Source: Halomarinibacterium sedimenti
Lineage (GTDB): Bacteria; Bacteroidota; Bacteroidia; Flavobacteriales; Flavobacteriaceae
DNA: 64,000 bases
Direction of reading: 5' to 3'
Assembly (NCBI RefSeq): GCF_019312585.1
Contig: NZ_JAHWDP010000003.1
Location: 310,001 to 374,000 of the forward strand
Shown here: positions 1-64,000 of the stretch, piece after piece
Layout of the letters: each line of letters begins with the position of its first letter
Numbering within the stretch: position 1 is the first letter of the stretch
The notes under the pieces: generated by a model
Told to the model about the DNA's origin: nothing
Seen by the model: only the letters and a program-made list of their open reading frames with translations
Database searches by the model: none
Made by a program: the position numbers and the translations under genes

Positions 1-1952
1 CAGCCTATGTATGGAAGTCTCAAGGGATTAGAAATGATTATTGGCAAGAAATTTCTTTTGGAGATGGCTTTGATGTAGTCCCCGATAAGGACGATAGCCA
101 ATACGGATGGAGTATGAGTCAGCAGGGATATGTTAGCCGTTACGACTGGAAAACAGGGAATAATTATACCGTCCGCCCAACCCATCCAGATCCAGAAGTA
201 GAGCTTCGTTTTAATTGGAATAGTGCCATAAATATCGATCCTTTTAACAACAGCACCCTCTATTTTGGAAGTCAGTTTGTACATAAAAGCACCGATAAAG
301 GATTGACTTGGGAAATTATCTCTCCAGATTTAACTACTAATGACCCTGAAAAGCAAAAGCAGCACGAAAGTGGGGGTTTAACGATGGATGCTACGGGAGC
401 GGAAAATTATACCACTATTATCGTTATTGAGCCCTCCCCTCTTGAAAGAAATATGCTTTGGGCCGGAACCGATGATGGTAAAGTGCAATACACTACCAAT
501 GGAGGACAAAGCTGGACGGACGTTTCAAAAAATATAAAAGGGTTACCACAAGGAAGTTGGATAGTTCAAATTAAAGCTTCCAATAAAATGAAAGGGGAAG
601 CTCTAATAGTGGCTAATGACTACCGAAGGTTTAATTACGCGCCCTATGCTTTTAGAACCAAAGACTATGGAAAAACTTGGGAACGTATCGTAAATGAAAA
701 TGACGCTGAAAGCTATGCATTAAGCATTATTGAAGATCCTGTGGAAAAAAACTTGATGTTTTTAGGTACGGATGACGGGTTATATGTTTCTATTAATGCT
801 GGAAAGAATTGGACCAAATGGACTAAGGGCTTTCCAACAGTACCGGTTAAAGATTTAGTAATTCACCCAAGAGAACACGACTTAGTTATTGGTACCTTCG
901 GAAGAGCCGCATGGGTTCTGGATGATATTCGTCCATTGCGAGAAATTGCAAAAAACACTTCCGTTTTAAATGAAGCTATTAAACTTTTCAATCCACCCAC
1001 AGCGTATCAAGCTGCCTATCAACAGCCCACAGGAAGTCGTTTTGGAGCGGATGCCATTTATAATGGAGAAAACAGGGAGTATGGCTCCATTTTCAAATAT
1101 TATTTTCAGAAAAAAGAAGCACCAAAGGAGAAAGAGATAATGGAAGATGAAAATGAAGAAAAAGAAGAAGATATAGAAAAGCTAGAAGGTCCTAGTAAAG
1201 ATTCATTATATCTGAAACTTTATGATGGTGATCGATTAATAAGAACGCTAAAAAGAAAACTACCCGATAGCTCCGGTATTTACTCATGGCGATGGTTTAT
1301 GGATGAGGCTGGGGTCGACAGACCTTCAAGAAACTTGCGGGATAGAAAAAATGAACCTGGCGGAACACAAGTAAAACCAGGAAATTATAGAGCTGAGCTT
1401 CAGTTTATGGATAAAATTTCATCTGTCTCGATTAGGGTAGAAAGTGACCCTCGGTTATCAATTTCCCAAAAGGCAATTAATGAAAGTTATTCGGCTAGTA
1501 AAACTATCGAGAAAATGACTCAAATTGCTGCAGATGCAGTAAAGCAATTGAATGAAAGTAAAATACAAGTAGAAGATTTTAGTAAAAAACTGAAAAAAGA
1601 AGATAAAGAAAAATATAAAGACGAGATTAAGGAAAGCGGCGAAGTTATTAAAAAGCTCGATTCCATAGTTGCTTTATATATTGGTAAAGAAGACAAGCGT
1701 CAAGGCATTACACGTAATCTAGAGATAAGTGTTATGCAACGAATTGGTGTAGCGAATTGGTATAGTGGTAGTCGTCCTAACGGGCTCACGACCACAGAGG
1801 AACGATTAATACAACAAGCAAAGGACGAACTTGAAAAAGCATTGCAAACTACCAATGCCTTTTATAATAATGACTGGATTAGGTTTACTTCAAAAATGGA
1901 GCAAATTAAGATTTTACCCTTCAAAGAAACCGAAACATTTACTATAGATTAA
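1..1952 (+). CDS. VPS10/sortilin-like BNR-repeat protein, 3' part
   Basis: The reading frame is open from the left edge of the window (codons run from base 3), so the gene starts upstream; the Met codon at 114 is internal. The protein carries Asp-box (BNR) repeats of the S/T-x-D-x-G-x-x-W type, for example STDKGLTWEI, TTNGGQSWTD, TKDYGKTWER and SINAGKNWTK, each on a predicted beta-propeller blade. After the propeller comes an acidic Glu/Lys-rich linker, a beta-rich segment and a helical C-terminal region. This is the layout of the large secreted VPS10 or glycosyl-hydrolase-like proteins common in Bacteroidetes. Substrate and activity cannot be read from the sequence. Only 9 bp separate it from the next gene, so it probably heads or belongs to an operon with the DUF2490 genes and sodC. 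Confidence 0.85.
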   Translation, partial: AYVWKSQGIRNDYWQEISFGDGFDVVPDKDDSQYGWSMSQQGYVSRYDWKTGNNYTVRPTHPDPEVELRFNWNSAINIDPFNNSTLYFGSQFVHKSTDKGLTWEIISPDLTTNDPEKQKQHESGGLTMDATGAENYTTIIVIEPSPLERNMLWAGTDDGKVQYTTNGGQSWTDVSKNIKGLPQGSWIVQIKASNKMKGEALIVANDYRRFNYAPYAFRTKDYGKTWERIVNENDAESYALSIIEDPVEKNLMFLGTDDGLYVSINAGKNWTKWTKGFPTVPVKDLVIHPREHDLVIGTFGRAAWVLDDIRPLREIAKNTSVLNEAIKLFNPPTAYQAAYQQPTGSRFGADAIYNGENREYGSIFKYYFQKKEAPKEKEIMEDENEEKEEDIEKLEGPSKDSLYLKLYDGDRLIRTLKRKLPDSSGIYSWRWFMDEAGVDRPSRNLRDRKNEPGGTQVKPGNYRAELQFMDKISSVSIRVESDPRLSISQKAINESYSASKTIEKMTQIAADAVKQLNESKIQVEDFSKKLKKEDKEKYKDEIKESGEVIKKLDSIVALYIGKEDKRQGITRNLEISVMQRIGVANWYSGSRPNGLTTTEERLIQQAKDELEKALQTTNAFYNNDWIRFTSKMEQIKILPFKETETFTID

Positions 1953-1961
1953 AAATGAATT

Positions 1962-2654
1962 ATGATTAAAAAAACACTATTTACACTTATTACAATTATG
2001 TTTATTTGGACTGTAAAAAGTCAAGAAACAGGAGAAAATAATTTTGGTTCTTGGTTTATGCTTTTTGCAAAACATAAAGTTTCAGAAAAGTTTAGTATTC
2101 ATTCAGAAATACAATATCGTACTTACGAATTTGGAAGTAATTTTAACCAATTATTACTACGTGCTGGGCTAAATTATCATTTCGCTACAAATGCAACGGC
2201 AACCATTGGATATGGGTATATTGCTACAGACGGCACCTTTGTAGAGTTGGAAGGGGAAGAAAATAGTGTAGAAAATAGGATTTATGAAGAGTTTAGTCTT
2301 AATAATTCCGTTGGAAAATTCAAATTTGGGCATCGATATCGCGTTGAGCAACGTTTTATAAAAAATCCACTAACTGGAAACGATACCCAACACAGAATGC
2401 GTTATTTATTGAGAGTTACCTACCCAATTAACGAACAATGGTTTTTAACCGCCTACGATGAAGTATTTATAAATTTACAAGAGCCCATTTTTGGACAAAA
2501 TAGATTATATGGAGCCATTGGCTATAATTTTTCTAAAAATGTTAGCACCCAAGTAGGTTATTTAAAGAACCATTTTACTGGGGTTAATTACGACAGATTT
2601 CAAATAGGTTTTTGGATTGATACAGATTTCAGAAAAAAGGGTGCTGAAAATTAA
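1962..2654 (+). CDS. DUF2490 family secreted protein (copy 1)
   Basis: A 230-residue protein with an N-terminal signal peptide (hydrophobic residues 5-18, then a polar Gln-containing cleavage region). The rest is rich in alternating beta segments with aromatic ends and closes with a strand, as expected for a small outer-membrane beta-barrel. The pattern of an early GSWFMLF segment, an EIQYR segment, a repeated RYRVEQRF-type strand and a late YDEVFINL strand is that of DUF2490, a family of unknown function in Bacteroidetes. It follows the upstream gene by 9 bp and is followed by a paralogue after 13 bp, so all three are probably co-transcribed. Confidence 0.85.
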   Translation: MIKKTLFTLITIMFIWTVKSQETGENNFGSWFMLFAKHKVSEKFSIHSEIQYRTYEFGSNFNQLLLRAGLNYHFATNATATIGYGYIATDGTFVELEGEENSVENRIYEEFSLNNSVGKFKFGHRYRVEQRFIKNPLTGNDTQHRMRYLLRVTYPINEQWFLTAYDEVFINLQEPIFGQNRLYGAIGYNFSKNVSTQVGYLKNHFTGVNYDRFQIGFWIDTDFRKKGAEN

Positions 2655-2667
2655 TATTTAAATTATT

Positions 2668-3348
2668 TTGACATTAAAGAATAGCTTTGTATCCATCTTT
2701 TTGTTTTTTTGTTTATCCATTTTTGCACAAGAAAACGCATCAAAATCTGTTGGTACATGGTATATTTTTGCAACTAACGCCAAGGTTGCAGAGAAATTTA
2801 GTATGCAAGCTCAAATCCAGTTACGCGCTTATGAATTGGCAGGTGAAATGCAGCAATTTAAAATTAGAGTTGGTGGCACTTATCAAATAGCCAAAGGGTT
2901 TTCGGGAAGTTTAGGATATGCTTATTTTAGAAACGATCCTTCATATTTAAATGATTTTCCTGCAAATTTCGATGAACATAGAATTTATGAGGTATTAACT
3001 TTTAAAAATATAGTATCCCCAATGAATCTAACGCATCGATTTATGGTAGAACATCGTTTTTTTAATAATGATGATGATGATGATGTAAATCATTGGATAC
3101 GTTATATGCTAGAAATAGGTATTCCCATAAATTCTAAGTGGACTATTGATGTATATGATGAAGTATTCTTAAATTTACAAAAACCTAACTTTGCACAAAA
3201 TTGGCTTGGTGGAGGTATAAGCTTTTCTATTAATAATAATTGGGAAGTAAGAACCGGTTACTTCCACATCCATACAGAAAATGCAAATTTTAACCGAATG
3301 GTATTAGCTGCCATTTGGAATATTGATTTAACAAAAACTGAAGATTAA
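2668..3348 (+). CDS. DUF2490 family secreted protein (copy 2)
   Basis: A 226-residue tandem paralogue of the preceding gene: it shares the GTWYIFA start of the mature part, the QIQLRAYE segment, the HRFMVEHRF strand and the YDEVFLNLQ strand. The start is unusual. An in-frame stop lies at 2659-2661 and no ATG occurs before the signal peptide, so translation must begin at the TTG at 2668 (or the neighbouring ATT codons). The signal peptide ends near the Ala-Gln at about residue 21. A short Asp-rich run (about residues 136-140) lies in a predicted loop. It probably forms a beta-barrel in the outer membrane; its role is unknown. Confidence 0.8.
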   Translation: MTLKNSFVSIFLFFCLSIFAQENASKSVGTWYIFATNAKVAEKFSMQAQIQLRAYELAGEMQQFKIRVGGTYQIAKGFSGSLGYAYFRNDPSYLNDFPANFDEHRIYEVLTFKNIVSPMNLTHRFMVEHRFFNNDDDDDVNHWIRYMLEIGIPINSKWTIDVYDEVFLNLQKPNFAQNWLGGGISFSINNNWEVRTGYFHIHTENANFNRMVLAAIWNIDLTKTED

Positions 3349-3369
3349 TAACTTTTAAAACAAAGAAAC

Positions 3370-3951
3370 ATGAAAACCATAGTAATAACACTGTTTAGTT
3401 TAATAGCTATTATTTTTTTAAGCTGTAAAAATGAAGCAAAGAAAGATCAAGAAACAACAGATGAGATAGTAAAAGAAGTTGTTGAAGAAAAAGTAGAAAT
3501 GAAAGAGCTTGGAATTGTTCTAGAACCAAGAAGTGGATCTACTGCAGAAGGAAAAGTATTAATTACTGAAGAAAATGGTGAAGTAACCTTAGCAGCAAGT
3601 TTCTATGGTCTAACTCCTGGAACACATGCCATTCACATTCATGAAAAAGCCGATTGCTCAGCAGCAGATGGTACTTCTAGTGGTGGTCATTGGAACCCAA
3701 CATTTACATCTCATGGCAAGTGGGGAGCTACAGAAGGATATCACAAAGGAGATATAGGTAATTTTGAAGCCGATGAAAACGGACAAGGAACTATTACCCT
3801 AACCACAAACGAATGGTGTTTAGGATGCGGGGATGAAAATAAAGACATCATTGGAAAAGCAATTATCGTACATCAAGGTGCCGATGACTTTACTACACAG
3901 CCCACGGGCAATGCAGGTGGTAGAGTGAGCTGTGGTGGAATAATTAAATAA
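3370..3951 (+). CDS. sodC: Cu-Zn superoxide dismutase, lipoprotein
   Basis: Converts superoxide to oxygen and hydrogen peroxide outside the cytoplasm. The first 19 residues form a lipoprotein signal ending in LSC (Cys19). A Glu/Lys-rich linker (about 20-45) precedes the SOD domain. Copper ligands are visible as His89, His91, bridging His107 and His168, and zinc ligands as His107, His115, His125 and Asp128. Cys96 and Cys188 fit the conserved disulfide and Arg185 fits the active-site Arg. It closes the operon that begins with the VPS10-like gene, 21 bp after the second DUF2490 gene, and is followed by a strong terminator. Two extra Cys (150 and 153, WCLGC) are not part of the standard set. Confidence 0.93.
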   Translation: MKTIVITLFSLIAIIFLSCKNEAKKDQETTDEIVKEVVEEKVEMKELGIVLEPRSGSTAEGKVLITEENGEVTLAASFYGLTPGTHAIHIHEKADCSAADGTSSGGHWNPTFTSHGKWGATEGYHKGDIGNFEADENGQGTITLTTNEWCLGCGDENKDIIGKAIIVHQGADDFTTQPTGNAGGRVSCGGIIK

Positions 3952-3963
3952 GCAATTATAAAG

Positions 3964-3995
3964 TAAAAAAGCACCCATTAAGGGTGCTTTTTTTA
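3964..3995. terminator. Bidirectional Rho-independent terminator
   Basis: A perfect 12-bp stem (AAAAAAGCACCC with its complement) has a 5-nt loop and ends in U-rich tails on both strands. It separates the sodC operon from the converging nitroreductase gene. Confidence 0.9.
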
Positions 3996-3998
3996 TAA

Positions 3999-4634
3999 TT
4001 ACATTTCAATAATAACGTTGTTTACTCCTCTTCGTACTTTCTTTAACGTTGAGAAAAAGTCATCTTCTGCGCGATATCCAACAGGCAACACCAATACAGA
4101 TTCAAGACCCATTGACTTTAAACCTAACAATTTATCATATTTTATTGGATCAAAACCTTCCATTGGGCACGCATCAATTTCCTCTAAGGCACACACAGTA
4201 AGTAAATTTCCTAAGGCCAAGTAAGCCTGATTTGTCATCCACCCAGCAATTTCATCTTCCGTTTTATTTGAAAAAGTAGTAATTAAGTCAGATTCAAAAG
4301 GGTCTAAAATAGCTCTCGGAGTATTCCGAATTGCCTCCACTCTATTAAAATGGTTTTTAATATATTCAGCTTTCATATTTGCTTCAATACATAGTACCAA
4401 AACATGCGATGCCTCTTCCACTTGCTTTTGATTCATACTAAATGGAACCAACTTTTTCTTTAGACTATTATCTTCAATCACTACCATTTTAAGAGGTTGC
4501 AATCCGTAGGAAGTTGCCGTTAAATTGAAGGATTCTTTCAAAATCTCTAGTTTCTCCCTCGAAAGTTTTTTTGAAGAATCAAATTTTTTGCAAGCATAAC
4601 GCCATTGTAATTTCTTAATACTATTTGAAGTCAT
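3999..4634 (-). CDS. Nitroreductase family NAD(P)H oxidoreductase
   Basis: A 211-residue FMN-dependent oxidoreductase of the NfsB/nitroreductase fold. Near the N-terminus is the FMN-phosphate binding pattern around WRYACKKFD (11-19), followed by the TSYGLQPLKM segment that packs on the flavin, and later the helix GWMTNQAYLALGNLL. Length and motif order match NAD(P)H-dependent nitro/quinone reductases. The natural substrate cannot be told. The gene is monocistronic, ends at the shared terminator and has a TAnnTTTG element 20 bp before its start. Confidence 0.85.
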   Translation of the reverse strand: MTSNSIKKLQWRYACKKFDSSKKLSREKLEILKESFNLTATSYGLQPLKMVVIEDNSLKKKLVPFSMNQKQVEEASHVLVLCIEANMKAEYIKNHFNRVEAIRNTPRAILDPFESDLITTFSNKTEDEIAGWMTNQAYLALGNLLTVCALEEIDACPMEGFDPIKYDKLLGLKSMGLESVLVLPVGYRAEDDFFSTLKKVRRGVNNVIIEM

Positions 4635-4952
4635 TTAAGTTTGTAATTTATTGCAAAATTAAGTAATAGAAAATACTTAGGTATCTTCTACTTATAGCAT
4701 CTTCTTATACTAATAGAATTAAAACTAATATTAGAAATTGAAACTCTTTATAATTTTGGTTGAGCTTTTTTGCAGTAAGTAAACCTATCTTTCTAATGAA
4801 TGAATAAAAATTCATGAAAAATAGTAATTGTTAGTATAGAAATGAATATACTATAAAACATTCAAAAAAAATTCTTAAATTAATGTCATTGCAAATTGGC
4901 TGGATAATAATAAAAAAATATTACATTTTAGTTTTCTAAAATCATTCATGAT
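4635..4952. other. AT-rich divergent intergenic region
   Basis: A 318-bp region between two divergent genes with no plausible ORF or RNA gene. It is very AT-rich. It contains the TAATTTTG element of the nitroreductase gene and a weaker TAGTTTTC element just before the response regulator gene. No sigma-54 site was recognised. Confidence 0.5.
4654..4661 (-). promoter_or_regulatory. Putative -7 element of nitroreductase gene
   Basis: Read on the minus strand this is TAATTTTG, a match to the Bacteroidetes -7 consensus TAnnTTTG, 20 bp upstream of the ATG. No clear upstream TTTG was seen. Confidence 0.45.
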
Positions 4953-6533
4953 ATGAAAAGTATTTTAATAGTAGATGATGTTTTTGAAAACCTATATCTA
5001 CTTAGGGTAATACTTGAGAAAAAAGGCTTTAATGTTTTAGAAGCCGAAAATGGTGAACAAGGATTGAAAGTGCTTCATGAGCATAAAATAGACTTGATTA
5101 TTTCAGATATACTTATGCCTGTTATGGATGGTTATATGTTTTGCCAAGCTTGTAAAAAAAATAAAGAATTTAAAGATATTCCTTTCGTCTTTTTCTCCTC
5201 CACTTACACTGATAAGCTTGATGAAGATTTTGCATTAAAATTGGGCGGCGCCAAATTTTTAAGAAGACCTATGGATCACGAAAAGTTGATACATGAGATA
5301 CAAACAATTTTTGCAGGAGATAACTTTGAAATGGACACTTTAAAAAATATTAAATTTAATGATAAAGAAGTTTTAAAGCTTTATAGTGAACGATTAGTTA
5401 ACAAATTAGAGCTTAAAAATATTGAACTTGAAAACGAAATTATAGAGCGCAAAAAAGCCGAAGATTTATTAATTGACACCAATGAAAAACTATCTAAGGC
5501 AAATTTAGAACTAAATCATTTGCGAAAACAATTGGAACAAGAAAATGTTTATTTAAGAAATGAGCTCGATTTAGTATTCAATTATGAGGAGATGGTATAT
5601 GGAAGTGCCGCATTTAGCAATGTACTTACTCAAGTTGAAAAAGTGGCACCAACAGATGCTACCGTTTTGGTTCAAGGGGAGTCTGGTACGGGCAAAGAGT
5701 TAATTGCCAGGGCATTGCATAACGCAAGCTCTAGAAACAATAAACCATTAATAAAGGTTAATTGCGCTGCCATACCTAGAGAACTTATTGAAAGTGAATT
5801 TTTTGGGCATAAAAAGGGATCATTTACGGGGGCAATACATGATAAAATTGGGAAGTTTGAACTAGCAAATGAAGGAACTTTATTTTTAGATGAAATAGGT
5901 GAATTACCTATAGATATGCAGCCAAAAATATTACGATTTTTACAAGAAGGAGAAATTGAGGTTGTGGGAGGCACAACCCTTAAGAAATTAGATGTGAGAG
6001 TAATCGCCGCCACAAACCGAAAGTTAAAAAAAGATATTTCAAAAAAACGATTTAGAGAAGACTTGTATTTTAGGCTTAATGTATTTCCAATTGATATCCC
6101 TCCTTTAAGAGATCGAACTGAGGATATTCCAATTTTAGTTGAGCATTTTGTTGATAAATTCAATAAGGCCTATTCAAAAAAAATCAAGTTTATCCCAGAT
6201 GAAACCATGAATAAACTAAAAGCCTATAAATGGCCAGGGAATATTAGAGAACTTGAAAATTTAATTGAAAGAGCTTCAATTTTATCAAATAATGAAACTT
6301 TAGAAATTCCCGGCTTTGAATCAACTATCCAATCTTCAAAACAACTTATCGCTAATATAAAAGATAATTTGACCTTAGATATGGTGCAGCGAAATCATAT
6401 TTTACAAGTTCTAGTGCAATGTGACTGGAAAATAAGTGGCCCTAAAGGAGCCGCAGAAGTTTTAGATTTAAAACCTAGTACATTAACAGATAAAATGACC
6501 AAACTTGGCATAAAAAAGCCTCGTAAAAGATAG
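4953..6533 (+). CDS. Sigma-54-dependent response regulator
   Basis: A 526-residue NtrC-type activator. Domains in order: receiver (about 1-120, phospho-acceptor Asp52 in the SDILMP loop), a long coiled coil (about 140-210), AAA+ sigma-54 interaction domain (Walker A GESGTGKE from 242, sigma-54 contact loop GSFTGA at 289-294, Walker B LFLDEIGE, then the RFREDLYFRLN segment), and a C-terminal Fis-type helix-turn-helix (about 490-520). In the receiver the usual conserved Lys before Pro is Arg (FLRRPMD), which may alter phosphorylation-dependent switching. It probably activates sigma-54 promoters in response to the sensor proteins encoded next, but no target site was recognised here. Confidence 0.92.
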   Translation: MKSILIVDDVFENLYLLRVILEKKGFNVLEAENGEQGLKVLHEHKIDLIISDILMPVMDGYMFCQACKKNKEFKDIPFVFFSSTYTDKLDEDFALKLGGAKFLRRPMDHEKLIHEIQTIFAGDNFEMDTLKNIKFNDKEVLKLYSERLVNKLELKNIELENEIIERKKAEDLLIDTNEKLSKANLELNHLRKQLEQENVYLRNELDLVFNYEEMVYGSAAFSNVLTQVEKVAPTDATVLVQGESGTGKELIARALHNASSRNNKPLIKVNCAAIPRELIESEFFGHKKGSFTGAIHDKIGKFELANEGTLFLDEIGELPIDMQPKILRFLQEGEIEVVGGTTLKKLDVRVIAATNRKLKKDISKKRFREDLYFRLNVFPIDIPPLRDRTEDIPILVEHFVDKFNKAYSKKIKFIPDETMNKLKAYKWPGNIRELENLIERASILSNNETLEIPGFESTIQSSKQLIANIKDNLTLDMVQRNHILQVLVQCDWKISGPKGAAEVLDLKPSTLTDKMTKLGIKKPRKR

Positions 6534-6699
6534 GACAACTGCAATATATTTTAGGATGCGAAAAAGTAAACAGTTGATCATCCTATTTTTTTACGATGAA
6601 TAATAGCAAGGCTTTCTAAGATGTGAGACTTACAATGAATCTAGTTTAAAAGGATCATTCTATTTGTATAACTTGTAATGCCAAAAAAGGGAGTTTCCA

Positions 6700-8391
6700 A
6701 TGAACATTTATACCAACATATTTCTAGAATTCTTACTAATCTCAACGAGTATCCTCATCTTATTTAGGTTAAGAAAGAAAATTGGCTTAGCTCCATTGTA
6801 CATTCTTTTAGGAACTGTTCAATATGTACAAGCCCTTTCAAAGACTATGATACAAGTTGAGGTCTTTGATAGATTTACAATTTACCCAGGTTCTGTCATC
6901 CTATTCTCTGCAGTTTTATTTGCTGTTTTATTAATTTATATTAAGGAGGGTGTTATTAGTGCTCGCATGCTTATTTTGGGAATTATAATTTCTAATTTTA
7001 TTCTCTCTGCTATATTTGGAATGACATACCAACAAGAACTTATCATTGGAAACAACCAAGATCAAAATGCTGTTTCTGCATTCCTAATAAATTATAAATA
7101 TTTTTTAACTGGAACTCTTATACTTCTTGTAGATTTTATTCTCCTAGGAATTATTTATCAATTTTTAATTTCGAAAATCAAGAAATTAAATTTCTTTATC
7201 GTTCTCTTTATATCTTTATTTACAGTTTTATTATTCGATTCATTAGCCTTTAACATAATCCTTAGGTATAACTCCTCAGAGCTACTAAATTCTATAGTTG
7301 GTCACACAATAGGGAAAACTGTTTCGGCATTTATATTTTCTGCTATCCTCTATATATACTTAAGATATATTGATGTTGATAAAGAAATTTCAGCCTTTAT
7401 TGCCAATCAAAATAGGGATGTTTTATCTATTCTTACTTATAAAAAGAAGCTACAAGATCTGCAAATTGAAAAAAAACAAGTTGAAGAAAAACTCACCTCA
7501 CAACTTGAGACTACTTTAAATAATATTTCTGATGGATTTGTCTCACTAGATACAAATTGGTGTTTTTCATTTTTAAATAATAAAGCAGGGGAATTATTGG
7601 GACGAAAACCCGAAGATTTGATTGGTAAACATGTTTGGACTGAATTTCCTGAAGTAGTTGGACTCCCTTTTTATAAAGCGTACCAGGAAGCTTTTAAAAC
7701 AAGGCAAACAATTGTTATTGAGGAGTATTATGAACCATTTAAAAAATGGTTTGAAAATAGAATTTATCCTACCACAGATGGTTTAATTATTTATTTTTCG
7801 GATATCACAGAACAGAAACAAACAGAAGCTGCTTTATTAAAGAGTGAAAATTATTTAAACAATATCATCAATAATATTGGAGATCCCATATTTGTGAAAG
7901 ATGACCAAAGTAAATTGCTACTCGTAAACGATGCTTTTTGTAAAATTTTTAACCTATCAAGGAAAGATATCATAGGAAAGACACTAGCCGAAAATGTATC
8001 AGAGGATGAAAGAGAAACCTTTTTAAGAATCGACAAACAAGTTCTAGAAACTGGTATTGAAAATGTTAATGAAGAGACCCTAACTATAGAGGGTAGTGAT
8101 AGACGTATCATTTCTACCAAAAAAACTCGGTTTATTGATGAAACTAACACGACATTTTTAATTGGAATTATTAGAGATATTACAGATCGAAAAAAAGTTG
8201 AAGATGAGTTGGAAAAACATAAAAATAACCTTGAAGAATTAGTAAAGCTAAGAACCGAAGAGGTAAGTTTAAAAAATGAAGAACTACAACGGATGAATAA
8301 TTTATTTGTAGGAAGAGAATTAAGAATGAAGGAGCTTAAATCTATAATAAAAGAAATGGAGCAAAACAAAGGTAATCGACCAAATTCATAA
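6700..8391 (+). CDS. Membrane PAS-domain protein lacking a kinase domain
   Basis: A 563-residue protein with about six or seven N-terminal transmembrane helices (roughly 5-230), two PAS domains (about 267-367 and 383-497) and a C-terminal coiled coil (about 498-563) ending in a LFVGRELRMKELK-type segment. There is no HisKA, HATPase, GGDEF or other output domain. The multi-helix N-terminus could sense a membrane or small-molecule signal. The same type of tail links PAS domains to kinases in other proteins, so this protein may act by docking to the kinase encoded 29 bp downstream. It probably belongs to one operon with that kinase and the lone receiver. Confidence 0.8.
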   Translation: MNIYTNIFLEFLLISTSILILFRLRKKIGLAPLYILLGTVQYVQALSKTMIQVEVFDRFTIYPGSVILFSAVLFAVLLIYIKEGVISARMLILGIIISNFILSAIFGMTYQQELIIGNNQDQNAVSAFLINYKYFLTGTLILLVDFILLGIIYQFLISKIKKLNFFIVLFISLFTVLLFDSLAFNIILRYNSSELLNSIVGHTIGKTVSAFIFSAILYIYLRYIDVDKEISAFIANQNRDVLSILTYKKKLQDLQIEKKQVEEKLTSQLETTLNNISDGFVSLDTNWCFSFLNNKAGELLGRKPEDLIGKHVWTEFPEVVGLPFYKAYQEAFKTRQTIVIEEYYEPFKKWFENRIYPTTDGLIIYFSDITEQKQTEAALLKSENYLNNIINNIGDPIFVKDDQSKLLLVNDAFCKIFNLSRKDIIGKTLAENVSEDERETFLRIDKQVLETGIENVNEETLTIEGSDRRIISTKKTRFIDETNTTFLIGIIRDITDRKKVEDELEKHKNNLEELVKLRTEEVSLKNEELQRMNNLFVGRELRMKELKSIIKEMEQNKGNRPNS

Positions 8392-8420
8392 ATGAACATA
8401 CCATTCAATTTCAATGAAGC

Positions 8421-10553
8421 ATGAAACATAGTCTATCGCACCTTTTATTTAAGAATCCTTTAATTGTTGGGTTTTCAACGTTTATAATACTGCTTTTCAC
8501 TTCACAATATATTGCTTATCAGAAGTTCCTAATTAATGAAAACGAGCAAAAAAAAGAAATAAACAATCAAGTAAATATAATTAAGGAGAAATTACAAGCA
8601 ATAGTAATGTATAGTTATTCTTCTACCAGAACTCTTGGTTACATAATAGAAAGAAATGGAATACCTGATGATTTTGATACCATTGCAAGGGAATTATTAA
8701 AAGGACATAGTTACTTTGATGCAGTACAATTAGTAGATGGAGAGGGCTTTATTACACATGTGTATCCATTAAAAGGAAATGAAGTTATTGGTTATAATAT
8801 TTTTACAAGTACTACAGCCAGTAGTGGTGCTCTTGAAACAATTGAAAGAAAAGACTTTTTTATTGCAGGTCCTGTTCGACTTAAACAAGGGGGTGTAGGA
8901 ATAATTAGTAGATATCCTATTTATATCAATGGCAAATTCGAGGGTTTTTCAGCTGTTATTACGAAACTTTCAACTTTTTTAAATGATTTAAATATTAACA
9001 CCTCTGAGGAAAATGATTTCTTGTATCAACTTTCAAGAGTCAATTTTGAAACGGGTGAAGAAGAATTTTTCTTAGAAAATGATATGTCTTCTTATAAATC
9101 CTATGCAGTACCCATAGAACTCACTTTTGGAGAATGGAAATTATACGTAATTCCACTACAAAAAAACATAAATACCGCGATTTGGTTTGCAATAATTGGT
9201 TTTTTAATGGCTATTATGCTCAGTTGGTCTGCTTGGTATTTTACTGGGCAATCTGAACGAATAAATAATTTAATAAATACCAAATTAGAAGAACAAGAAT
9301 ATGAATTAAATACAATCCATGAAACCACTAGAAAACAAATAGAAAAAAGTGAACTTCTATATAGAACCCTTACCTCATATGCACCAGTAGCTATTTTTAA
9401 TACAAATGAAGAAGGTGAATGTACCTATGTAAATGAAGAGTGGATGAAATATTCGGGAATGGAATTTAATGAAGCGCTAAGGTATGGTTGGACTAATGCC
9501 ATATATCCAGATGATAAAGATAGAGTTATGGACGAATGGCAAGAGGCTGTTTCAAATAACAGTGAATTTCAATCTGAATTTCGATTCCTCAATAAAAATG
9601 GAAAAATAACGTGGCTTTCAGCTAAAGCAACCAAACTTGTGGATAGTAATAATAACCTTCTTGGACATATTGGAATAGCGATTGACGTCTCTGAAAGAGT
9701 TAAAAATGAAAAAGAATTATTACATTTTAAAAGAGATTTAGAGAAATTAGTAAGTTTAAGAACCGATGAACTAAGTGAAAGTAAAGAGGCTTTATTAAAC
9801 CTATTAGAAGATATGAATTTACAATCCATTGAACTTGAAAAGGAAAAGGTTAAAGCGCAATCGGCAGATTTAATGAAATCCGCTTTCTTGGCAACCATGT
9901 CGCATGAGTTGAGAACCCCTATGAATTCAATTATAGGATTTACAAGTCTACTATTGAAAGAATATGCAGGTCCTCTAAACCAAGAACAAGCGAAACAGTT
10001 GGCTATGGTAAAAAATAGTGGCCAACATTTACTGGGCTTAATAAACGACATTTTAGATATCTCGAAAATTGAAGCAGGAGAATTAACGGTTTCATTTCAA
10101 GAATTCGATTTTGTAGAATCTCTTACCGATATCATTGATTTTCTTTCCCCTCAGGCTATAAGTAAAAAGCTTGTAATAAAAACAGACCTACATAATGAAA
10201 AAGTTATTCTTAAAAGTGATAAAAGAAGAGTAGAACAAGTCTTATTAAACCTTATTTCCAACGCCATTAAATTTTCTGAAAAGGGAACTATTTTTATTAA
10301 AGTAAATTTAGTTGATTCTATGCTTTGCACGCAAGTGATTGATGAAGGGATTGGGATAAGTAAAGAAAATTTAGTTAAACTATTTGTACCATTCATTCAA
10401 CTCAATGGGGGTCTTGCCCGAAGCCATGAAGGTACAGGATTAGGACTAGCTATTAGTAAGAATTTAATTGAAAAATTAGGAGGAACAATCAAAGTAGAAA
10501 GTGAATTAGGAAAAGGAAGTACTTTTACCTTTTGCTTGCCATTAGAGTTATAA
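8421..10553 (+). CDS. CHASE-PAS sensor histidine kinase
   Basis: A 710-residue membrane kinase. It has a transmembrane helix near 15-35, a periplasmic CHASE-like domain (about 60-230, with the SGP-like segment IAGPVRLKQGGVG and a following SRYPIY), a second transmembrane helix near 252-275, a PAS domain (about 310-430), a coiled coil, a HisKA domain with phospho-acceptor His495 in MSHELRTP, and a HATPase domain with N box (NLISNAIKFS), G1 (DEGIGIS) and G2 (GTGLGLAI) motifs. All kinase motifs look intact. Partners are probably the receiver encoded 28 bp downstream and perhaps the sigma-54 regulator upstream. Confidence 0.92.
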   Translation: MKHSLSHLLFKNPLIVGFSTFIILLFTSQYIAYQKFLINENEQKKEINNQVNIIKEKLQAIVMYSYSSTRTLGYIIERNGIPDDFDTIARELLKGHSYFDAVQLVDGEGFITHVYPLKGNEVIGYNIFTSTTASSGALETIERKDFFIAGPVRLKQGGVGIISRYPIYINGKFEGFSAVITKLSTFLNDLNINTSEENDFLYQLSRVNFETGEEEFFLENDMSSYKSYAVPIELTFGEWKLYVIPLQKNINTAIWFAIIGFLMAIMLSWSAWYFTGQSERINNLINTKLEEQEYELNTIHETTRKQIEKSELLYRTLTSYAPVAIFNTNEEGECTYVNEEWMKYSGMEFNEALRYGWTNAIYPDDKDRVMDEWQEAVSNNSEFQSEFRFLNKNGKITWLSAKATKLVDSNNNLLGHIGIAIDVSERVKNEKELLHFKRDLEKLVSLRTDELSESKEALLNLLEDMNLQSIELEKEKVKAQSADLMKSAFLATMSHELRTPMNSIIGFTSLLLKEYAGPLNQEQAKQLAMVKNSGQHLLGLINDILDISKIEAGELTVSFQEFDFVESLTDIIDFLSPQAISKKLVIKTDLHNEKVILKSDKRRVEQVLLNLISNAIKFSEKGTIFIKVNLVDSMLCTQVIDEGIGISKENLVKLFVPFIQLNGGLARSHEGTGLGLAISKNLIEKLGGTIKVESELGKGSTFTFCLPLEL

Positions 10554-10581
10554 AAAATCAATCCTATAAATCCCAAAACCA

Positions 10582-10962
10582 ATGAAAACGAATATTTTAA
10601 TTATTGAGGATAACGAGCATAACATGTATATGCTTTCATATCTTCTTGAAAAAAACGGATATCATGTTTTAAAGGCATATAGTGGGGTTGAAGGATTTCA
10701 AATGGCTCACGATCATAAGCCAGAAATTATTTTAATAGACATTCAATTACCCGATATGGATGGGTATGAAATATGTGTTAAATTAAGACATAATGGTATC
10801 CCAAAAAATACCACCATTATAACGGTTACTTCCTATGCAATGGGAGGTGATAGAGAAAAATCTTTAGAAGCTGGAGCAGATGGTTATATTGAGAAACCTA
10901 TTAATCCTGATACTTTTATTTCCAAAATGGTTTCAATACATCGAAATAAAAATAAAAAGTGA
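10582..10962 (+). CDS. Single-domain response regulator (CheY-like)
   Basis: A 126-residue receiver with no output domain. The acidic pair Glu9-Asp10, phospho-acceptor Asp53, Thr83 and Lys105 are all present, so it should be a functional phospho-acceptor. It follows the hybrid-type sensor kinase by 28 bp and is the likely first target. Single receivers of this kind often serve as phosphate relays or act on a partner by protein contact. Confidence 0.9.
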   Translation: MKTNILIIEDNEHNMYMLSYLLEKNGYHVLKAYSGVEGFQMAHDHKPEIILIDIQLPDMDGYEICVKLRHNGIPKNTTIITVTSYAMGGDREKSLEAGADGYIEKPINPDTFISKMVSIHRNKNKK

Positions 10963-11104
10963 AAGTATATATTTAACTTTCAATACCTTAGAGATCCCTA
11001 GTAGAATAATTACAATGGAAAGTTTCTTTAAATAATGTAATATCGATGCAAAATCTATAAAAGAAATTATTAATCAAAAGATTTCAAAGAGTTAAAAAAG
11101 GTAT

Positions 11105-11112
11105 TATATTTG
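11105..11112 (+). promoter_or_regulatory. Putative -7 element for tRNA-Ser
   Basis: TATATTTG matches TAnnTTTG and lies 38 bp before the tRNA 5' end, a plausible leader for tRNA processing. Confidence 0.55.
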
Positions 11113-11150
11113 CACCCGCATTCAAGCAAATAGCTTGATGAGGCACTCAA

Positions 11151-11235
11151 GGAGAAATGGCAGAGTGGTCGAATGCGGCAGTCTTGAAAACTGTTGAGGG
11201 TCACACCTCCGGGGGTTCGAATCCCTCTTTCTCCG
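11151..11235 (+). tRNA. tRNA-Ser (anticodon TGA)
   Basis: An 85-nt cloverleaf with a long variable arm, as in class II tRNAs. The acceptor stem GGAGAAA pairs with TTTCTCC. The anticodon loop CTTGAAA carries TGA at 11185-11187, reading UCA. The T loop is GTTCGAATC. The discriminator is G, as expected for Ser, and CCA is not encoded. Confidence 0.97.
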
Positions 11236-11245
11236 CAAAGTATCT

Positions 11246-11284
11246 AAAAGCTCAATTTCTAAATAGAAATTGAGCTTTTTTTTT
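11246..11284 (+). terminator. Terminator of tRNA-Ser
   Basis: A stem of about 15 bp (AAAGCTCAATTTCT and its complement) with a short AT loop is followed by a run of nine T, directly after the tRNA. Confidence 0.9.
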
Positions 11285-11358
11285 GGATTGTCACAAATTA
11301 AATAATAAGAATACTAGGATATACTAAATTAGGTCAATTTACTAGTTAATAAATTGGA

Positions 11359-11982
11359 TTAACCACGAAATTTAATTACAATCCATCTTCCAAGTCCATC
11401 AGGTCCGGCATCTGCATCATATACAAGATCTATAAATCCTTCACCGCTTATAGACAATTGTGAGGTCGCAGCTGTTTTAATTCTATTCTTTGGTTGTGCC
11501 AATAGACTATCTTCCAATATGGAAATTCCAGAAGTTTCAGAAAAATATAAAGCAACATGCCTCCCATCTACTCCATCTGTTATGCCCGAAATGTTGGTTC
11601 CTAACATATAACCATATACTCTAATAAATGTAGCTCTAGAATTATATGCTCCAGGAGCCAATCCTAAGTCTAGATTTTGAATAGTGCCTCCCTGTAATGG
11701 GCCAAGATTAAAGTCACCCACTGTTCCAGATACTGGAGCCGTGTTTAAACTATTATCGGTAATTATCAAATTAGCTCCCAGTGCTGTCTTGTTTAATGTT
11801 CTTGTAGTAGTTTGCCCAGCTAAGGTAATTTCATTTGTATCCCCTACCGATAAATTAGTAATTCGCACTGTACCAGCCACCTCTAATGTAGCCTGTGGGT
11901 TGTTTGTGCCAATCCCCACTTGAGAAATAGAGTGTATTGTTGAACAAAAAACCATCGCGAATATAATTTGTGATTTTTTCAT
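11359..11982 (-). CDS. Secreted protein with VGIGT-type N-terminus (paralogue 3)
   Basis: I chose the Met that starts the signal peptide MKKSQIIFAMVF, giving 207 residues; a longer frame would overlap the upstream gene by 28 bp. With this start the gap is 2 bp. The mature protein opens with QVGIGTNNPQATLEVAG, a motif common at the start of Bacteroidetes surface proteins that list test-like parameters, similar to tail-fibre and endosialidase-chaperone stalk proteins. The C-terminal half is beta-rich and ends in RWIVIKFRG. The same end (Ala/Ser-rich segment, then YD..., then RWI/KWI) occurs in the two upstream genes. Function unknown; probably a cell-surface protein. Confidence 0.75.
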   Translation of the reverse strand: MKKSQIIFAMVFCSTIHSISQVGIGTNNPQATLEVAGTVRITNLSVGDTNEITLAGQTTTRTLNKTALGANLIITDNSLNTAPVSGTVGDFNLGPLQGGTIQNLDLGLAPGAYNSRATFIRVYGYMLGTNISGITDGVDGRHVALYFSETSGISILEDSLLAQPKNRIKTAATSQLSISGEGFIDLVYDADAGPDGLGRWIVIKFRG

Positions 11983-11984
11983 AA

Positions 11985-12605
11985 CTAATCGTGTATTGAA
12001 ATTAATATCCATCGTTGACTATTACCATCGTATATTAACTCTACACTACCCCTTCCAGCTAGTGTTTCAGAGCTTGCTAATACTTTAATTCTGTTTTGAG
12101 GTAATGATCCTAGGCTTTTAGGATCTGACTCATCTAGAAATACAATATTATTTGTTACCGAATTATAAAAAAATATATGTTGTCCATCCACTCCATCTTC
12201 GATTCCAGTAATCTTAATATTGGATGGGAGCCCTGTAACATTCAAAACTATCTTACCTTCATTAATTTCTCCAGTCCCTAATTGTAAATTCACATTATGC
12301 GCTAGATTTCCACCAACGGTGATTATTCCAGACAAATCTATATCTCCTATACCATAATAGATACTTCTACTTAACTCTAATTTATTATTTTCTAGAGTTA
12401 AATTATTATCTAAGTTTAATATGGTAAGATTCCCCAAGTCATCTGCCCCAACTAAAGATGTAGAATTGTCTATTAAACTATAACCCTCCACTATTAAGTC
12501 TCCTATTATATGCAAATCTTCCTGAGGATCTGTAGTGCCAATCCCAACTTGTGCATGACTTACTTGTAGCACAAAATAAAATAATACTATAATTGCTAAT
12601 TTCAT
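11985..12605 (-). CDS. Secreted protein with VGIGT-type N-terminus (paralogue 2)
   Basis: The start is set at the Met of MKLAIIVLFYFVL, giving 206 residues with a signal peptide ending at HAQ; the longer frame adds an unlikely Asn/Lys-rich leader overlapping the previous gene. The mature part begins with VGIGTTDPQEDLHIIG and has the same layout as its neighbours: a short stalk-like motif, a variable middle, then a GVDGQHIFFYNS segment and a C-terminal YDGNSQRWILI strand. It lies 29 bp after paralogue 1 and 2 bp before paralogue 3, so the three are almost certainly one transcript. Function unknown. Confidence 0.75.
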   Translation of the reverse strand: MKLAIIVLFYFVLQVSHAQVGIGTTDPQEDLHIIGDLIVEGYSLIDNSTSLVGADDLGNLTILNLDNNLTLENNKLELSRSIYYGIGDIDLSGIITVGGNLAHNVNLQLGTGEINEGKIVLNVTGLPSNIKITGIEDGVDGQHIFFYNSVTNNIVFLDESDPKSLGSLPQNRIKVLASSETLAGRGSVELIYDGNSQRWILISIHD

Positions 12606-12634
12606 TTTGCAAAAATTTAAAGTGAACACCTTAT

Positions 12635-13243
12635 TTATCCTCGCAGATTTACTAAGATCCATTTTTGAATGGATGCATCATAAATGAACTCTGCCATACC
12701 AATATTATTTATACTCACATTCGCACCACTTCCTGTAATAATTTGATTTTCTAAATCACTGTCAGAATCTAAATTATAAAATGTTACGCTTTGGTTTTGT
12801 GAGTTAAAATAATATACAATTCGACCATCATATCCCCCACTAAAGCCTGTTACAGAATAACCTGCTGTTTCTCCAGTAAATCTAATTACAGCTCTATCAC
12901 TATTAATATTTCCGAGGCCAATATCATAATTATTATATTGACTAATTCCACTAGTTAATGACTGGTCAACATCACCAATTAGAAATATATTAGGATCAAC
13001 CGTTTCTGTTACTTCTAATGTGCCTTCAGTAATGACGAAGGCATCTCCTAATTCAAAGTCTCTTGCACCGCCATTCTCTAATATTCCAACTAATCTTGTT
13101 GAAGTAACCGTTAGATTAGGCTCAAACATAAAATTACCATTAACATGTAAGGTCGCTAAGGGATTTGTAGTGTTTATTCCAACCCCTTGCGCGTGTAAAA
13201 TACATATGGGAATAATTACGATTATATGTAGAAAATATTTCAT
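12635..13243 (-). CDS. Secreted protein with VGINT-type N-terminus (paralogue 1)
   Basis: A 202-residue protein, first of the three-gene set. The signal peptide (about 1-18) ends at HAQ, followed by GVGINTTNPLATLHVNG. The C-terminal part has the shared GYDGRIVYYFNS segment and ends with the strand YDASIQKWILVNLRG. The paralogues differ strongly in the middle part, so they are old or fast-diverging duplicates. No catalytic motif is visible. A promoter element lies 20 bp before the start. Confidence 0.78.
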   Translation of the reverse strand: MKYFLHIIVIIPICILHAQGVGINTTNPLATLHVNGNFMFEPNLTVTSTRLVGILENGGARDFELGDAFVITEGTLEVTETVDPNIFLIGDVDQSLTSGISQYNNYDIGLGNINSDRAVIRFTGETAGYSVTGFSGGYDGRIVYYFNSQNQSVTFYNLDSDSDLENQIITGSGANVSINNIGMAEFIYDASIQKWILVNLRG

Positions 13244-13263
13244 TATAGTGCTAATTTCTACAA

Positions 13264-13291
13264 CAAACCTATAGGAATATTATTACAACAA
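13264..13291 (-). promoter_or_regulatory. Promoter of the three-paralogue operon
   Basis: On the minus strand TAGGTTTG (13264-13271) matches TAnnTTTG, and a TTG at 13289-13291 lies 17 bp upstream of it. The remaining part of this 279-bp divergent region is AT-rich without other clear features. Confidence 0.55.
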
Positions 13292-13497
13292 AAAGTGATT
13301 TTGAAATTTTTTATCGCCAAATTACACATAACTTCGACGAAATACACAATTATTTTTAATCACACCAATTTTTGATAGTAAATTCAGGTTAATTTGTTTT
13401 AAAATTTAAAAAAAAAACATTGGTGCGGCATATAATTGTACTAAGGATATGGAAATTAGAATTTTATAGTTTTTACATCTACTAGATTTTAATATTT

Positions 13498-13505
13498 TAT
13501 ATTTG
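13498..13505 (+). promoter_or_regulatory. Putative -7 element of the T9SS protein gene
   Basis: TATATTTG matches TAnnTTTG and lies 17 bp before the ATG at 13523. Confidence 0.45.
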
Positions 13506-13522
13506 ACCTTAATAAAATCAAT

Positions 13523-14422
13523 ATGAGGAAAATTCTACTTATTAATTTTTTATTACTCTTTTCCATAAATATCTTTTCACAAGATTATAAACCCCTTTTG
13601 GATACTTATAACGAATGGAATGTACGGTTTTGTTACGAAGGTTTATGTGATACTGATTTATATTACACCAATGGAGATACTATTGTTGATGGTATGAGCT
13701 TTAAAGTTCTTGATGGATACCATTATATATCTAGAGGATTCCTATTACGGGAAGACATAAATTCTAAAAAAGTGTATTTAAAGGCTATTTTACCCAACGG
13801 AGTATATGACTATTTACTATACGATTTCTCTCTAGAAGTAGGAGACTCTATCGATATGAAAAACCCCATTACCCCTTTTCCAGAAGATGCAGGCTATTTT
13901 AAAGTAGATTCTATTATACCACGTCCATTAGTCGATGGAAACACCTATGACCATTTTTACTTTTCTCCTGCAGCATCTAACAACGTAAGTACCAATAATG
14001 CTATTTGGGTTGAAGGCGTTGGATCGCTATCTATTATTACGGCTCCAAGTGGGGATCCAGACATTGACGGGGTAGGTCGAGTCGCTTGCGTATTTAAAAA
14101 TGGTGAATCCTATTATTCAGATTTAGATATTATTGATGAATGTGAGCCTTTTTTCATTCTCGATACTCCTAATTATATCACCCAAAAGAATTCCATTAAA
14201 GCAATAAAAACTTCTGAAAAAAATATATTCCAAATAATAAATATCGAACGCTTTTCGACTATTGAACTTTATGATTTAAAAGGTGTTCATTTAAACACTT
14301 TTGAAAATAATAGTCAACATTCAATCCAATTAAATGTTTCAAATTATCCTTCTGGCATCTATTTGCTTATTTTAAATTCCTCGATAAATAGAAAGCAAAC
14401 TCTTAAAATTGTAATAGAATAA
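13523..14422 (+). CDS. Secreted protein with T9SS type A-like sorting domain
   Basis: A 299-residue protein with a signal peptide (1-19, ending at FSQ) and a C-terminal beta-sandwich of about 75 residues. That domain has the features of a type IX secretion sorting domain: IELYDLKGVHLNTFENN, then LNVSNYPSGIYLLIL and a final KTLKIVIE-like basic strand. The middle part resembles hypothetical Bacteroidetes proteins whose segments read as time-course or parameter text (DTIVDGMSFKVL) and has no recognised catalytic motif. It is expected to cross the outer membrane through the type IX machinery and be released or anchored. It is divergent from the three-paralogue operon. Confidence 0.75.
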   Translation: MRKILLINFLLLFSINIFSQDYKPLLDTYNEWNVRFCYEGLCDTDLYYTNGDTIVDGMSFKVLDGYHYISRGFLLREDINSKKVYLKAILPNGVYDYLLYDFSLEVGDSIDMKNPITPFPEDAGYFKVDSIIPRPLVDGNTYDHFYFSPAASNNVSTNNAIWVEGVGSLSIITAPSGDPDIDGVGRVACVFKNGESYYSDLDIIDECEPFFILDTPNYITQKNSIKAIKTSEKNIFQIINIERFSTIELYDLKGVHLNTFENNSQHSIQLNVSNYPSGIYLLILNSSINRKQTLKIVIE

Positions 14423-14438
14423 GAACATAACTTTTCGT

Positions 14439-15695
14439 TTACCGTTTAAATCTTCTAATAATCAACCCCAAAGGCTTATCATACGTAAAATAGCTCAACA
14501 TCCAGCCTAAAAATGCCACTACCTTGTTTCTAAATCCTACCAAAGACATAATATGAATAAACATCCACACCAACCAGGCAAAAGTGCCTTGAAATTTCCA
14601 ATTAGGTAAATCTACAACGGCCTTCCTTCTACCTATTGTGGCCATCGTTCCTTTGTCTTTATACGTAAAAGGTTTAAAAGTTTTTCCTTTTATTCCAGCC
14701 AAAATATTTTTAGCCAAATGTTTTCCTTGCTGCTGTGCCACAGGAGCTAACATAGGTAATCCCATGGGATTTTCAGTAGTTACAAAAGCTGCTACATCGC
14801 CAATAGCATAAACATCCTTTGCATCTAAAACTTGATTAAACTCATTTACAGAAATTCTATTTCCCCCTATTATGGAAGCACTAGGTAATCCATCAATAGG
14901 AGCTCCTTTTACCCCAGCTGTCCAAATTACAGTATCTGTAGAAAAGGTAGTATTGTTTGGAAGTAATAACTCACTTCCGTCATATCCATTTACGCGCGTG
15001 TTTAAAAAAACATTCACCCCCAAATCCTTTAAATACTCATAACTTTTTTTGGAAGAATCTTCAGACATAGCACCTAACAGTTTCTCTCCTGCTTCATAAA
15101 GATTGATATTCATTTTTGAAGTGTCTAACTCTGGAAAATCCTTCGGAATAACATAACGTTTCATTTCGGCCAAGGCACCTGCCAATTCAATACCTGCAGG
15201 CCCTCCTCCCACAATGGCAATATTCAGAACTTCAGGCAAATCTTGAGTGTCGTTTGAAAGTGCTTTTTCAAGATTCTGAAACAAAAAACTTCGAATGTCT
15301 AAAGCATCGGGAATGGACTTTAACGTGAGTAATTTATCCTTGATGGGTTCAAAATTGAAAAAATTATTTTGAGCACCCGTAGCCATAATTAAATAATCAT
15401 AGGTAATCTCTCCTATTGAAGTAATTATCTTTTTTTCAGAAGTAACAACAGAATTCACTTTTGCCATTCTAAACCTTACATTCTTGTAGTTTCTAAAAAT
15501 CCGCCGAACAGGATAAGCAATGCTATAAGGCTCCAAACCTCCCGTAGCAATTTGATACATTAGGGGTTGAAAATTGTGAAAGTTATTTTGATCTATTAAT
15601 AAAACTTCAACAGGTTTATTTTTGAAATATTTTGCCATCGCGATACCGCCAAACCCTGCACCAATTATGACAATTTTAGGAAGTGTACTTTTCAT
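14439..15695 (-). CDS. ndh: Type II NADH dehydrogenase (NDH-2)
   Basis: A 418-residue single-subunit flavoprotein that transfers electrons from NADH to quinone without pumping protons. The FAD-binding motif is IGAGFGG at 11-17. A second Rossmann motif for NADH (IVGGGPAGIELAG) lies near 160-175. The later TDTVIWTAGVKG and YAIGDVAAF segments are typical of the family. The C-terminal part after about residue 360 is hydrophobic and amphipathic, fitting attachment to the cytoplasmic membrane. It converges with the T9SS protein gene with only 16 bp between them. Confidence 0.9.
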   Translation of the reverse strand: MKSTLPKIVIIGAGFGGIAMAKYFKNKPVEVLLIDQNNFHNFQPLMYQIATGGLEPYSIAYPVRRIFRNYKNVRFRMAKVNSVVTSEKKIITSIGEITYDYLIMATGAQNNFFNFEPIKDKLLTLKSIPDALDIRSFLFQNLEKALSNDTQDLPEVLNIAIVGGGPAGIELAGALAEMKRYVIPKDFPELDTSKMNINLYEAGEKLLGAMSEDSSKKSYEYLKDLGVNVFLNTRVNGYDGSELLLPNNTTFSTDTVIWTAGVKGAPIDGLPSASIIGGNRISVNEFNQVLDAKDVYAIGDVAAFVTTENPMGLPMLAPVAQQQGKHLAKNILAGIKGKTFKPFTYKDKGTMATIGRRKAVVDLPNWKFQGTFAWLVWMFIHIMSLVGFRNKVVAFLGWMLSYFTYDKPLGLIIRRFKR

Positions 15696-15760
15696 GGACT
15701 TAACTTAAATAGGAATCTTAAATACTTCTATAAAGGTAAATGAATTAAAGTTTTTGAAAT

Positions 15761-15789
15761 AAAAAAGGCCCGATAAAATCGGACCTTTA
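15761..15789 (-). terminator. Terminator of the DUF4397 gene
   Basis: On the minus strand an 11-bp stem (AAAGGTCCGAT, one G-T wobble) with a 3-nt loop ends in six T. It lies directly after the stop of the DUF4397 gene. Confidence 0.85.
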
Positions 15790-15807
15790 AAACCTAGTAA
15801 TTGAGGT

Positions 15808-16803
15808 TTAGTTTTTTATAAATTTCTTACTTCCAAGAATCTTATTATTATCCATAACCACAATGTTGTAAATCCCAGTTGCTAAAGAACTAATGTTAAG
15901 GTATCCTCTTTCAAAAGCAGCACCATCTACCATTAAGGCTCTTCCTTGCATATCAATTACTTTAATGGTATATGCCTCGCCGTCTTCACTAGCGATATTG
16001 ATAATATCTGTAGCTGGATTAGGGTACAATGCAATAGTATTGGTATTGAAGTCATTTATTCCAAGAGGTGCAGATGGCAATTCAACAAGTCCACCAGCAG
16101 CACCTGTAGAAACCCAAAGACCAAATGCTGGACCATTACTATTATTAGATGGATCTAAGAACCCTGATGCTACCACCACTAATGCAGCTCCATTTAATCC
16201 TAATGTTGCTAAAGGCGCACCATAAGCGGCTACTCCAGATCCTCCTGCAGCATTAACTTGTAACACATAGTCTGCAGTTGGTAACTCTAAATAACCTGCA
16301 TATTCAGAATATGAAATGTTTTCAACCAAATATCCTGCTCCCACACCAGTTTCTAAAACATCAACGGCAGGTGCATCAGTAGAACCATGATACACTAACA
16401 CATCTGTATTAGCACCATCTGTTGCAACTTCACGACCCATATCGTATACAGCTAATCCAAATGCTGGAGCTGGGTCATAGCCTGTTGCACTAACAATACC
16501 CGTAGCAATAACTACATAAGTTTCACCATCTGCTAACGTTACAGGGAACGTAGCAATGGCATCACCTGATCCTGTACTATTTGAAGGAGCAATTCCAATA
16601 ATAACTTCGACATCTGCTGGAAAATCTATGTATCCAGTCTCGGTTCTGAATGCAAAATCGTCTACAGCAAGAGCGTCATCTAAATAAACGTCAACTACTG
16701 CTGCGGCAGCATCTGCAGAATTGTGTATTACATTTACACGTGCTTGAGAAATAGCAATTTGCACTGTGGCAAAGGCCAAAAAAGTAAAGAGTAATTTTTT
16801 CAT
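15808..16803 (-). CDS. DUF4397 protein with T9SS type A sorting domain
   Basis: The start is set at the Met of MKKLLFTFLAF, giving 331 residues; an upstream in-frame Met adds a basic leader that would spoil the signal peptide. After the signal (ending at ISQ) come two DUF4397 units: ARVNVIHNSADAAAAVVDVY at the start of the mature part and TDVLVYHGSTDAPAVDVL in the middle. The last 80 residues are a T9SS type A sorting domain (LYPNPATDIINI, then VIDMQGR, then LATGIYNIVV). The protein is probably exported to the surface. The role of DUF4397 is unknown. Confidence 0.88.
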   Translation of the reverse strand: MKKLLFTFLAFATVQIAISQARVNVIHNSADAAAAVVDVYLDDALAVDDFAFRTETGYIDFPADVEVIIGIAPSNSTGSGDAIATFPVTLADGETYVVIATGIVSATGYDPAPAFGLAVYDMGREVATDGANTDVLVYHGSTDAPAVDVLETGVGAGYLVENISYSEYAGYLELPTADYVLQVNAAGGSGVAAYGAPLATLGLNGAALVVVASGFLDPSNNSNGPAFGLWVSTGAAGGLVELPSAPLGINDFNTNTIALYPNPATDIINIASEDGEAYTIKVIDMQGRALMVDGAAFERGYLNISSLATGIYNIVVMDNNKILGSKKFIKN

Positions 16804-16829
16804 AATTTTTTTGTTTAATGTTTTCGATT

Positions 16830-16837
16830 CAAACTTA
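16830..16837 (-). promoter_or_regulatory. Putative -7 element of the DUF4397 gene
   Basis: On the minus strand TAAGTTTG matches TAnnTTTG, 26 bp before the chosen ATG. It lies inside the longer reading frame, which supports the shorter start. Confidence 0.45.
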
Positions 16838-17023
16838 AACAAAATATTTTTAAACTTGTATTTAACCATAATTAATTAATAAATATTTAACGATTTAAAG
16901 ATTTTAATACATTGATTTAGTTATTGTTAGTAGATAAACATATTAAACGATATAGATTTTATATTTTTTTTAGGAAAGCCAGAATCAAGTATATGTATAT
17001 TTATACCTTAATCTTTTGAAAAA

Positions 17024-18037
17024 ATGAAAAACATCTATTTTTTACTTTTTACACTTGGTTTAATTTCTTGTAATTCGGCACAATCAAATTACACTGTTAC
17101 CAAGAACATGTCCCGAGTGGATTACGCAAATACAATTACCGCCGAAGACCTAAAAACACATCTTTACAAATTTGCCGATGATAAAATGCAAGGAAGGATG
17201 ACAGGAGAACCTGGTCAAAAAATGGCAGCAGAATACCTAAAAAACTTTTATGTTTCTGAAGGAATTGCCTCACCCTATGAAAACGACAATTACTATCAAG
17301 ACATACCTGCAGCGTACTTTAGCAGAAAAAAAGATGCAAAACCTTCTGAAAATGTGGTGGCCTTTATAAAGGGCTCAGAAAAACCAAACGAAATTATCGT
17401 CCTCTCTGCACATTACGACCATGTTGGAATGCACGATGGTGAAATTTACAATGGTGCAGATGATGATGGAAGTGGTACAGTTTCTATGTTGGAAATTGCA
17501 CAAGCTTTTCAAAAGGCAGTGAAGGATGGAAATGGTCCTAAACGCTCCATTCTATTCTTACACGTGACTGGGGAAGAAATAGGGCTGTATGGTTCAAAAT
17601 ACTATACCGAAAATCCTATTTTTCCTTTAGAAAATACCGTTTGTAATTTAAATACGGATATGATTGGAAGAATTGATCCCGATAAAAAAGACAATCCTAA
17701 CTACATTTATCTTATTGGAAGCGACAAACTTAGTCAAGAACTGCACGATGTGTCTGAAATGATTAATAAAGAATATATTAATCTTGAACTGGATTACACT
17801 TTTAATGATGAAAACGACCCTAATCGTTTTTACTATCGAAGTGATCACTATAACTTTGCTAAAAATAACATTCCCATCATTTTCTATTTTAATGGAGTGC
17901 ATGAAGACTACCACAAACCAACCGATACGCCAGACAAAATTGAATATGAACTCATGGCAAAACGCGCGCAGTTAATATTTCAAACGGCTTGGGAAGTAGC
18001 TAATAGAGAAGGCAGAATTACAGCGGATAAGTTATAA
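17024..18037 (+). CDS. M28 family zinc metallopeptidase, lipoprotein
   Basis: A 337-residue aminopeptidase-like protein with a lipoprotein signal ending in LISC (Cys16). Zinc ligands are seen in AHYDHVG (His130, Asp132), GADDDGSG (about 147-154), the catalytic Glu pair in TGEEIGLYGS, NTDMIGR and the final HEDYHKPTDT His. Their order and spacing match the M28 fold. It should remove N-terminal residues from peptides in the periplasm or at the surface. It has its own terminator and no partner gene. Confidence 0.9.
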   Translation: MKNIYFLLFTLGLISCNSAQSNYTVTKNMSRVDYANTITAEDLKTHLYKFADDKMQGRMTGEPGQKMAAEYLKNFYVSEGIASPYENDNYYQDIPAAYFSRKKDAKPSENVVAFIKGSEKPNEIIVLSAHYDHVGMHDGEIYNGADDDGSGTVSMLEIAQAFQKAVKDGNGPKRSILFLHVTGEEIGLYGSKYYTENPIFPLENTVCNLNTDMIGRIDPDKKDNPNYIYLIGSDKLSQELHDVSEMINKEYINLELDYTFNDENDPNRFYYRSDHYNFAKNNIPIIFYFNGVHEDYHKPTDTPDKIEYELMAKRAQLIFQTAWEVANREGRITADKL

Positions 18038-18063
18038 TAAAAGAATAACGACATTATTAAAAG

Positions 18064-18091
18064 AACGTCTTATTAGCAAGGCGTTTTTTTT
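18064..18091 (+). terminator. Terminator of the M28 gene
   Basis: A 6-bp stem (AACGTC with GGCGTT, one wobble) around a 10-nt loop is followed by eight T. Confidence 0.65.
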
Positions 18092-18121
18092 ATTGAAACC
18101 ATTCCTACAAAACACCCTAAA

Positions 18122-18152
18122 CAAAAAAAGCTTCTCATTTCTAAGAAGCTTT
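18122..18152 (-). terminator. Terminator of tRNA-His
   Basis: On the minus strand a 9-bp stem (AAAGCTTCT and its complement) with an 8-nt loop runs into a run of seven T, just after the tRNA. Confidence 0.8.
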
Positions 18153-18161
18153 GTATTTTTG

Positions 18162-18236
18162 GGTGGAAGACCGGGTTCGAACCGGCGACCTCTTGAACCA
18201 CAATCAAGCGCTCTAACCAACTGAGCTACAACCACC
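18162..18236 (-). tRNA. tRNA-His (anticodon GTG)
   Basis: A cloverleaf with anticodon loop TTGTGGT (GTG) on stem CTTGA/TCAAG, D arm GCTC/GAGC and T loop TTCGAAC. The genome supplies the His-specific extra G at position -1 (18236), opposite C73 (18162). In the acceptor stem, pairs 5-68 and 6-67 are T-T mismatches while the other five pairs are canonical. CCA is not encoded. Confidence 0.95.
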
Positions 18237-18308
18237 ATATTAAATTTCGCTAAATAAGAGGGTGCAAATATAATTCAATTTGCAACTATCTACAATAGTT
18301 TTAAAAAA

Positions 18309-19025
18309 TTAAATTAAATCTTCTAGAGTATTTACTGCGACAGGTCTTTCAACGGTAAATCCTTCAGCATACTCGGTACCAATAAGACGTCCTAAATTCT
18401 GATTCCGGTAACTCAAGCTATCCATAGTGTTTTTTGAAGAAATAGGTGTTTCGGGTTCGTTACTCTCTTCATCGTAAAACTGACTTTTATAAGCAAATAC
18501 AGCTTCTAATTTCTTCTCCATAAATCCAGTTACGTCAACCACAAAATCGGGTGTTAATTCATTCCATTGAATATAATGATACACATGTTTTGGTCGCCAC
18601 GCCCCTTGATTATTTCCTTCATGGTAGGTTTCAATTTTTCGTAGCCCACTCAAGAAGCAAGCGTCACTTACCAATTTACTCCCTTTTCCGTGATCAATGT
18701 GCCTGTCGTCTATGGCATTACACAATACAATTTCTGGACGATACTTTCTTATTATTTTTACAACCTCCAATTGTGTAACGAGGTTATTTTCAAAAAAACC
18801 ATCTGCAAATTCCAAATTATGCCTCATGGAGACTCCTAAAATCTTCGCTGCATCTTGAGCTTCCTTATCTCGAATTTCGGCACTGCCTCTTGTCCCAAGT
18901 TCTCCCCTTGTTAAATCCAAAATCCCAACTTTTTTACCAAACGAAATTTCTTTGGCAAGGGTAGCACCACAACTCATTTCAACATCATCGGGATGTGCAC
19001 CTATAGCTAAAATATCTAACTTCAT
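18309..19025 (-). CDS. bshB1: Bacillithiol biosynthesis deacetylase BshB1
   Basis: A 238-residue PIG-L family deacetylase that removes the acetyl group from N-acetylglucosaminyl-malate, the second step of bacillithiol synthesis. Zinc ligands are His11 and Asp14 in AHPDD and His112 in DDRHIDH; Asp13 is the general base. Length and the C-terminal SLSYRNQNLGRLIGTEYAEGF segment agree with the Bacteroidetes BshB1 group. The start overlaps the stop of the upstream PLP gene by 4 bp, so they are co-translated. A bacillithiol-linked YtxJ gene is found at 46173-46571. Confidence 0.92.
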   Translation of the reverse strand: MKLDILAIGAHPDDVEMSCGATLAKEISFGKKVGILDLTRGELGTRGSAEIRDKEAQDAAKILGVSMRHNLEFADGFFENNLVTQLEVVKIIRKYRPEIVLCNAIDDRHIDHGKGSKLVSDACFLSGLRKIETYHEGNNQGAWRPKHVYHYIQWNELTPDFVVDVTGFMEKKLEAVFAYKSQFYDEESNEPETPISSKNTMDSLSYRNQNLGRLIGTEYAEGFTVERPVAVNTLEDLI

Positions 19026-20194
19026 ACTTTTTGTATTTGTTTTTTTGCAACCGCTTCAAAAGCTTGTTCTAAATCGGCTATTAAATCATGTTTATCTTCA
19101 ATCCCCACTGAAAAACGCAACAAACCCTCTGCAATCCCTTGGCGCTTCCTTTCTTCAGCAGATAACAATGCATGCGACGTTTTCGAAGGAGAAAGTATGG
19201 TGGACTCAACGCCTGCCAAACTCATAGATTGTTTAATCATCAGCAGTTTTTCCATAAAAGCCTGTGGATTTATGGAAGGTACTAATTCAAAAGAAAGCAT
19301 TCCTGTAAAACCATACATTTGTCGCCTTGCAATTTTATAATCTGGATGTGATTTTAATCCTGGATAATAAACTTTTGAAACTAGAGGGTGTTCATCTAAC
19401 CACTTTGCCATCTTTTTTGCGTTTCGGTTTTGTGCTTTTACACGTATCCCCATCGTTTTAATACTTCGCTCCAACAACCACACAGTATAATCGCTTAAAC
19501 TTCCACCTAAGTTTTTACCCAAATTCCAGATTTTGTCCATATGTTCTTTCGATGCTGCCACTGTGCCTGCGCAAATATCACTATGCCCACCCATATATTT
19601 TGTAGCACTATGAATAATGATGTCAATACCAAAATCGGCTGGATTCTGATTAATTGGCGAAGCAAATGTATTATCAATCATAGAAACTAATTGATGCTTT
19701 TTCGCAAGTTTGGAAATCATTTCCAAATCGGTAATCAGCATCAAAGGATTACTTGGTGTTTCTACATAGATCACTTTGGTATTCGGCTTTATTTTTGAAG
19801 CAAAATCGGCTTCCGAAAAACCATCGGTAAAATCGAATTCAATATTATATTTCGGAAATTCTTCCACCATGAAATTATACGCACCCCCGTAAATCGTTTT
19901 TTGAACCACCACATGGTCTCCACTTTGCAAAAAGGCTAATAAAGCTGTACTCACAGCGGCCATTCCACTTCCAAAAATCATTCCTGCTTCACAATGCTCC
20001 AAAGCGGCTATTTTCTTCCCTAACGCCTCTTGATTAGGGGTGTTAAAATATCGTGGATAGCGCTTAATATCCACATTTTCATAGGCGTAAGAGCTAGACA
20101 TGTATAATGGAGAAATGGCTCCTTTAAATTGTTCGTCTTTAATTTCGCCGACGTGCGTACAAATAGTATTGACCCCTATTTTTTTTGATTTCAT
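19022..20194 (-). CDS. Trans-sulfuration family PLP-dependent enzyme
   Basis: A 390-residue enzyme of the Cys/Met metabolism family (cystathionine gamma-synthase, gamma-lyase or methionine gamma-lyase). The PLP Lys is Lys199 in SATKYMGGHSD. The phosphate-binding FGSGMAA segment is at about 74-80 and IDNTFASP at about 173-180. The family members cannot be told apart safely by eye. Coupling with bshB1 (4-bp overlap) suggests a role in supplying or handling cysteine, which is also needed for bacillithiol, but this is inference. Confidence 0.85.
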   Translation of the reverse strand: MKSKKIGVNTICTHVGEIKDEQFKGAISPLYMSSSYAYENVDIKRYPRYFNTPNQEALGKKIAALEHCEAGMIFGSGMAAVSTALLAFLQSGDHVVVQKTIYGGAYNFMVEEFPKYNIEFDFTDGFSEADFASKIKPNTKVIYVETPSNPLMLITDLEMISKLAKKHQLVSMIDNTFASPINQNPADFGIDIIIHSATKYMGGHSDICAGTVAASKEHMDKIWNLGKNLGGSLSDYTVWLLERSIKTMGIRVKAQNRNAKKMAKWLDEHPLVSKVYYPGLKSHPDYKIARRQMYGFTGMLSFELVPSINPQAFMEKLLMIKQSMSLAGVESTILSPSKTSHALLSAEERKRQGIAEGLLRFSVGIEDKHDLIADLEQAFEAVAKKQIQKV

Positions 20195-20243
20195 GAGTGC
20201 GACTTTTAGTGAGTTAAAAGTATAAAATCCTATTCAGGTTTGC

Positions 20244-20251
20244 TATCTTTG
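20244..20251 (+). promoter_or_regulatory. -7 element of the hut operon, 4 nt before the ATG
   Basis: TATCTTTG matches TAnnTTTG. The ATG of hutI follows after only four bases, so transcription should start at or within a base or two of the start codon, giving a leaderless mRNA. Confidence 0.6.
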
Positions 20252-20255
20252 AACG

Positions 20256-21491
20256 ATGAAACTTTTGTTAATAAACATAAAAGAACTGCTTCAAGTTCGT
20301 GAAAATCCTCCTTCTAAAGTTAGTGGTAAGGAGATGAACCACCTCCCTACTCTTAAAAATGCGTGGTTGCTTATAAAAGACAAAAAGATTGAAGATTTTG
20401 GTAGTATGGATGTTCCTCCTAAGGGAAAATTTACTCAAATTTTAGATTGCACGGGGCGCATAGTTCTTCCCACTTGGTGTGACAGTCATACGCATATTGT
20501 TTATGCGGGAAATCGAGAGCAGGAATTTGTGGATAGAATCAACGGACTCACCTACCAAGAAATAGCCGAAAAAGGCGGTGGTATTGTGAACAGTGCCAAA
20601 AAACTACAACAAACATCTGAAAAAGAACTATTTCGTCAATCAGCAGAGCGCTTGGAAGAAGTAATTTATATGGGTACAGGAGCCATCGAAATTAAAAGTG
20701 GTTATGGACTTACAACCAAATCCGAATTAAAAATGCTTCGCGTGGCGAAAAAACTGGCAAAAAAATATCCCATCGATATAAAAACTACTTTTTTAGGAGC
20801 GCATGCATTACCCACCGAATTTAAAAATAATAAAGATGGGTATCTTGAGTTAATTTGCAACGAGATGCTTCCGAAGATTGCAGAAGAAAAGCTAGCCGAT
20901 TATATCGACATCTTTTGTGAAGAAGGCTATTTTTCGGTAGCCGATACGGAACGCATCCTTTCCGAAGGATCAAAATATGGGCTTATCCCAAAAATTCATG
21001 TCAATCAGTTTAATGCGATTGGTGGTGTGGCAGCGGGAGTAAAACACAAGGCTTTGAGTGTGGATCATCTCGAATTACTTACCGATGAAGACATCAAAGC
21101 TCTTCAAAATTCGGAAACCATTCCCGTAGCTTTACCAGGTTGTTCCTTCTTTTTAAGCATTCCGTATACGCCGGGTAGACACATTATTGACGCTGGACTT
21201 CCCTTAGCCTTAGCAACCGATTTTAACCCGGGCTCCTCCCCTTCGGGCAATATGAATTTTGTCGTGGCTGCCGCTTGTATTAAAATGAAGCTCACTCCCG
21301 AAGAAGCTATTAACGGAGCAACTATTAATGGTGCCTACGCCATGGGGTTAAGTGAAACTCACGGAAGTATTACCAAAGGAAAAGCCGCCAGTGTGATCAT
21401 TACGGAAGAAATTCCGTCGTATAGTTTTTTACCGTATTCGTTTGGGACAGATTACATCAATCAAGTAATTCTTAACGGAAGATTGTTATGA
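20256..21491 (+). CDS. hutI: Imidazolonepropionase
   Basis: A 411-residue amidohydrolase that opens the ring of 4-imidazolone-5-propionate to N-formimino-L-glutamate in histidine breakdown. Metal ligands are seen in CDSHTHIVYAG, KIHVNQF, VDHLELL and ATDFNPGSS. The start at 20256 gives the usual family N-terminus (LLINIKELLQV). It is first in the operon hutI-hutG-ftcD-GNAT and overlaps hutG by 4 bp. The genes for the two earlier steps (hutH, hutU) are not in the window. Confidence 0.95.
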   Translation: MKLLLINIKELLQVRENPPSKVSGKEMNHLPTLKNAWLLIKDKKIEDFGSMDVPPKGKFTQILDCTGRIVLPTWCDSHTHIVYAGNREQEFVDRINGLTYQEIAEKGGGIVNSAKKLQQTSEKELFRQSAERLEEVIYMGTGAIEIKSGYGLTTKSELKMLRVAKKLAKKYPIDIKTTFLGAHALPTEFKNNKDGYLELICNEMLPKIAEEKLADYIDIFCEEGYFSVADTERILSEGSKYGLIPKIHVNQFNAIGGVAAGVKHKALSVDHLELLTDEDIKALQNSETIPVALPGCSFFLSIPYTPGRHIIDAGLPLALATDFNPGSSPSGNMNFVVAAACIKMKLTPEEAINGATINGAYAMGLSETHGSITKGKAASVIITEEIPSYSFLPYSFGTDYINQVILNGRLL

Positions 21492-22489
21492 GTTTGGTCA
21501 AGTTTTACTCGAAAGAAGATATTTTAAAGTTAGTCCGAAAGCGTGAAGGGGAAAGCAAATTTGGCGAAGGGTTGACTACCGTTTCCCATTGGGAAAATTT
21601 ACATGAACTTTCTGCAAAATATGTGCTGGTAGGCATTCCCGAAGACATTGGGGTGCGTGCGAATTATGGAAACCCCGGAACGGCGCAAGCTTGGGAAGCT
21701 GCCTTAACGGTACTTTGCAATATTCAGAAGAATGAGTTTACCAAAGTGCAACATTTAGCCGTGTTAGGGGAAGTAGATTGTGAGCCTGAGATGAAAAGCG
21801 CTTCCCGACTTTCTTCAAAAGAAGAAAATTATGTGCAAAAATTAGGTGAGTTGGTGGAAGCCATTGACGAAAAAGTGGCAACGGTGGTTGAAAAAATACT
21901 GAATACTGGAAAATTCCCAATCATTATTGGTGGAGGTCATAACAATAGCTACGGAAATTTAAAAGGAGCGTATAAAGCCTTCGGAAAGGCCATAAATTGT
22001 TTAAATTTTGATGCTCATACCGATTTTCGAGCTTTGGAGCATCGCCATAGTGGTAACGGATTTTCCTATGCTTTTGAAGAAGGATATTTAGATCGCTATT
22101 ACACCTTTGGCTTGCATCGCAATTATACATCCCAATTTGTTTTTGACAGGTTAAAATTACATTCAGAAAGAATTCAATTTAACTTATTCGAGGACATTGA
22201 AATTAATAACACTATCCCCTATTCTGAAGCTGTAAAAACTGCTGAAAATTTTGTGACAAAAGCGCCCTTTGGACTGGAATTGGATTTAGATGCGATTGAA
22301 GATATGGGCAGTAGCGCTATGACACCTGGAGGATATTCTATAAACGATGCCCGAAAATTTATCACCCATTTTTCAAAAAAAGAACACTGTGTGTATCTTC
22401 ATATTTGTGAAGGTGCACCCGGCCTAGGAAGTTTTCCTGCGCAGGTAGGAAAAACCATTTCCTTTTTAATTTCAGATGTGATTGCTTAA
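21488..22489 (+). CDS. hutG: Formimidoylglutamase
   Basis: A 333-residue member of the arginase/ureohydrolase family. Manganese ligands appear in IIGGGHNNSYG (His), NFDAHTDFR (Asp, His, Asp) and LELDLDAIED (Asp, Asp). It hydrolyses N-formimino-L-glutamate to glutamate and formamide. The start codon overlaps the end of hutI, so the two are translationally coupled. The next gene, ftcD, uses the same substrate by a different reaction. Confidence 0.9.
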   Translation: MSLVKFYSKEDILKLVRKREGESKFGEGLTTVSHWENLHELSAKYVLVGIPEDIGVRANYGNPGTAQAWEAALTVLCNIQKNEFTKVQHLAVLGEVDCEPEMKSASRLSSKEENYVQKLGELVEAIDEKVATVVEKILNTGKFPIIIGGGHNNSYGNLKGAYKAFGKAINCLNFDAHTDFRALEHRHSGNGFSYAFEEGYLDRYYTFGLHRNYTSQFVFDRLKLHSERIQFNLFEDIEINNTIPYSEAVKTAENFVTKAPFGLELDLDAIEDMGSSAMTPGGYSINDARKFITHFSKKEHCVYLHICEGAPGLGSFPAQVGKTISFLISDVIA

Positions 22490-22506
22490 AAAACACCCTT
22501 AAGATT

Positions 22507-24198
22507 ATGCAGAAACAATTAATAGAATGTGTCCCAAATATTAGCGAAGGACGCGATGCGGCAAAAATTAAAGCTATTTCAGAGATTGTAAAAACCGTTG
22601 AAGGTGTAACATTGTTGGATGTCGACCCTGGAAAAGCTACAAATAGAACGGTTATTACTTTTGTGGGACCACCCGAACCTGTGATTGAAGCTGCTTTCCG
22701 ACTCATTAAAAAAGCATCCGAGTTAATTGATATGAGCAAACATAGCGGAGCACATCCTCGTTTTGGCGCGACTGATGTATGTCCGTTAGTACCCATATCC
22801 AATATCACTTTGGAAGAAACGGCAAAATACGCCCATACATTAGGGGAACGCGTTGGAAAAGAACTGGGCATCCCTGGATATTTTTACGAAAAAGCCGCCA
22901 CCGAAGAAAAACGAAAAAACCTTGCCAATTGCCGCTCTGGCGAATATGAAGGATTGGCAAAAAAATTGGTTGACCCACAATGGAAACCCGATTTTGGTCC
23001 CGCAGAATTTAGTGATAAAGTGGCTAAAACCGGAGCTACCGCCATTTCGGCAAGAGATTTTTTAATTGCTTATAATGTAAATTTAAATTCCACCTCTACC
23101 CGAAGAGCCAATGCCATTGCATTTGATATTAGAGAAGCGGGACGAACTAAAAGAGAAGGCAATCCTATTACGGGAAAACCTGTTTTAGATGAAAATGGCG
23201 AGCCAGTTCGGATTCCAGGAAAATTAAAAGCTGTAAAAGGAATTGGCTGGTATATTGAAGAGTATGGAATAGCACAAATTTCTTATAATCTTACCAATAT
23301 TTCCATCACTTCTATGCACGAAGTTTTTGATGAAACTTGCAAAGCGGCCATCGACCGAGGTTTGCGTGTAACAGGTTCCGAATTGGTAGGGTTGGTACCA
23401 TTAAAAGCTATGCTAGATGCCGCCGATTACTTTTTGGTGAAGCAGGAACGCTCCTTGGGAATTTCAGAAAAAGAAAAAATAAAGATTGCCATTAAATCTT
23501 TGGGACTGGACGATTTAAAACCCTTTAACCCAGATGAGCGCATTATAGAATATTTGCTAAAAGATGATGCCAAAAAACTTATTGATTTTAAACTGGACGA
23601 CTTTGCCGATGAAACGGCTGGCGAATCCATGGCGCCAGGAGGAGGATCTATTAGTGCATATGTAGGCGCACTTGGAGTTTCGCTTGGAACCATGGTTGCG
23701 AATTTATCGGCACACAAAGCTGGATGGGACGATAGATGGGAATTCTTTTCGCAATGGGCAGAAAAAGGACAAGCCTACAAGCAAAAATTACTGTTTTTGG
23801 TAGATGAAGACACGAACGCTTTTAATAAAATTATTGACGGTTTTAGAATGCCAAAAGGCAGTGAAAAAGAAATTGAAGCACGTAAAAAAGCCATTGAAGA
23901 AGCTACCAAATATGCCACCGAAATTCCGTTTCAAGTGATGGAAACTTCGTATCAATCGATGGAAGTAGCAAAGGCCATGCTTCAGGATGGGTTGCAAAGC
24001 TCCTTATCTGATGCTGGTGTTGGAATCCTTTGTGCAAGAGCTGCAGTCGTGGGTGCTTATTTTAATGTCCGCATTAATGCTAAGGACATAAAAGACCGAG
24101 TATTTGCCGACGAAATTCTTTCAAAAGCAAGAACCATTTATGAAAGTACCTTAAAAATTGAACAAGAAACCATTGCATTAATTGATAGCAAAATGTAG
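22507..24198 (+). CDS. ftcD: Bifunctional glutamate formimidoyltransferase / formimidoyl-THF cyclodeaminase
   Basis: A 563-residue fusion protein. The N-terminal transferase (about 1-330, starting with LIECVPNISEGRD and containing SKHSGAHPRFGATDVCPL) moves the formimino group from formiminoglutamate to tetrahydrofolate. The C-terminal cyclodeaminase (about 360-563, with SMAPGGGSISAYVGALG) releases ammonia and forms 5,10-methenyl-THF. The gene lies 17 bp after hutG. It returns a one-carbon unit to folate, unlike HutG, which loses it as formamide. Confidence 0.94.
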   Translation: MQKQLIECVPNISEGRDAAKIKAISEIVKTVEGVTLLDVDPGKATNRTVITFVGPPEPVIEAAFRLIKKASELIDMSKHSGAHPRFGATDVCPLVPISNITLEETAKYAHTLGERVGKELGIPGYFYEKAATEEKRKNLANCRSGEYEGLAKKLVDPQWKPDFGPAEFSDKVAKTGATAISARDFLIAYNVNLNSTSTRRANAIAFDIREAGRTKREGNPITGKPVLDENGEPVRIPGKLKAVKGIGWYIEEYGIAQISYNLTNISITSMHEVFDETCKAAIDRGLRVTGSELVGLVPLKAMLDAADYFLVKQERSLGISEKEKIKIAIKSLGLDDLKPFNPDERIIEYLLKDDAKKLIDFKLDDFADETAGESMAPGGGSISAYVGALGVSLGTMVANLSAHKAGWDDRWEFFSQWAEKGQAYKQKLLFLVDEDTNAFNKIIDGFRMPKGSEKEIEARKKAIEEATKYATEIPFQVMETSYQSMEVAKAMLQDGLQSSLSDAGVGILCARAAVVGAYFNVRINAKDIKDRVFADEILSKARTIYESTLKIEQETIALIDSKM

Positions 24199-24199
24199 T

Positions 24200-24658
24200 A
24201 TGGCCGTAGAAATTGTTTCTTTTCAGCAAAAATATGCACAAGCCTTTTTCGATTTAAATTTGGAATGGCTAGAAAAACATTTTTATGTTGAAGATTTCGA
24301 CCTAGAAGTATTGAGTAAACCCCAACAGTATATTTTAAACCGTGGAGGACATATCTTTTTTGCTATTGAAAACGAAACTGTTTTGGGAACTGTTGCATTG
24401 ATGCCTCACAATGAAGACTTTTTTGAGCTTACCAAAATGGCAGTTTTGCCCGAAGCTCGCGGAAAAAAAATTGGCCAGCAATTAATGCAGTATTGTATCG
24501 ATTTTGCTAAGGAAAATAAACTCAATTTAATGTTGTATTCCAATACTAAACTGGAAAATGCTATTTATATTTATAGAAAATATGGCTTTTTGGAAATACC
24601 TGTAGAAGCCAATAGCCCCTATAAACGAAGTAATATTAAAATGATTCTTACTCTATAA
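24200..24658 (+). CDS. GNAT family N-acetyltransferase
   Basis: A 152-residue acetyltransferase. The start is set at the ATG one base after the ftcD stop; a longer frame starts inside ftcD. The acetyl-CoA binding motif A is visible as LTKMAVLPEARGKKIGQQLM, and the fold closes with NAIYIYRKYGFLEIPVE. It is the last gene of the hut operon. Its substrate is unknown; linkage suggests a small molecule from amino-acid breakdown, but this is only inference. Confidence 0.82.
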   Translation: MAVEIVSFQQKYAQAFFDLNLEWLEKHFYVEDFDLEVLSKPQQYILNRGGHIFFAIENETVLGTVALMPHNEDFFELTKMAVLPEARGKKIGQQLMQYCIDFAKENKLNLMLYSNTKLENAIYIYRKYGFLEIPVEANSPYKRSNIKMILTL

Positions 24659-24666
24659 GCATTCCG

Positions 24667-24674
24667 TATCTTTG
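24667..24674 (+). promoter_or_regulatory. Putative -7 element of carbonic anhydrase gene
   Basis: TATCTTTG matches TAnnTTTG and lies 44 bp before the ATG, in the gap after the hut operon. Confidence 0.5.
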
Positions 24675-24718
24675 AAATTCATTAGGGATATTGAATCCCT
24701 TACAACAAACCCCATCCC

Positions 24719-25348
24719 ATGAAAAACATAGAGCAAATTTTTAAGAACAACCAACAATGGGTAGCGGAAAAGCTGAACGTAGATAAAAACTACTTCAAAA
24801 ATTTATCCAAAGGGCAAAATCCAGATATACTATATATAGGCTGTAGCGATAGTCGTGTTTCGGCAGAAGAATTGATGGGTATTGCGCCTGGAGATGCTTT
24901 TGTACATAGAAACATTGCCAATATGGTGCCTAATACCGATTTAAGTTCGATGTCTGTTATAGATTATGCCGTATTGCATTTAAAGGTAAATCACGTAGTG
25001 GTTTGTGGACATTATTACTGTGGTGGGGTAAAGGCCGCGATGCAAAGCAAGGATTTGGGAATATTAAATCCTTGGCTACGGAATATACGCGATGTGTATC
25101 GTACCCATCGTGTGGAACTAAATGCCATAACCGATGAAGAACAACGCTACAAGCGCCTCGTAGAACTAAATGTACAAGAGCAATGTATTAATGTGATAAA
25201 AACCGCCGAAGTACAACGCGCATACCGTAACAGAGGTATTACGGTACACGGATGGGTGTTTGATGTTCATACAGGAAGGCTCATCGATTTAAAAATAGAT
25301 TTTCCGAAAGTCCTTGAAAATGTTATGGAAATTTACCGATTAAAATAA
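24719..25348 (+). CDS. Beta-class carbonic anhydrase
   Basis: A 209-residue zinc enzyme that interconverts carbon dioxide and bicarbonate in the cytoplasm. Zinc ligands are Cys42, His98 and Cys101. The Asp44-Arg46 pair (CSDSR) and GHYYCGG segment are intact, as in active beta-class enzymes. It has its own promoter element and is followed after 19 bp by the SRPBCC gene. Confidence 0.93.
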   Translation: MKNIEQIFKNNQQWVAEKLNVDKNYFKNLSKGQNPDILYIGCSDSRVSAEELMGIAPGDAFVHRNIANMVPNTDLSSMSVIDYAVLHLKVNHVVVCGHYYCGGVKAAMQSKDLGILNPWLRNIRDVYRTHRVELNAITDEEQRYKRLVELNVQEQCINVIKTAEVQRAYRNRGITVHGWVFDVHTGRLIDLKIDFPKVLENVMEIYRLK

Positions 25349-25367
25349 TTTATAGTAAAATTGCCCA

Positions 25368-25799
25368 ATGGAAGTCCCTATCATCGTCAAACAAGAACTA
25401 AATGCTTCAGCAAAAGAAGTCTGGGAAGCTATTACAGCCATTGATAAAATGCGCCAATGGTATTTTGAAAACATTCCAGATTTTAAACCTGAAGTAGGTT
25501 TTGAAACTTCCTTTTTAATTGAAAATGAGGGAAGAAAATTTACTCATCAATGGAAAATAACTGAAGTGGAGCCGCTCAAAAATATAACTTACGAATGGCG
25601 ATTTAAGGAATATCCTAGCATTCTAGGTGTCGTTACTTTTTCAATTTCTGAAAAAGAAAACAAAACCCTTCTTAAAGTTACCAATCAGGGAATTGAAACC
25701 TGGCCAAACAACGTTCCAGAATTTACTCGAGAAAGTTGTCAAGGAGGATGGGAATATTTTATAAATCAAAACTTGAAAAACTATATTAATGAATTATAA
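25368..25799 (+). CDS. SRPBCC / AHSA1-like domain protein
   Basis: A 143-residue single-domain protein of the START-like (Bet v1) fold. It begins with VKQELNASAKEVWEAITAIDKMRQWYF, the typical first strand and helix of the AHSA1/activator-of-Hsp90 group, and ends in a long helix containing GGWEYFINQNLKNYI. Such proteins bind hydrophobic ligands or partners; the ligand is unknown. It overlaps the next gene by 11 bp. Confidence 0.82.
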   Translation: MEVPIIVKQELNASAKEVWEAITAIDKMRQWYFENIPDFKPEVGFETSFLIENEGRKFTHQWKITEVEPLKNITYEWRFKEYPSILGVVTFSISEKENKTLLKVTNQGIETWPNNVPEFTRESCQGGWEYFINQNLKNYINEL

Positions 25800-26331
25800 A
25801 AAGGATCCTTTTCAAAAAGGTATTATTACACTAGCATTATTTCTAGTAGCCGTTTCGGTTGGGGCACAAATTAGTGGACAACTCTATCAAGATGGCTATC
25901 CCTACCCCTTGGTGAAAATTTATTTTGATGATGTAAAGCCCAAAGTGAGTAGTGATTTTGATGGAAATTTTTCGTTAAAAATTCCGCAGGATTCCATCCC
26001 CAATACCCTAGTGTTAAGCTATAACGGTATTAACCTTCATATTGTTAATTGCCCATTGGAGGCTACGGCAAAACTAGATTTGGGAAAAGTTATTCTTCCC
26101 AAATACAAACAACTTACTGAAGAAGAATACAAACACCTAAAACGTAAAGAGCGAAAAGAATGTCGCCCTTTATATCAAGGGAGTACCCTTATGGGCTACG
26201 AAAGCAATCATCAACTAGAATCTACTATTTTACAACTTCACTGCAAAGAAGGAGAAGGTGTGCCTTATACCTATGATAGAAAACAAAATGTATTTACTAT
26301 TACTTGGGAGGATTTTGCCGCGTGTAAGTAA
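25789..26331 (+). CDS. Secreted protein with carboxypeptidase-regulatory-like domain
   Basis: A 180-residue protein with an N-terminal signal or membrane helix (about 11-26, ending at VGAQ). It is followed by a short beta-sandwich resembling CarboxypepD_reg domains: ISGQLYQDGYPYPLVKIYF, then SSDFDGNFSLKIP. The C-terminal part has several Cys (residues near 129, 152 and 179). The start overlaps the preceding gene by 11 bp; no better start precedes the signal helix. Function unknown, likely envelope. Confidence 0.65.
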   Translation: MNYKKDPFQKGIITLALFLVAVSVGAQISGQLYQDGYPYPLVKIYFDDVKPKVSSDFDGNFSLKIPQDSIPNTLVLSYNGINLHIVNCPLEATAKLDLGKVILPKYKQLTEEEYKHLKRKERKECRPLYQGSTLMGYESNHQLESTILQLHCKEGEGVPYTYDRKQNVFTITWEDFAACK

Positions 26332-26349
26332 CGGAAATTTATAGTATAT

Positions 26350-26378
26350 AAAAAAAGCACCCAACGGGTGCTTTTTTT
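26350..26378. terminator. Bidirectional terminator
   Basis: A perfect 13-bp stem (AAAAAAAGCACCC and complement) with a 3-nt loop separates two converging genes. It is near-identical in stem to the one at 3964-3995. Confidence 0.9.
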
Positions 26379-26395
26379 ATAATTGAAACTAATTT

Positions 26396-27199
26396 TTATT
26401 TCTCTATATTTTTTTCAAAATCCGATAGTTTTGAATCATTTTCATCAAATTTCTTTTCAGCCTTATCTATAGAGGCTTCCAACTTTTTAATTTGAGCTTC
26501 GGCCTTCACAATTTTAGCTTCTTTAGCGGCAATTTCTTCTTTAGTTAAAGTACCCTCTTCTTTCGCAGCATCTAATTTTGCTCTAGCAGCAGCCACTTTA
26601 GCATTGGCATTTTCTACCATTGCTTTTCTGTTATCAAGGCTCTTTCTTCTATTGCTAATACTCGCTTTTGTTGCAGAAACTTTTTCATTTTTAATAGCAA
26701 CTGTTGGCTTTCCTTTATTTACTTGGGTATCTGCCTTTGGCTTTTCATTAGTGTTAATTTCAGCAATGTTAGATTTACTGTCTTTAGCAACTTCTTCTTT
26801 TACAGCATTCTGGTTAGCCTTTTTTAGCTCTTTCATTTTTTCCTTCATCTCCTCCTTTAACCTCGTTTGCTCTTTAGGGTCTTTTGTCGCTCTAATTTTT
26901 TTAGAATAACTAGATTCCAAATTTTTCATTTCTTCTTCTACATTACTCCCTTTATTAGCACCATCCTTCTCAATTTGATCCGGCTTCCCTTTAACGGTGG
27001 TTCCTGATTCTTTTAAAGCAGCTTTGTTTGCATCTACTTTTTCATCAAAATCACTTTTCTGATCTTTAACTTTATCTGCAGATTTGATGCTACTTTTAGT
27101 CTCTTTTTTAACTTCTTTTGCTTTATCTTGAGCATGTAAGGTGGTTAATCCTAATGTTAGGAAAAACACAAATACTATCTTTATTGTATTACTTTTCAT
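26396..27199 (-). CDS. Secreted Lys/Glu-rich coiled-coil protein
   Basis: A 267-residue protein with a signal peptide (1-23, ending at LHAQ). The remainder is almost entirely charged and helical: Lys, Glu and Ala dominate, with heptad-like segments near 105-135 and 190-265 (ANAKVAAARAKLDAAKEEG). No enzymatic motif. It is probably co-transcribed with the small acidic lipoprotein encoded 29 bp upstream, and the two may act together in the envelope. Low sequence complexity makes family assignment unsafe. Confidence 0.72.
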   Translation of the reverse strand: MKSNTIKIVFVFFLTLGLTTLHAQDKAKEVKKETKSSIKSADKVKDQKSDFDEKVDANKAALKESGTTVKGKPDQIEKDGANKGSNVEEEMKNLESSYSKKIRATKDPKEQTRLKEEMKEKMKELKKANQNAVKEEVAKDSKSNIAEINTNEKPKADTQVNKGKPTVAIKNEKVSATKASISNRRKSLDNRKAMVENANAKVAAARAKLDAAKEEGTLTKEEIAAKEAKIVKAEAQIKKLEASIDKAEKKFDENDSKLSDFEKNIEK

Positions 27200-27228
27200 A
27201 TTTAAAATTTTAGATTTTTTGATTTAAA

Positions 27229-27432
27229 TTATATGCTGTCTAATTCTTTAAGGGTTTCTTCTAATTCATCTGCATTAGTTTCTACCTCTTCAGAAATAGT
27301 CTCTAGTTCAGTTTCAATGTTTTCAACCTCTTCAATGGCTGCGTTTAATTCGGCTTCTTCTTTTGCAGTGTCTCTACAAGAGATAAAGGCTACAAAAAAT
27401 AATGCCAATAAGATTTTTGTTGCAAGTTTCAT
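27229..27432 (-). CDS. Small acidic lipoprotein
   Basis: A 67-residue protein with a lipobox ending in FISC (Cys19) and a mature part made of a Glu-rich single coiled coil (IEEVENIETELETISEE). It resembles in size small helical envelope lipoproteins, but homology cannot be claimed. It heads a two-gene unit with the coiled-coil protein downstream. Confidence 0.72.
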   Translation of the reverse strand: MKLATKILLALFFVAFISCRDTAKEEAELNAAIEEVENIETELETISEEVETNADELEETLKELDSI

Positions 27433-27457
27433 AGTTTTTTAGTTACGGTATATGGTT

Positions 27458-27465
27458 CAAATCTA
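27458..27465 (-). promoter_or_regulatory. Putative -7 element of the small lipoprotein gene
   Basis: On the minus strand TAGATTTG matches TAnnTTTG, 25 bp before the ATG. Further out, 27494-27533 holds an imperfect 10-bp inverted repeat (CATACCCCTC) of unknown use. Confidence 0.45.
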
Positions 27466-27670
27466 CAACATTAAAAGGATTTATAATAAAAAACATACCC
27501 CTCTATTTTCATTTAGAAAAAACGAGAGGTATGCTCAACAGCTAACTAAACAACCAAACAAATAATCAAACTATTTTGCCTGATTACTTCTATAACAGTT
27601 TAAAAACCATTTTCCCTACCTAAATTCTACAATTTTTTGTTTTTGAAGGATGGTAAAAAATACGAAAGCG

Positions 27671-27678
27671 TATCTTTG
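27671..27678 (+). promoter_or_regulatory. Putative -7 element of pheT
   Basis: TATCTTTG matches TAnnTTTG, 24 bp before the pheT ATG. Confidence 0.55.
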
Positions 27679-27702
27679 CACTTTTAAAAGGTAAAATAGA
27701 AA

Positions 27703-30129
27703 ATGAAGATTTCTTACAACTGGCTCAAAAAGTTCATAAAAGTTAATCAAAGCCCTGAGGAGACAGGCGAATTACTTACCGATTTAGGTCTTGAAATTGA
27801 AGGAATTGAAGCATTTACCTCTGTCCCTGGCGGATTGGAAGGTATTGTTGTAGGTCATGTCTTAGAATGTATTCAACATCCCGATGCAGATAGGCTAAAA
27901 CTTACCAAAGTAGATGTGGGTAATGGAACGCCTTTACAAATTGTGTGTGGCGCACCCAATGTTGCCGTGGGCCAAAAAGTACCTGTGGCAACTATAGGGA
28001 CTACCTTATACGATGCCGACAAGAATCCTTGGACCATAAAAAAAGGAAAAATACGAGGGGAAGAAAGTCAAGGAATGATTTGTGCCGAAGACGAATTACA
28101 TATAGGTACCAGTCACGATGGGATTATGGTTTTGGATGCGCAACTTAAACCTGGCACCCTATTTTCGGAAGTGATTGGCATTGAAAACGACCATATTTTT
28201 GAAATTGGACTTACGCCCAACCGCGCCGATGCCATGAGCCATTGGGGGGTAGCAAGAGATTTACGAGCTGGTTTGCTTCAAAATGGTGTTTCACTAGAAT
28301 TAATCACCCCATCCACAAGTAGTTTTCACGTAAATAATCGTTCTTTAAAGATAGATGTTTCGGTTGAAAACAATGAATTAGCTCCTCGCTATTGTGGGGT
28401 TACTATAAAAAATTTAAAAGTGGCAGCCTCCCCTACTTGGCTTCAAAACAGATTAAAATCTATTGGTTTATCGCCTATCAATAACGTTGTAGATATTACC
28501 AATTACATTCTTCACGAATTAGGACAACCGCTTCATGCCTTCGATGCCAGTAAAATAAATGGAGGAAAAGTGATTGTAAAAACCCTCCCAGAAGGAACTT
28601 TATTTACAACCCTAGACGGGGTAGAGCGCAAACTTGACAAAGAAGACCTTATGATTTGCGACACCGAAAAACCCATGTGCATTGCAGGAGTTTTTGGAGG
28701 TATCGATAGTGGTGTGACGGAAACGACCACGAGTATCTTTTTAGAAAGTGCGTATTTTAACCCCATAAGCGTTAGAAAGACAGCGAAACGTCACGGATTA
28801 AATACCGATGCTTCCTTCCGATTTGAAAGAGGAATAGACCCCAATATTACAGAATACGCACTCATGGTTGCTGCTATAATGATGGAAGAAATTGCAGGGG
28901 GAGAAATTAGTAGCGATGTAGTGGATATTTATCCCAAAAAAATTGAAGACCATCAGGTTTTCTTGAGCTATGAAAATACAGCACGTTTAATTGGTGAGGA
29001 AATCCCGAAAGAAACTATTAAGCAAATACTTACATCGCTTGAAATAAAGATTAACAACGTTACCGAAACAGGTATAGGAATCACCATTCCAGCCTACAGA
29101 AACGATGTTACCCGCGAAGCAGATGTAATAGAAGAAGTGTTGCGTGTGTATGGTTATAACCGAATTAAAACCTCCACAAAACTGAATGCTTCCATGGCTT
29201 CGGTGAAACGAATTGAAGACTACAAAGTTCAGGATAAGGTGGGTGGTCAATTAACGGCATTAGGGTTTCACGAAATGCTCAATAATTCGCTCACCAACGA
29301 AGCCTATTACAAACACACCCAAACCTTACGCCCAGAGCATTCGGTTAAAATGCTGAATCCGCTGAGTAAAGATTTGGAGATTTTACGCCAGTCGATGTTG
29401 TTTGGCGGATTGGAATCTTTGGCATTTAATGCCAACCGAAGAATTGAAAACATCAAACTTTTCGAGTTTGGGAAAACCTATCATCAATTTCCAAACAATC
29501 GAGAGGAACACAAACACCTTTCGCTTATTGTTTCGGGAAATAAAACGACTGATACTTGGGCGTTCCCTTCGCAAAAGACTAGTTTCTTTTATTTAAAAGG
29601 CGTTGTACAATCCATTTTGCAGGGGCTTGGGATTTCAGGTTATGTTGAAAGTGATGTAAAAAATGATATTTTTTCGGAAGGAATTTTGCTTCAAAAAAAT
29701 AAGAAGCTATTGGTGGAATTCGGAATTGTTTCAAAAAAGATTGCCAAGCATTTTAGTATTGAAACCGAATTGCTGTACGCAGATTTCCATTGGGACCAAG
29801 TACTACAAGAGCTTACAGGGAATAATGTGCAGGTAACCAATATTCCAAAATTCCCAAAAGTGAAACGAGATTTTGCCTTATTGCTGGATGATGAAGTGCG
29901 TTTCGAAAACTTAAAATTGGCTGCCTTGCAAACCGAAAAGCACTTACTAAAAGAAGTCTCTTTGTTTGATGTGTACACGGGTAAAAATCTTCCGAAGGGT
30001 AAAAAGAGCTACGCGCTTAGTTTTACCATTCAGGATGAGAACAAAACACTTACCGACAAGCAGATTGACAAAATCATGGCAAAGCTTCAGCAAACATTTG
30101 AAAAAGAATTTGGCGCGACTTTACGATAA
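27703..30129 (+). CDS. pheT: Phenylalanine--tRNA ligase beta subunit
   Basis: An 808-residue cytoplasmic protein that forms the alpha2-beta2 synthetase with PheS. Regions in order: N-terminal tRNA-binding EMAP-like domain (about 40-155, with HPDADRLKLTKVDVG), B3/B4 editing domain (around 220-400, with NNVVDITNYILHELGQPLHAFD), B5 (about 410-475), catalytic-like core, and a C-terminal ferredoxin-like anticodon-binding domain (FPKVKRDFALL to the end). Length is normal. pheS is not adjacent. Confidence 0.96.
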   Translation: MKISYNWLKKFIKVNQSPEETGELLTDLGLEIEGIEAFTSVPGGLEGIVVGHVLECIQHPDADRLKLTKVDVGNGTPLQIVCGAPNVAVGQKVPVATIGTTLYDADKNPWTIKKGKIRGEESQGMICAEDELHIGTSHDGIMVLDAQLKPGTLFSEVIGIENDHIFEIGLTPNRADAMSHWGVARDLRAGLLQNGVSLELITPSTSSFHVNNRSLKIDVSVENNELAPRYCGVTIKNLKVAASPTWLQNRLKSIGLSPINNVVDITNYILHELGQPLHAFDASKINGGKVIVKTLPEGTLFTTLDGVERKLDKEDLMICDTEKPMCIAGVFGGIDSGVTETTTSIFLESAYFNPISVRKTAKRHGLNTDASFRFERGIDPNITEYALMVAAIMMEEIAGGEISSDVVDIYPKKIEDHQVFLSYENTARLIGEEIPKETIKQILTSLEIKINNVTETGIGITIPAYRNDVTREADVIEEVLRVYGYNRIKTSTKLNASMASVKRIEDYKVQDKVGGQLTALGFHEMLNNSLTNEAYYKHTQTLRPEHSVKMLNPLSKDLEILRQSMLFGGLESLAFNANRRIENIKLFEFGKTYHQFPNNREEHKHLSLIVSGNKTTDTWAFPSQKTSFFYLKGVVQSILQGLGISGYVESDVKNDIFSEGILLQKNKKLLVEFGIVSKKIAKHFSIETELLYADFHWDQVLQELTGNNVQVTNIPKFPKVKRDFALLLDDEVRFENLKLAALQTEKHLLKEVSLFDVYTGKNLPKGKKSYALSFTIQDENKTLTDKQIDKIMAKLQQTFEKEFGATLR

Positions 30130-30138
30130 ACATATCCT

Positions 30139-30357
30139 ATGAAAAGAATATATACAGGACCTTCCCTAGTGGCCAAAAGATTGATTGCCGAATTGAATGA
30201 AATTGGTATCCAACCGGTAGAGCGAAATGATTTAAACAGCGCCTCTATAGCTGGATTTGCGGGTGCCGTACCCGACCAAACGCAGCTTTTTATTCGTGAA
30301 GATGAATACGAACAAGCATCTGCCATAATTACTGCTTTTAATGAAAATAACAGCTAA
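30139..30357 (+). CDS. DUF2007 small protein
   Basis: A 72-residue protein with the DUF2007 pattern: MKRIYTGPSLVAKRLIAELNE at the start and a final LFIREDEYEQASAII. The family is called a putative signal-transducing or GlnB-like fold; its function is not established. It follows pheT by 9 bp and is very likely co-transcribed. Confidence 0.8.
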   Translation: MKRIYTGPSLVAKRLIAELNEIGIQPVERNDLNSASIAGFAGAVPDQTQLFIREDEYEQASAIITAFNENNS

Positions 30358-30393
30358 TCTTCTCAAGCCAAAAACAACCCTATTTTTATAAAA

Positions 30394-30498
30394 GTTAGCT
30401 AAAAACTAACCTGTGTTAACTAAAAACTAACCTCTGTTAGCCAAAAACTAACTTGTGTTAACTAAAAACTAACTCGGGTTAGCTAAAAACTAACTTTT
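30394..30498. repeat. Five tandem 21-bp repeats
   Basis: Five head-to-tail units start at 30394, 30415, 30436, 30457 and 30478. The core GTTAGCTAAAAACTAAC (positions 5 and 7 vary) is followed by four variable bases. Most units hold a small inverted repeat (GTTAG / CTAAC). The 21-bp period equals two DNA turns, so all units face the same side of the helix. The array lies between the pheT-DUF2007 unit and two orphan genes. Confidence 0.93.
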
Positions 30499-30552
30499 GG
30501 GAAGATGTACTTGACGGCTCTTACCTAATAGCAAATAAAACAGGGTAATTTG

Positions 30553-30560
30553 TATATTTG
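30553..30560 (+). promoter_or_regulatory. Putative -7 element of orphan gene
   Basis: TATATTTG matches TAnnTTTG and would give a leader of about 60 nt before the ATG at 30627. Confidence 0.45.
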
Positions 30561-30626
30561 AAATAGCGGTTGCGGGATATTGATAATAAATGGGATTAAA
30601 TAACAAGTTCGTCACCAATTTGAAAA

Positions 30627-31529
30627 ATGAGCAAAATAGAAAATAAAAATCTATATCCATACGAGGAAACGCCTGTTTTGAAACACTACTCTGAATTTGA
30701 TAGTGTTTATGTTGGACTTCTGCCGTTTTTCAAACTTGACAAAGAACATTGTGATACTAATAGTTCTAAAAAAGTAATCTCAATTGAAGAAGCTAGAGAA
30801 AAGGACGAGATTATTGAAAAAATTGGAAATCACTTAAATGTAACAATATATTCTTCCAATGAATGCTATCCAACCGATGAAGAAATATCACAAAACGGAA
30901 AAAAAGTAACTTGGAAAGAAATAATTCAAAACACAAAGCTGAATGACAATAAAGATATGAATAAAGCTTTAATGACTTCAATTGGGGCTTTTAAAAAGAA
31001 ATTACAACGAGAAGACTTATTGGACATTTTAAATCAATATTCGGACAAGAACAATATTTGGCATCCTTCAGAAGGTGCATTTGACTTTTTCACTAAATCG
31101 TCAATTTTTGAAATTTTAAAGTCAAATGGAATTTCTAAAGTAGATGTAGAGGACGAATTTTATGAAAACAAAAAAACAATTAACCTGAATGAATTAACTC
31201 AAAATGATTTCTGCGAGAAAATTGACTTTAAGGATTATTACATTTATGACAATAACCAATCAATACTCTTTGCTATCAGTTGGGACTATTTCTTCTTTTT
31301 TATTGCAATAAATGAAAGAGTGTTTTCAAAAGAATCAATCGAAACCAAGTTTGAAGGATTTTGGGCAGACGAAAAGAGCAGTCATTTATGGACTTGGGAA
31401 GAAGGAGAAATTGACAGATTATTGAATGATAAAACGGAAATAAAAAAGAAAAAAACTAGTGGTAACACTGGTTATAATCCAGGACTCACAAAATCCCAAA
31501 CCAAAAATAATCGCAAATTTAACCCGTAA
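30627..31529 (+). CDS. Hypothetical protein (orphan)
   Basis: A 300-residue protein that I do not recognise. It has no signal peptide or membrane segment. It is rich in Lys, Asp, Glu and Asn, with aromatic clusters such as SWDYFFFFIAINERVF and SHLWTWEEGEIDRLL in the last third. The C-terminal 30 residues are a basic Asn/Thr/Lys tail. Base composition is lower in GC than pheT, and the gene sits in an apparently accessory segment with the next one. A stress, immunity or toxin-neutralising role is possible but unsupported. Confidence 0.65.
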   Translation: MSKIENKNLYPYEETPVLKHYSEFDSVYVGLLPFFKLDKEHCDTNSSKKVISIEEAREKDEIIEKIGNHLNVTIYSSNECYPTDEEISQNGKKVTWKEIIQNTKLNDNKDMNKALMTSIGAFKKKLQREDLLDILNQYSDKNNIWHPSEGAFDFFTKSSIFEILKSNGISKVDVEDEFYENKKTINLNELTQNDFCEKIDFKDYYIYDNNQSILFAISWDYFFFFIAINERVFSKESIETKFEGFWADEKSSHLWTWEEGEIDRLLNDKTEIKKKKTSGNTGYNPGLTKSQTKNNRKFNP

Positions 31530-31577
31530 CTAACGGTTATAGGAGACTGTTGGCAAACAATTGACCAAATCGAGAAA

Positions 31578-32111
31578 ATGCAGGAAATAATCAAAAACCG
31601 AATTCCAATTCACGTTGATTTAGCACCAAATCGGAACGAAGTTTATTCTGGAATTTGCTTAAAATCGAATGAAAATATCTTTGTGTTTATATGCTTTAAT
31701 GACGAGACGAAAGAATATGATGGTTTTGCAGTTATTAGAAATTTTGAAATTGATAAATATCGAGAATGGGATAACGAAGAATTAAGTGAAATAAAAAATA
31801 ACAATTACTCCGAATTTATCGGAAAACTTCCACTCGAAAAAATGAACAATATGTTTGAATGTTTATCAGGACTGGAAAACGAAGAATTAATCGCAATATT
31901 TACAGAAACTGATGATGATTCATATTTTGTCGGACAAATTAAAAATCTAACGGAAAACGAAGTGGAACTAAAATTAATGAGTGAAGATGCGGAATGGGTT
32001 GAAAATGAGAAAATAAAAATTAACGAAATAACTTATATTGGATTTAGAACCAGTATTGAAAAAGAGTTGCTAAAGAAAAACGGTTTACAACAACCCTATA
32101 AGTCATTGTAG
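31578..32111 (+). CDS. Hypothetical protein with two SH3/LSm-like halves
   Basis: A 177-residue cytoplasmic protein without recognised family. By eye it has two similar beta-rich halves: residues 8-65 (VDLAPNRNEVYSGICL, then IFVFICF, then GFAVIRNFEI) and residues 100-165 (AIFTETDDDSYFVGQIK, then VELKLMS, then ITYIGFRT). Both look like small barrel folds, but this is a reading of pattern only. It follows the previous orphan by 48 bp and shares its low-GC composition. Confidence 0.62.
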   Translation: MQEIIKNRIPIHVDLAPNRNEVYSGICLKSNENIFVFICFNDETKEYDGFAVIRNFEIDKYREWDNEELSEIKNNNYSEFIGKLPLEKMNNMFECLSGLENEELIAIFTETDDDSYFVGQIKNLTENEVELKLMSEDAEWVENEKIKINEITYIGFRTSIEKELLKKNGLQQPYKSL

Positions 32112-32152
32112 CAGAATTTCATTATATTGACTCAGTAATCTAAAAACAACAC

Positions 32153-32377
32153 ATGGAAAATAGTTGGGTCCTCGGTATAGCAATACTACTCTTTTTAGTT
32201 TTCCTTTTTCTTTTTTGGAAGATCACAGCAAGTGATGCCAAAAAGGAATATGGTTCCAAAATGTGGAATCAGTGGACTACTAGATTATACTATTGGCAAG
32301 CGGCCATCTTATATAGCGTTGGAGGTACCGTAATCACCATGTACCTATTAAAGTGGGTAAATATTCTGGCTTTTTAA
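32153..32377 (+). CDS. Small two-helix membrane protein
   Basis: A 74-residue protein with hydrophobic helices at about 6-25 and 48-70 and a polar linker (KITASDAKKEYGSKMWNQW). No family recognised. It converges with the ABC-F gene, 17 bp away. The typical membrane layout and codon use support a real gene. Confidence 0.6.
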   Translation: MENSWVLGIAILLFLVFLFLFWKITASDAKKEYGSKMWNQWTTRLYYWQAAILYSVGGTVITMYLLKWVNILAF

Positions 32378-32394
32378 AAGGCTAAGAAAAAACA

Positions 32395-34038
<1,644 letters not shown>

Positions 34039-34142
34039 TCAAATTGGGTGCAAAAATAACCAAATAAGTGCGATAATTAAAGGAGAAGCGCTTTTTAAAA
34101 TCTTTTAACGACTAATTAACAAAATTGGGGGCAAATGTCCGT

Positions 34143-34150
34143 TACTTTTG
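34143..34150 (+). promoter_or_regulatory. Putative -7 element of TlpA-like lipoprotein gene
   Basis: TACTTTTG matches TAnnTTTG. Transcription would start near 34155, which rules out the upstream TTG at 34125 as start codon. Confidence 0.45.
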
Positions 34151-34169
34151 TTACTCGAGACAAAACAAA

Positions 34170-35585
34170 GTGCGATTGATAAAAAAAATACTATTCCTCT
34201 TCCTTACGGTTACTATCTTCATATCCTGCAATGATGCTTCTAAAAAAAGTGAATGTGGGGTTTCTTGGATTGGAGGAAAGATTGTCAATCCAAAACTAGA
34301 CTACGTCGTTATTTCTCATAACCGCAATGTAATTGATACGGTGGCGCTGGATTCTACCGATAGTTTTATCTACAAAATAGAAAATACCGATCCTGGTATT
34401 TATTTCTTTAGTCATTACGAATATCAAGCCCTTTTCCTTGAGCCAGGAGATAGTGTCATGATTTATGTAAACACTATTGAATTTGACGAGTCGCTTTCTT
34501 TTTCTGGACGTGGTGCCGAAAAAAATAACTTTTTAATGGAGCTATATCTTTTAAATGAAGATGTAGATGATAATATGCTTGCATATTACAATGACGGTCC
34601 AGAAGAGTTTCAAGCAAAAATGGATTCGGTGAGTAGTGCGCGGCATCGCCTTTTTGATGATTTCAGCAATAAAACAAAAGCATCAAAAGCGTTTAAAGAA
34701 ATTGCCAAAGCATCCATTATGTATGGAATTTATTCAAAAAAGGAATTATACATTTCGGCAAATTCGAAAAAGAAAGTATATGACGAAAGTATCGAAATCC
34801 CAGAAAGCTTTTACTCCTTTAGAGATAGTATCGATTTTGGAAATGAAGCGCTTCGAAATTATTACCCCTATTTTAGATTTTTAGGAAATCACTTAGATAA
34901 TCTAGCCTACGATCAATACAAAAAAGAAGCTCCCTTTGATCGATTTTCATTTATCCACAACAAACACAAAATTAGAATTATAGATAGCCTTATCACTAAT
35001 ACATCCTTAAGAAATACACTGTCTCGAAATTCTGTTGTAAGATATTTGCTTAATGGAAAAAATGTGGAAGAAGAAATGCAAATGCTTGAGGCGTTTAAAA
35101 AATTAAATACCGACTCTAGTGATATTGCCGAAGTTGAAAAACTTGCGAGTGCTACCATTAAACTCGCTCCTGGTAACATAATCCCCAATGTGGCTTTGGT
35201 GACAACAGATAATACCATGAAAGATCTTCACACCATCATTAAAAAGCCAACAGTTCTCTTTTTCTGGTCTGGAGAATCCATAAAACACTACAGAAATATC
35301 CATACGCGTGCTGCAGAATTACGGGAAAAATATCCCGAATATCAATTTGTGGGAATAAACATAGACAAGCATTTTAAAAAGTGGCGTAGAATTGTAGGCA
35401 ATGCTGGGTATAACGACCAATTTGAATTTCAATTTGAAAGCTTTGCCGATGCCGAAATGAGACTACTGGTTAACTACGTGAATAAGTCGATTATTGTAGA
35501 TAAAGACCATAAAATTTTAGATGGAAATTCTAACATTTTTAGCACCTCCATCGAAGAACAACTTTTGGGGTACCTCAACAAATAA
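34170..35585 (+). CDS. TlpA-like lipoprotein without catalytic cysteines
   Basis: I chose the GTG at 34170 (471 residues) because it directly precedes the lipoprotein signal (RLIKKILFLFL, lipobox FISC) and lies after the promoter element; a TTG six bases later is also possible. The C-terminal 150 residues have a thioredoxin-like layout: KPTVLFFWSG, then EYQFVGINIDK and SIIVDKDHKILDGN. The place of the CxxC motif after the Trp is SGES, so it cannot act as a dithiol oxidoreductase. The N-terminal part resembles the DUF4369-type region seen before TlpA domains in Bacteroidetes. A binding rather than redox role is likely. Confidence 0.75.
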   Translation: MRLIKKILFLFLTVTIFISCNDASKKSECGVSWIGGKIVNPKLDYVVISHNRNVIDTVALDSTDSFIYKIENTDPGIYFFSHYEYQALFLEPGDSVMIYVNTIEFDESLSFSGRGAEKNNFLMELYLLNEDVDDNMLAYYNDGPEEFQAKMDSVSSARHRLFDDFSNKTKASKAFKEIAKASIMYGIYSKKELYISANSKKKVYDESIEIPESFYSFRDSIDFGNEALRNYYPYFRFLGNHLDNLAYDQYKKEAPFDRFSFIHNKHKIRIIDSLITNTSLRNTLSRNSVVRYLLNGKNVEEEMQMLEAFKKLNTDSSDIAEVEKLASATIKLAPGNIIPNVALVTTDNTMKDLHTIIKKPTVLFFWSGESIKHYRNIHTRAAELREKYPEYQFVGINIDKHFKKWRRIVGNAGYNDQFEFQFESFADAEMRLLVNYVNKSIIVDKDHKILDGNSNIFSTSIEEQLLGYLNK

Positions 35586-35616
35586 AAAAAGCTCCTTTTG
35601 GAGCTTTTCTTTTTTA
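35584..35616. terminator. Bidirectional terminator
   Basis: A 9-bp stem (AAAAGCTCC and complement) with a 4-nt loop has T-runs on both sides and lies between converging genes, overlapping both gene ends by a few bases. Confidence 0.85.
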
Positions 35617-36267
35617 ATTTCCTTTTTTATAATCTGCTAGAAATTGTGCCAAACCAATATCGGTTAATGGATGTTTTAACAGTCCTTCAATAGAAGAAAG
35701 AGGTCCAGTCATAACATCGGCTCCAATTTTAGCACATTCAAGCACGTGCATGGTATGACGTACTGAAGCTGCTAAGATTTGAGTTTCAAATCCGTAGTTA
35801 TCATAAATAAGTCGAATTTCGGCAATAAGGTTTAAACCGTCGGTAGAAATATCATCAAGTCTTCCAATAAATGGAGACACATAGGTTGCTCCTGCTTTAG
35901 CAGCTAATAACGCCTGTCCTGCTGAAAAAACCAAGGTGCAATTGGTTCTTATTCCGTGGTCCGAAAAATATTTAATTGCCTTTACCCCTTCTTTTATCAT
36001 AGGAACTTTTACCACAATTTGCGGGTGTAATTCGGCTAACTGCTCCCCTTCTTTAATCATTCCTTCAAAATCGGTGGCAATGACTTCGGCAGAAACATCG
36101 CCTTCTACAATATTACAAATGTTTACATAGTGCTTTAAAATATTATCGCGCCCTGTGATTCCTTCCTTCGCCATAAGCGATGGATTGGTGGTTACACCAT
36201 CAAGAACACCCAAGTTTTGAGCCTCACGAATTTGATTAAGATTTGCAGTATCGATGAAAAATTTCAT
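35614..36267 (-). CDS. Transaldolase / fructose-6-phosphate aldolase family
   Basis: A 217-residue short transaldolase. The Schiff-base Lys is Lys87 in VVKVPM, and the family segments [42 protein letters not shown] and ILAASVRH are present. Members of this size act either as transaldolase (TalC type) in the pentose phosphate pathway or as fructose-6-phosphate aldolase (Fsa). By eye I cannot separate the two, though TalC is more usual in Bacteroidetes. Confidence 0.9.
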
Positions 36268-36393
36268 GAAAAGAATTTTAAGTTAATGTTTTAGGGTACA
36301 AAAATACGGAAGCTTTAAAATCTTTCTGAAAAAAGTTTCTAGAGGTTTTTAACATTCTGGGGTAATGGGTAAAAGCAATTCACTTACAAAAAC

Positions 36394-37215
36394 CTATCGC
36401 CCTTTACCATTCAACCTATAATGTTTCATCAGCATTTTTTCATAACGCTTGTCTGAAAGCACTTTCTTTAAAAAGATGGAAAGCTTTTGAAGCCCCGAGC
36501 CTACTCTATAATGTACTTTAGGGTTCTTTACTTCAATTATTTTTTGAATGGCTTTTGCCATTTCTAATGGATCTTCCCCTTTATCCACATGTTCATCCAT
36601 CATCACTAAGGTATCGGAATACTCCTTTTTATAGGGAGAGTTTTCTAAAATGGGAGCATGATAACGACCCGAAGCAATATTGGTAGCAAAATCACCAGGG
36701 GCTACATTGGTCATTTTTATTCCGAAAGGTTTCAATTCCATTCTATAGGCTTCTGCAGTAATTTCGAGAGCAGATTTTGTCGCTGAATAAATTCCGCGGT
36801 ACGGAAGTCCCATATAACCCGCAATGGAAGTAATATTGATAATGAGTCCGCTTTTTTGCTTTCGCATTTGAGGTACCACAGCTTTTATAACTTCAAGAGG
36901 ACCAAAAAAATTGGTATCGAAAGCTTTTTTAATTTCATCACTCGGTGTTTCTTCAATAGGTCCTGTAATACCTACCCCGGCATTGTTAATCAAGACATCA
37001 ATCTTTCCTTCTTTCTCTATGATTTCAGCAATGGCTTGAGTAATAGTTTCGGGTTTTGTTACATCCAATGCCAACAATGGCATTTTAACGGTATCTGAAT
37101 ATTTTGAGGGTGTTCTACTAGTACCATACACTTTGTAGCTAAAATGATTGAGGTATTCGCCAATGGCTTTTCCAATTCCGGACGAACCTCCTGTAATGAG
37201 TACAACTTTTGACAT
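36394..37215 (-). CDS. Short-chain dehydrogenase/reductase
   Basis: A 273-residue SDR oxidoreductase. The NAD(P) motif TGGSSGIG is near residue 8-15, NNAGVG near 80, the catalytic Ser near 135 and YSATKSA (Tyr-x-x-x-Lys) near 150. The start is set at MSKVVLITGG; a longer frame to 37263 would begin within the T-run that ends the SRP RNA and is unlikely. Substrate unknown. Confidence 0.87.
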   Translation of the reverse strand: MSKVVLITGGSSGIGKAIGEYLNHFSYKVYGTSRTPSKYSDTVKMPLLALDVTKPETITQAIAEIIEKEGKIDVLINNAGVGITGPIEETPSDEIKKAFDTNFFGPLEVIKAVVPQMRKQKSGLIINITSIAGYMGLPYRGIYSATKSALEITAEAYRMELKPFGIKMTNVAPGDFATNIASGRYHAPILENSPYKKEYSDTLVMMDEHVDKGEDPLEMAKAIQKIIEVKNPKVHYRVGSGLQKLSIFLKKVLSDKRYEKMLMKHYRLNGKGR

Positions 37216-37262
37216 AACAAAAAAATAGATAGCAAAGATGAGGAGAAGGACGAAGTATTCCA

Positions 37263-37366
37263 AATAAAAAATGGCAAGCTACCTACATCACACCGCTACG
37301 ACCATCTACCCTTGCTGCGTTCCCGCCCTGGGGGATTCAACAGGAGCTGGTTGTGTAGGACTTGCC
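37263..37366 (-). ncRNA. ffs: Signal recognition particle RNA, small bacterial type
   Basis: On the minus strand the RNA starts near 37366 with GGCAAGTCCTACA and its 3' end (TGTAGG-TAGC-TTGCC, to 37273) pairs back with it, forming the terminal helix. In between is the conserved SRP domain IV: CCCAGGGCGGGAACGCAG followed by CAAGGGTA, with the GGAA tetraloop and asymmetric internal loop that bind Ffh. A T-run (37264-37270) ends the gene. The promoter is excellent. An apparent protein reading frame across this region on the plus strand is spurious. Confidence 0.93.
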
Positions 37367-37370
37367 GGTG

Positions 37371-37402
37371 CAAATATACGGTGCTTTTTAGGCTTCCGCA
37401 AA
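37371..37402 (-). promoter_or_regulatory. Promoter of the SRP RNA gene
   Basis: On the minus strand a TTTG (37399-37402), a 20-bp spacer and TATATTTG (37371-37378) make a full match to the Bacteroidetes -33/-7 consensus. The RNA start lies 5 bases downstream. Confidence 0.8.
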
Positions 37403-37453
37403 CATTTTAAGCATCAATTATTATTAGTTATATTGCGAAAAAATTTGGAGCCA

Positions 37454-38497
37454 ATGAAGCCTACACTTAAGTTTCTGACTTTTACCTTTTTGGTTGTTTT
37501 ATTCATGGCATGTGATAATTCAACCGAAAATGCTAATGACCTTTTTTCTATCGAAATTAAAGATGAAAAAACAACATTTACCCAAAAAGATGTGCTTTCG
37601 TTAAGTATTTCAAGTAAAAAAGGAAAAACGGTTGAAAAAGTGGAATATTCACTTGACAATGCTGAAAAATCTTCTGAAAACACCTTATCGTTATCCAATG
37701 CTAAAATGGGCCTAAGAACTTTAAAGGCATATATTACAGCGGATGGCAAGAACTATGAAATAAGTAAGACGATAAAATTGGTTGCTTCAGAAACACCCAA
37801 GCTTTATACTTATAAAATTCTTGAATCCTACCCACACGATATGAAGGCCTATACGCAGGGACTTGAATTTGAAAATGATACCCTGTATGAAAGCACAGGG
37901 CAACGAGGACGATCGTCTTTGCGAAAAACAGATTATAAAACGGGAAATGTCCTTCAGAAAATAGAGTTAGAAAATCAATATTTTGGGGAGGGAATCACGA
38001 TTCTGAATAATAAAATTTATCAACTTACGTGGCAAGAAAACACAGGTTTTATCTATAATCTCAATACCCTAGAAAAAACGGGTACTTTTGTTTATGATAG
38101 AAGTAAAGAAGGCTGGGGTTTATGTAATAACGGAACCACAATCTTTAAAAGTGATGGCACCGAAAAAATATGGACTTTAAACTCCAATACCCTAGCAGAA
38201 GAAGATTACATAGAAATCTACACTCATAAAAGTGTTATTGACAACGTAAACGAATTGGAATGGGTAGAAGGTAAAATCTATGCCAATGTGTATCAAAAAG
38301 ATGCCATCGCTATTGTAAATCCAAAAAGTGGTGCTGTGGAAGGCGTTATTAACTTAAAAGGGCTTCAGGGCGAAGTAACCCAACACACAACACTCGACGT
38401 ATTAAACGGAATTGCCTACAAAGGAGAACCTAATATCTTATATGTAACTGGAAAAAACTGGGACAAACTCTTTAAAATTGAAATTATAGAAAAATAA
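37454..38497 (+). CDS. Glutaminyl-peptide cyclotransferase, lipoprotein
   Basis: Start set at the Met of MKPTLKFLTF (347 residues); frames reaching further upstream run through the SRP RNA. The lipobox is FMAC (Cys20). After an Ig-like N-terminal part the protein has the five-bladed propeller of plant-type glutamine cyclotransferases: YPHDMKAYTQGLEF, YESTGQRGRSSL, QYFGEGITIL, YQLTWQENTG, NELEWVEGKIYANVY. It converts N-terminal Gln of exported proteins to pyroglutamate. This fits the many Gln at signal peptide ends in the window, a link that is inference. Confidence 0.88.
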   Translation: MKPTLKFLTFTFLVVLFMACDNSTENANDLFSIEIKDEKTTFTQKDVLSLSISSKKGKTVEKVEYSLDNAEKSSENTLSLSNAKMGLRTLKAYITADGKNYEISKTIKLVASETPKLYTYKILESYPHDMKAYTQGLEFENDTLYESTGQRGRSSLRKTDYKTGNVLQKIELENQYFGEGITILNNKIYQLTWQENTGFIYNLNTLEKTGTFVYDRSKEGWGLCNNGTTIFKSDGTEKIWTLNSNTLAEEDYIEIYTHKSVIDNVNELEWVEGKIYANVYQKDAIAIVNPKSGAVEGVINLKGLQGEVTQHTTLDVLNGIAYKGEPNILYVTGKNWDKLFKIEIIEK

Positions 38498-38525
38498 TTT
38501 CAGAAATACATTTCCCGCACTCAAA

Positions 38526-38555
38526 ACGTCCATTCCCTCAATGGATGTTTTTTTT
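38526..38555 (+). terminator. Terminator of the glutaminyl cyclase gene
   Basis: A 9-bp stem (ACGTCCATT, one wobble) with a 5-nt loop is followed by eight T. Confidence 0.75.
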
Positions 38556-38605
38556 ATGCATCATTTTTTAGTGCTTTGAGGTATCAACGTAAAAACCTCT
38601 TCATT

Positions 38606-39772
38606 ATGAAAAAAGCCATTAAAATATCCATTCCAGAGCCTTGCCACGAAGATTGGGCAAAAATGACTCCTACCGAAAAAGGGAAATTCTGTAATGTATG
38701 TACCAAAGAAGTATTCGATTTTACAGAAACCAGCGACGAAGAATTGGTCAAGCGAGTGACACAAGGAAAGAACCTCTGCGGCCGATTCAAAAAATCACAA
38801 CTAGATAGAGAAGTAAAGCTTGAGCGTAAATCTAGTAATAGTATTCTGCCCTACGCTGCTTCATTACTCATGCCACTTTCGATGATGGCTTCCGAAGTAA
38901 AAAACAATTCCGAGATAGAAAAACCATTTATTTCATTAGGGATTGGTAGCCACCCTATAAAATCTATTATTTATGTTTCAGGTTATGTAACAGACGCAGA
39001 TGGAAATCCAGTTAGAAATGCCGAAGTAGTTATGCTAGAAAAGGGTGATTGGGTGCGTACCGATGCACAAGGATTTTACTCATTAAAATGCGTAAGCGGA
39101 TCTACCCTATTTGTTAAAAAAGGAGACTTGCGTTCCCAAGATTATACCTTAGGCACCAAAAATGAAAGAGTGGATTTTTCTCTCATTCCTGAAGTAAAAA
39201 CTACCATAGTAACGGTAGGAAAAATTGCAAGTGTTGAAATAACACAAGGAGAAATTGAAGAAATTGTGATTAGTGAGATTGAAGAGGTAGAAGAAGAAAT
39301 TTTAGAGGAAAAACAAAATTCCTCTAAAGTTGTCATAAAAGGAACCGTGACCGATGAAATGAATATGCCTTTACCTGGTGCAAATGTTATTGTAAAAGGA
39401 ACTGCCAATGGTACACAAACCGATTTTGATGGGAATTATGAAATTGAGCTTGAAGCAAATCAAACAATTTCGTTTTCTTATTTAGGGTATGATACTAAGG
39501 AAATTACAGTTTCAAATATTTCTAATACAATCGATGTGAAAATGGATGCTTACTATTTAGGTGGTCTTGTTGGTTACGTAATAGTAAGTGAGGTTTCAGA
39601 ACAAGTAGTAGTTGATCCCTACCAATCCAATAGCTACTACGACGAAGAACAAAGGGAGAATCGAGAAAAGCGTCGTGCTTATGCCGAAAAAGAAAACGCT
39701 TTTAAAAAAGTAAAAGCCGATAGAAAAAAAGCGGCTCGACTTCTAAAAAGGTCTCAAAAGAAAGACAAGTAG
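38606..39772 (+). CDS. Cys-rich N-domain membrane protein with two CarboxypepD_reg domains
   Basis: A 388-residue protein; the start at MKKAIKISIPEPC is preferred over a Met 10 codons upstream. The N-terminal domain (1-70) holds conserved Cys13, His14, Cys29, Cys32 and Cys58 in the order PCHEDW, FCNVC, KEVFDFT and LCGRF, suggesting a small zinc-binding module. A hydrophobic stretch (about 79-96) may cross the membrane. Two beta-sandwich repeats follow (about 115-175 and 247-312; the second reads VIKGTVTDEMNMPLPGANV), separated by a Glu-rich linker. The tail is basic. No signal peptide precedes the Cys domain, so it may stay in the cytoplasm. Function unknown. Confidence 0.72.
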   Translation: MKKAIKISIPEPCHEDWAKMTPTEKGKFCNVCTKEVFDFTETSDEELVKRVTQGKNLCGRFKKSQLDREVKLERKSSNSILPYAASLLMPLSMMASEVKNNSEIEKPFISLGIGSHPIKSIIYVSGYVTDADGNPVRNAEVVMLEKGDWVRTDAQGFYSLKCVSGSTLFVKKGDLRSQDYTLGTKNERVDFSLIPEVKTTIVTVGKIASVEITQGEIEEIVISEIEEVEEEILEEKQNSSKVVIKGTVTDEMNMPLPGANVIVKGTANGTQTDFDGNYEIELEANQTISFSYLGYDTKEITVSNISNTIDVKMDAYYLGGLVGYVIVSEVSEQVVVDPYQSNSYYDEEQRENREKRRAYAEKENAFKKVKADRKKAARLLKRSQKKDK

Positions 39773-39892
39773 GAATTAGAGGCAGTGAATACAAAGTTTT
39801 GAGGGAAATTTTCACTGCCTCCCTTACTTAATTCTTCACCTTCACAATAAGATGCTTCATAAAAAGTTATATTTTTACAAAAAATTACCTGA

Positions 39893-41440
39893 ATGAAGTA
39901 TTTATATGGATTGGCATTGATTGCCTCCGTTTTATTGTGGAGCTCTTGTAGAAACGATTTTGAAACAAGCCCCAACACAGGAAACTTAGAATTCTCTAAA
40001 GACACCGTATACCTCGACACAGTATTTTCCAATATAGGTTCGAGTACGTACAACCTTAAAGTATACAACAAAAGCGATAAGGATATCAATATTCCCACCG
40101 TTCGTTTAGCACAAGGGGAAACTTCCAATTACCGATTAAATGTAGATGGGGTTCCTGGGAAAACCTTTCAAGATGTACAGGTTTTAGCCAACGATAGTAT
40201 TTTCATTTTTATTGAAACTACAGTAGATATTGCCAATCAAGGGAACAATACCCAATTTTTATATACAGATCAAATTGTGTTCGATAGTGGCAGTAACGAA
40301 CAAAAAGTAGAACTCGTCACGCTCATTCAAGATGCAGTTTTTCTTTTCCCAGCCGATTTAGGTAATGGTATCTATGAAACTTTAAATCTTGGTATGGACG
40401 ATGAAGGAAATGATATTTTAATTGAAGGCTTTTTCTTAGATGATAATGAACTCACCTTTACAAACGAAAAACCTTATGTCATTTATGGTTATGCCGCTGT
40501 TCCCCCTGGAAAAACATTAAATGTTCAACCGGGAGCGCGTGTACATTTTCATTCCACTAGCGGAATATTAGTTGCCAATACAGGCTCCATTAAATCCAAT
40601 GGTGCTCCTAGTAACGATCCAGTCCTTTTAGAAAATGAAATAATTTTTGAAGGTGATAGACTAGAGCCTGATTATGCCGATATTCCTGGTCAATGGGGAA
40701 CCATCTGGCTTACGGCAGGAAGTACGAATAATGAATTTAGTTATACCACCATAAAAAACAATGTGGTAGGATTGTTAATGGAAAGTAACGATGGTGATAG
40801 AACGCTTACCTTAAATAATGTTCAAATTTATAACAGTTCAAATGTGGGGTTATTGGTGAGAACAGGTGATGTATATGGTGAAAATATGGTAATTGCCAAT
40901 AGTGGTCAGTCTTCTCTGGCCATTCAATTAGGAGGTAAATACACTTTTAATCACTGTACCTTTGGAAATTATTGGACCAATAGCTTTAGAACCTTTCCAA
41001 CGGTTACCTTAGATAACTCGTTACCCATTAGTGATACCGAAATATTAGTAGCAGACTTAATCGAAGCTAATTTCAACAATTGTATTATCTACGGAAGTGA
41101 ACAAAAAGAAGTTGCCTTTGTTGAAGATCCCAGCGCAGCATTCAACTTTAATTTCACGAATTGCCTAATTCGTTTTGAGGACTCTCAAGGCGATTTTGAC
41201 GGAATCCCAAACTATGATTTTGAAAATCCAGCTTTATTTACAGATTGTATTTTTAACCTAGACCCTATTTTTCAAGATGTAACAGTGAATAATTTGAATA
41301 TCGAAGAAGGAACTTCGGGTGCACAAGGTATTGGCTTGGGTGGTATAATGCCTCCTTTCGACTTAAACGGAACGGCTAGAGATGGCAATTCTCCAGATGC
41401 TGGTGCCTACGAGGCGACAATTTTTCCAGTAGAAGATTAA
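39893..41440 (+). CDS. Right-handed beta-helix lipoprotein
   Basis: A 515-residue lipoprotein (lipobox SSC, Cys19). After an Ig-like N-terminal part (about 30-150) comes a parallel beta-helix region with repeated short strands: PGARVHFHSTSGILVANTGS, TTIKNNVVGLLM, NVQIYNSSNVGLLVRTG, NNCIIYGSE, NCLIRF. The last residues contain the GTARDGNSPDAGAYE motif of choice-of-anchor Q-type beta-helix proteins. It is probably anchored in the outer membrane; a glycan ligand is possible but not shown. Confidence 0.8.
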   Translation: MKYLYGLALIASVLLWSSCRNDFETSPNTGNLEFSKDTVYLDTVFSNIGSSTYNLKVYNKSDKDINIPTVRLAQGETSNYRLNVDGVPGKTFQDVQVLANDSIFIFIETTVDIANQGNNTQFLYTDQIVFDSGSNEQKVELVTLIQDAVFLFPADLGNGIYETLNLGMDDEGNDILIEGFFLDDNELTFTNEKPYVIYGYAAVPPGKTLNVQPGARVHFHSTSGILVANTGSIKSNGAPSNDPVLLENEIIFEGDRLEPDYADIPGQWGTIWLTAGSTNNEFSYTTIKNNVVGLLMESNDGDRTLTLNNVQIYNSSNVGLLVRTGDVYGENMVIANSGQSSLAIQLGGKYTFNHCTFGNYWTNSFRTFPTVTLDNSLPISDTEILVADLIEANFNNCIIYGSEQKEVAFVEDPSAAFNFNFTNCLIRFEDSQGDFDGIPNYDFENPALFTDCIFNLDPIFQDVTVNNLNIEEGTSGAQGIGLGGIMPPFDLNGTARDGNSPDAGAYEATIFPVED

Positions 41441-41457
41441 ATAAACCTAATATAAAT

Positions 41458-41486
41458 AAAAAGCCCCGCCAATGGCGGGGCTTTTT
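41458..41486. terminator. Bidirectional terminator
   Basis: A perfect 13-bp GC-rich stem (AAAAAGCCCCGCC) with loop AAT and T-runs on both strands lies between converging genes. Confidence 0.93.
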
Positions 41487-41504
41487 GTCTTAAAGAATAT
41501 CTAC

Positions 41505-41696
41505 TTAGATTACTTTTACGTTCACTGCGTTTAATCCTTTGTTACCTTCGCGTAGTTCGAATTCTACTTCATCACCTTCTCGAACTTCGTCGATTAATCC
41601 ACTAATGTGTACAAAGTGATCTTTGTTTACGCCTTCTTCTGTAATGAAACCATAACCTTTGGAATCATTAAAGAACTTTACTGTTCCTTTACTCAT
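41505..41696 (-). CDS. Cold-shock domain protein
   Basis: A 63-residue single cold-shock domain. RNA-binding motifs RNP1 (KGYGFI) and RNP2 (HFVHI) are intact. It acts as an RNA chaperone that melts secondary structure. A TAnnTTTG element lies 26 bp upstream; the leader is short, so long 5' UTR control as in E. coli cspA is not indicated. Confidence 0.95.
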   Translation of the reverse strand: MSKGTVKFFNDSKGYGFITEEGVNKDHFVHISGLIDEVREGDEVEFELREGNKGLNAVNVKVI

Positions 41697-41722
41697 TTTA
41701 AAATATTAAATTAATTAAGTTG

Positions 41723-41730
41723 CAAAGGTA
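41723..41730 (-). promoter_or_regulatory. Putative -7 element of the cold-shock gene
   Basis: On the minus strand TACCTTTG matches TAnnTTTG, 26 bp before the ATG, between the GNAT stop and the cold-shock start. Confidence 0.5.
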
Positions 41731-41748
41731 AAGCTAATTTTCAGTAAA

Positions 41749-42258
41749 TCAGGTTTTTTCTTTAGTTATTTGAAAAAGCAACAATTCTTCATCATCATCT
41801 TCTAACTGAAAAGTCCCCACATTTTTTAATCCTAATTTCTCTAAAAGTTTGATAGAAGCCACATTATAATCAACCGTAAAACCTAAAACCTTTTCAAGCT
41901 TTAAATCGGTTAAAGCATATTCCAACAATGTTGCAGCTGCTTCATAACCGTAGCCTTTTCCTAAAAACTCTGGAAGAAAGGCAAAACCAATATCCGGATA
42001 TTCGAGATTATCCCTTTTATAAAGACCACAGGAACCTATAGGCTTTCCAGAGTCTTTATGAACCACAATAAAATTACCCAAACCATTCTTGTAGCTTGGC
42101 AAATAACGTTCTTCGATATAAGCTTCCGCTTTTTTTAGATCACTTACCCCTCTATCACCAATATATTGTAACCACCCAGGACTATTGAGTAGTTCAAACA
42201 CAAAAGGAGCATCCTCAGGATTAATTTTGCGAAGGTGAAGTCTTTCCGTTTGAAACAC
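41749..42258 (-). CDS. GNAT acetyltransferase, RimJ/RimL type
   Basis: A 169-residue acetyltransferase starting at a GTG codon, 6 bp after the glyA stop. The opening FQTERLHLRKINPEDAPFVF, the central IGFAFLPEFLGKGYGYEAA (acetyl-CoA motif) and NVASIKLLEKLGLKNVGTF are typical of the group that acetylates N-terminal or small-molecule amines. Probably co-transcribed with glyA. Substrate unknown. Confidence 0.85.
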   Translation of the reverse strand: MFQTERLHLRKINPEDAPFVFELLNSPGWLQYIGDRGVSDLKKAEAYIEERYLPSYKNGLGNFIVVHKDSGKPIGSCGLYKRDNLEYPDIGFAFLPEFLGKGYGYEAAATLLEYALTDLKLEKVLGFTVDYNVASIKLLEKLGLKNVGTFQLEDDDEELLLFQITKEKT

Positions 42259-42264
42259 AAAAAG

Positions 42265-43542
42265 TTAATTTTTAAACAACGGCCGTCCTGCCATCATTTC
42301 ATTTACTTTTTCTCCAATCGCTTCTAATTTTGCTTCATCAGCATGATTCATAATTACTTCATCAATCAATGCCACTATTTGAAGCATATCACTTTCAACC
42401 AGTCCGCGCGTTGTGACTGCAGCTGTTCCAATTCGAATTCCGCTAGTCACAAAAGGAGATTTATCATCAAAAGGGACCATATTTTTATTCACAGTAATTT
42501 CGGCTTTCCCTAATGCTTCTTCGGCTTCTTTCCCAGAAATATTTTTATTTCTAAGGTCAATTAGCATCATATGGTTATCCGTACCCCCAGAAATAATATG
42601 ATATCCCTTATCCACAAATGCTTTTGCCATGACTTCGGCATTTTTCTTTACCTGAATCATATAATGAAGAAAATCATCGGTTAAGGCCTCCCCAAAAGCA
42701 ATAGCTTTTGCTGCAATGATATGCTCTAGTGGCCCTCCTTGGTTTCCAGGGAAAATACCACTATCTAATAAAGAAGACATTTTACGAAGACTTCCATTTT
42801 TAAGGGTAATACCAAAAGGATTATCGAAATCTTTACCCATTAAGATCATTCCTCCCCTAGGTCCACGCAAGGTTTTATGGGTTGTGGTAGTAACTACGTG
42901 ACAATGGGGAATAGGGTCGCTAATAATTCCTTTGGCAATTAATCCTGCTGGGTGTGCAATGTCCGCAAAAAGGATGGCTCCTGCTTTATCGGCTATTTCT
43001 CTAAAACGTTTATAATCAATTTCACGCGAATAGGCCGAAGCCCCAGCGATAATCATTTTAGGTTTTTCTTTTATAGCAATAGCTTCCACTTTATCATAAT
43101 CTATTCGCCCAGTTGCTTCATCCACTCCATAAAATACTGGATTGTATAACCTTCCTGAAAAATTCACGGGACTCCCGTGAGTTAAATGTCCGCCGTGAGA
43201 CAAATCGAATCCTAAAAAGGTGTCACCTGGATTTAAACACGCTGCAAAAACAGCTGTATTGGCTTGCGATCCACTATGAGGTTGCACATTGGCATATTCT
43301 GCACCAAAAAGTACTTTGGCGCGGTCGATAGCAATTTGCTCCACCTCGTCAACGACTTCGCAACCGCCATAATAACGCTTTCCAGGGTATCCTTCGGCAT
43401 ATTTATTGGTTAAAACACTCCCTGCAGCTTCCATTACTTGGGGGCTTACAAAGTTTTCGGAAGCAATAAGTTCCAATCCGTGTAATTGGCGTTCTTTTTC
43501 GGCTTCAATTAATTCGAAGATTTGTTCGTCTCTAGCTATCAT
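42265..43542 (-). CDS. glyA: Serine hydroxymethyltransferase
   Basis: A 425-residue PLP enzyme that interconverts serine and glycine with transfer of a one-carbon unit to tetrahydrofolate. The PLP Lys is Lys223 in [33 protein letters not shown] and [12 protein letters not shown] are intact. The start is set at [10 protein letters not shown], nine codons inside the longest frame, agreeing with family length. It is the first gene of a two-gene unit and is divergent from fumarylacetoacetase. Confidence 0.96.
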
Positions 43543-43566
43543 TGTTGAAGAAAAGTTAATAAAAAT

Positions 43567-43574
43567 CAAAAATA
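43567..43574 (-). promoter_or_regulatory. Putative -7 element of glyA
   Basis: On the minus strand TATTTTTG matches TAnnTTTG, 24 bp before the chosen glyA ATG. It overlaps the upstream end of the longer frame's leader, supporting the shorter start. Confidence 0.5.
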
Positions 43575-43606
43575 CTAAAAGCTTATGGTTACTAGCTAAG
43601 AAATTA

Positions 43607-43614
43607 TATATTTG
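43607..43614 (+). promoter_or_regulatory. Putative -7 element of fumarylacetoacetase gene
   Basis: TATATTTG matches TAnnTTTG, 34 bp before the ATG, divergent from the glyA element 32 bp away. Confidence 0.5.
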
Positions 43615-43648
43615 ATTAACATTTTACCAACAATAAAAAAACCAAATT

Positions 43649-44929
43649 ATGCCTCTCACTGCCAACGACCCATCTAGAAAAACCTGGCTGGATGTTCCAG
43701 AAAATAGTGATTTTCCCATTCAGAATATACCCTTCGGTGTTTTTTTAACTCGTGACGATATTATTACCATAGGAACACGTATAGGAAACACTGCCATTGA
43801 TTTAGGAGCGCTGCATCAATTAGGGTATTTTGAAGGAATTGAACTCACCGATGATATTTTTCTACAGGATACGTTAAACGATTTTATTGCCGACGGAAGA
43901 AAAACGTGGCGTTTGGTACGAAATAGAATTTCAAGAATATTTTTACACGATAACCCAAAGCTTCGAGATAATCCAGAACACAGACAAAAAGTGTTGTTTG
44001 ATCTAGACGAAATTGAAATGCAACTACCCGTGGATGTAGGGGATTACACCGATTTTTACGCAAGTAAAGAACATGCGACTAATGTGGGGTCGTTATTTAG
44101 AGATCCAAAAAATGCATTGTTACCCAATTGGCTACATGTCCCAATTGGTTACCACGGAAGAAGTTCTTCAATTGTTCCTTCGGGGATGCCCATTAGAAGA
44201 CCTGTTGGTCAAACAAAACCTGGAGACGATGGTGTCCCTGGATTTGGCCCTACAAAACTATTAGATTTTGAATTGGAAATGGCATTTATTACTACAGCTT
44301 CTAATGATTTAGGAAAGCCCATTCCCATTCATGAAGCCGAAGAAAACATTTTTGGACTAGTATTATTTAATGATTGGAGTGCACGCGATATTCAGGCGTG
44401 GGAATATGTCCCATTAGGACCATTTTTAGGGAAAAACTTTGCTTCTACTATTTCACCTTGGATTGTAACCTTGGATGCACTAGATGCTTTTAGAGTCAAA
44501 GGTCCAGAGCAGGATCCTAAACCGCTTCCCTATCTGCAACAAACTGGAAATAAAAATTACGATATACATTTAGAAGCAAGTATCAAGCCTTCTGGCGGTA
44601 CTGAAAATGTAATCGCCCAATCCAATTTTAAATATATGTATTGGTCCATGGTGCAACAATTAACGCATCATACGGTAAATGGTTGTAACGTACGTAGTGG
44701 AGATATGATGGGTAGCGGAACCATTTCGGGACCCACACCAGATAGCTACGGTTCCATGCTAGAACTCACTTGGAAAGGTGAAAAACCAATTAAATTAAAC
44801 GACGGAACGGAGCGAAAATTTATTAATGATGGAGATACGGTTATCCTGCGTGGTTACTGTAAAAATGATCAAGTTCGTATTGGTTTTGGAGAGTGCAAAG
44901 GAAAGGTACTCCCTGCAAGGCAAATTTAG
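43649..44929 (+). CDS. fahA: Fumarylacetoacetase
   Basis: A 426-residue metal-dependent hydrolase that splits fumarylacetoacetate to fumarate and acetoacetate, the last step of tyrosine and homogentisate breakdown. The N-terminal SH3-like domain (1-115) and the catalytic part are present. Key segments are DFYASKEHATNVG, HVPIGYHGRSSSIV, DFELEMAFI (metal-binding acidic residues), LFNDWSARDIQAWEYVPLGPFLGKNFASTISPW and SGDMMGSGTISG. Length is normal. Confidence 0.95.
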   Translation: MPLTANDPSRKTWLDVPENSDFPIQNIPFGVFLTRDDIITIGTRIGNTAIDLGALHQLGYFEGIELTDDIFLQDTLNDFIADGRKTWRLVRNRISRIFLHDNPKLRDNPEHRQKVLFDLDEIEMQLPVDVGDYTDFYASKEHATNVGSLFRDPKNALLPNWLHVPIGYHGRSSSIVPSGMPIRRPVGQTKPGDDGVPGFGPTKLLDFELEMAFITTASNDLGKPIPIHEAEENIFGLVLFNDWSARDIQAWEYVPLGPFLGKNFASTISPWIVTLDALDAFRVKGPEQDPKPLPYLQQTGNKNYDIHLEASIKPSGGTENVIAQSNFKYMYWSMVQQLTHHTVNGCNVRSGDMMGSGTISGPTPDSYGSMLELTWKGEKPIKLNDGTERKFINDGDTVILRGYCKNDQVRIGFGECKGKVLPARQI

Positions 44930-44980
44930 TTTGGCACGCCCCTTGTAATTCTACAAAGTAATAACCAAACTATTTCTGTT

Positions 44981-46147
44981 ATGAGAGCAACAATTACCCT
45001 TTTATTTATGGCACTACTGCTTGGGAGTTGCAATAGTGTAAAACGAAACCAGAAATTTTTAGCGCAAGGAGATTACGACCAAGTTATTGAATTGGCGGTA
45101 CGAAAACTTCAGAAAGATCCTCACGGAAAAAATAGTGGTGCTCATGCGTCTTTTTTAGAAAAAGCCTTTGCTCGAGTTGTGGAAGAAGACAAAAGACGTC
45201 TCAATTTTCTGAAACAAGAAAATCGTCCTTCAAATACTCGCGAAATTTACTATTTATATTGCGATTTAGGCAAACGACAAGAACTGATTCGCCCTTTAAC
45301 TTCAATGGTTAACTTAAGCCTGCAATTTGAAGATTACAGCAAGCAAATTATTGCTTCTAAAAAGAATTTTGCCGATTATCTTTTTGCTGAAGGAACCCAA
45401 TATTTAAATCGAAATACCATTCTTGACGCTCGAGAAGCGTATGCGTATTTTAGTGACTTAAAGAGCCTACAACCCGATTACTTAGGACTGGATCAAAAAT
45501 TGGATGATGCTCATTTTAAAGGCACCGACTTTGTTTTTGTTGAATTGAACAACCATTCTGGGCAAATTATTCCATTTAGATTGGAGCAAGAATTACTAGA
45601 TTTCAACACCTACGGACTAGACGATTTCTGGACAGAATATCATACAAGGAGTGAAAACGGAATACAATATAATTATGGAATAGATTTAAATTTTAAAGAA
45701 ATTAATATTTCGCCAGAACGCATATCTGAAAGAGAATTTCTTAGAAAGAAAACCATAAAAGATGGTTGGGAATATATGTTAGACCGCTATGGAAATGTGA
45801 TGAAAGATAGTTTAGGAAATGATATTAAAGTAGATAAATTTATTACCGTAACAGCGGCAGTAACTTATACCGAGCAAACCAAAGCCGTTCAAGTGGGTGG
45901 TGATGTAGTATATCTTGAATTGGATAGAAACCGAATTATAAATAGACATCCTTTGGGCACCGAATTTATTTTCGAAAACATCTTTGCTCGCTATCGCGGT
46001 GATGAAAGAGCCTTAACGGAAGAAGATTTACAATTTATTAAGTATGATTTCTTTCCTTTCCCTTCTAACCAGCAAATGGTCTTGGATGCTGGGCAAGAAA
46101 TAAAAGTACGACTCAAGGAAATTCTTCAAACCAATAAATTTAGATAA
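44981..46147 (+). CDS. Lipoprotein with N-terminal TPR-like helices
   Basis: A 388-residue lipoprotein (lipobox LGSC, Cys17). The first part reads as TPR-like helical hairpins (KFLAQGDYDQVIELAVRKL; LQFEDYSKQIIASKKNFADYLFAEGTQYL; DAREAYAYFSDLKSLQPDY). The second part is beta-rich with no recognised motif. It has a strong terminator and no obvious partner. A role in envelope assembly is possible, not shown. Confidence 0.7.
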   Translation: MRATITLLFMALLLGSCNSVKRNQKFLAQGDYDQVIELAVRKLQKDPHGKNSGAHASFLEKAFARVVEEDKRRLNFLKQENRPSNTREIYYLYCDLGKRQELIRPLTSMVNLSLQFEDYSKQIIASKKNFADYLFAEGTQYLNRNTILDAREAYAYFSDLKSLQPDYLGLDQKLDDAHFKGTDFVFVELNNHSGQIIPFRLEQELLDFNTYGLDDFWTEYHTRSENGIQYNYGIDLNFKEINISPERISEREFLRKKTIKDGWEYMLDRYGNVMKDSLGNDIKVDKFITVTAAVTYTEQTKAVQVGGDVVYLELDRNRIINRHPLGTEFIFENIFARYRGDERALTEEDLQFIKYDFFPFPSNQQMVLDAGQEIKVRLKEILQTNKFR

Positions 46148-46149
46148 AC

Positions 46150-46174
46150 AAAAAGCTCCCAAGGGAGCTTTTTT
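46150..46174. terminator. Bidirectional terminator
   Basis: A 9-bp stem (AAAAGCTCC and complement) with a 4-nt loop lies between converging genes, T-runs on both sides. Confidence 0.85.
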
Positions 46175-46571
46175 ATTGCATAAATCTTTCTAAATCTGTT
46201 GCGTGAATGCTATGATGCGATGCATGATACACCGCTTCCCCATTTTTAATAACCAATACCTGCGGACTTTGATGTATCACTTGAAAAGTATACCCCACCT
46301 CGTTAGAAACGTCACGAAACGCCAACAAATCAAGATAATATAGTTTCATTTTATCCTCCGGAATAGCGTAATCATCTTCAAAATTTCGAATGACCATTCG
46401 GCTTATCCCACAAGTAGTAGAGTGTTTAAAAATGGTTACTGGAGTTGTTTTAGATTTTTCGGCTATTTCATCCAATTGCTCCACACGTGTTAATCGTAAC
46501 CACGGAATCTGCTTTTCTTCCATTGGTCTATCCCTTTCTTCTTTCTTTCCGAATACATTAAATAATCCCAT
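46173..46571 (-). CDS. ytxJ: YtxJ-type bacillithiol system redox protein
   Basis: A 132-residue thioredoxin-fold protein; the start is set at MGLFNVFGKK. The active-site segment is HSTTCGISRMV with a single Cys54, in place of the CxxC of thioredoxins, as in the monothiol YtxJ group linked to bacillithiol. The cis-Pro loop (HQSPQVLVI) and a C-terminal helix are present. It probably removes bacillithiol from mixed disulfides. bshB1 lies at 18309-19025, so two bacillithiol genes occur in the window. Confidence 0.87.
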   Translation of the reverse strand: MGLFNVFGKKEERDRPMEEKQIPWLRLTRVEQLDEIAEKSKTTPVTIFKHSTTCGISRMVIRNFEDDYAIPEDKMKLYYLDLLAFRDVSNEVGYTFQVIHQSPQVLVIKNGEAVYHASHHSIHATDLERFMQ

Positions 46572-46654
46572 TTCAAATTTTTTGCGGTAGTCGCACAAAA
46601 ATAACAGACTTTACAAAAACATTTTCGGTAAAATGGGTATATTTATTTCGAGAT

Positions 46655-47731
46655 ATGAGAAAACCACACAAATCGAAAAAAAAACGTATTGCCAAAACCA
46701 TTGGTAAGGCTCCTGGAGCCGATGGTTACGTGGGTCAAAAATTTCGTGAAACTACCGATATTGAAATTCAAGATTATTCAAAAGAAGGTGTCCATGTAAT
46801 TAAAACCAATAATGTTGAGGACGCTTTTAAGTTTAAAACTACCGACCAAATCACGTGGATTAACGTAAATGGGCTTAATCATACCGAAGAAATTTCGAAA
46901 TTAGGCCATTACTATGGTTTGCATCCTTTGGTGATGGAAGATATCTTAAATACAGACCATCGTCCCAAAGTAGATGAGTATGAAGATTACTTTTTTGTGG
47001 TTCTAAAAATGCTCTACTTCAATAAAGATGAACAATTTACGGTAGAACATATTTCATTAGTATTAGGTAAAAACTACGTATTAACGTTTCAGGAATCGGA
47101 AGAAGATATTTTCGATTCAGTACGATCTCGTATTGCCAATCCTGAATCTCGAATTAGAATGTTTGGTGCTGACTATCTTGCCTTTGCTTTAATTGATACC
47201 ATAGTCGATAATTATTTTGCCGTGATTGAGGATTTTGGAGAAAAAATAGAAGCCTTGGAGGACCAAGTTTTTAATGAAAACCCAGACGATGAAACCCCAA
47301 AAAGCATTCAGTTTTTAAAACGAGAAGTCCTTAAAATTCGCCGAAGCGTGTTTCCGTTACGGGAAGTTATTTCGAGAATAGAAAAATCTGAAAACCCTAT
47401 TATTGAAGAACGGAACCGAGATTATTATCGGGATACCTACGACCACGTAATTCAAATAAACGAAAACATTGAAATCTACCGCGATATGGTATGGGGTCTT
47501 ATGGATATGTATATGACCACGGTAAGTAACAAGATGAACAACATCATGAAGGTGTTAACCATTATTGCCACCATCTTTATTCCATTAACTTTTATTGCAG
47601 GTATCTACGGAATGAATTTTGAGCACATGCCAGAGCTCCATTACAAATACAGCTACTATATTTTATGGGCGGTGATGGTCCTTGTCTTTTTGGGGATGCT
47701 GTACTATTTTAGAAGGAAACGATGGTTGTAA
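46655..47731 (+). CDS. corA: Magnesium/cobalt transporter CorA
   Basis: A 358-residue channel subunit. A large cytoplasmic N-terminal domain (1-290) ends in a long helix. Two C-terminal membrane helices (about 298-318 and 333-350) flank the signature YGMNFEHMPEL, of which GMN forms the selectivity filter. Expected to form pentamers in the cytoplasmic membrane. The C-terminal basic tail (RRKRW) is typical. Confidence 0.94.
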   Translation: MRKPHKSKKKRIAKTIGKAPGADGYVGQKFRETTDIEIQDYSKEGVHVIKTNNVEDAFKFKTTDQITWINVNGLNHTEEISKLGHYYGLHPLVMEDILNTDHRPKVDEYEDYFFVVLKMLYFNKDEQFTVEHISLVLGKNYVLTFQESEEDIFDSVRSRIANPESRIRMFGADYLAFALIDTIVDNYFAVIEDFGEKIEALEDQVFNENPDDETPKSIQFLKREVLKIRRSVFPLREVISRIEKSENPIIEERNRDYYRDTYDHVIQINENIEIYRDMVWGLMDMYMTTVSNKMNNIMKVLTIIATIFIPLTFIAGIYGMNFEHMPELHYKYSYYILWAVMVLVFLGMLYYFRRKRWL

Positions 47732-47829
47732 CCGCCAAATTGTCCTCTCACTCAGTACGTTTACACGCCATTTTGTCGTAAATTAACTGGGGCATATCTT
47801 TTGACATAGTCTAATCAAAAATCAAGACT

Positions 47830-50430
47830 ATGAACTTTAATAATTATACCATAAAAAGCCAAGAAGCGATTCAGCAAGCACAACAACTTGCCCAAAGCTT
47901 AGGACATCAGCAAATTGAAAATGAACATTTGCTCAAAGCCCTTTTTGAGGTAGATGAAAATGTATTGCCATTTATCCTCAAAAAACTAAACGTAAATATT
48001 ACACTTCTTCAGCAAATGCTTGACAAACAACTGGAATCTTTTCCAAAGGTGTCTGGAGGCGATATTATGCTATCACGTGAAGCTGGAAAGACCGTAAACG
48101 AAGCCAGTATTATTGCCAAAAAAATGAACGATGAATATGTAAGTGTGGAGCATATACTATTGGCAATATTTGCATCAAAAAGTAGCATTGCTCAAAGTCT
48201 CAAAGATCAAGGCGTTACCGAAAAAGCCTTAAAAGCAGCTATTGAAGAATTGCGTAAAGGCGACCGAGTGACTTCGCAAAGTGCCGAAGACACCTATAAT
48301 TCTTTAAATAAATATGCGCGTAATTTAAATCAGTTAGCGCGAGACGGAAAGTTAGATCCCGTGATTGGACGTGATGAAGAAATACGAAGAATTCTTCAAA
48401 TTCTTACCCGTCGTACCAAAAACAACCCCATGTTAGTAGGGGAACCTGGTACGGGTAAAACGGCTATTGCCGAAGGTCTAGCACACCGTATTGTAGATGG
48501 CGATGTACCCGAAAACTTAAAAAGTAAAGAGATTTATTCCCTCGATATGGGCGCTTTAATTGCAGGTGCAAAATTTAAAGGAGAGTTTGAGGAGCGATTA
48601 AAAGCCGTCATAAAGGAAGTTACTTCCAGCGATGGTGACATCGTATTATTTATCGATGAGATTCACACCTTGGTAGGTGCCGGTGGCGGACAAGGAGCAA
48701 TGGATGCCGCCAATATTTTAAAACCTGCTTTAGCACGTGGAGAACTTCGTGCGATAGGTGCCACCACACTAGATGAATACCAAAAATATTTTGAACAAGA
48801 CAAGGCCTTGGAGCGTCGTTTTCAGAAGGTGATGGTGGACGAGCCCGATACCGAAAGTGCAATTTCGATCCTACGCGGAATTAAGGAAAAGTATGAAACA
48901 CACCATAAAGTGCGAATTAAAGATGAAGCAATTATTGCTGCGGTAGAACTGTCGCAACGTTATATCACCAATCGTTTTTTACCCGACAAAGCCATTGACT
49001 TAATGGATGAAGCGGCGTCAAAACTACGAATGGAAATCAACTCCAAACCAGAAGAATTAGATGTTTTGGATAGAAAGGTGATGCAATTGGAAATTGAAAT
49101 TGAAGCTATTAAACGCGAAAAAGATGAAGCAAAGCTAAAAACGCTTCGGTCTGATTTAGCAAACCTAAAGGAAGAACGCAACGAGCTAAATGCGAAGTGG
49201 AAAGCTGAAAAAGAAGTGGTAGAAAACGTTCAGAATACCAAAACAGAAATTGAAGAATACAAACTGGAAGCCGAACGCGCTGAGCGTGAAGGCGATTTTG
49301 GAAAAGTAGCCGAAATCCGTTACGGAAAAATAAAAGAAGCCCAAGAAAGGCTGAATAAATTGGAATCAGAATTGGCCAATCAAAGTGAAAGTTCCTTAAT
49401 AAAAGAGGAAGTTACCAATGAGGATATTGCCGAGGTAGTTGCCAAATGGACTGGGATTCCAGTTACAAAAATGATTCAAAGTGAGCGGGATAAGCTATTG
49501 AAATTGGAAGACGAATTACACAAACGTGTCGTTGGTCAAGAAGAGGCAATTGTGGCGGTGAGTGATGCCATTAGACGTAGCAGAGCCGGATTACAAGATG
49601 CTAAAAAACCTATTGGTTCCTTCTTATTTCTAGGTACCACCGGGGTAGGAAAGACCGAATTAGCAAAAGCGTTAGCGGAATATCTCTTTGATGATGAAAA
49701 TGCGATGACACGTATTGATATGAGTGAATACCAAGAGCGACACAGTGTAAGCCGATTGGTGGGAGCGCCTCCAGGATATGTGGGCTATGACGAAGGTGGG
49801 CAGTTAACCGAAGCGGTGCGAAGAAAACCCTATTCGGTGGTGCTGTTGGATGAAATTGAAAAGGCACACCCAGATACTTTTAATATTTTGTTACAAGTGT
49901 TGGATGAAGGACGATTGACAGATAATAAAGGTCGCATAGCCGATTTCAAAAACACGATTATTATTATGACAAGTAATATGGGAAGTCATATTATTCAGGA
50001 GAAATTTGATAGTGTAAAAGATATCGACACCGCTATGGAAGCCGCCAAAGTGGAAGTTCTTGGATTGTTAAAACAATCGGTGCGACCTGAGTTTTTAAAC
50101 CGAATAGACGACATTATTATGTTTACGCCATTAACGCAAAAAGACATCAAGAAAATTGTTGGTCTCCAGTTAAAAGGTGTAACAAAAATGTTGGCAAAAC
50201 AGCACATTACGTTAGATGCTACTGAGGAAGCTATTGAATATCTTTCAAAAAGAGGATTCGATCCACAATATGGAGCACGTCCTGTAAAGAGAGTGATTCA
50301 GAAAGAAGTGTTGAACAATCTTTCTAAAGAAATACTTTCAGGAAAGATACGTACCGATAGTATCATTTTACTAGATAGTTTTGATGATAATTTGGTTTTC
50401 AGAAATCAGGAAGACCTTATCTCAACATAA
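47830..50430 (+). CDS. clpB: ATP-dependent chaperone ClpB
   Basis: An 866-residue Hsp100 disaggregase. It has the N domain (1-145), AAA1 with Walker A GEPGTGKT near 204, the coiled-coil middle domain (about 400-530, which separates ClpB from ClpA/ClpC), AAA2 with Walker A GTTGVGKT near 601, and a C-terminal small domain. It works with DnaK to rescue aggregated proteins. The region before the ATG holds TATCTTTTG, one base longer than the -7 consensus; no heat-shock operator such as CIRCE was seen. Confidence 0.97.
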
Positions 50431-50487
50431 GTCTTAGGGTTAGGTTTCCCTCCTAAAAAACCGTTTCATAATTTGGTTAGTTAGTAG

Positions 50488-50526
50488 AATTAACCCTTGA
50501 GTTCTTAACTTGAGGGTTAATTTTTT
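50488..50526 (+). terminator. Terminator of clpB
   Basis: A 14-bp stem (AATTAACCCTTGAG, two wobbles) with a 7-nt loop is followed by six T. Confidence 0.85.
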
Positions 50527-50531
50527 AACAA

Positions 50532-50551
50532 AATATACCAATCGGTATATT
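50532..50551. promoter_or_regulatory. TetR operator O1
   Basis: A perfect 8-bp inverted repeat, AATATACC-AATC-GGTATATT, lies immediately upstream of the -7 element of the TetR gene, where a bound repressor would block RNA polymerase. The core ATACC-N4-GGTAT recurs before the next gene. Confidence 0.8.
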
Positions 50552-50557
50552 ATTTAC

Positions 50558-50565
50558 TATATTTG
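50558..50565 (+). promoter_or_regulatory. -7 element of the tetR-like gene
   Basis: TATATTTG matches TAnnTTTG, six bases before the ATG at 50572. The operator O1 fills the spacer. The mRNA should be leaderless or nearly so. Confidence 0.6.
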
Positions 50566-50571
50566 TATAAG

Positions 50572-51168
50572 ATGTTAACAAAAGCCGAACAAACCACTCA
50601 ATTTATCATTGAAAAAGTAGCACCTCTTTTCAATCAAAAGGGATATGCTGCTACGTCGATGTCGGATATTACCCGAGTAACGGGACTAACAAAAGGCGCT
50701 ATTTACGGGAACTTTGAAAACAAAGAAGCCATTGCCATTGCCGCCTTTGATAAAAGTGTGAATGACCTTTTAAAGCGTATAGGAAAACACCAAGAACAAA
50801 GTCCGTCACCGCTTCAAAAATTATATCTCATTGCCGATTTTTATAAAACCTATTACGATTATAGTAAGCATACTGGGGGGTGCCCTATTTTAAATATTGG
50901 AGTGAATAGTGTTCAGCAAAATTCAAAATTGATTGAGCGGGTGCAGTATATTATAAATAAAACTCAAAATAATATTGTAAAACTGGTAAACTGGGGTATT
51001 GAGGCTGGTGAGATTAACCCTAAGGTAGATGCCATTCAATTTGCTAAGCAAACCTATACCCATATTCAAGGGGCTGTTTTTATGAGTCATACTATGAATG
51101 ACCATAGCTATTTACTAGAAGCCGCCAACAATCTTGAGCAAACAATAACCAAAGAACTAAAAATTTAA
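50572..51168 (+). CDS. TetR/AcrR family repressor
   Basis: A 198-residue regulator. The N-terminal helix-turn-helix (about 8-50) contains LFNQKGYAATSMSDITRVTGLTKGAIYGNF, followed by KEAIAIAAFD and an all-helical ligand domain with CPILNIGVNS. An ATG at 50572 is preferred over a TTG nine bases upstream, which falls in the promoter. It probably represses itself through O1 and the downstream thioesterase through O2. The ligand is unknown; an acyl-CoA or fatty acid would fit the target. Confidence 0.88.
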   Translation: MLTKAEQTTQFIIEKVAPLFNQKGYAATSMSDITRVTGLTKGAIYGNFENKEAIAIAAFDKSVNDLLKRIGKHQEQSPSPLQKLYLIADFYKTYYDYSKHTGGCPILNIGVNSVQQNSKLIERVQYIINKTQNNIVKLVNWGIEAGEINPKVDAIQFAKQTYTHIQGAVFMSHTMNDHSYLLEAANNLEQTITKELKI

Positions 51169-51170
51169 AC

Positions 51171-51184
51171 ATACCGATAGGTAT
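51171..51184. promoter_or_regulatory. TetR operator O2
   Basis: ATACC-GATA-GGTAT is an inverted repeat with the same half-sites and spacing as O1. It lies three bases after the TetR stop and 14 bases before the thioesterase ATG. Confidence 0.75.
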
Positions 51185-51198
51185 AAAATATATTGAAC

Positions 51199-51684
51199 AT
51201 GGAAAAATCTCCAAAAATTTTAGAAAGCAAAACCCTTATTCGTTTTCAGCATTGCGATCCCTTTAATCATTTAAATAATTCGGAGTATCTCAATTATATG
51301 GTGAATGCCCGAGAAGATCAATTGATAAAACATTACGGTATAGATATCTATAAAATGGGTCGTGAGCAAGGAAAGAGTTGGGTCGTGGGAAGTAATCAAA
51401 TTGCCTACCTCCGCCCTGCTTGGTTAATGGAAGAAGTAACCATACAATCGCAATTACTATCGTATAACGAGACCAGTTTACATGTAGAGTTACGCATGTT
51501 TAATGATTCTAAAACAGAATTAAAGGCCATTATGTGGAGTAACTACGTACATTTTAACTTGCTAAAACAACGTCGTGAAACCCATTCAGGAGATTTTATG
51601 GAATTATTTGCTTCGGTTATTTCACCAGTAGTAGAAAACACATTTGAAGAGCGCGTTTCGGTTTTTAAAAAGGTGAAAATGTAA
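51199..51684 (+). CDS. Acyl-CoA thioesterase, hotdog fold
   Basis: A 161-residue single-domain 4HBT-type thioesterase. The active-site segment is RFQHCDPFNHLNNSEYLNYM, with the Asp seen in the 4-hydroxybenzoyl-CoA thioesterase group, followed by VVGSNQIAYLRPAWLMEEV. The start is the ATG at 51199. It is probably controlled by the TetR protein encoded just upstream, through O2. Substrate not known; release of a free acid from an acyl thioester is the expected reaction. Confidence 0.85.
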   Translation: MEKSPKILESKTLIRFQHCDPFNHLNNSEYLNYMVNAREDQLIKHYGIDIYKMGREQGKSWVVGSNQIAYLRPAWLMEEVTIQSQLLSYNETSLHVELRMFNDSKTELKAIMWSNYVHFNLLKQRRETHSGDFMELFASVISPVVENTFEERVSVFKKVKM

Positions 51685-51737
51685 CAATTTATTCTTTGGT
51701 TCGTCTATAAAGTACATCAATCAATTAAATGAACCTT

Positions 51738-51863
51738 ATGAAAACCAATGCATTACCTTCGAGAAAGAAGCATAGAAAAAATGAAGCCCTAGCGCTATAT
51801 ATTACTGGAATTACTGTATTTATGGCGGTTTATTCAACACTTACCATAGTAGCGTGTATGTAA
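51738..51863 (+). CDS. Small membrane protein
   Basis: A 41-residue ORF (44 if the ATG at 51729 is used) with a basic N-terminus (SRKKHRKNEA) and one hydrophobic helix (LALYITGITVFMAVYSTLTIV). It is followed at once by a strong terminator. This arrangement, and basic residues on the cytoplasmic side of a single helix, support a real small protein. No family recognised. Confidence 0.5.
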   Translation: MKTNALPSRKKHRKNEALALYITGITVFMAVYSTLTIVACM

Positions 51864-51867
51864 AACA

Positions 51868-51906
51868 GAAAACCCTTCTCAGCAAATGCCTTGAAGGGTT
51901 TTCCTC
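51868..51906 (+). terminator. Terminator after the small membrane protein ORF
   Basis: A perfect 11-bp stem (GAAAACCCTTC and complement) with a 14-nt loop. The T-rich tail is short. Confidence 0.75.
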
Positions 51907-51971
51907 CTTTTCACAACAATCAAACAAACAACTTTAACTCTAAAACCTCAATTACATTTACGTAATAAAGT

Positions 51972-51979
51972 TATCTTTG
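51972..51979 (+). promoter_or_regulatory. Putative -7 element of the phosphatase gene
   Basis: TATCTTTG matches TAnnTTTG, 37 bp before the ATG at 52017. Confidence 0.5.
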
Positions 51980-52016
51980 GTTTTATTGAAGTATATTTTT
52001 CTATAAAACCCATATT

Positions 52017-52544
52017 ATGCGTACCCTATTACTAATTTGTTTTGTTTTTATTTCTACCCTCTCCTGTAAAGATGAAAAGAAGAATGAGGTGATTGAGGAT
52101 GTTGAAATTGTAACCACCTATTATCTAATTCGCCATGCTGAAAAAGACCGAAGTGATTCTACCAATACCAATCCAGCATTAACAGCAAAAGGTTTGGAGC
52201 GTGCAAAACTATGGGCTAGCTATTTTGATAGTATTCCACTGAATAGAATCTATTCTACTAACTATGTAAGAACGCAGCAAACGGCAAAAGATGTTTCTGA
52301 AAAAAAGAGCCTCCCTATTGAGCCTTATGAACCAAAAAGCCTAATAGCTGATGACTTTAAAGAAGCCACAAAAGGCAATCATATTTTAATAGTTGGACAT
52401 AGTAACACCACTCCAATGCTTGTCAATAAAATATTAGGAACAAATACGTATGAAGATATTCCAGATGATGACAATTCACGACTGTATGTGGTAACGATTG
52501 AGGGTGACAACAAAAAATGCGAAATAAGAAAGGTAGAACTATAA
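52017..52544 (+). CDS. Histidine phosphatase superfamily lipoprotein
   Basis: A 175-residue protein with a lipobox (TLSC, Cys17) and the phosphoglycerate-mutase/SixA fold. The catalytic motif is IRHAEK (RHA form) near residue 43; the second His is in VGHSNTTP near 128. The placement outside the cytoplasm suggests removal of phosphate from an extracytoplasmic substrate. Substrate unknown. Confidence 0.85.
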   Translation: MRTLLLICFVFISTLSCKDEKKNEVIEDVEIVTTYYLIRHAEKDRSDSTNTNPALTAKGLERAKLWASYFDSIPLNRIYSTNYVRTQQTAKDVSEKKSLPIEPYEPKSLIADDFKEATKGNHILIVGHSNTTPMLVNKILGTNTYEDIPDDDNSRLYVVTIEGDNKKCEIRKVEL

Positions 52545-52566
52545 CCAATTACTCTTCAAATCTTCT

Positions 52567-52574
52567 TATTTTTG
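52567..52574 (+). promoter_or_regulatory. -7 element of smpB
   Basis: TATTTTTG matches TAnnTTTG and lies six bases before the ATG at 52581, again implying a very short or absent leader. Confidence 0.6.
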
Positions 52575-52580
52575 CCCCTT

Positions 52581-53045
52581 ATGGCACTTCAGAAAAATGT
52601 CCAAATAAAGAACCGCAAGGCTCGTTTTGAATACGAAATCCTTGAAAAATTTACCGCAGGAATTGTGCTTCGGGGGACCGAGATTAAAGCCATTCGTGAG
52701 GGTAAAGCCTCTATTGCCGAAAGTTTTTGCGAATTTGCCAACGGTGAATTGTTTGTGATTAACATGACCATTCAAGAATACTCACACGCCACGCATTTTA
52801 ATCATGCGCCAAAATCTGAAAGAAAGTTACTCCTTAACAGGCGTGAGCTAAAAAAACTAGAAAAGGAAGTAAAAAACTCTGGGTTAACCATTATTCCGTT
52901 GTTACTTTTTACCAACGAAAAAGGCTTGGCAAAGTTAGAAATTGCTTTATGTAAAGGAAAGAAGCTATACGATAAGCGGGAAGTGATTAAAGAACGCGAC
53001 ACCAAACGGGATTTAAGTAGGATTAAAAAAGCGTTTAACAACTAA
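52581..53045 (+). CDS. smpB: SsrA-binding protein SmpB
   Basis: A 154-residue protein that binds tmRNA and delivers it to stalled ribosomes. The beta-barrel core has the typical KNRKARFEYEILEKFTAG, LRGTEIKAIREGKASIAESF and ECSHA-like EYSHATHFNH segments. The tail YDKREVIKERDTKRDLSR is the ribosome A-site helix. An upstream in-frame TTG overlaps the promoter and is not used. Confidence 0.96.
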   Translation: MALQKNVQIKNRKARFEYEILEKFTAGIVLRGTEIKAIREGKASIAESFCEFANGELFVINMTIQEYSHATHFNHAPKSERKLLLNRRELKKLEKEVKNSGLTIIPLLLFTNEKGLAKLEIALCKGKKLYDKREVIKERDTKRDLSRIKKAFNN

Positions 53046-53140
53046 CATTTCCTTAAGAATTTCTTATTCCTTTTTTTCTAATTTCACGCTCGAGACAACC
53101 TTTTACTTATTTTAAACGTCTTTTGAATAGAATCCATTTT

Positions 53141-55618
53141 ATGAAGTTTACGCTAGCCACACTTCTCTTTATTAGCAGCTTATCCCTATGTGCTCAAATT
53201 GAAGGAAAAGTCAAAGACACCCACAACCAGCCATTACCCTACGTAAATATCTATTTAGAGGACTCTTACACAGGAACTACCAGTAATGATGAGGGTAATT
53301 ATTCCTTAGAGATTTCAGAAAGGGGGAATTATACGATCGTGTTTCAATTTTTGGGATATAGTACGATTAAAAAGGAAGTTGCAGTGTCATCTTTTCCGTA
53401 TAAATTGGATGTTGTTTTAACCGAATCTACCATAAGCTTGGACGAAGTGGTTATTTCTACCGCCGAAGATCCCGCCTACCGAATTATTCGCGAAACCATT
53501 GCTAAACGAAAAGAAAATCTAGATAAAATATCAGCTTATAAAGCCGACTTCTACTCCCGTGGGATTTGGCGGGTAGATAGTGTTCCGAAGAAAATATTAG
53601 GGCAAGAGGTTGGTGATTTTGATGGTGCTCTAGATTCTACCCGAACAGGGATTATTTACCTATCTGAAACCATAAGCCATATTGCTTATAAAAAACCCAA
53701 TAGCTTTAAGGAAACCATTATTGCTAGTAAAGTAAGTGGTAATGATAATGGCTTCAGTTTTAATAGTGCGCAGGATGCCAACTTCAGTTTTTATGAAAAC
53801 ACTGTGGACCTCAACGCACAAATTGTTTCGCCTATTGCAAGTAATGCGTTAAGTTATTATCGTTATAAATTGGATGGTGTTTTTTATGAAGGTAGCAAAC
53901 TCATCAACAAAATTAAAGTGACCCCTAAACGACCCAACGACCGTATTTGGGAAGGCACTATTTACATTGTGGAAGACGATTGGCAATTGTATGGTTTGGA
54001 TTTAAAAACAACAGGTGTGGCGATTCAAGTTCCGTTTGTAAAGGATTTAATTTTTAAGCAGAATTTTAAGTTTGATATTACCGAAAATACTTGGGTAAAA
54101 ATCTCCCAAACCATTGATTTTAGCTTCGGATTTTTAGGTTTTAATGGGGATGGCCGATTTATTGCTGTTTATAGCAATTATGATTTTACCCCCGTTTTTG
54201 AAGGGAAAACCTTCAGTAATGAAGTGTTGTATTTTGAACCGGAAGCCAATAAAAAAGATAATCTCTTTTGGGAAGGAAAGCGTCCTGTTCAGCTTACAGA
54301 AGAAGAAACTAACGACTATATTAAAAAAGATAGTATTCAGGAATTGAGGAAGTCTAAAACGTATTTAGACTCGGTGGATGCTAAAAATAACAGATTTACA
54401 TTGTTAAGTCCATTAACAGGCTATACCTATAATAACACCTTTGAAAAGTGGGAATTGGGCTATAAAGCACCCCTTCCAGGAATAAACTTTAATACCGTGC
54501 AAGGTTGGAATGGAAACGCGGGTCTTACCTTTTTTACATGGTATGACGAAAATCGTGCCCAATGGCTATATGTCCAAGCAAATGCCAACTACAGTGTAGC
54601 CGAAGATCGTTTGCGTTGGCAAGGAACCCTTACAAAGCGATTTAATCGCTTTAACAGATTACAGCTTTCTGCTTTTGGGGGTAGTGAGGTACGACAGTTT
54701 AATAGCAGTAATCCTATTTCGCCATTTATTAATAGTATCGCTACTTTGTTCTTTGAAAGAAATTATATGAAGGTGTATGAGCTTACGTATGGAGGTGTTT
54801 CTTGGTATCAAGAACTGTTTAATGGGGTACGTTCTTCACTATCGGTGAGTTATCAAAACCGAAAACCGTTATTTAATAAAAGTAATCAGGTGATTTTCCC
54901 ACAGGATGACATTCAGTATACCAGTAATAATCCGTTACATCCTAATGATGATACTACTGCCGCTTTTGATGAACACGATGTTATAAAAACGAACTTTTCT
55001 ACCCGAATCTCTTTTGCTCAAAAATATATGACCTATCCTGATGGAAAATTTAACTATGGAGATTCAAAATATCCTGTGCTTACTTTGGAAGTAGAAAATG
55101 CGATAGGAGCTAGTGATGCTGATTATAATTTTACACAACTACGTGCCAGAATTAATCAAGAAGTGAAGCTTGGTACTATAGGGGAATTTAGCTACAATCT
55201 AAAAGGCGGTACTTTTTTTAATGCGGACAACATCTCTTTTGTGGATTACCAACATTTTCAGGGCAACCAAACCCGAGTTGGTACTAGTGGGCGCTATACC
55301 AACGTTTTTAACCTACTGCCCTATTATACATTAAGTACTAACAACCATTATTTTGAAGCCCATGCCGAGCATAACTTTAAAGGTTGGGTGCTGAATAAAG
55401 TTCCCGGCATTAATCAGTTAGGGTTTAATATGGTTGTGGGAGGTCATTATCTAAGCACACATGACAACAAACCTTATGGGGAACTCTCTATAGGTATTGA
55501 CCAATTGGGTTGGGGTAAATACCGATTACTTCGCCTAGATTATGTGCAGTCTTATTTTCAAGGTGAAACCAAAGGAGCTTTTATTTTTGGCCTCAAATTT
55601 TTGAATTTGTTTGAGTAA
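53141..55618 (+). CDS. DUF5686 / CarboxypepD_reg outer-membrane protein
   Basis: An 825-residue protein; the start is the ATG at 53141, preceding a signal peptide that ends at LCAQ. Residues 22-105 are a carboxypeptidase-regulatory-like domain (IEGKVKDTHNQPLPYVNIYL; DEVVIST). The remainder is a DUF5686 region with many amphipathic strands that close in a C-terminal ...FIFGLKFLNLF, as expected for a large beta-barrel. The beginning resembles the plug side of TonB-dependent receptors, but no TonB box or plug domain was recognised. Function unknown. Confidence 0.85.
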   Translation: MKFTLATLLFISSLSLCAQIEGKVKDTHNQPLPYVNIYLEDSYTGTTSNDEGNYSLEISERGNYTIVFQFLGYSTIKKEVAVSSFPYKLDVVLTESTISLDEVVISTAEDPAYRIIRETIAKRKENLDKISAYKADFYSRGIWRVDSVPKKILGQEVGDFDGALDSTRTGIIYLSETISHIAYKKPNSFKETIIASKVSGNDNGFSFNSAQDANFSFYENTVDLNAQIVSPIASNALSYYRYKLDGVFYEGSKLINKIKVTPKRPNDRIWEGTIYIVEDDWQLYGLDLKTTGVAIQVPFVKDLIFKQNFKFDITENTWVKISQTIDFSFGFLGFNGDGRFIAVYSNYDFTPVFEGKTFSNEVLYFEPEANKKDNLFWEGKRPVQLTEEETNDYIKKDSIQELRKSKTYLDSVDAKNNRFTLLSPLTGYTYNNTFEKWELGYKAPLPGINFNTVQGWNGNAGLTFFTWYDENRAQWLYVQANANYSVAEDRLRWQGTLTKRFNRFNRLQLSAFGGSEVRQFNSSNPISPFINSIATLFFERNYMKVYELTYGGVSWYQELFNGVRSSLSVSYQNRKPLFNKSNQVIFPQDDIQYTSNNPLHPNDDTTAAFDEHDVIKTNFSTRISFAQKYMTYPDGKFNYGDSKYPVLTLEVENAIGASDADYNFTQLRARINQEVKLGTIGEFSYNLKGGTFFNADNISFVDYQHFQGNQTRVGTSGRYTNVFNLLPYYTLSTNNHYFEAHAEHNFKGWVLNKVPGINQLGFNMVVGGHYLSTHDNKPYGELSIGIDQLGWGKYRLLRLDYVQSYFQGETKGAFIFGLKFLNLFE

Positions 55619-55680
55619 TCAATATTTTAAAGCTTAAATACTAATTGGTTATAACTACCGTTTTTTCATAAAGTCATTTT

Positions 55681-56544
55681 ATGAAAATCACCCTTCTTTT
55701 TCTTTTTGTATTTACTCTTGGATACTCTCAAAATCCTGACACAACCATTGTTTTTGATCTTGGTTACGCCGTTGAGAATAATTGGCTACACCTTGAGGTT
55801 ATGGGTTATGAAAATAGCACTCATTACACCAAACCATTACAGGCGAAGTTTACTAATACTTTAAAAAAACCGCTTCGTTTTTCTATACCCAATGGACAAA
55901 TCTTTCGAGCAGAAGATAGCACAGTACAAGATATTGTAATGGTAAAAGAAGAACTCATTGCATTAAAAGTAGGTGAAACTAAAGAACTTCCTCTTTATGG
56001 AATGTGTATTGAATTAAGTAATTCTGGAAATAATTTGGAAACCAAGTTTTATTTGGATGGTAAAGCTGAAGAAAAGCTACTTAAACTTACCCAAGAAATT
56101 GAAAAAAGAAAAGACTTTAATACCCTAGGGCAATATGCAGTTTGGACCTTAACAGATGATGAGGATTTAACGTCTATAAGTGGTTTTGATGAATCTGAAG
56201 CTTTACACCTAAAAACATTTGTTGCTAATCTTCTGGGGGTACCTGTTCCCTTACATGATCCTAATGACTATACAACCAATTATCATAATGATAATCTTAT
56301 AAAACGTGCTGCTGAAAGTAAATTCAAATTTACATTTAGTGAAGACAGCGCTGTATCCATTGCTATGTTTGATGAAAATAATATGGTGGTGAGAGAATTA
56401 TATAATAATCCTAATGTCAAGGCTGGATACCATGAGTTAGATTTTAAGTTTGATGTCTCTGTGTATCAAAACAAGGCTTACTACGTAAGAATGATTGTTG
56501 ACGAGGAAATAAAAATTAATATGAAAATGGAACCTCGAGGATAA
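55681..56544 (+). CDS. Secreted hypothetical protein with FlgD/Ig-like end
   Basis: A 287-residue protein with a signal peptide (1-17, ending at YSQ). The middle part (about 100-170) has a helical stretch and ELSNSGNNLETKFYLDG. The C-terminal 75 residues read as a beta-sandwich (SAVSIAMFDENNMVVRELYN, AGYHELDFKFD, KAYYVRMIVDEE), like the FlgD Ig-like or C-terminal domains found in exported Bacteroidetes proteins. No catalytic motif. Function unknown. Confidence 0.65.
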   Translation: MKITLLFLFVFTLGYSQNPDTTIVFDLGYAVENNWLHLEVMGYENSTHYTKPLQAKFTNTLKKPLRFSIPNGQIFRAEDSTVQDIVMVKEELIALKVGETKELPLYGMCIELSNSGNNLETKFYLDGKAEEKLLKLTQEIEKRKDFNTLGQYAVWTLTDDEDLTSISGFDESEALHLKTFVANLLGVPVPLHDPNDYTTNYHNDNLIKRAAESKFKFTFSEDSAVSIAMFDENNMVVRELYNNPNVKAGYHELDFKFDVSVYQNKAYYVRMIVDEEIKINMKMEPRG

Positions 56545-56547
56545 TAT

Positions 56548-57303
56548 TTATTCCAACCACAATTTAAAATCTCGAACGCGTTCTCTTGCTACAATTACCT
56601 CATCTTCCTTATAGCTTTGCAGCTTTAGTTGGAGTCTACTATTGGTATAGCTAATAATATCTTTTATACCGTTGATGTTTACGTAAAACTTCCGATTGAT
56701 TCTAAAGAATACTTCGGGTGAGAGTTCATCTTCCAGCTGCTCTAAGGTGGTGTCCAGTAAATAACCACGACCTTCATAGGTGTGGGCATAGGTACCTTTA
56801 TTTTCACTGTAAAAACATTCAATTTCGTCTACAGCAATCATTTTTATATGCTGCCCAATTTTGGTGGTAAAACGCTTTTTATACTCCCGTTCCACTGGGT
56901 TGGTAAGTAACTTTTTAATGTCATCAAAATTAAGTTGAACGTTTTGTGCTTTAGGAACTCGCTCACTGTATTTTGCAACGGCGGTAGTGAGTTCATCTTC
57001 ATCAATAGGTTTTAATAAATAATCAATACTATTTAATTTGAAGGCTTGCAATGCATACTCATCAAAGGCAGTGGTAAAAATAATGGCACTTTTTACTTCC
57101 ACAGCATCAAAAATCTCGAAGGACAATCCGTCGCTTAATTGAATGTCTAAAAATATTAAATCGGGGTGCGGATTATTTTGAAACCACTCTACTGCTTCAG
57201 CAACACTGTGAAGCATCGTATTAACAGTTACTTGTTGTCTTTCTAGCATTCGCTCTAGGCGTCTGGCTGAGGGTTTTTCGTCTTCAATGATGATCACATT
57301 CAT
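56548..57303 (-). CDS. LytTR-type response regulator
   Basis: A 251-residue regulator with a receiver (1-120, phospho-acceptor Asp53, Lys98) and a LytTR DNA-binding domain (about 145-250, with FTTKIGQHIKMIAVDEIECFYSENKG and FFRINRKFYVNINGI). It pairs with the LytS-type kinase at 58962-60287. It is the last gene of the minus-strand cluster, 5 bp after the neighbouring 2TM gene. Confidence 0.92.
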   Translation of the reverse strand: MNVIIIEDEKPSARRLERMLERQQVTVNTMLHSVAEAVEWFQNNPHPDLIFLDIQLSDGLSFEIFDAVEVKSAIIFTTAFDEYALQAFKLNSIDYLLKPIDEDELTTAVAKYSERVPKAQNVQLNFDDIKKLLTNPVEREYKKRFTTKIGQHIKMIAVDEIECFYSENKGTYAHTYEGRGYLLDTTLEQLEDELSPEVFFRINRKFYVNINGIKDIISYTNSRLQLKLQSYKEDEVIVARERVRDFKLWLE

Positions 57304-57308
57304 AGCTA

Positions 57309-57641
57309 CTAAAAATCTTTATCGAAGTTATTTTTAAATTCCTTTTCTTCCTTTTCCATAAATTCCTTAATCTTTCGTTCTTCCCAATCTTTCAGCATTC
57401 CAAACTTATCTTTAAACACATATAATGCGTGAAATGCCAAGCCTATGCCCCAAAAGAAGGGTGTGGTAAAATAGCCCCAAGCAGGAAGCCCAGTCATAAA
57501 GTTACCGCTAAAGGCTCCCATATGGGCTAAAATTAAAAAGGTATTAATTAAAATGTATACAGTGAGATGCGTATAAAATCCCTTTATTTCTTTTACCTTC
57601 TTTTGTGCTCGTTCGTATTTGTCTTCGTTAAATGGTTTCAT
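57309..57641 (-). CDS. 2TM domain protein (copy 3)
   Basis: A 110-residue small membrane protein; the Met eight codons into the longest frame is preferred because the longer start overlaps the upstream gene. It has the 2TM pattern: YERAQKKVKEIKGFYTHLTVY, two membrane helices (about 28-50 and 62-85), FFWGIGLAFHALYVF and the tail DWEERKIKEFMEKEE. The family is repeatedly found with LytTR two-component genes; its molecular role is unknown. Confidence 0.82.
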   Translation of the reverse strand: MKPFNEDKYERAQKKVKEIKGFYTHLTVYILINTFLILAHMGAFSGNFMTGLPAWGYFTTPFFWGIGLAFHALYVFKDKFGMLKDWEERKIKEFMEKEEKEFKNNFDKDF

Positions 57642-57652
57642 TTTATTTTGAA

Positions 57653-57988
57653 TTATTTCCATGTTTGAATTTCCTCTTCTTCCTTTTGAATTAGCTCTTC
57701 AATCTTTTTGTCTTCCCAGTTTTTAATAGATTTTGGTTTAAATACAGTAAGTGCGTGAATTCCTATGGCCATTAACCACATTACTGGAAAAATATAAGTA
57801 TTCCAATTAAGCCAATTGTTAAATCCTTTCTCCTCACTTACAATCCCATAAGCAGGAAGTACAAAAAATCTTACTATAAAAACAAGAGGGACAACAACTA
57901 GAAATATAATAATGTGTCCATAAACTCCTTTTATTTGCTTTATACGCTTTTGGGCCTCTTCGTATTTTTTATAACTTTTTGGTTCCAT
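57653..57988 (-). CDS. 2TM domain protein (copy 2)
   Basis: A 111-residue paralogue of its neighbours: YEEAQKRIKQIKGVYGHIIIF, two membrane helices, MAIGIHALTVF and the tail NWEDKKIEELIQKEE. The loop between the helices is longer here (about 12 more residues, containing PAYGIVSEEKGFNNW). Confidence 0.82.
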   Translation of the reverse strand: MEPKSYKKYEEAQKRIKQIKGVYGHIIIFLVVVPLVFIVRFFVLPAYGIVSEEKGFNNWLNWNTYIFPVMWLMAIGIHALTVFKPKSIKNWEDKKIEELIQKEEEEIQTWK

Positions 57989-57998
57989 AGTTTTGGGA

Positions 57999-58316
57999 TT
58001 ATTTCCAACGTTCGTTAGGGAATTGATCTTCTTTATCCATGAGTTCTTTTATCTTTCTTTCCTCCCAGCTTTTATTCATAAAAGGCGCCCAGTTAAAGGC
58101 TTTAAGTGCTTGAAAAACGAGTCCTATTCCCCACCCAAAGGCGGCCCATAAAAACCAGGCGTAACGCCACTCGTTTGTGTAATAGTTAAGCCATCCTAAA
58201 AAAGTGATAAATACAATGTAGAAAACCAAGCTGGTATAAAACTTCTTCATCTCTGCTACGCGTTCTTTTGCGCGGAGGTATCGATTTTCTCTATTTTCTT
58301 TGGTATCGAATTGCAT
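57999..58316 (-). CDS. 2TM domain protein (copy 1)
   Basis: A 105-residue paralogue; the Met at MQFDTKENREN is preferred. It carries YLRAKERVAEMKKFYTSLVFY, two membrane helices, GWGIGLVFQALKAF and the tail SWEERKIKELMDKED. It lies 10 bp before copy 2 and follows the repeat that flanks the GIY-YIG gene. Confidence 0.82.
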   Translation of the reverse strand: MQFDTKENRENRYLRAKERVAEMKKFYTSLVFYIVFITFLGWLNYYTNEWRYAWFLWAAFGWGIGLVFQALKAFNWAPFMNKSWEERKIKELMDKEDQFPNERWK

Positions 58317-58408
58317 GGTGTTCGTATTTAAATTCAATGTAAAACTACTATTTGCTATCCTTTGTATAAAATCCCTTTTCCTGAACTGTCATTTTTGTGT
58401 TCTGAATT

Positions 58409-58557
58409 GTGGCTTCGATACTTCGACTTTGCTCAGCACAGGTACATTCCTTCGGAATACTCAGCCACCGATTTGGGGTCACTAAGCAATTTGCTGGTGA
58501 TTGAGTGATTTGCTTTTGCAAATTGTATCGAAATCAAGCAAATTGTATACAAGTGAC
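58409..58557. repeat. REP-like composite repeat, copy A
   Basis: Left hairpin 58409-58468: outer stem GTGGCT/AGCCAC, inner stem ATTCC-TTC-GGAAT, plus a 24-nt insert after GATAC compared with copy B. Right hairpin 58477-58557: outer stem GGTCACT/AGTGAC, inner AATTTGCT/AGCAAATT, with a second complete hairpin of the same family (about 58495-58535; GATT/AATC outer, ATTTGC-TTTT-GCAAAT inner) in its loop. It ends 6 bp from the stop of the GIY-YIG gene. Confidence 0.85.
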
Positions 58558-58563
58558 TAACTA

Positions 58564-58857
58564 TTATTTTTTATCAAACTCTTTTTTTGATAAACTAGGT
58601 AATTCACTAATCCTACTTTCAATCAAGGCTTGTTTCTTTTTCCTACTCCACCCTTGCACCTGTTTTTCTCTATAAAAAGCTTCATCAATCCTATCATACT
58701 CTTCAAAATAAATCAATCTAACTGGTAATCGTTTAGCGGTATAATTTGCTCCTGCTCCACTCTTGTGTTCTAAAACTCTTTTATCTAAATCCTTAGTACT
58801 ACCAGTGTAATAGGTGTCATCATTACAAATTAATATATACAGATATCCTTTACTCAT
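58564..58857 (-). CDS. GIY-YIG endonuclease (UPF0213 / YhbQ type)
   Basis: A 97-residue single-domain nuclease; the start at MSKGYLYILICNDD excludes an extension that runs into the flanking repeat. The GIY and YIG parts appear as LYI (6-8) and YTG (17-19), then the catalytic Arg in DLDKRVLEH, GAGANYTAKRLPVRLIYFE, and the Glu in FYREKQVQGWSRKKKQALI. All residues expected for activity are present. It is held between two copies of a palindromic repeat (6 bp and 15 bp away) and interrupts the 2TM/LytS gene series. A role in moving or processing those repeats is likely by context; DNA repair is the alternative. Confidence 0.9.
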   Translation of the reverse strand: MSKGYLYILICNDDTYYTGSTKDLDKRVLEHKSGAGANYTAKRLPVRLIYFEEYDRIDEAFYREKQVQGWSRKKKQALIESRISELPSLSKKEFDKK

Positions 58858-58872
58858 TTTACTACTTTGAAT

Positions 58873-58959
58873 GTGGCTTCGATACATTCCTTCGGAATAC
58901 TCAGCCACCGATTTTGGGTCACTGAGTGATTTTCGTTAGAAAATTGTATCGAAGTGACC
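58873..58959. repeat. REP-like composite repeat, copy B
   Basis: Left hairpin 58873-58908 (GTGGCT/AGCCAC outer; ATTCC-TTC-GGAAT inner) and right hairpin 58917-58959 (GGTCACT/AGTGACC outer; ATTTTC-GTTA-GAAAAT inner). Both contain TTCGATAC/GTATCGAA on one side and ACTCA/TGAGT on the other, so the two hairpins are inverted copies of one unit. The repeat ends 2 bp from the stop codon of the sensor kinase gene. It has the same orientation as copy A. Confidence 0.88.
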
Positions 58960-58961
58960 TT

Positions 58962-60287
58962 CTACTCATCGTCCTTCATTAACTCTCGAATCTTGCGCTC
59001 CTCCCAGTTTTTTCCTAAAAAAGGATTCCAATTAAATACCTCCATAGCATGTCCTGTAACCCCCATTCCCCATCCAACAATCGGGAAAATGGCCCACGGA
59101 AACCCTGTGGATTTTATGTTTAAAAAGATAAATACAGGCACCATAATAAGGTAAATGGTAAAGTGGATGTAAAATCCTTTTAATTCTTCTACGTGCTTCT
59201 TAGCACGCTCATATCGTTTTGCTGAAATATATTCGTTTTGTGTTGTCATGGTATTTGTTTTTTGTGTGAGTAATGGTATGGTTACCCAAAATTCTTTTTC
59301 GTTTTGTTTTACTGAAACAGGACGGTTGGTCAACAGATGATATCGTTGGTGGATATTCCGAAGTCCTACTCCTGTACTTTCTTTCATTACTTTTTTTAGC
59401 TGAATGTTATTTTTAATTATCAGGTTTCCGTCTTCCTCATAAATGGTAATATGTAATTTATTGGCTGGCGTCACTTGGTTGTGCTTTACCGCATTCTCTA
59501 ACAACAACTGAAGCGATAACGGTACTACCTTAGCTTCGGGGTTGGAAAGGGTTTCAGGGATATCGAAAATAATACTGTCCTCAAACCGCATTTTAAGTAA
59601 GGACATATACAATTGCGCAAACTTTAATTCCTCTTCCACCGTAACTAGTTCCTTGTTTTTTTGTTCCAACACATAGCGGTACACTTTGGAAAGCGACGTG
59701 GTAAATCGGGTAGCGGCATCTGGGTTTTCCTCAATAAGACTGGTAAGCACATTTAAACTATTAAATAGAAAATGCGGATCTAATTGATTCTTTAAGGCAT
59801 CAAATTGTGCCGAAGCCGTCCCCGCAATTATTTTCTGCTCTTTTACCTTTCGTTCCTGGGTATAGCGGTAGTAATAGACGGCGTAAAAAATACCTGTAAC
59901 GACTACTGAAATAAGCAATGTGACATAGTAAAAAACAGGGCGTTCGTTGTCAATAAATTCTGAAATAGAAATTCCTTCAAAAAGGATCGCACCCCCAATC
60001 CGTAATAAGAAAATGGTTACTAATGAAATAGCGATAGAACCCAAAATTCCCTTTGCAAGGTGCTGGATTTTAAACCATTCATTTTTGTAACGTGTAATAA
60101 TAAAGTAAAAGAAAAAGGCATTGGCCATATAGAGAGATATCGAATACACCTGATTAATGACAAAACGAATGACAAGTTCTTTCCCTGAAGAAATCTCCCA
60201 GCCGTTAAGGTATTCGATAACACCCACCACGATAAAGATGAGTACCCCTACAAAAAATGCTTTGCCTATTTCCTTACGTATCTTCAT
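58962..60287 (-). CDS. LytS-type sensor histidine kinase fused to a 2TM domain
   Basis: A 441-residue membrane kinase. Four membrane helices (about 10-25, 45-65, 78-97 and 118-140) precede the His_kinase domain with phospho-acceptor His172 in QLDPHFLFNSL, N box NAVKHN near 265-270 and GVGL at 306-309. Residues 355-441 are a complete 2TM domain (YERAKKHVEELKGFY, GWGMGVTGHAMEVF, NWEERKIRELM) in frame without a break. It probably phosphorylates the LytTR regulator. It shares one base with the stop of the upstream TPR gene (TAATG). Confidence 0.9.
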   Translation of the reverse strand: MKIRKEIGKAFFVGVLIFIVVGVIEYLNGWEISSGKELVIRFVINQVYSISLYMANAFFFYFIITRYKNEWFKIQHLAKGILGSIAISLVTIFLLRIGGAILFEGISISEFIDNERPVFYYVTLLISVVVTGIFYAVYYYRYTQERKVKEQKIIAGTASAQFDALKNQLDPHFLFNSLNVLTSLIEENPDAATRFTTSLSKVYRYVLEQKNKELVTVEEELKFAQLYMSLLKMRFEDSIIFDIPETLSNPEAKVVPLSLQLLLENAVKHNQVTPANKLHITIYEEDGNLIIKNNIQLKKVMKESTGVGLRNIHQRYHLLTNRPVSVKQNEKEFWVTIPLLTQKTNTMTTQNEYISAKRYERAKKHVEELKGFYIHFTIYLIMVPVFIFLNIKSTGFPWAIFPIVGWGMGVTGHAMEVFNWNPFLGKNWEERKIRELMKDDE

Positions 60288-60916
60288 TATTCTTCTTTAC
60301 AGTTTTGTGCCAAGCTTTGCTGTGCATATTCGCCACCCCCTTGAGGGTAATATTGCCCTTTAGGTTCGTAGGTATCAAATAATGCAACGGCTTTCTTTAA
60401 GTCTTCGCAAAAAGGTTTTGTGTCTTGACCAAACCAACGAGCAGTTCCTAATTCCCATTCTACTTTCCCAAAGGCAGCTCTTGGATTTTCTGGTTCCAAT
60501 TTATAGGCCTCTTGGTAAAGTTGGTTAATCTTAGGAGACATGGTCATTCCGTATTTGGCACCATCGAACACCACCCAAGCCGTATATAGTTGCGCTTGGA
60601 CAACTAATATTTCGGCGTTGTCCTTGGAAATAGCTTTGGCATCATTTAAGAAGTCTTGCGCTTTCTTTAATTGCGCGGTTAGTTTATCCTCATCTTTTTC
60701 AGTAAAGCTATAAATTACATTAATCTGTGCCACATAAAAAGGAGGCAGCCAGTTGTCTGGTTCGGCTTGTGCAATACGTTCGAATAGATTGGCAGCTTCC
60801 CAAGGTTGGTTGTTTTTCCAAAGGTCGAAGGCCTTTTCCATTCCTTGTTCGTATTTGCTTTGTGAAAAGCCTGTAAAGGCTACAAAAGCAATGGCAATAA
60901 AGAGTAGTTTTTTCAT
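60287..60916 (-). CDS. Secreted TPR-like protein
   Basis: A 209-residue protein with a signal peptide (1-18, ending at FSQ) and helical repeats of TPR type (AFDLWKNNQPWEAANLFERIAQAEPDN; AEILVVQAQLYTAW; INQLYQEAYKLEPENPRAAFGKVEWELG). Its stop shares a base with the kinase start, so the two are coupled and it may act as a periplasmic partner of the sensor. Gap of 54 bp to the DUF2141 gene upstream. Confidence 0.8.
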   Translation of the reverse strand: MKKLLFIAIAFVAFTGFSQSKYEQGMEKAFDLWKNNQPWEAANLFERIAQAEPDNWLPPFYVAQINVIYSFTEKDEDKLTAQLKKAQDFLNDAKAISKDNAEILVVQAQLYTAWVVFDGAKYGMTMSPKINQLYQEAYKLEPENPRAAFGKVEWELGTARWFGQDTKPFCEDLKKAVALFDTYEPKGQYYPQGGGEYAQQSLAQNCKEE

Positions 60917-60970
60917 AATGGTTATCTATTTTGTGAAATTATAAAAGTTGAAATCGAATTCCTAACGTTG

Positions 60971-61384
60971 TTACAGTTTAATAGCAATGGACTTTACTTC
61001 GCCCCCTTTTACTTCAAATTGGGCATCTTCCCATTTAGGAGGGCCAAAGAATCCTTTGGCACCATTAGAACAGCCATAATCTTCAATAGGAATCATCCCA
61101 AAGCGCATGTTTAACTGCCCGTTGTTGTCTTCATCGTGGTAACAAGATATGGCATACATACCATCAGGGACATCAGTAAAGGCTACGGTAGCTTTTTGGT
61201 TAACAATAACCGTTTCGAGGGTTTTAAATTCTTTGTTTAAAAAGTCTTCGGCTTGATTGTAAAGTCCAACGCGGGCTTTACCATCGTTAGTACCAAAATG
61301 GGTCATGGTAACTTCTACGGTATTTTGTGCCTGAAGCAACATTCCTGTTAGAAGTAAGGTTAGAAAGTGTAATACGGTTTGCAT
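60971..61384 (-). CDS. DUF2141 secreted protein
   Basis: A 137-residue protein with a signal peptide (1-19, ending at LQAQ). The mature part has the DUF2141 pattern: VTMTHFGTNDGKARVGLYN, FTDVPDGMYAISCYHDEDNNGQLN, MRFGMIPIEDYGCSNGAKGFFGPPKWEDAQF. It forms a small beta-sandwich. Function unknown. Probably the first gene of the TPR-kinase-2TM-LytTR series. Confidence 0.88.
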   Translation of the reverse strand: MQTVLHFLTLLLTGMLLQAQNTVEVTMTHFGTNDGKARVGLYNQAEDFLNKEFKTLETVIVNQKATVAFTDVPDGMYAISCYHDEDNNGQLNMRFGMIPIEDYGCSNGAKGFFGPPKWEDAQFEVKGGEVKSIAIKL

Positions 61385-61478
61385 AACTGTTTGTTTTTAA
61401 TTGATAGGACAAATATCTATGCTCTGCCTTACTTATTAAAAAGGGTTTTACCGAATTGTTGAAATTGGGGAGTGAATT

Positions 61479-61516
61479 GTGGCTTCGATACATTTGCTGC
61501 GCAAACACTCAGCCAC
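61479..61516. repeat. REP-like hairpin, solo copy C
   Basis: A 38-nt unit with the same outer stem GTGGCT/AGCCAC and the same TTCGATAC and ACTCA flanks as the left hairpins of A and B, but with a different inner stem: TTTGC-TGC-GCAAA in place of ATTCC-TTC-GGAAT. Pairing is kept although the bases differ. Confidence 0.85.
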
Positions 61517-61522
61517 CAAAAT

Positions 61523-61554
61523 GGGGTGAAGGGTGTAGGGTATTAGGTACTGGG
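61523..61554 (+). other. G-rich run with possible quadruplex
   Basis: Five G-runs (GGGG, GGG, GGG, GG, GGG) are spaced by 4-5 bases on the plus strand, directly after solo repeat C. In an AT-rich genome this is a local composition outlier. The rest of 61385-61675 holds nothing else except a weak TATCTTTA element. Confidence 0.5.
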
Positions 61555-61675
61555 TGTTTTAGGCTCACCTTTTTTTTACTATCTTTACCTATCTCCCCAC
61601 AAAAAATTAGTACGATGTTACATAAGAAGTAGCTATGCGATACCGTATAGCAGGATGTTGTAAATACACATACTA

Positions 61676-62179
61676 ATGAAACTAACTCTCAAAAAAAGAT
61701 TCCTCCCTTGGGTCCTATGCGCTGCAGTGCTTTCACTAAGCAGTTGTAAAACCCAATTGGCACCCGAATACGACAAAGCCATTGTTGCTGGTCTTACCGA
61801 TGCCACCCAAAAAACCATGTACTTTTTTGCCACCATGGAGGAAGGCACTACTGCCGAAACGTACACAGATCGTGCCCTTTCCTACAACCAACTTATTGGT
61901 GCCTATGATGCGCTTAGCTTACAGGCCAAAGCCCGGCCCGTACCCGATAATGTGGCCACCAAAAAAATAAACGAACTCTTACAATCCAAAGGCAGTGACC
62001 CTTTGTCCAGTGACTATCCTAGTGCTTTTGCATTTACCAAAATCTCCGAAACCCTCAAAAAAATGCGGGAAGTAGACCAAACGGGCGGGATAAAACCCTT
62101 TGCACTGCTTGCCTTTAAAGGGCAAGTCCTAATTTTTCTCGATCAAGCCATTACCTACGAAAGCTTTTTAAAACGATAA
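61676..62179 (+). CDS. Hypothetical lipoprotein
   Basis: A 167-residue lipoprotein (lipobox SLSSC, Cys24). The mature part is helical and polar, without a recognised motif (EYDKAIVAGLTDATQKTMYFFATMEEG). It is followed after 3 bp by a 103-residue helical protein gene, so the two form an operon. Higher GC and Ala/Thr content than the sensor-cluster genes. Function unknown. Confidence 0.65.
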   Translation: MKLTLKKRFLPWVLCAAVLSLSSCKTQLAPEYDKAIVAGLTDATQKTMYFFATMEEGTTAETYTDRALSYNQLIGAYDALSLQAKARPVPDNVATKKINELLQSKGSDPLSSDYPSAFAFTKISETLKKMREVDQTGGIKPFALLAFKGQVLIFLDQAITYESFLKR

Positions 62180-62182
62180 CTT

Positions 62183-62494
62183 ATGAGTGATGTAGCCAGC
62201 ATAATAAAAGATATTAAAGATATCTCCACCACCATTCTAAAAAAGGATATTACCATTGTAAAAGGATTTAGTGAACGCCAAGTAGAAGCCATTGCCAAGC
62301 AAACAGTGATTATTACCGAAGGTGTTGCCAGTGGCGATATCGACGAAGAACTCAAAAAGTTCTTTTTTGATGGGCTTAAAGCTATGACAGAAAATTTTGT
62401 GAATACCCTAAAAGGCATCCTCTCGGTGACCTTAGAAAAACTCTATAATGCCCTTGTGGATAAACTTTGGAGCATTGTAGGGAGTGTGGTCTAA
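62183..62494 (+). CDS. Hypothetical helical protein with amphipathic C-terminus
   Basis: A 103-residue all-helical protein without signal peptide. The first half is polar (ASIIKDIKDISTTILKKDI); the last 25 residues (LSVTLEKLYNALVDKLW then SIVGSVV) form an amphipathic to hydrophobic helix. A copy of just this C-terminal part occurs as a separate 27-codon ORF at 63818-63901. Function unknown. Confidence 0.62.
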   Translation: MSDVASIIKDIKDISTTILKKDITIVKGFSERQVEAIAKQTVIITEGVASGDIDEELKKFFFDGLKAMTENFVNTLKGILSVTLEKLYNALVDKLWSIVGSVV

Positions 62495-62563
62495 GTTTGT
62501 ATTCTTACTGGATTGCTGTTTAAATTGAGTATCTTTCAGCAACGATTTTAAACTGTACATGCC

Positions 62564-63700
62564 ATGCGCTCTCTTTTTGTTCTTATCACTGTGCTAGCTA
62601 TCCTTGCTTGCAACGAAAAACAAACCCCTATAGACCCCATTCCAGAAACCCCATCCTGGGCATTTCCGTATTTTGAAAAAGTAGATAGCCTCAACCCTAT
62701 TTTGAAGCCTTCTCCCGATTTGGTGTTTACCGATCCCATTACACAATCCGAAGTAAGATGGGAGGCACGCAACGTGCTCAACCCTACAGCCATTGTAAAG
62801 GATGGAAAAGTATACCTCTTTTACCGTGCGCAAGATAGTTTAGGAACCTCCCGAATTGGAATGGCTACGAGTACCGACGGACTGCATTTTGAGAAAGCCC
62901 CTACCCCTGTGTTCTTTCCCGATGAAGACGCCATGAAGGATTACGAATGGAACTATAAAAAAGCACTCCCCCTACCACATCCCGAAGGCGACTATTTTGA
63001 TGGTGCCGAAGATCCCCGCATCGTGGAAAGTGAAGACGGCACCTACATTATGACCTATACCTCCTACGACGGAAAAACCGCCCGTTTAAGTAGTGCCTCC
63101 TCCAAAGATTTAACCCACTGGACCAAACACGGACTCGTATTACGCGACTCTATCTATCGGGATACGTGGTCTAAGGCTGGGGCTATTGTCGCCGAGCAAC
63201 AAGGACACCGTATGGTCGCTAAAAAGATTGACGGCAAGTACTGGATGTATTTTGGAGATACCAGTTTGTTTCTCGCCACCTCCACCAACTTACAAGATTG
63301 GGAGATTGCCATCAATGACGAATCCAAACAACGCATAAGCGTATTACACCCTCGTATGGGTTATTTTGATAGCCGTTTGGTAGAACCTGGACCCTATGCC
63401 TTGTGGCGTCAAGATGGGATTGTGCTTATCTACAATGCCAGTAATGCTGCCAACTTTAACGACCCTGCCCTACCCAAGTTTACCTATGCGGCAGGGCAAG
63501 CCTTGTTCGATGCACAACAGCCTTACAAACTGCTAGACAGAACCGACTCCTATTTTATTTACCCCGATAAGCCTTATGAAAAGGTGGGCGAAGTAAATGA
63601 AGTATGCTTTGTTGAAGGACTAGTCTACTTTAACAACCAGTGGTTATTGTATTACGGCACCGCAGATTCTAAAATTGCAGTGGCGGTGTATAAGCCGTAA
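62564..63700 (+). CDS. GH130-like glycoside hydrolase/phosphorylase, lipoprotein
   Basis: A 378-residue lipoprotein (lipobox ILAC, Cys16). The five-bladed beta-propeller segments match the GH130 (DUF377) group: EARNVLNPTAIVKDGKVYLFYRA, SRIGMATSTDGLHFEK, GAEDPRIVES with the likely catalytic Asp150, and the last WLLYYGTADSKIAVAVY. GH130 enzymes act on beta-mannosides, by phosphorolysis or hydrolysis. The location outside the cytoplasm favours hydrolysis or binding. GC is visibly higher than in the sensor cluster. Confidence 0.85.
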   Translation: MRSLFVLITVLAILACNEKQTPIDPIPETPSWAFPYFEKVDSLNPILKPSPDLVFTDPITQSEVRWEARNVLNPTAIVKDGKVYLFYRAQDSLGTSRIGMATSTDGLHFEKAPTPVFFPDEDAMKDYEWNYKKALPLPHPEGDYFDGAEDPRIVESEDGTYIMTYTSYDGKTARLSSASSKDLTHWTKHGLVLRDSIYRDTWSKAGAIVAEQQGHRMVAKKIDGKYWMYFGDTSLFLATSTNLQDWEIAINDESKQRISVLHPRMGYFDSRLVEPGPYALWRQDGIVLIYNASNAANFNDPALPKFTYAAGQALFDAQQPYKLLDRTDSYFIYPDKPYEKVGEVNEVCFVEGLVYFNNQWLLYYGTADSKIAVAVYKP

Positions 63701-63757
63701 GCACAAAAATTGTTAATAACCCAGAAAAAAAGGAGTAAAACTTATAATGCTTTTTAC

Positions 63758-63765
63758 TAAATTTG
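63758..63765 (+). promoter_or_regulatory. Putative -7 element before the mini-gene
   Basis: TAAATTTG matches TAnnTTTG. The following bases, TATCTCCCCACAAAAA, also occur at 61591-61606 upstream of the lipoprotein gene, so this leader is a duplicate. Confidence 0.4.
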
Positions 63766-63817
63766 AGTATCTCCCCACAAAAAGTTAATTACTAGTATAA
63801 TATATTGTTTGACCAAA

Positions 63818-63901
63818 ATGGATTTTCTCTCGGTGACTTTAGAAAAACTCTATAATGCCCTTGTAGATAAATTATGGGGGATTATTGGAGGTGTGATTTA
63901 A
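63818..63901 (+). CDS. 27-residue amphipathic peptide, duplicate of an upstream gene's C-terminus
   Basis: The ORF starts with MDF and then repeats the last 24 residues of the protein encoded at 62183-62494 with four conservative changes (Ser to Gly twice, Val to Ile twice). Several codons differ silently (Thr, Val, Leu and Gly), and the reading frame and stop are kept. It could be an expressed small peptide or a recent remnant of a duplication with an internal deletion. The first 57 bp before the -7 element and the last 99 bp of the window show no other feature. Confidence 0.4.
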   Translation: MDFLSVTLEKLYNALVDKLWGIIGGVI

Positions 63902-64000
63902 ACTATAGATGATGGGTTTAGAATTAATTCTTTTTTTTTGTAGATTTCTGTTTAATATCATTGTAAATGATTTTATTCTTTGCATTTTTGGTTTATGAGT

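Follow-up and report, generated by a model that had tools for sequence, protein, structure and literature searches.

REPs are common repeats of bacterial chromosomes. RAYT genes are reported to be flanked by inverted REPs, with which they co-evolve and co-occur (PMC2817692). The CGTC REPs represent one of two REP superfamilies described in 2013 and occur in five phyla, chiefly in Alphaproteobacteria (Di Nocera et al., PMC3733652); that paper reports no transposase associated with them and suggests that the mobile units have vanished, or that other transposases serve these repeats. The enzyme groups discussed below are covered by surveys of the GIY-YIG superfamily (PMC1564403) and of HUH enzymes (PMC6006769). 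Among the open-licence matches listed, none linked GIY-YIG or UPF0213 proteins with REPs or palindromes, which does not show that such a link is absent from print.

The window analysed here, that is, the whole 64,000-nucleotide stretch of Halomarinibacterium sedimenti DNA, carries a locus best read as a REP-type mobile cassette in which a GIY-YIG nuclease replaces the RAYT transposase, hairpin binding and cleavage being inferred. The complete 97-residue nuclease gene reported in the initial annotation is real: an ORF of 97 codons on the minus strand (58564..58857; ATG at 58857, stop at 58564-58566) encodes a protein matching PF01541 (GIY-YIG) at E 9e-18 in Pfam. No other domain was matched in Pfam at E 0.001, no Y1/HUH domain was found with Pfam or NCBIfam, and NCBIfam gave only a weak GIY-YIG-type match below its cut-off. 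The sequence profile assigns the protein to UPF0213 (structures 1zg2 at E 5e-21 and 1ywl at E 2e-16), and the predicted structure (mean pLDDT 80) matches only these two UPF0213 structures at E <0.001, followed by Slx1 (E 0.02, weak), I-TevI (E 0.5), and UvrC (E 1.9). Residues which we take to be catalytic are invariant across 20 aligned family members. By profile and fold, the protein belongs to the same family as BH0048, EF2693, and YazA of B. subtilis, while the Bacillota genes of our sample (L260 and L261) have no flanking hairpins of the classes described below. The cassette is placed between two genes of the same strand, named by eye from the ORF list and locus comparison: a histidine-kinase-like gene with a C-terminal 2TM-like domain (58962..60287, minus), whose stop lies 2 bp from the cassette, and, on the other side, a 2TM-like gene (57999..58337, minus).

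The gene was initially described as bounded by two same-orientation composite repeats, 6 bp from its stop and 15 bp from its start, each being an inverted pair of hairpins built from one unit. The sequence bears this out, since in each composite a plus hairpin is followed by a minus hairpin. The composites are alike at 92% over 50 nt and share further direct blocks in a repeat search; a 20-nt core occurs twice in the window versus 0.01 times expected in shuffles (<=3 mismatches). In each unit, the two complementary arms of the outer stem enclose an internal loop followed by a variable inner stem; the loop is formed by TCGA (TCGATAC in the long form) opposite ACTC or CTC. Examples are GTGGCT-TCGATAC-(inner stem)-ACTC-AGCCAC for the plus strand and GGTCACT-TCGATAC-(inner stem)-ACTC-AGTGACC for the minus strand.

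The start-side composite consists of the units 58873..58908 (plus; sequence, unit detector, and pattern) and 58917..58959 (minus, stem GGTCACT/AGTGACC; sequence and pattern). In the stop-side copy (58409-58557), an additional unit within each hairpin accounts for the larger size. In its first hairpin (58409..58468, plus, outer stem GTGGCT/AGCCAC; sequence and pattern), a 24-nt unit (58419..58442, plus) is nested directly after TCGA, as revealed by comparison with 58873-58908, which has no insert. The second one (58478..58557, minus, stem GTCACT/AGTGAC, with a degenerate core), recognised as a direct repeat with 58917-58959, encloses the unit 58498..58536 (minus; unit detector and pattern). A solitary unit at 61479..61516 (plus; BLAST and pattern) has a different inner stem that is still paired. 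Rfam gave no match at gathering score in six loci, and a known RNA family for the window stretch was rejected, its sole chance match being far below the gathering score.

Besides the two nested units of the window, discrete units inside other units were seen elsewhere in the same genome (C8:562996-563040) and, by eye, in six other loci (L072, L096, L112, L121, L146, and L164). The nested pieces are about 24 nt long (the second window case is longer), with no target duplication visible. A preference for hairpin loops as targets was considered and rejected: nested cases (at least six plus the two in the window) represent 1-2% of about 450 units, and random insertion into repeat-rich stretches could explain them; the computed list of candidates consists mostly of tandem units.

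In the own 2.96-Mb genome, the pattern TTCGATACN{8,38}ACTCA was matched six times (0 for the reversed-pattern control), with four matches in the two composites, one in the solitary unit of the window, and one on another contig. BLAST of the 87-bp start-side copy against this genome gave three matches at E <1e-3, namely to the query copy, to the stop-side composite, and to the solitary unit. Since five of the six pattern matches lie at or near the locus, the long-form repeat is nearly private to it in this genome; short forms were outside the search.

Base pairing was evaluated on 214 distinct TCGATAC...ACTC stretches chosen without any pairing rule; this set superseded pair statistics on units picked for pairing, which were circular. 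Watson-Crick pairs occur in 86-93% of cases at outer pairs 1-4 (41-69% with shuffled partners) and in 66-87% at the first seven inner pairs (26-46% with shuffled partners), and most stem positions show several pair types, as in compensatory pairing. By this measure, the hairpin is real. The pair adjoining the core divides 450 distinct units into classes, T-A (280 units) and C-G (163 units). In the C-G class, GAC follows the four-pair stem within 5 nt in 147/175 units, and 139/175 carry TGACA or TGACG, which read as TGTC or CGTC on the opposite strand. In the T-A class, to which the window's units belong, GAC follows the stem in only 28/357 units. Tails read TGAC[AG] in C-G units and are commonly ACCG/ACCA-like in T-A units, and no CGTC, TGTC, or CCTC tag is read beside the stem in the window's own units. 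Where units were found on both sides of the gene (104 genes), the nearest ones show an outward inverted arrangement in 51 (32/68 for T-A and 19/36 for C-G), run in one direction in 44, and face inward in 9. In the window, both composites run in one direction, each being itself an inverted pair.

Homologues of the nuclease gene are present in 202/299 Flavobacteriaceae genomes (1-10 copies each, some with stops and some in tandem). The sample included 30 loci and 40 fetched regions from the best-scoring part of the list, giving 78 homologue places with the window included, and the unit detector required four Watson-Crick pairs abutting TCGA and CTC. A unit was detected within 300 bp of the gene at 75/78 places, on both sides at 58/78, and not at all at three. 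Unit density in successive bins up to 300 bp declines from 9.6 through 6.3, 5.6, and 3.8 to 2.5 per kb, and at 1.5-2.1 kb it is 0.023 per kb, which is the shuffled level; the median gap between gene and unit is 32 bp upstream and 25 bp downstream. When five pairs were required, the real core yielded 122 units versus 0-3 for each of seven altered cores.

A protein-led scan of named genomes, restricted to the best 80 of 574 confirmed stretches, covered mostly Bacteroidota, with a few Ignavibacteria, Calditrichia, Cloacimonadota, Deltaproteobacteria-type, Kuenenia, and Melainabacteria (L028/L159 and L019/L116 are the same loci occurring in both sets). Among these 80 homologue places, a unit was found within 300 bp at 73 and on both sides at 45, while none was detected at seven, including the Cloacimonadota locus; the density is 5.06 units per kb near the gene versus 0.10 beyond 1.5 kb. 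In contrast to these adjacency counts (75/78 and 73/80), the controls have a unit at only 1/34 viral-contig homologues, which are more distant in sequence, and at 2/30 loci of a sister clade of small GIY-YIG genes. Repeats scattered genome-wide with no enrichment near GIY-YIG genes would have refuted the initial interpretation; the density peaks beside the gene and then falls to the background.

Tandem copies of gene and hairpins, identical or nearly so, were noticed in L020 (G108:C1:200562 and 201074), L081 (G013), and L069 (G244). A second clade of small GIY-YIG genes has a member in the own genome (L003/L268, C10:101272-101514, plus strand), with a palindrome CCTGCCTGCCGGCAGGCAGG about 60-80 bp upstream and, by eye, a tRNA-like gene downstream. 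Among its relatives (L269-L297), several show tandem gene copies and, close by, palindromes of the TGCCTGCCGGCAGGCA type; this clade may be another nuclease-repeat pair.

The repeat variants had been expected to co-vary with the nuclease clade, and they do. On a quick tree of 213 homologues (class label for 151 genes, labels of the CGTC loci set by hand), repeat class requires 5 changes versus a shuffled mean of 38.9 and minimum of 31 (300 shuffles), and repeat presence or absence requires 12 versus a mean of 41.2 and minimum of 35. Only T-A units accompany 104 genes and only C-G units 40, both classes being found at 7. The C-G pattern was found in 138 of the 299 genomes, in up to 100 copies (five matches in all for the reversed control): gene and repeat are combined in 121 genomes, 17 have the repeat only, 81 the gene only, and 80 neither (OR 7.0). 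In the 232 genomes larger than 2.5 Mb, the respective numbers are 109, 16, 72, and 35 (OR 3.3, p 4e-4), so part of the co-occurrence effect is genome size. In these counts, "gene" means any homologue and not the matching clade, phylogeny is uncorrected, and the pattern detects one repeat class only.

The system thus resembles RAYTs and "REPtrons" in that hairpin repeats, frequently in inverted arrangement, bracket a small gene and vary in class with the enzyme clade, which satisfies the expectation of REPs co-evolving with their enzyme; in addition, solitary repeats are dispersed, and the presence of the gene is correlated with that of the repeat. It differs in having a GIY-YIG nuclease and not a Y1 HUH transposase, and a TCGA/CTC core or CGTC-type tags in place of the GTAG tag. 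Judged by this comparison, the RAYT analogy is one of architecture, the enzyme being unrelated and the repeats not being GTAG REPs.

A further link may exist with the CGTC REPs. We analysed a small, hand-picked sample of 22 homologue loci from plasmid-collection records, chosen from 47 and 34 matched records to spread over organisms, plus two genome loci; L234/L259 and L239/L258 each represent one site in two related strains. At 15/24 loci, 14 proteobacterial and one from Calditrichia, the gene has tagged palindromes within 300 bp. At the proteobacterial relatives, these palindromes possess the features of CGTC REPs: a CGTC, CCTC, or TGTC tag, an 8-9 bp stem, and a 4-5 nt loop, mostly with CCA-like tails. 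Single repeats with outward tags flank the gene at six loci (L231, L234, L253, L254, L256, and L257), in L235 the repeats point one way, and in L255 and L239/L258 they occur on one side only. Bulged variants were recognised by eye at four loci (L230, L238, L240, and L243), L241 has a TTCGA..CTCAG dimer, and no tagged palindrome was found within 300 bp in L233, L237, L260, and L261.

The pattern CGTCATYCC..GGRATCC was counted in whole records, with other variants uncounted and 0 matches for the reversed control. In Aeromonas caviae (4.94 Mb), its only two occurrences lie on opposite sides of the gene. The 718-kb record of Rhizobium CIAT894 has 7, always within 1.7 kb of the gene, and the 648-kb record of Azospirillum lipoferum has 9, including 3 at the gene. 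In the N. gonorrhoeae record there are 115, which are scattered but include both gene sides. In the Aeromonas record and the Rhizobium plasmid, as in the window's own genome, all or nearly all copies found are located at the gene. Because related enzymes adjoin CGTC REPs in Proteobacteria, the GIY-YIG relatives are putative candidates for the missing enzyme of this superfamily. The Flavobacteriaceae C-G class units carry the tag as well, while the T-A units of the window are untagged and have a longer inner stem; the window's own class is tied to the CGTC REPs through the common enzyme family and through the C-G class, which is tagged and has a TCGA/CTC core as well. As a side observation, the copy on a Planktothrix agardhii plasmid (L240) has an MmeI-type restriction gene on one side and the DISARM gene drmA on the other, and many TGTCATTCTGAG repeats surround it.

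Mobility of the cassette was addressed by comparing sites with and without it. For the window junction, 30 loci around the kinase were compared, the window being one of them. In all 29 relatives' loci, the 2TM-like gene follows the kinase, tblastn reveals no GIY-YIG gene in the locus, and no hairpin unit is present at the junction; downstream, a single weak unit was found, at a distance of 0.9 kb in L217. In L223, the kinase stop is cut by a contig end, and no GIY-YIG gene or unit occurs anywhere in the locus. The closest two relatives are only 65-66% identical in the kinase, so the exact cassette edges are unreadable there. The second case is A. lipoferum, whose sufB and sufC are separated by the gene and four repeats, while neither the gene nor a CGTC repeat is present between them in A. 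oryzae, A. ramasamyi, Azospirillum B510 (flank identity over aligned pieces 95-96% for these three), and A. argentinense (91%); the B510 gap contains another palindrome. Judged from the aligned flanks, this is a clean empty site. Thus, empty sites in relatives, which the initial annotation proposed to look for, are available, and the outcome that would have spoken against it, the same syntenic position in all relatives without any empty site, was not met. The empty sites could be losses, and those for the window junction lie in distant relatives. In Shinella (L235 versus L302 and L303), divergence is too high to read the edges. We also noted that the gene resides between sufB and sufC both in A. 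lipoferum (annotated) and in Shinella PSBB067 (by sequence similarity; L232 and L257) with different CGTC repeats, which may reflect repeated insertion at this place or an old insertion common to both.

Cassettes from unrelated sites can be aligned up to the outer hairpin edge. The alignment of L049 with L067 (413 bp in L049, 83.6%) extends from TCACTTCGAG to CTCGAACTGAC, and that of L048 with L051 from TGTCACTTCGAG to CTCGAACTGACAA; for L061 and L075, located in one genome, the left edge agrees and the right end falls inside the hairpin. In the remaining pairs, the alignment continues past the edge or ends before it, depending on divergence or on shared flanks. The extra nucleotides at the edges correspond to the tag described above for the C-G units.

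The main rival is a free-standing homing endonuclease, which would cut gene-less hairpin sites so that the gene is copied in during repair, the repeats serving as homology arms. The GIY-YIG catalytic domain shared with I-TevI-type enzymes, the location of the gene between repeats, the tandem copies of gene and repeat, and the C-G class repeats dispersed without the gene in many genomes are all compatible with it. However, the window protein has 97 aa and no further Pfam domain, and the tested empty sites (29 relatives' junctions without a hairpin, four Azospirillum species without a CGTC repeat) lack the recognition site expected at an empty allele, if the hairpin is assumed to be that site; homing is therefore disfavoured, and we consider it unlikely. 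A general location of the cassette inside the loop of one larger hairpin was also rejected, which speaks against homing as well: this arrangement was found in 6/158 cases versus a control mean of 1.9 and maximum of 5.

Slx1 is a structure-specific nuclease, and it is the nearest, though weak, fold match of our protein beyond UPF0213. One can suggest, then, that the enzyme resolves or trims REP hairpins or cruciforms and is kept beside the repeats, which are moved by another enzyme. Yet the gene comes or goes together with the repeats, and many lineages show it again lying between them (other shared genes had no systematic search), which makes this explanation quite improbable. We attach very little weight to a housekeeping repair role, a UvrC-like back-up with incidental repeats: such a role was proposed for the three COG2827 genes of Caulobacter, a CGTC species, one of these genes having an SOS box (PMC1839093), but the patchy distribution in 202 of the 299 genomes, the variable copy number, the stops, the empty sites, and the repeats had already weakened it. 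That an ordinary gene just lies among common intergenic repeats is scarcely credible, even though related palindromes are widespread and one genome has 100 C-G class copies, given the distance profile, the viral and sister-clade controls, and the genomes having the repeat almost only at the gene.

We regard it as probable that the gene and its hairpins represent one REP/REPtron-type mobile cassette with a stand-alone GIY-YIG nuclease specific for the bracketing hairpin, cleavage and movement being inferred. The comparisons show that gene and hairpins are jointly present or absent at the sites tested, that the hairpins stay with the nuclease lineage across phyla and switch class with it, and that units are also found singly, scattered, or embedded in other units as discrete pieces. 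From the nested cases, we claim only that units move as discrete pieces. The hairpin, with its outer stem, conserved TCGA/CTC internal loop, variable inner stem, and, in many relatives, an outward-facing 4-nt tag (CGTC or TGTC), would be recognised by the nuclease. The protein would bind the hairpin, either extruded or on single-stranded lagging-strand DNA, and nick near its foot or tag, and host replication or repair would then generate a copy elsewhere, of the hairpin alone or of hairpin-gene-hairpin; solitary hairpins would be non-autonomous passengers. All support is comparative, and hairpin binding, nicking, and the movement route remain inferred, without experimental evidence. Counting against the cassette reading are also the homologue places without a detected unit, the genomes having gene or repeat alone, and the missing CGTC tag in the window's own units; furthermore, we know of no transposition route for a hydrolytic GIY-YIG enzyme of such size. 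With the exception of binding, nicking, and the route of movement, the overall interpretation of the initial annotation is supported, as neither outcome that would have refuted it occurred.

With more reserve, we incline to the view that a second REP superfamily, independent of RAYTs, has UPF0213-type GIY-YIG nucleases as its dedicated enzymes and unites the CGTC/TGTC REPs and the Bacteroidota TCGA/CTC hairpins in many phyla. It would be a class of minimal transposable elements of about 0.4-0.6 kb with a single-domain, hydrolytic, hairpin-reading nuclease of about 95 residues. If the GIY-YIG genes do encode the enzyme, the open CGTC question could be put to the test using a 95-residue protein and a 25-nt hairpin. 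If true, two unrelated nuclease folds would have converged on one REP life style, and a function would be suggested for a widespread family of small proteins.
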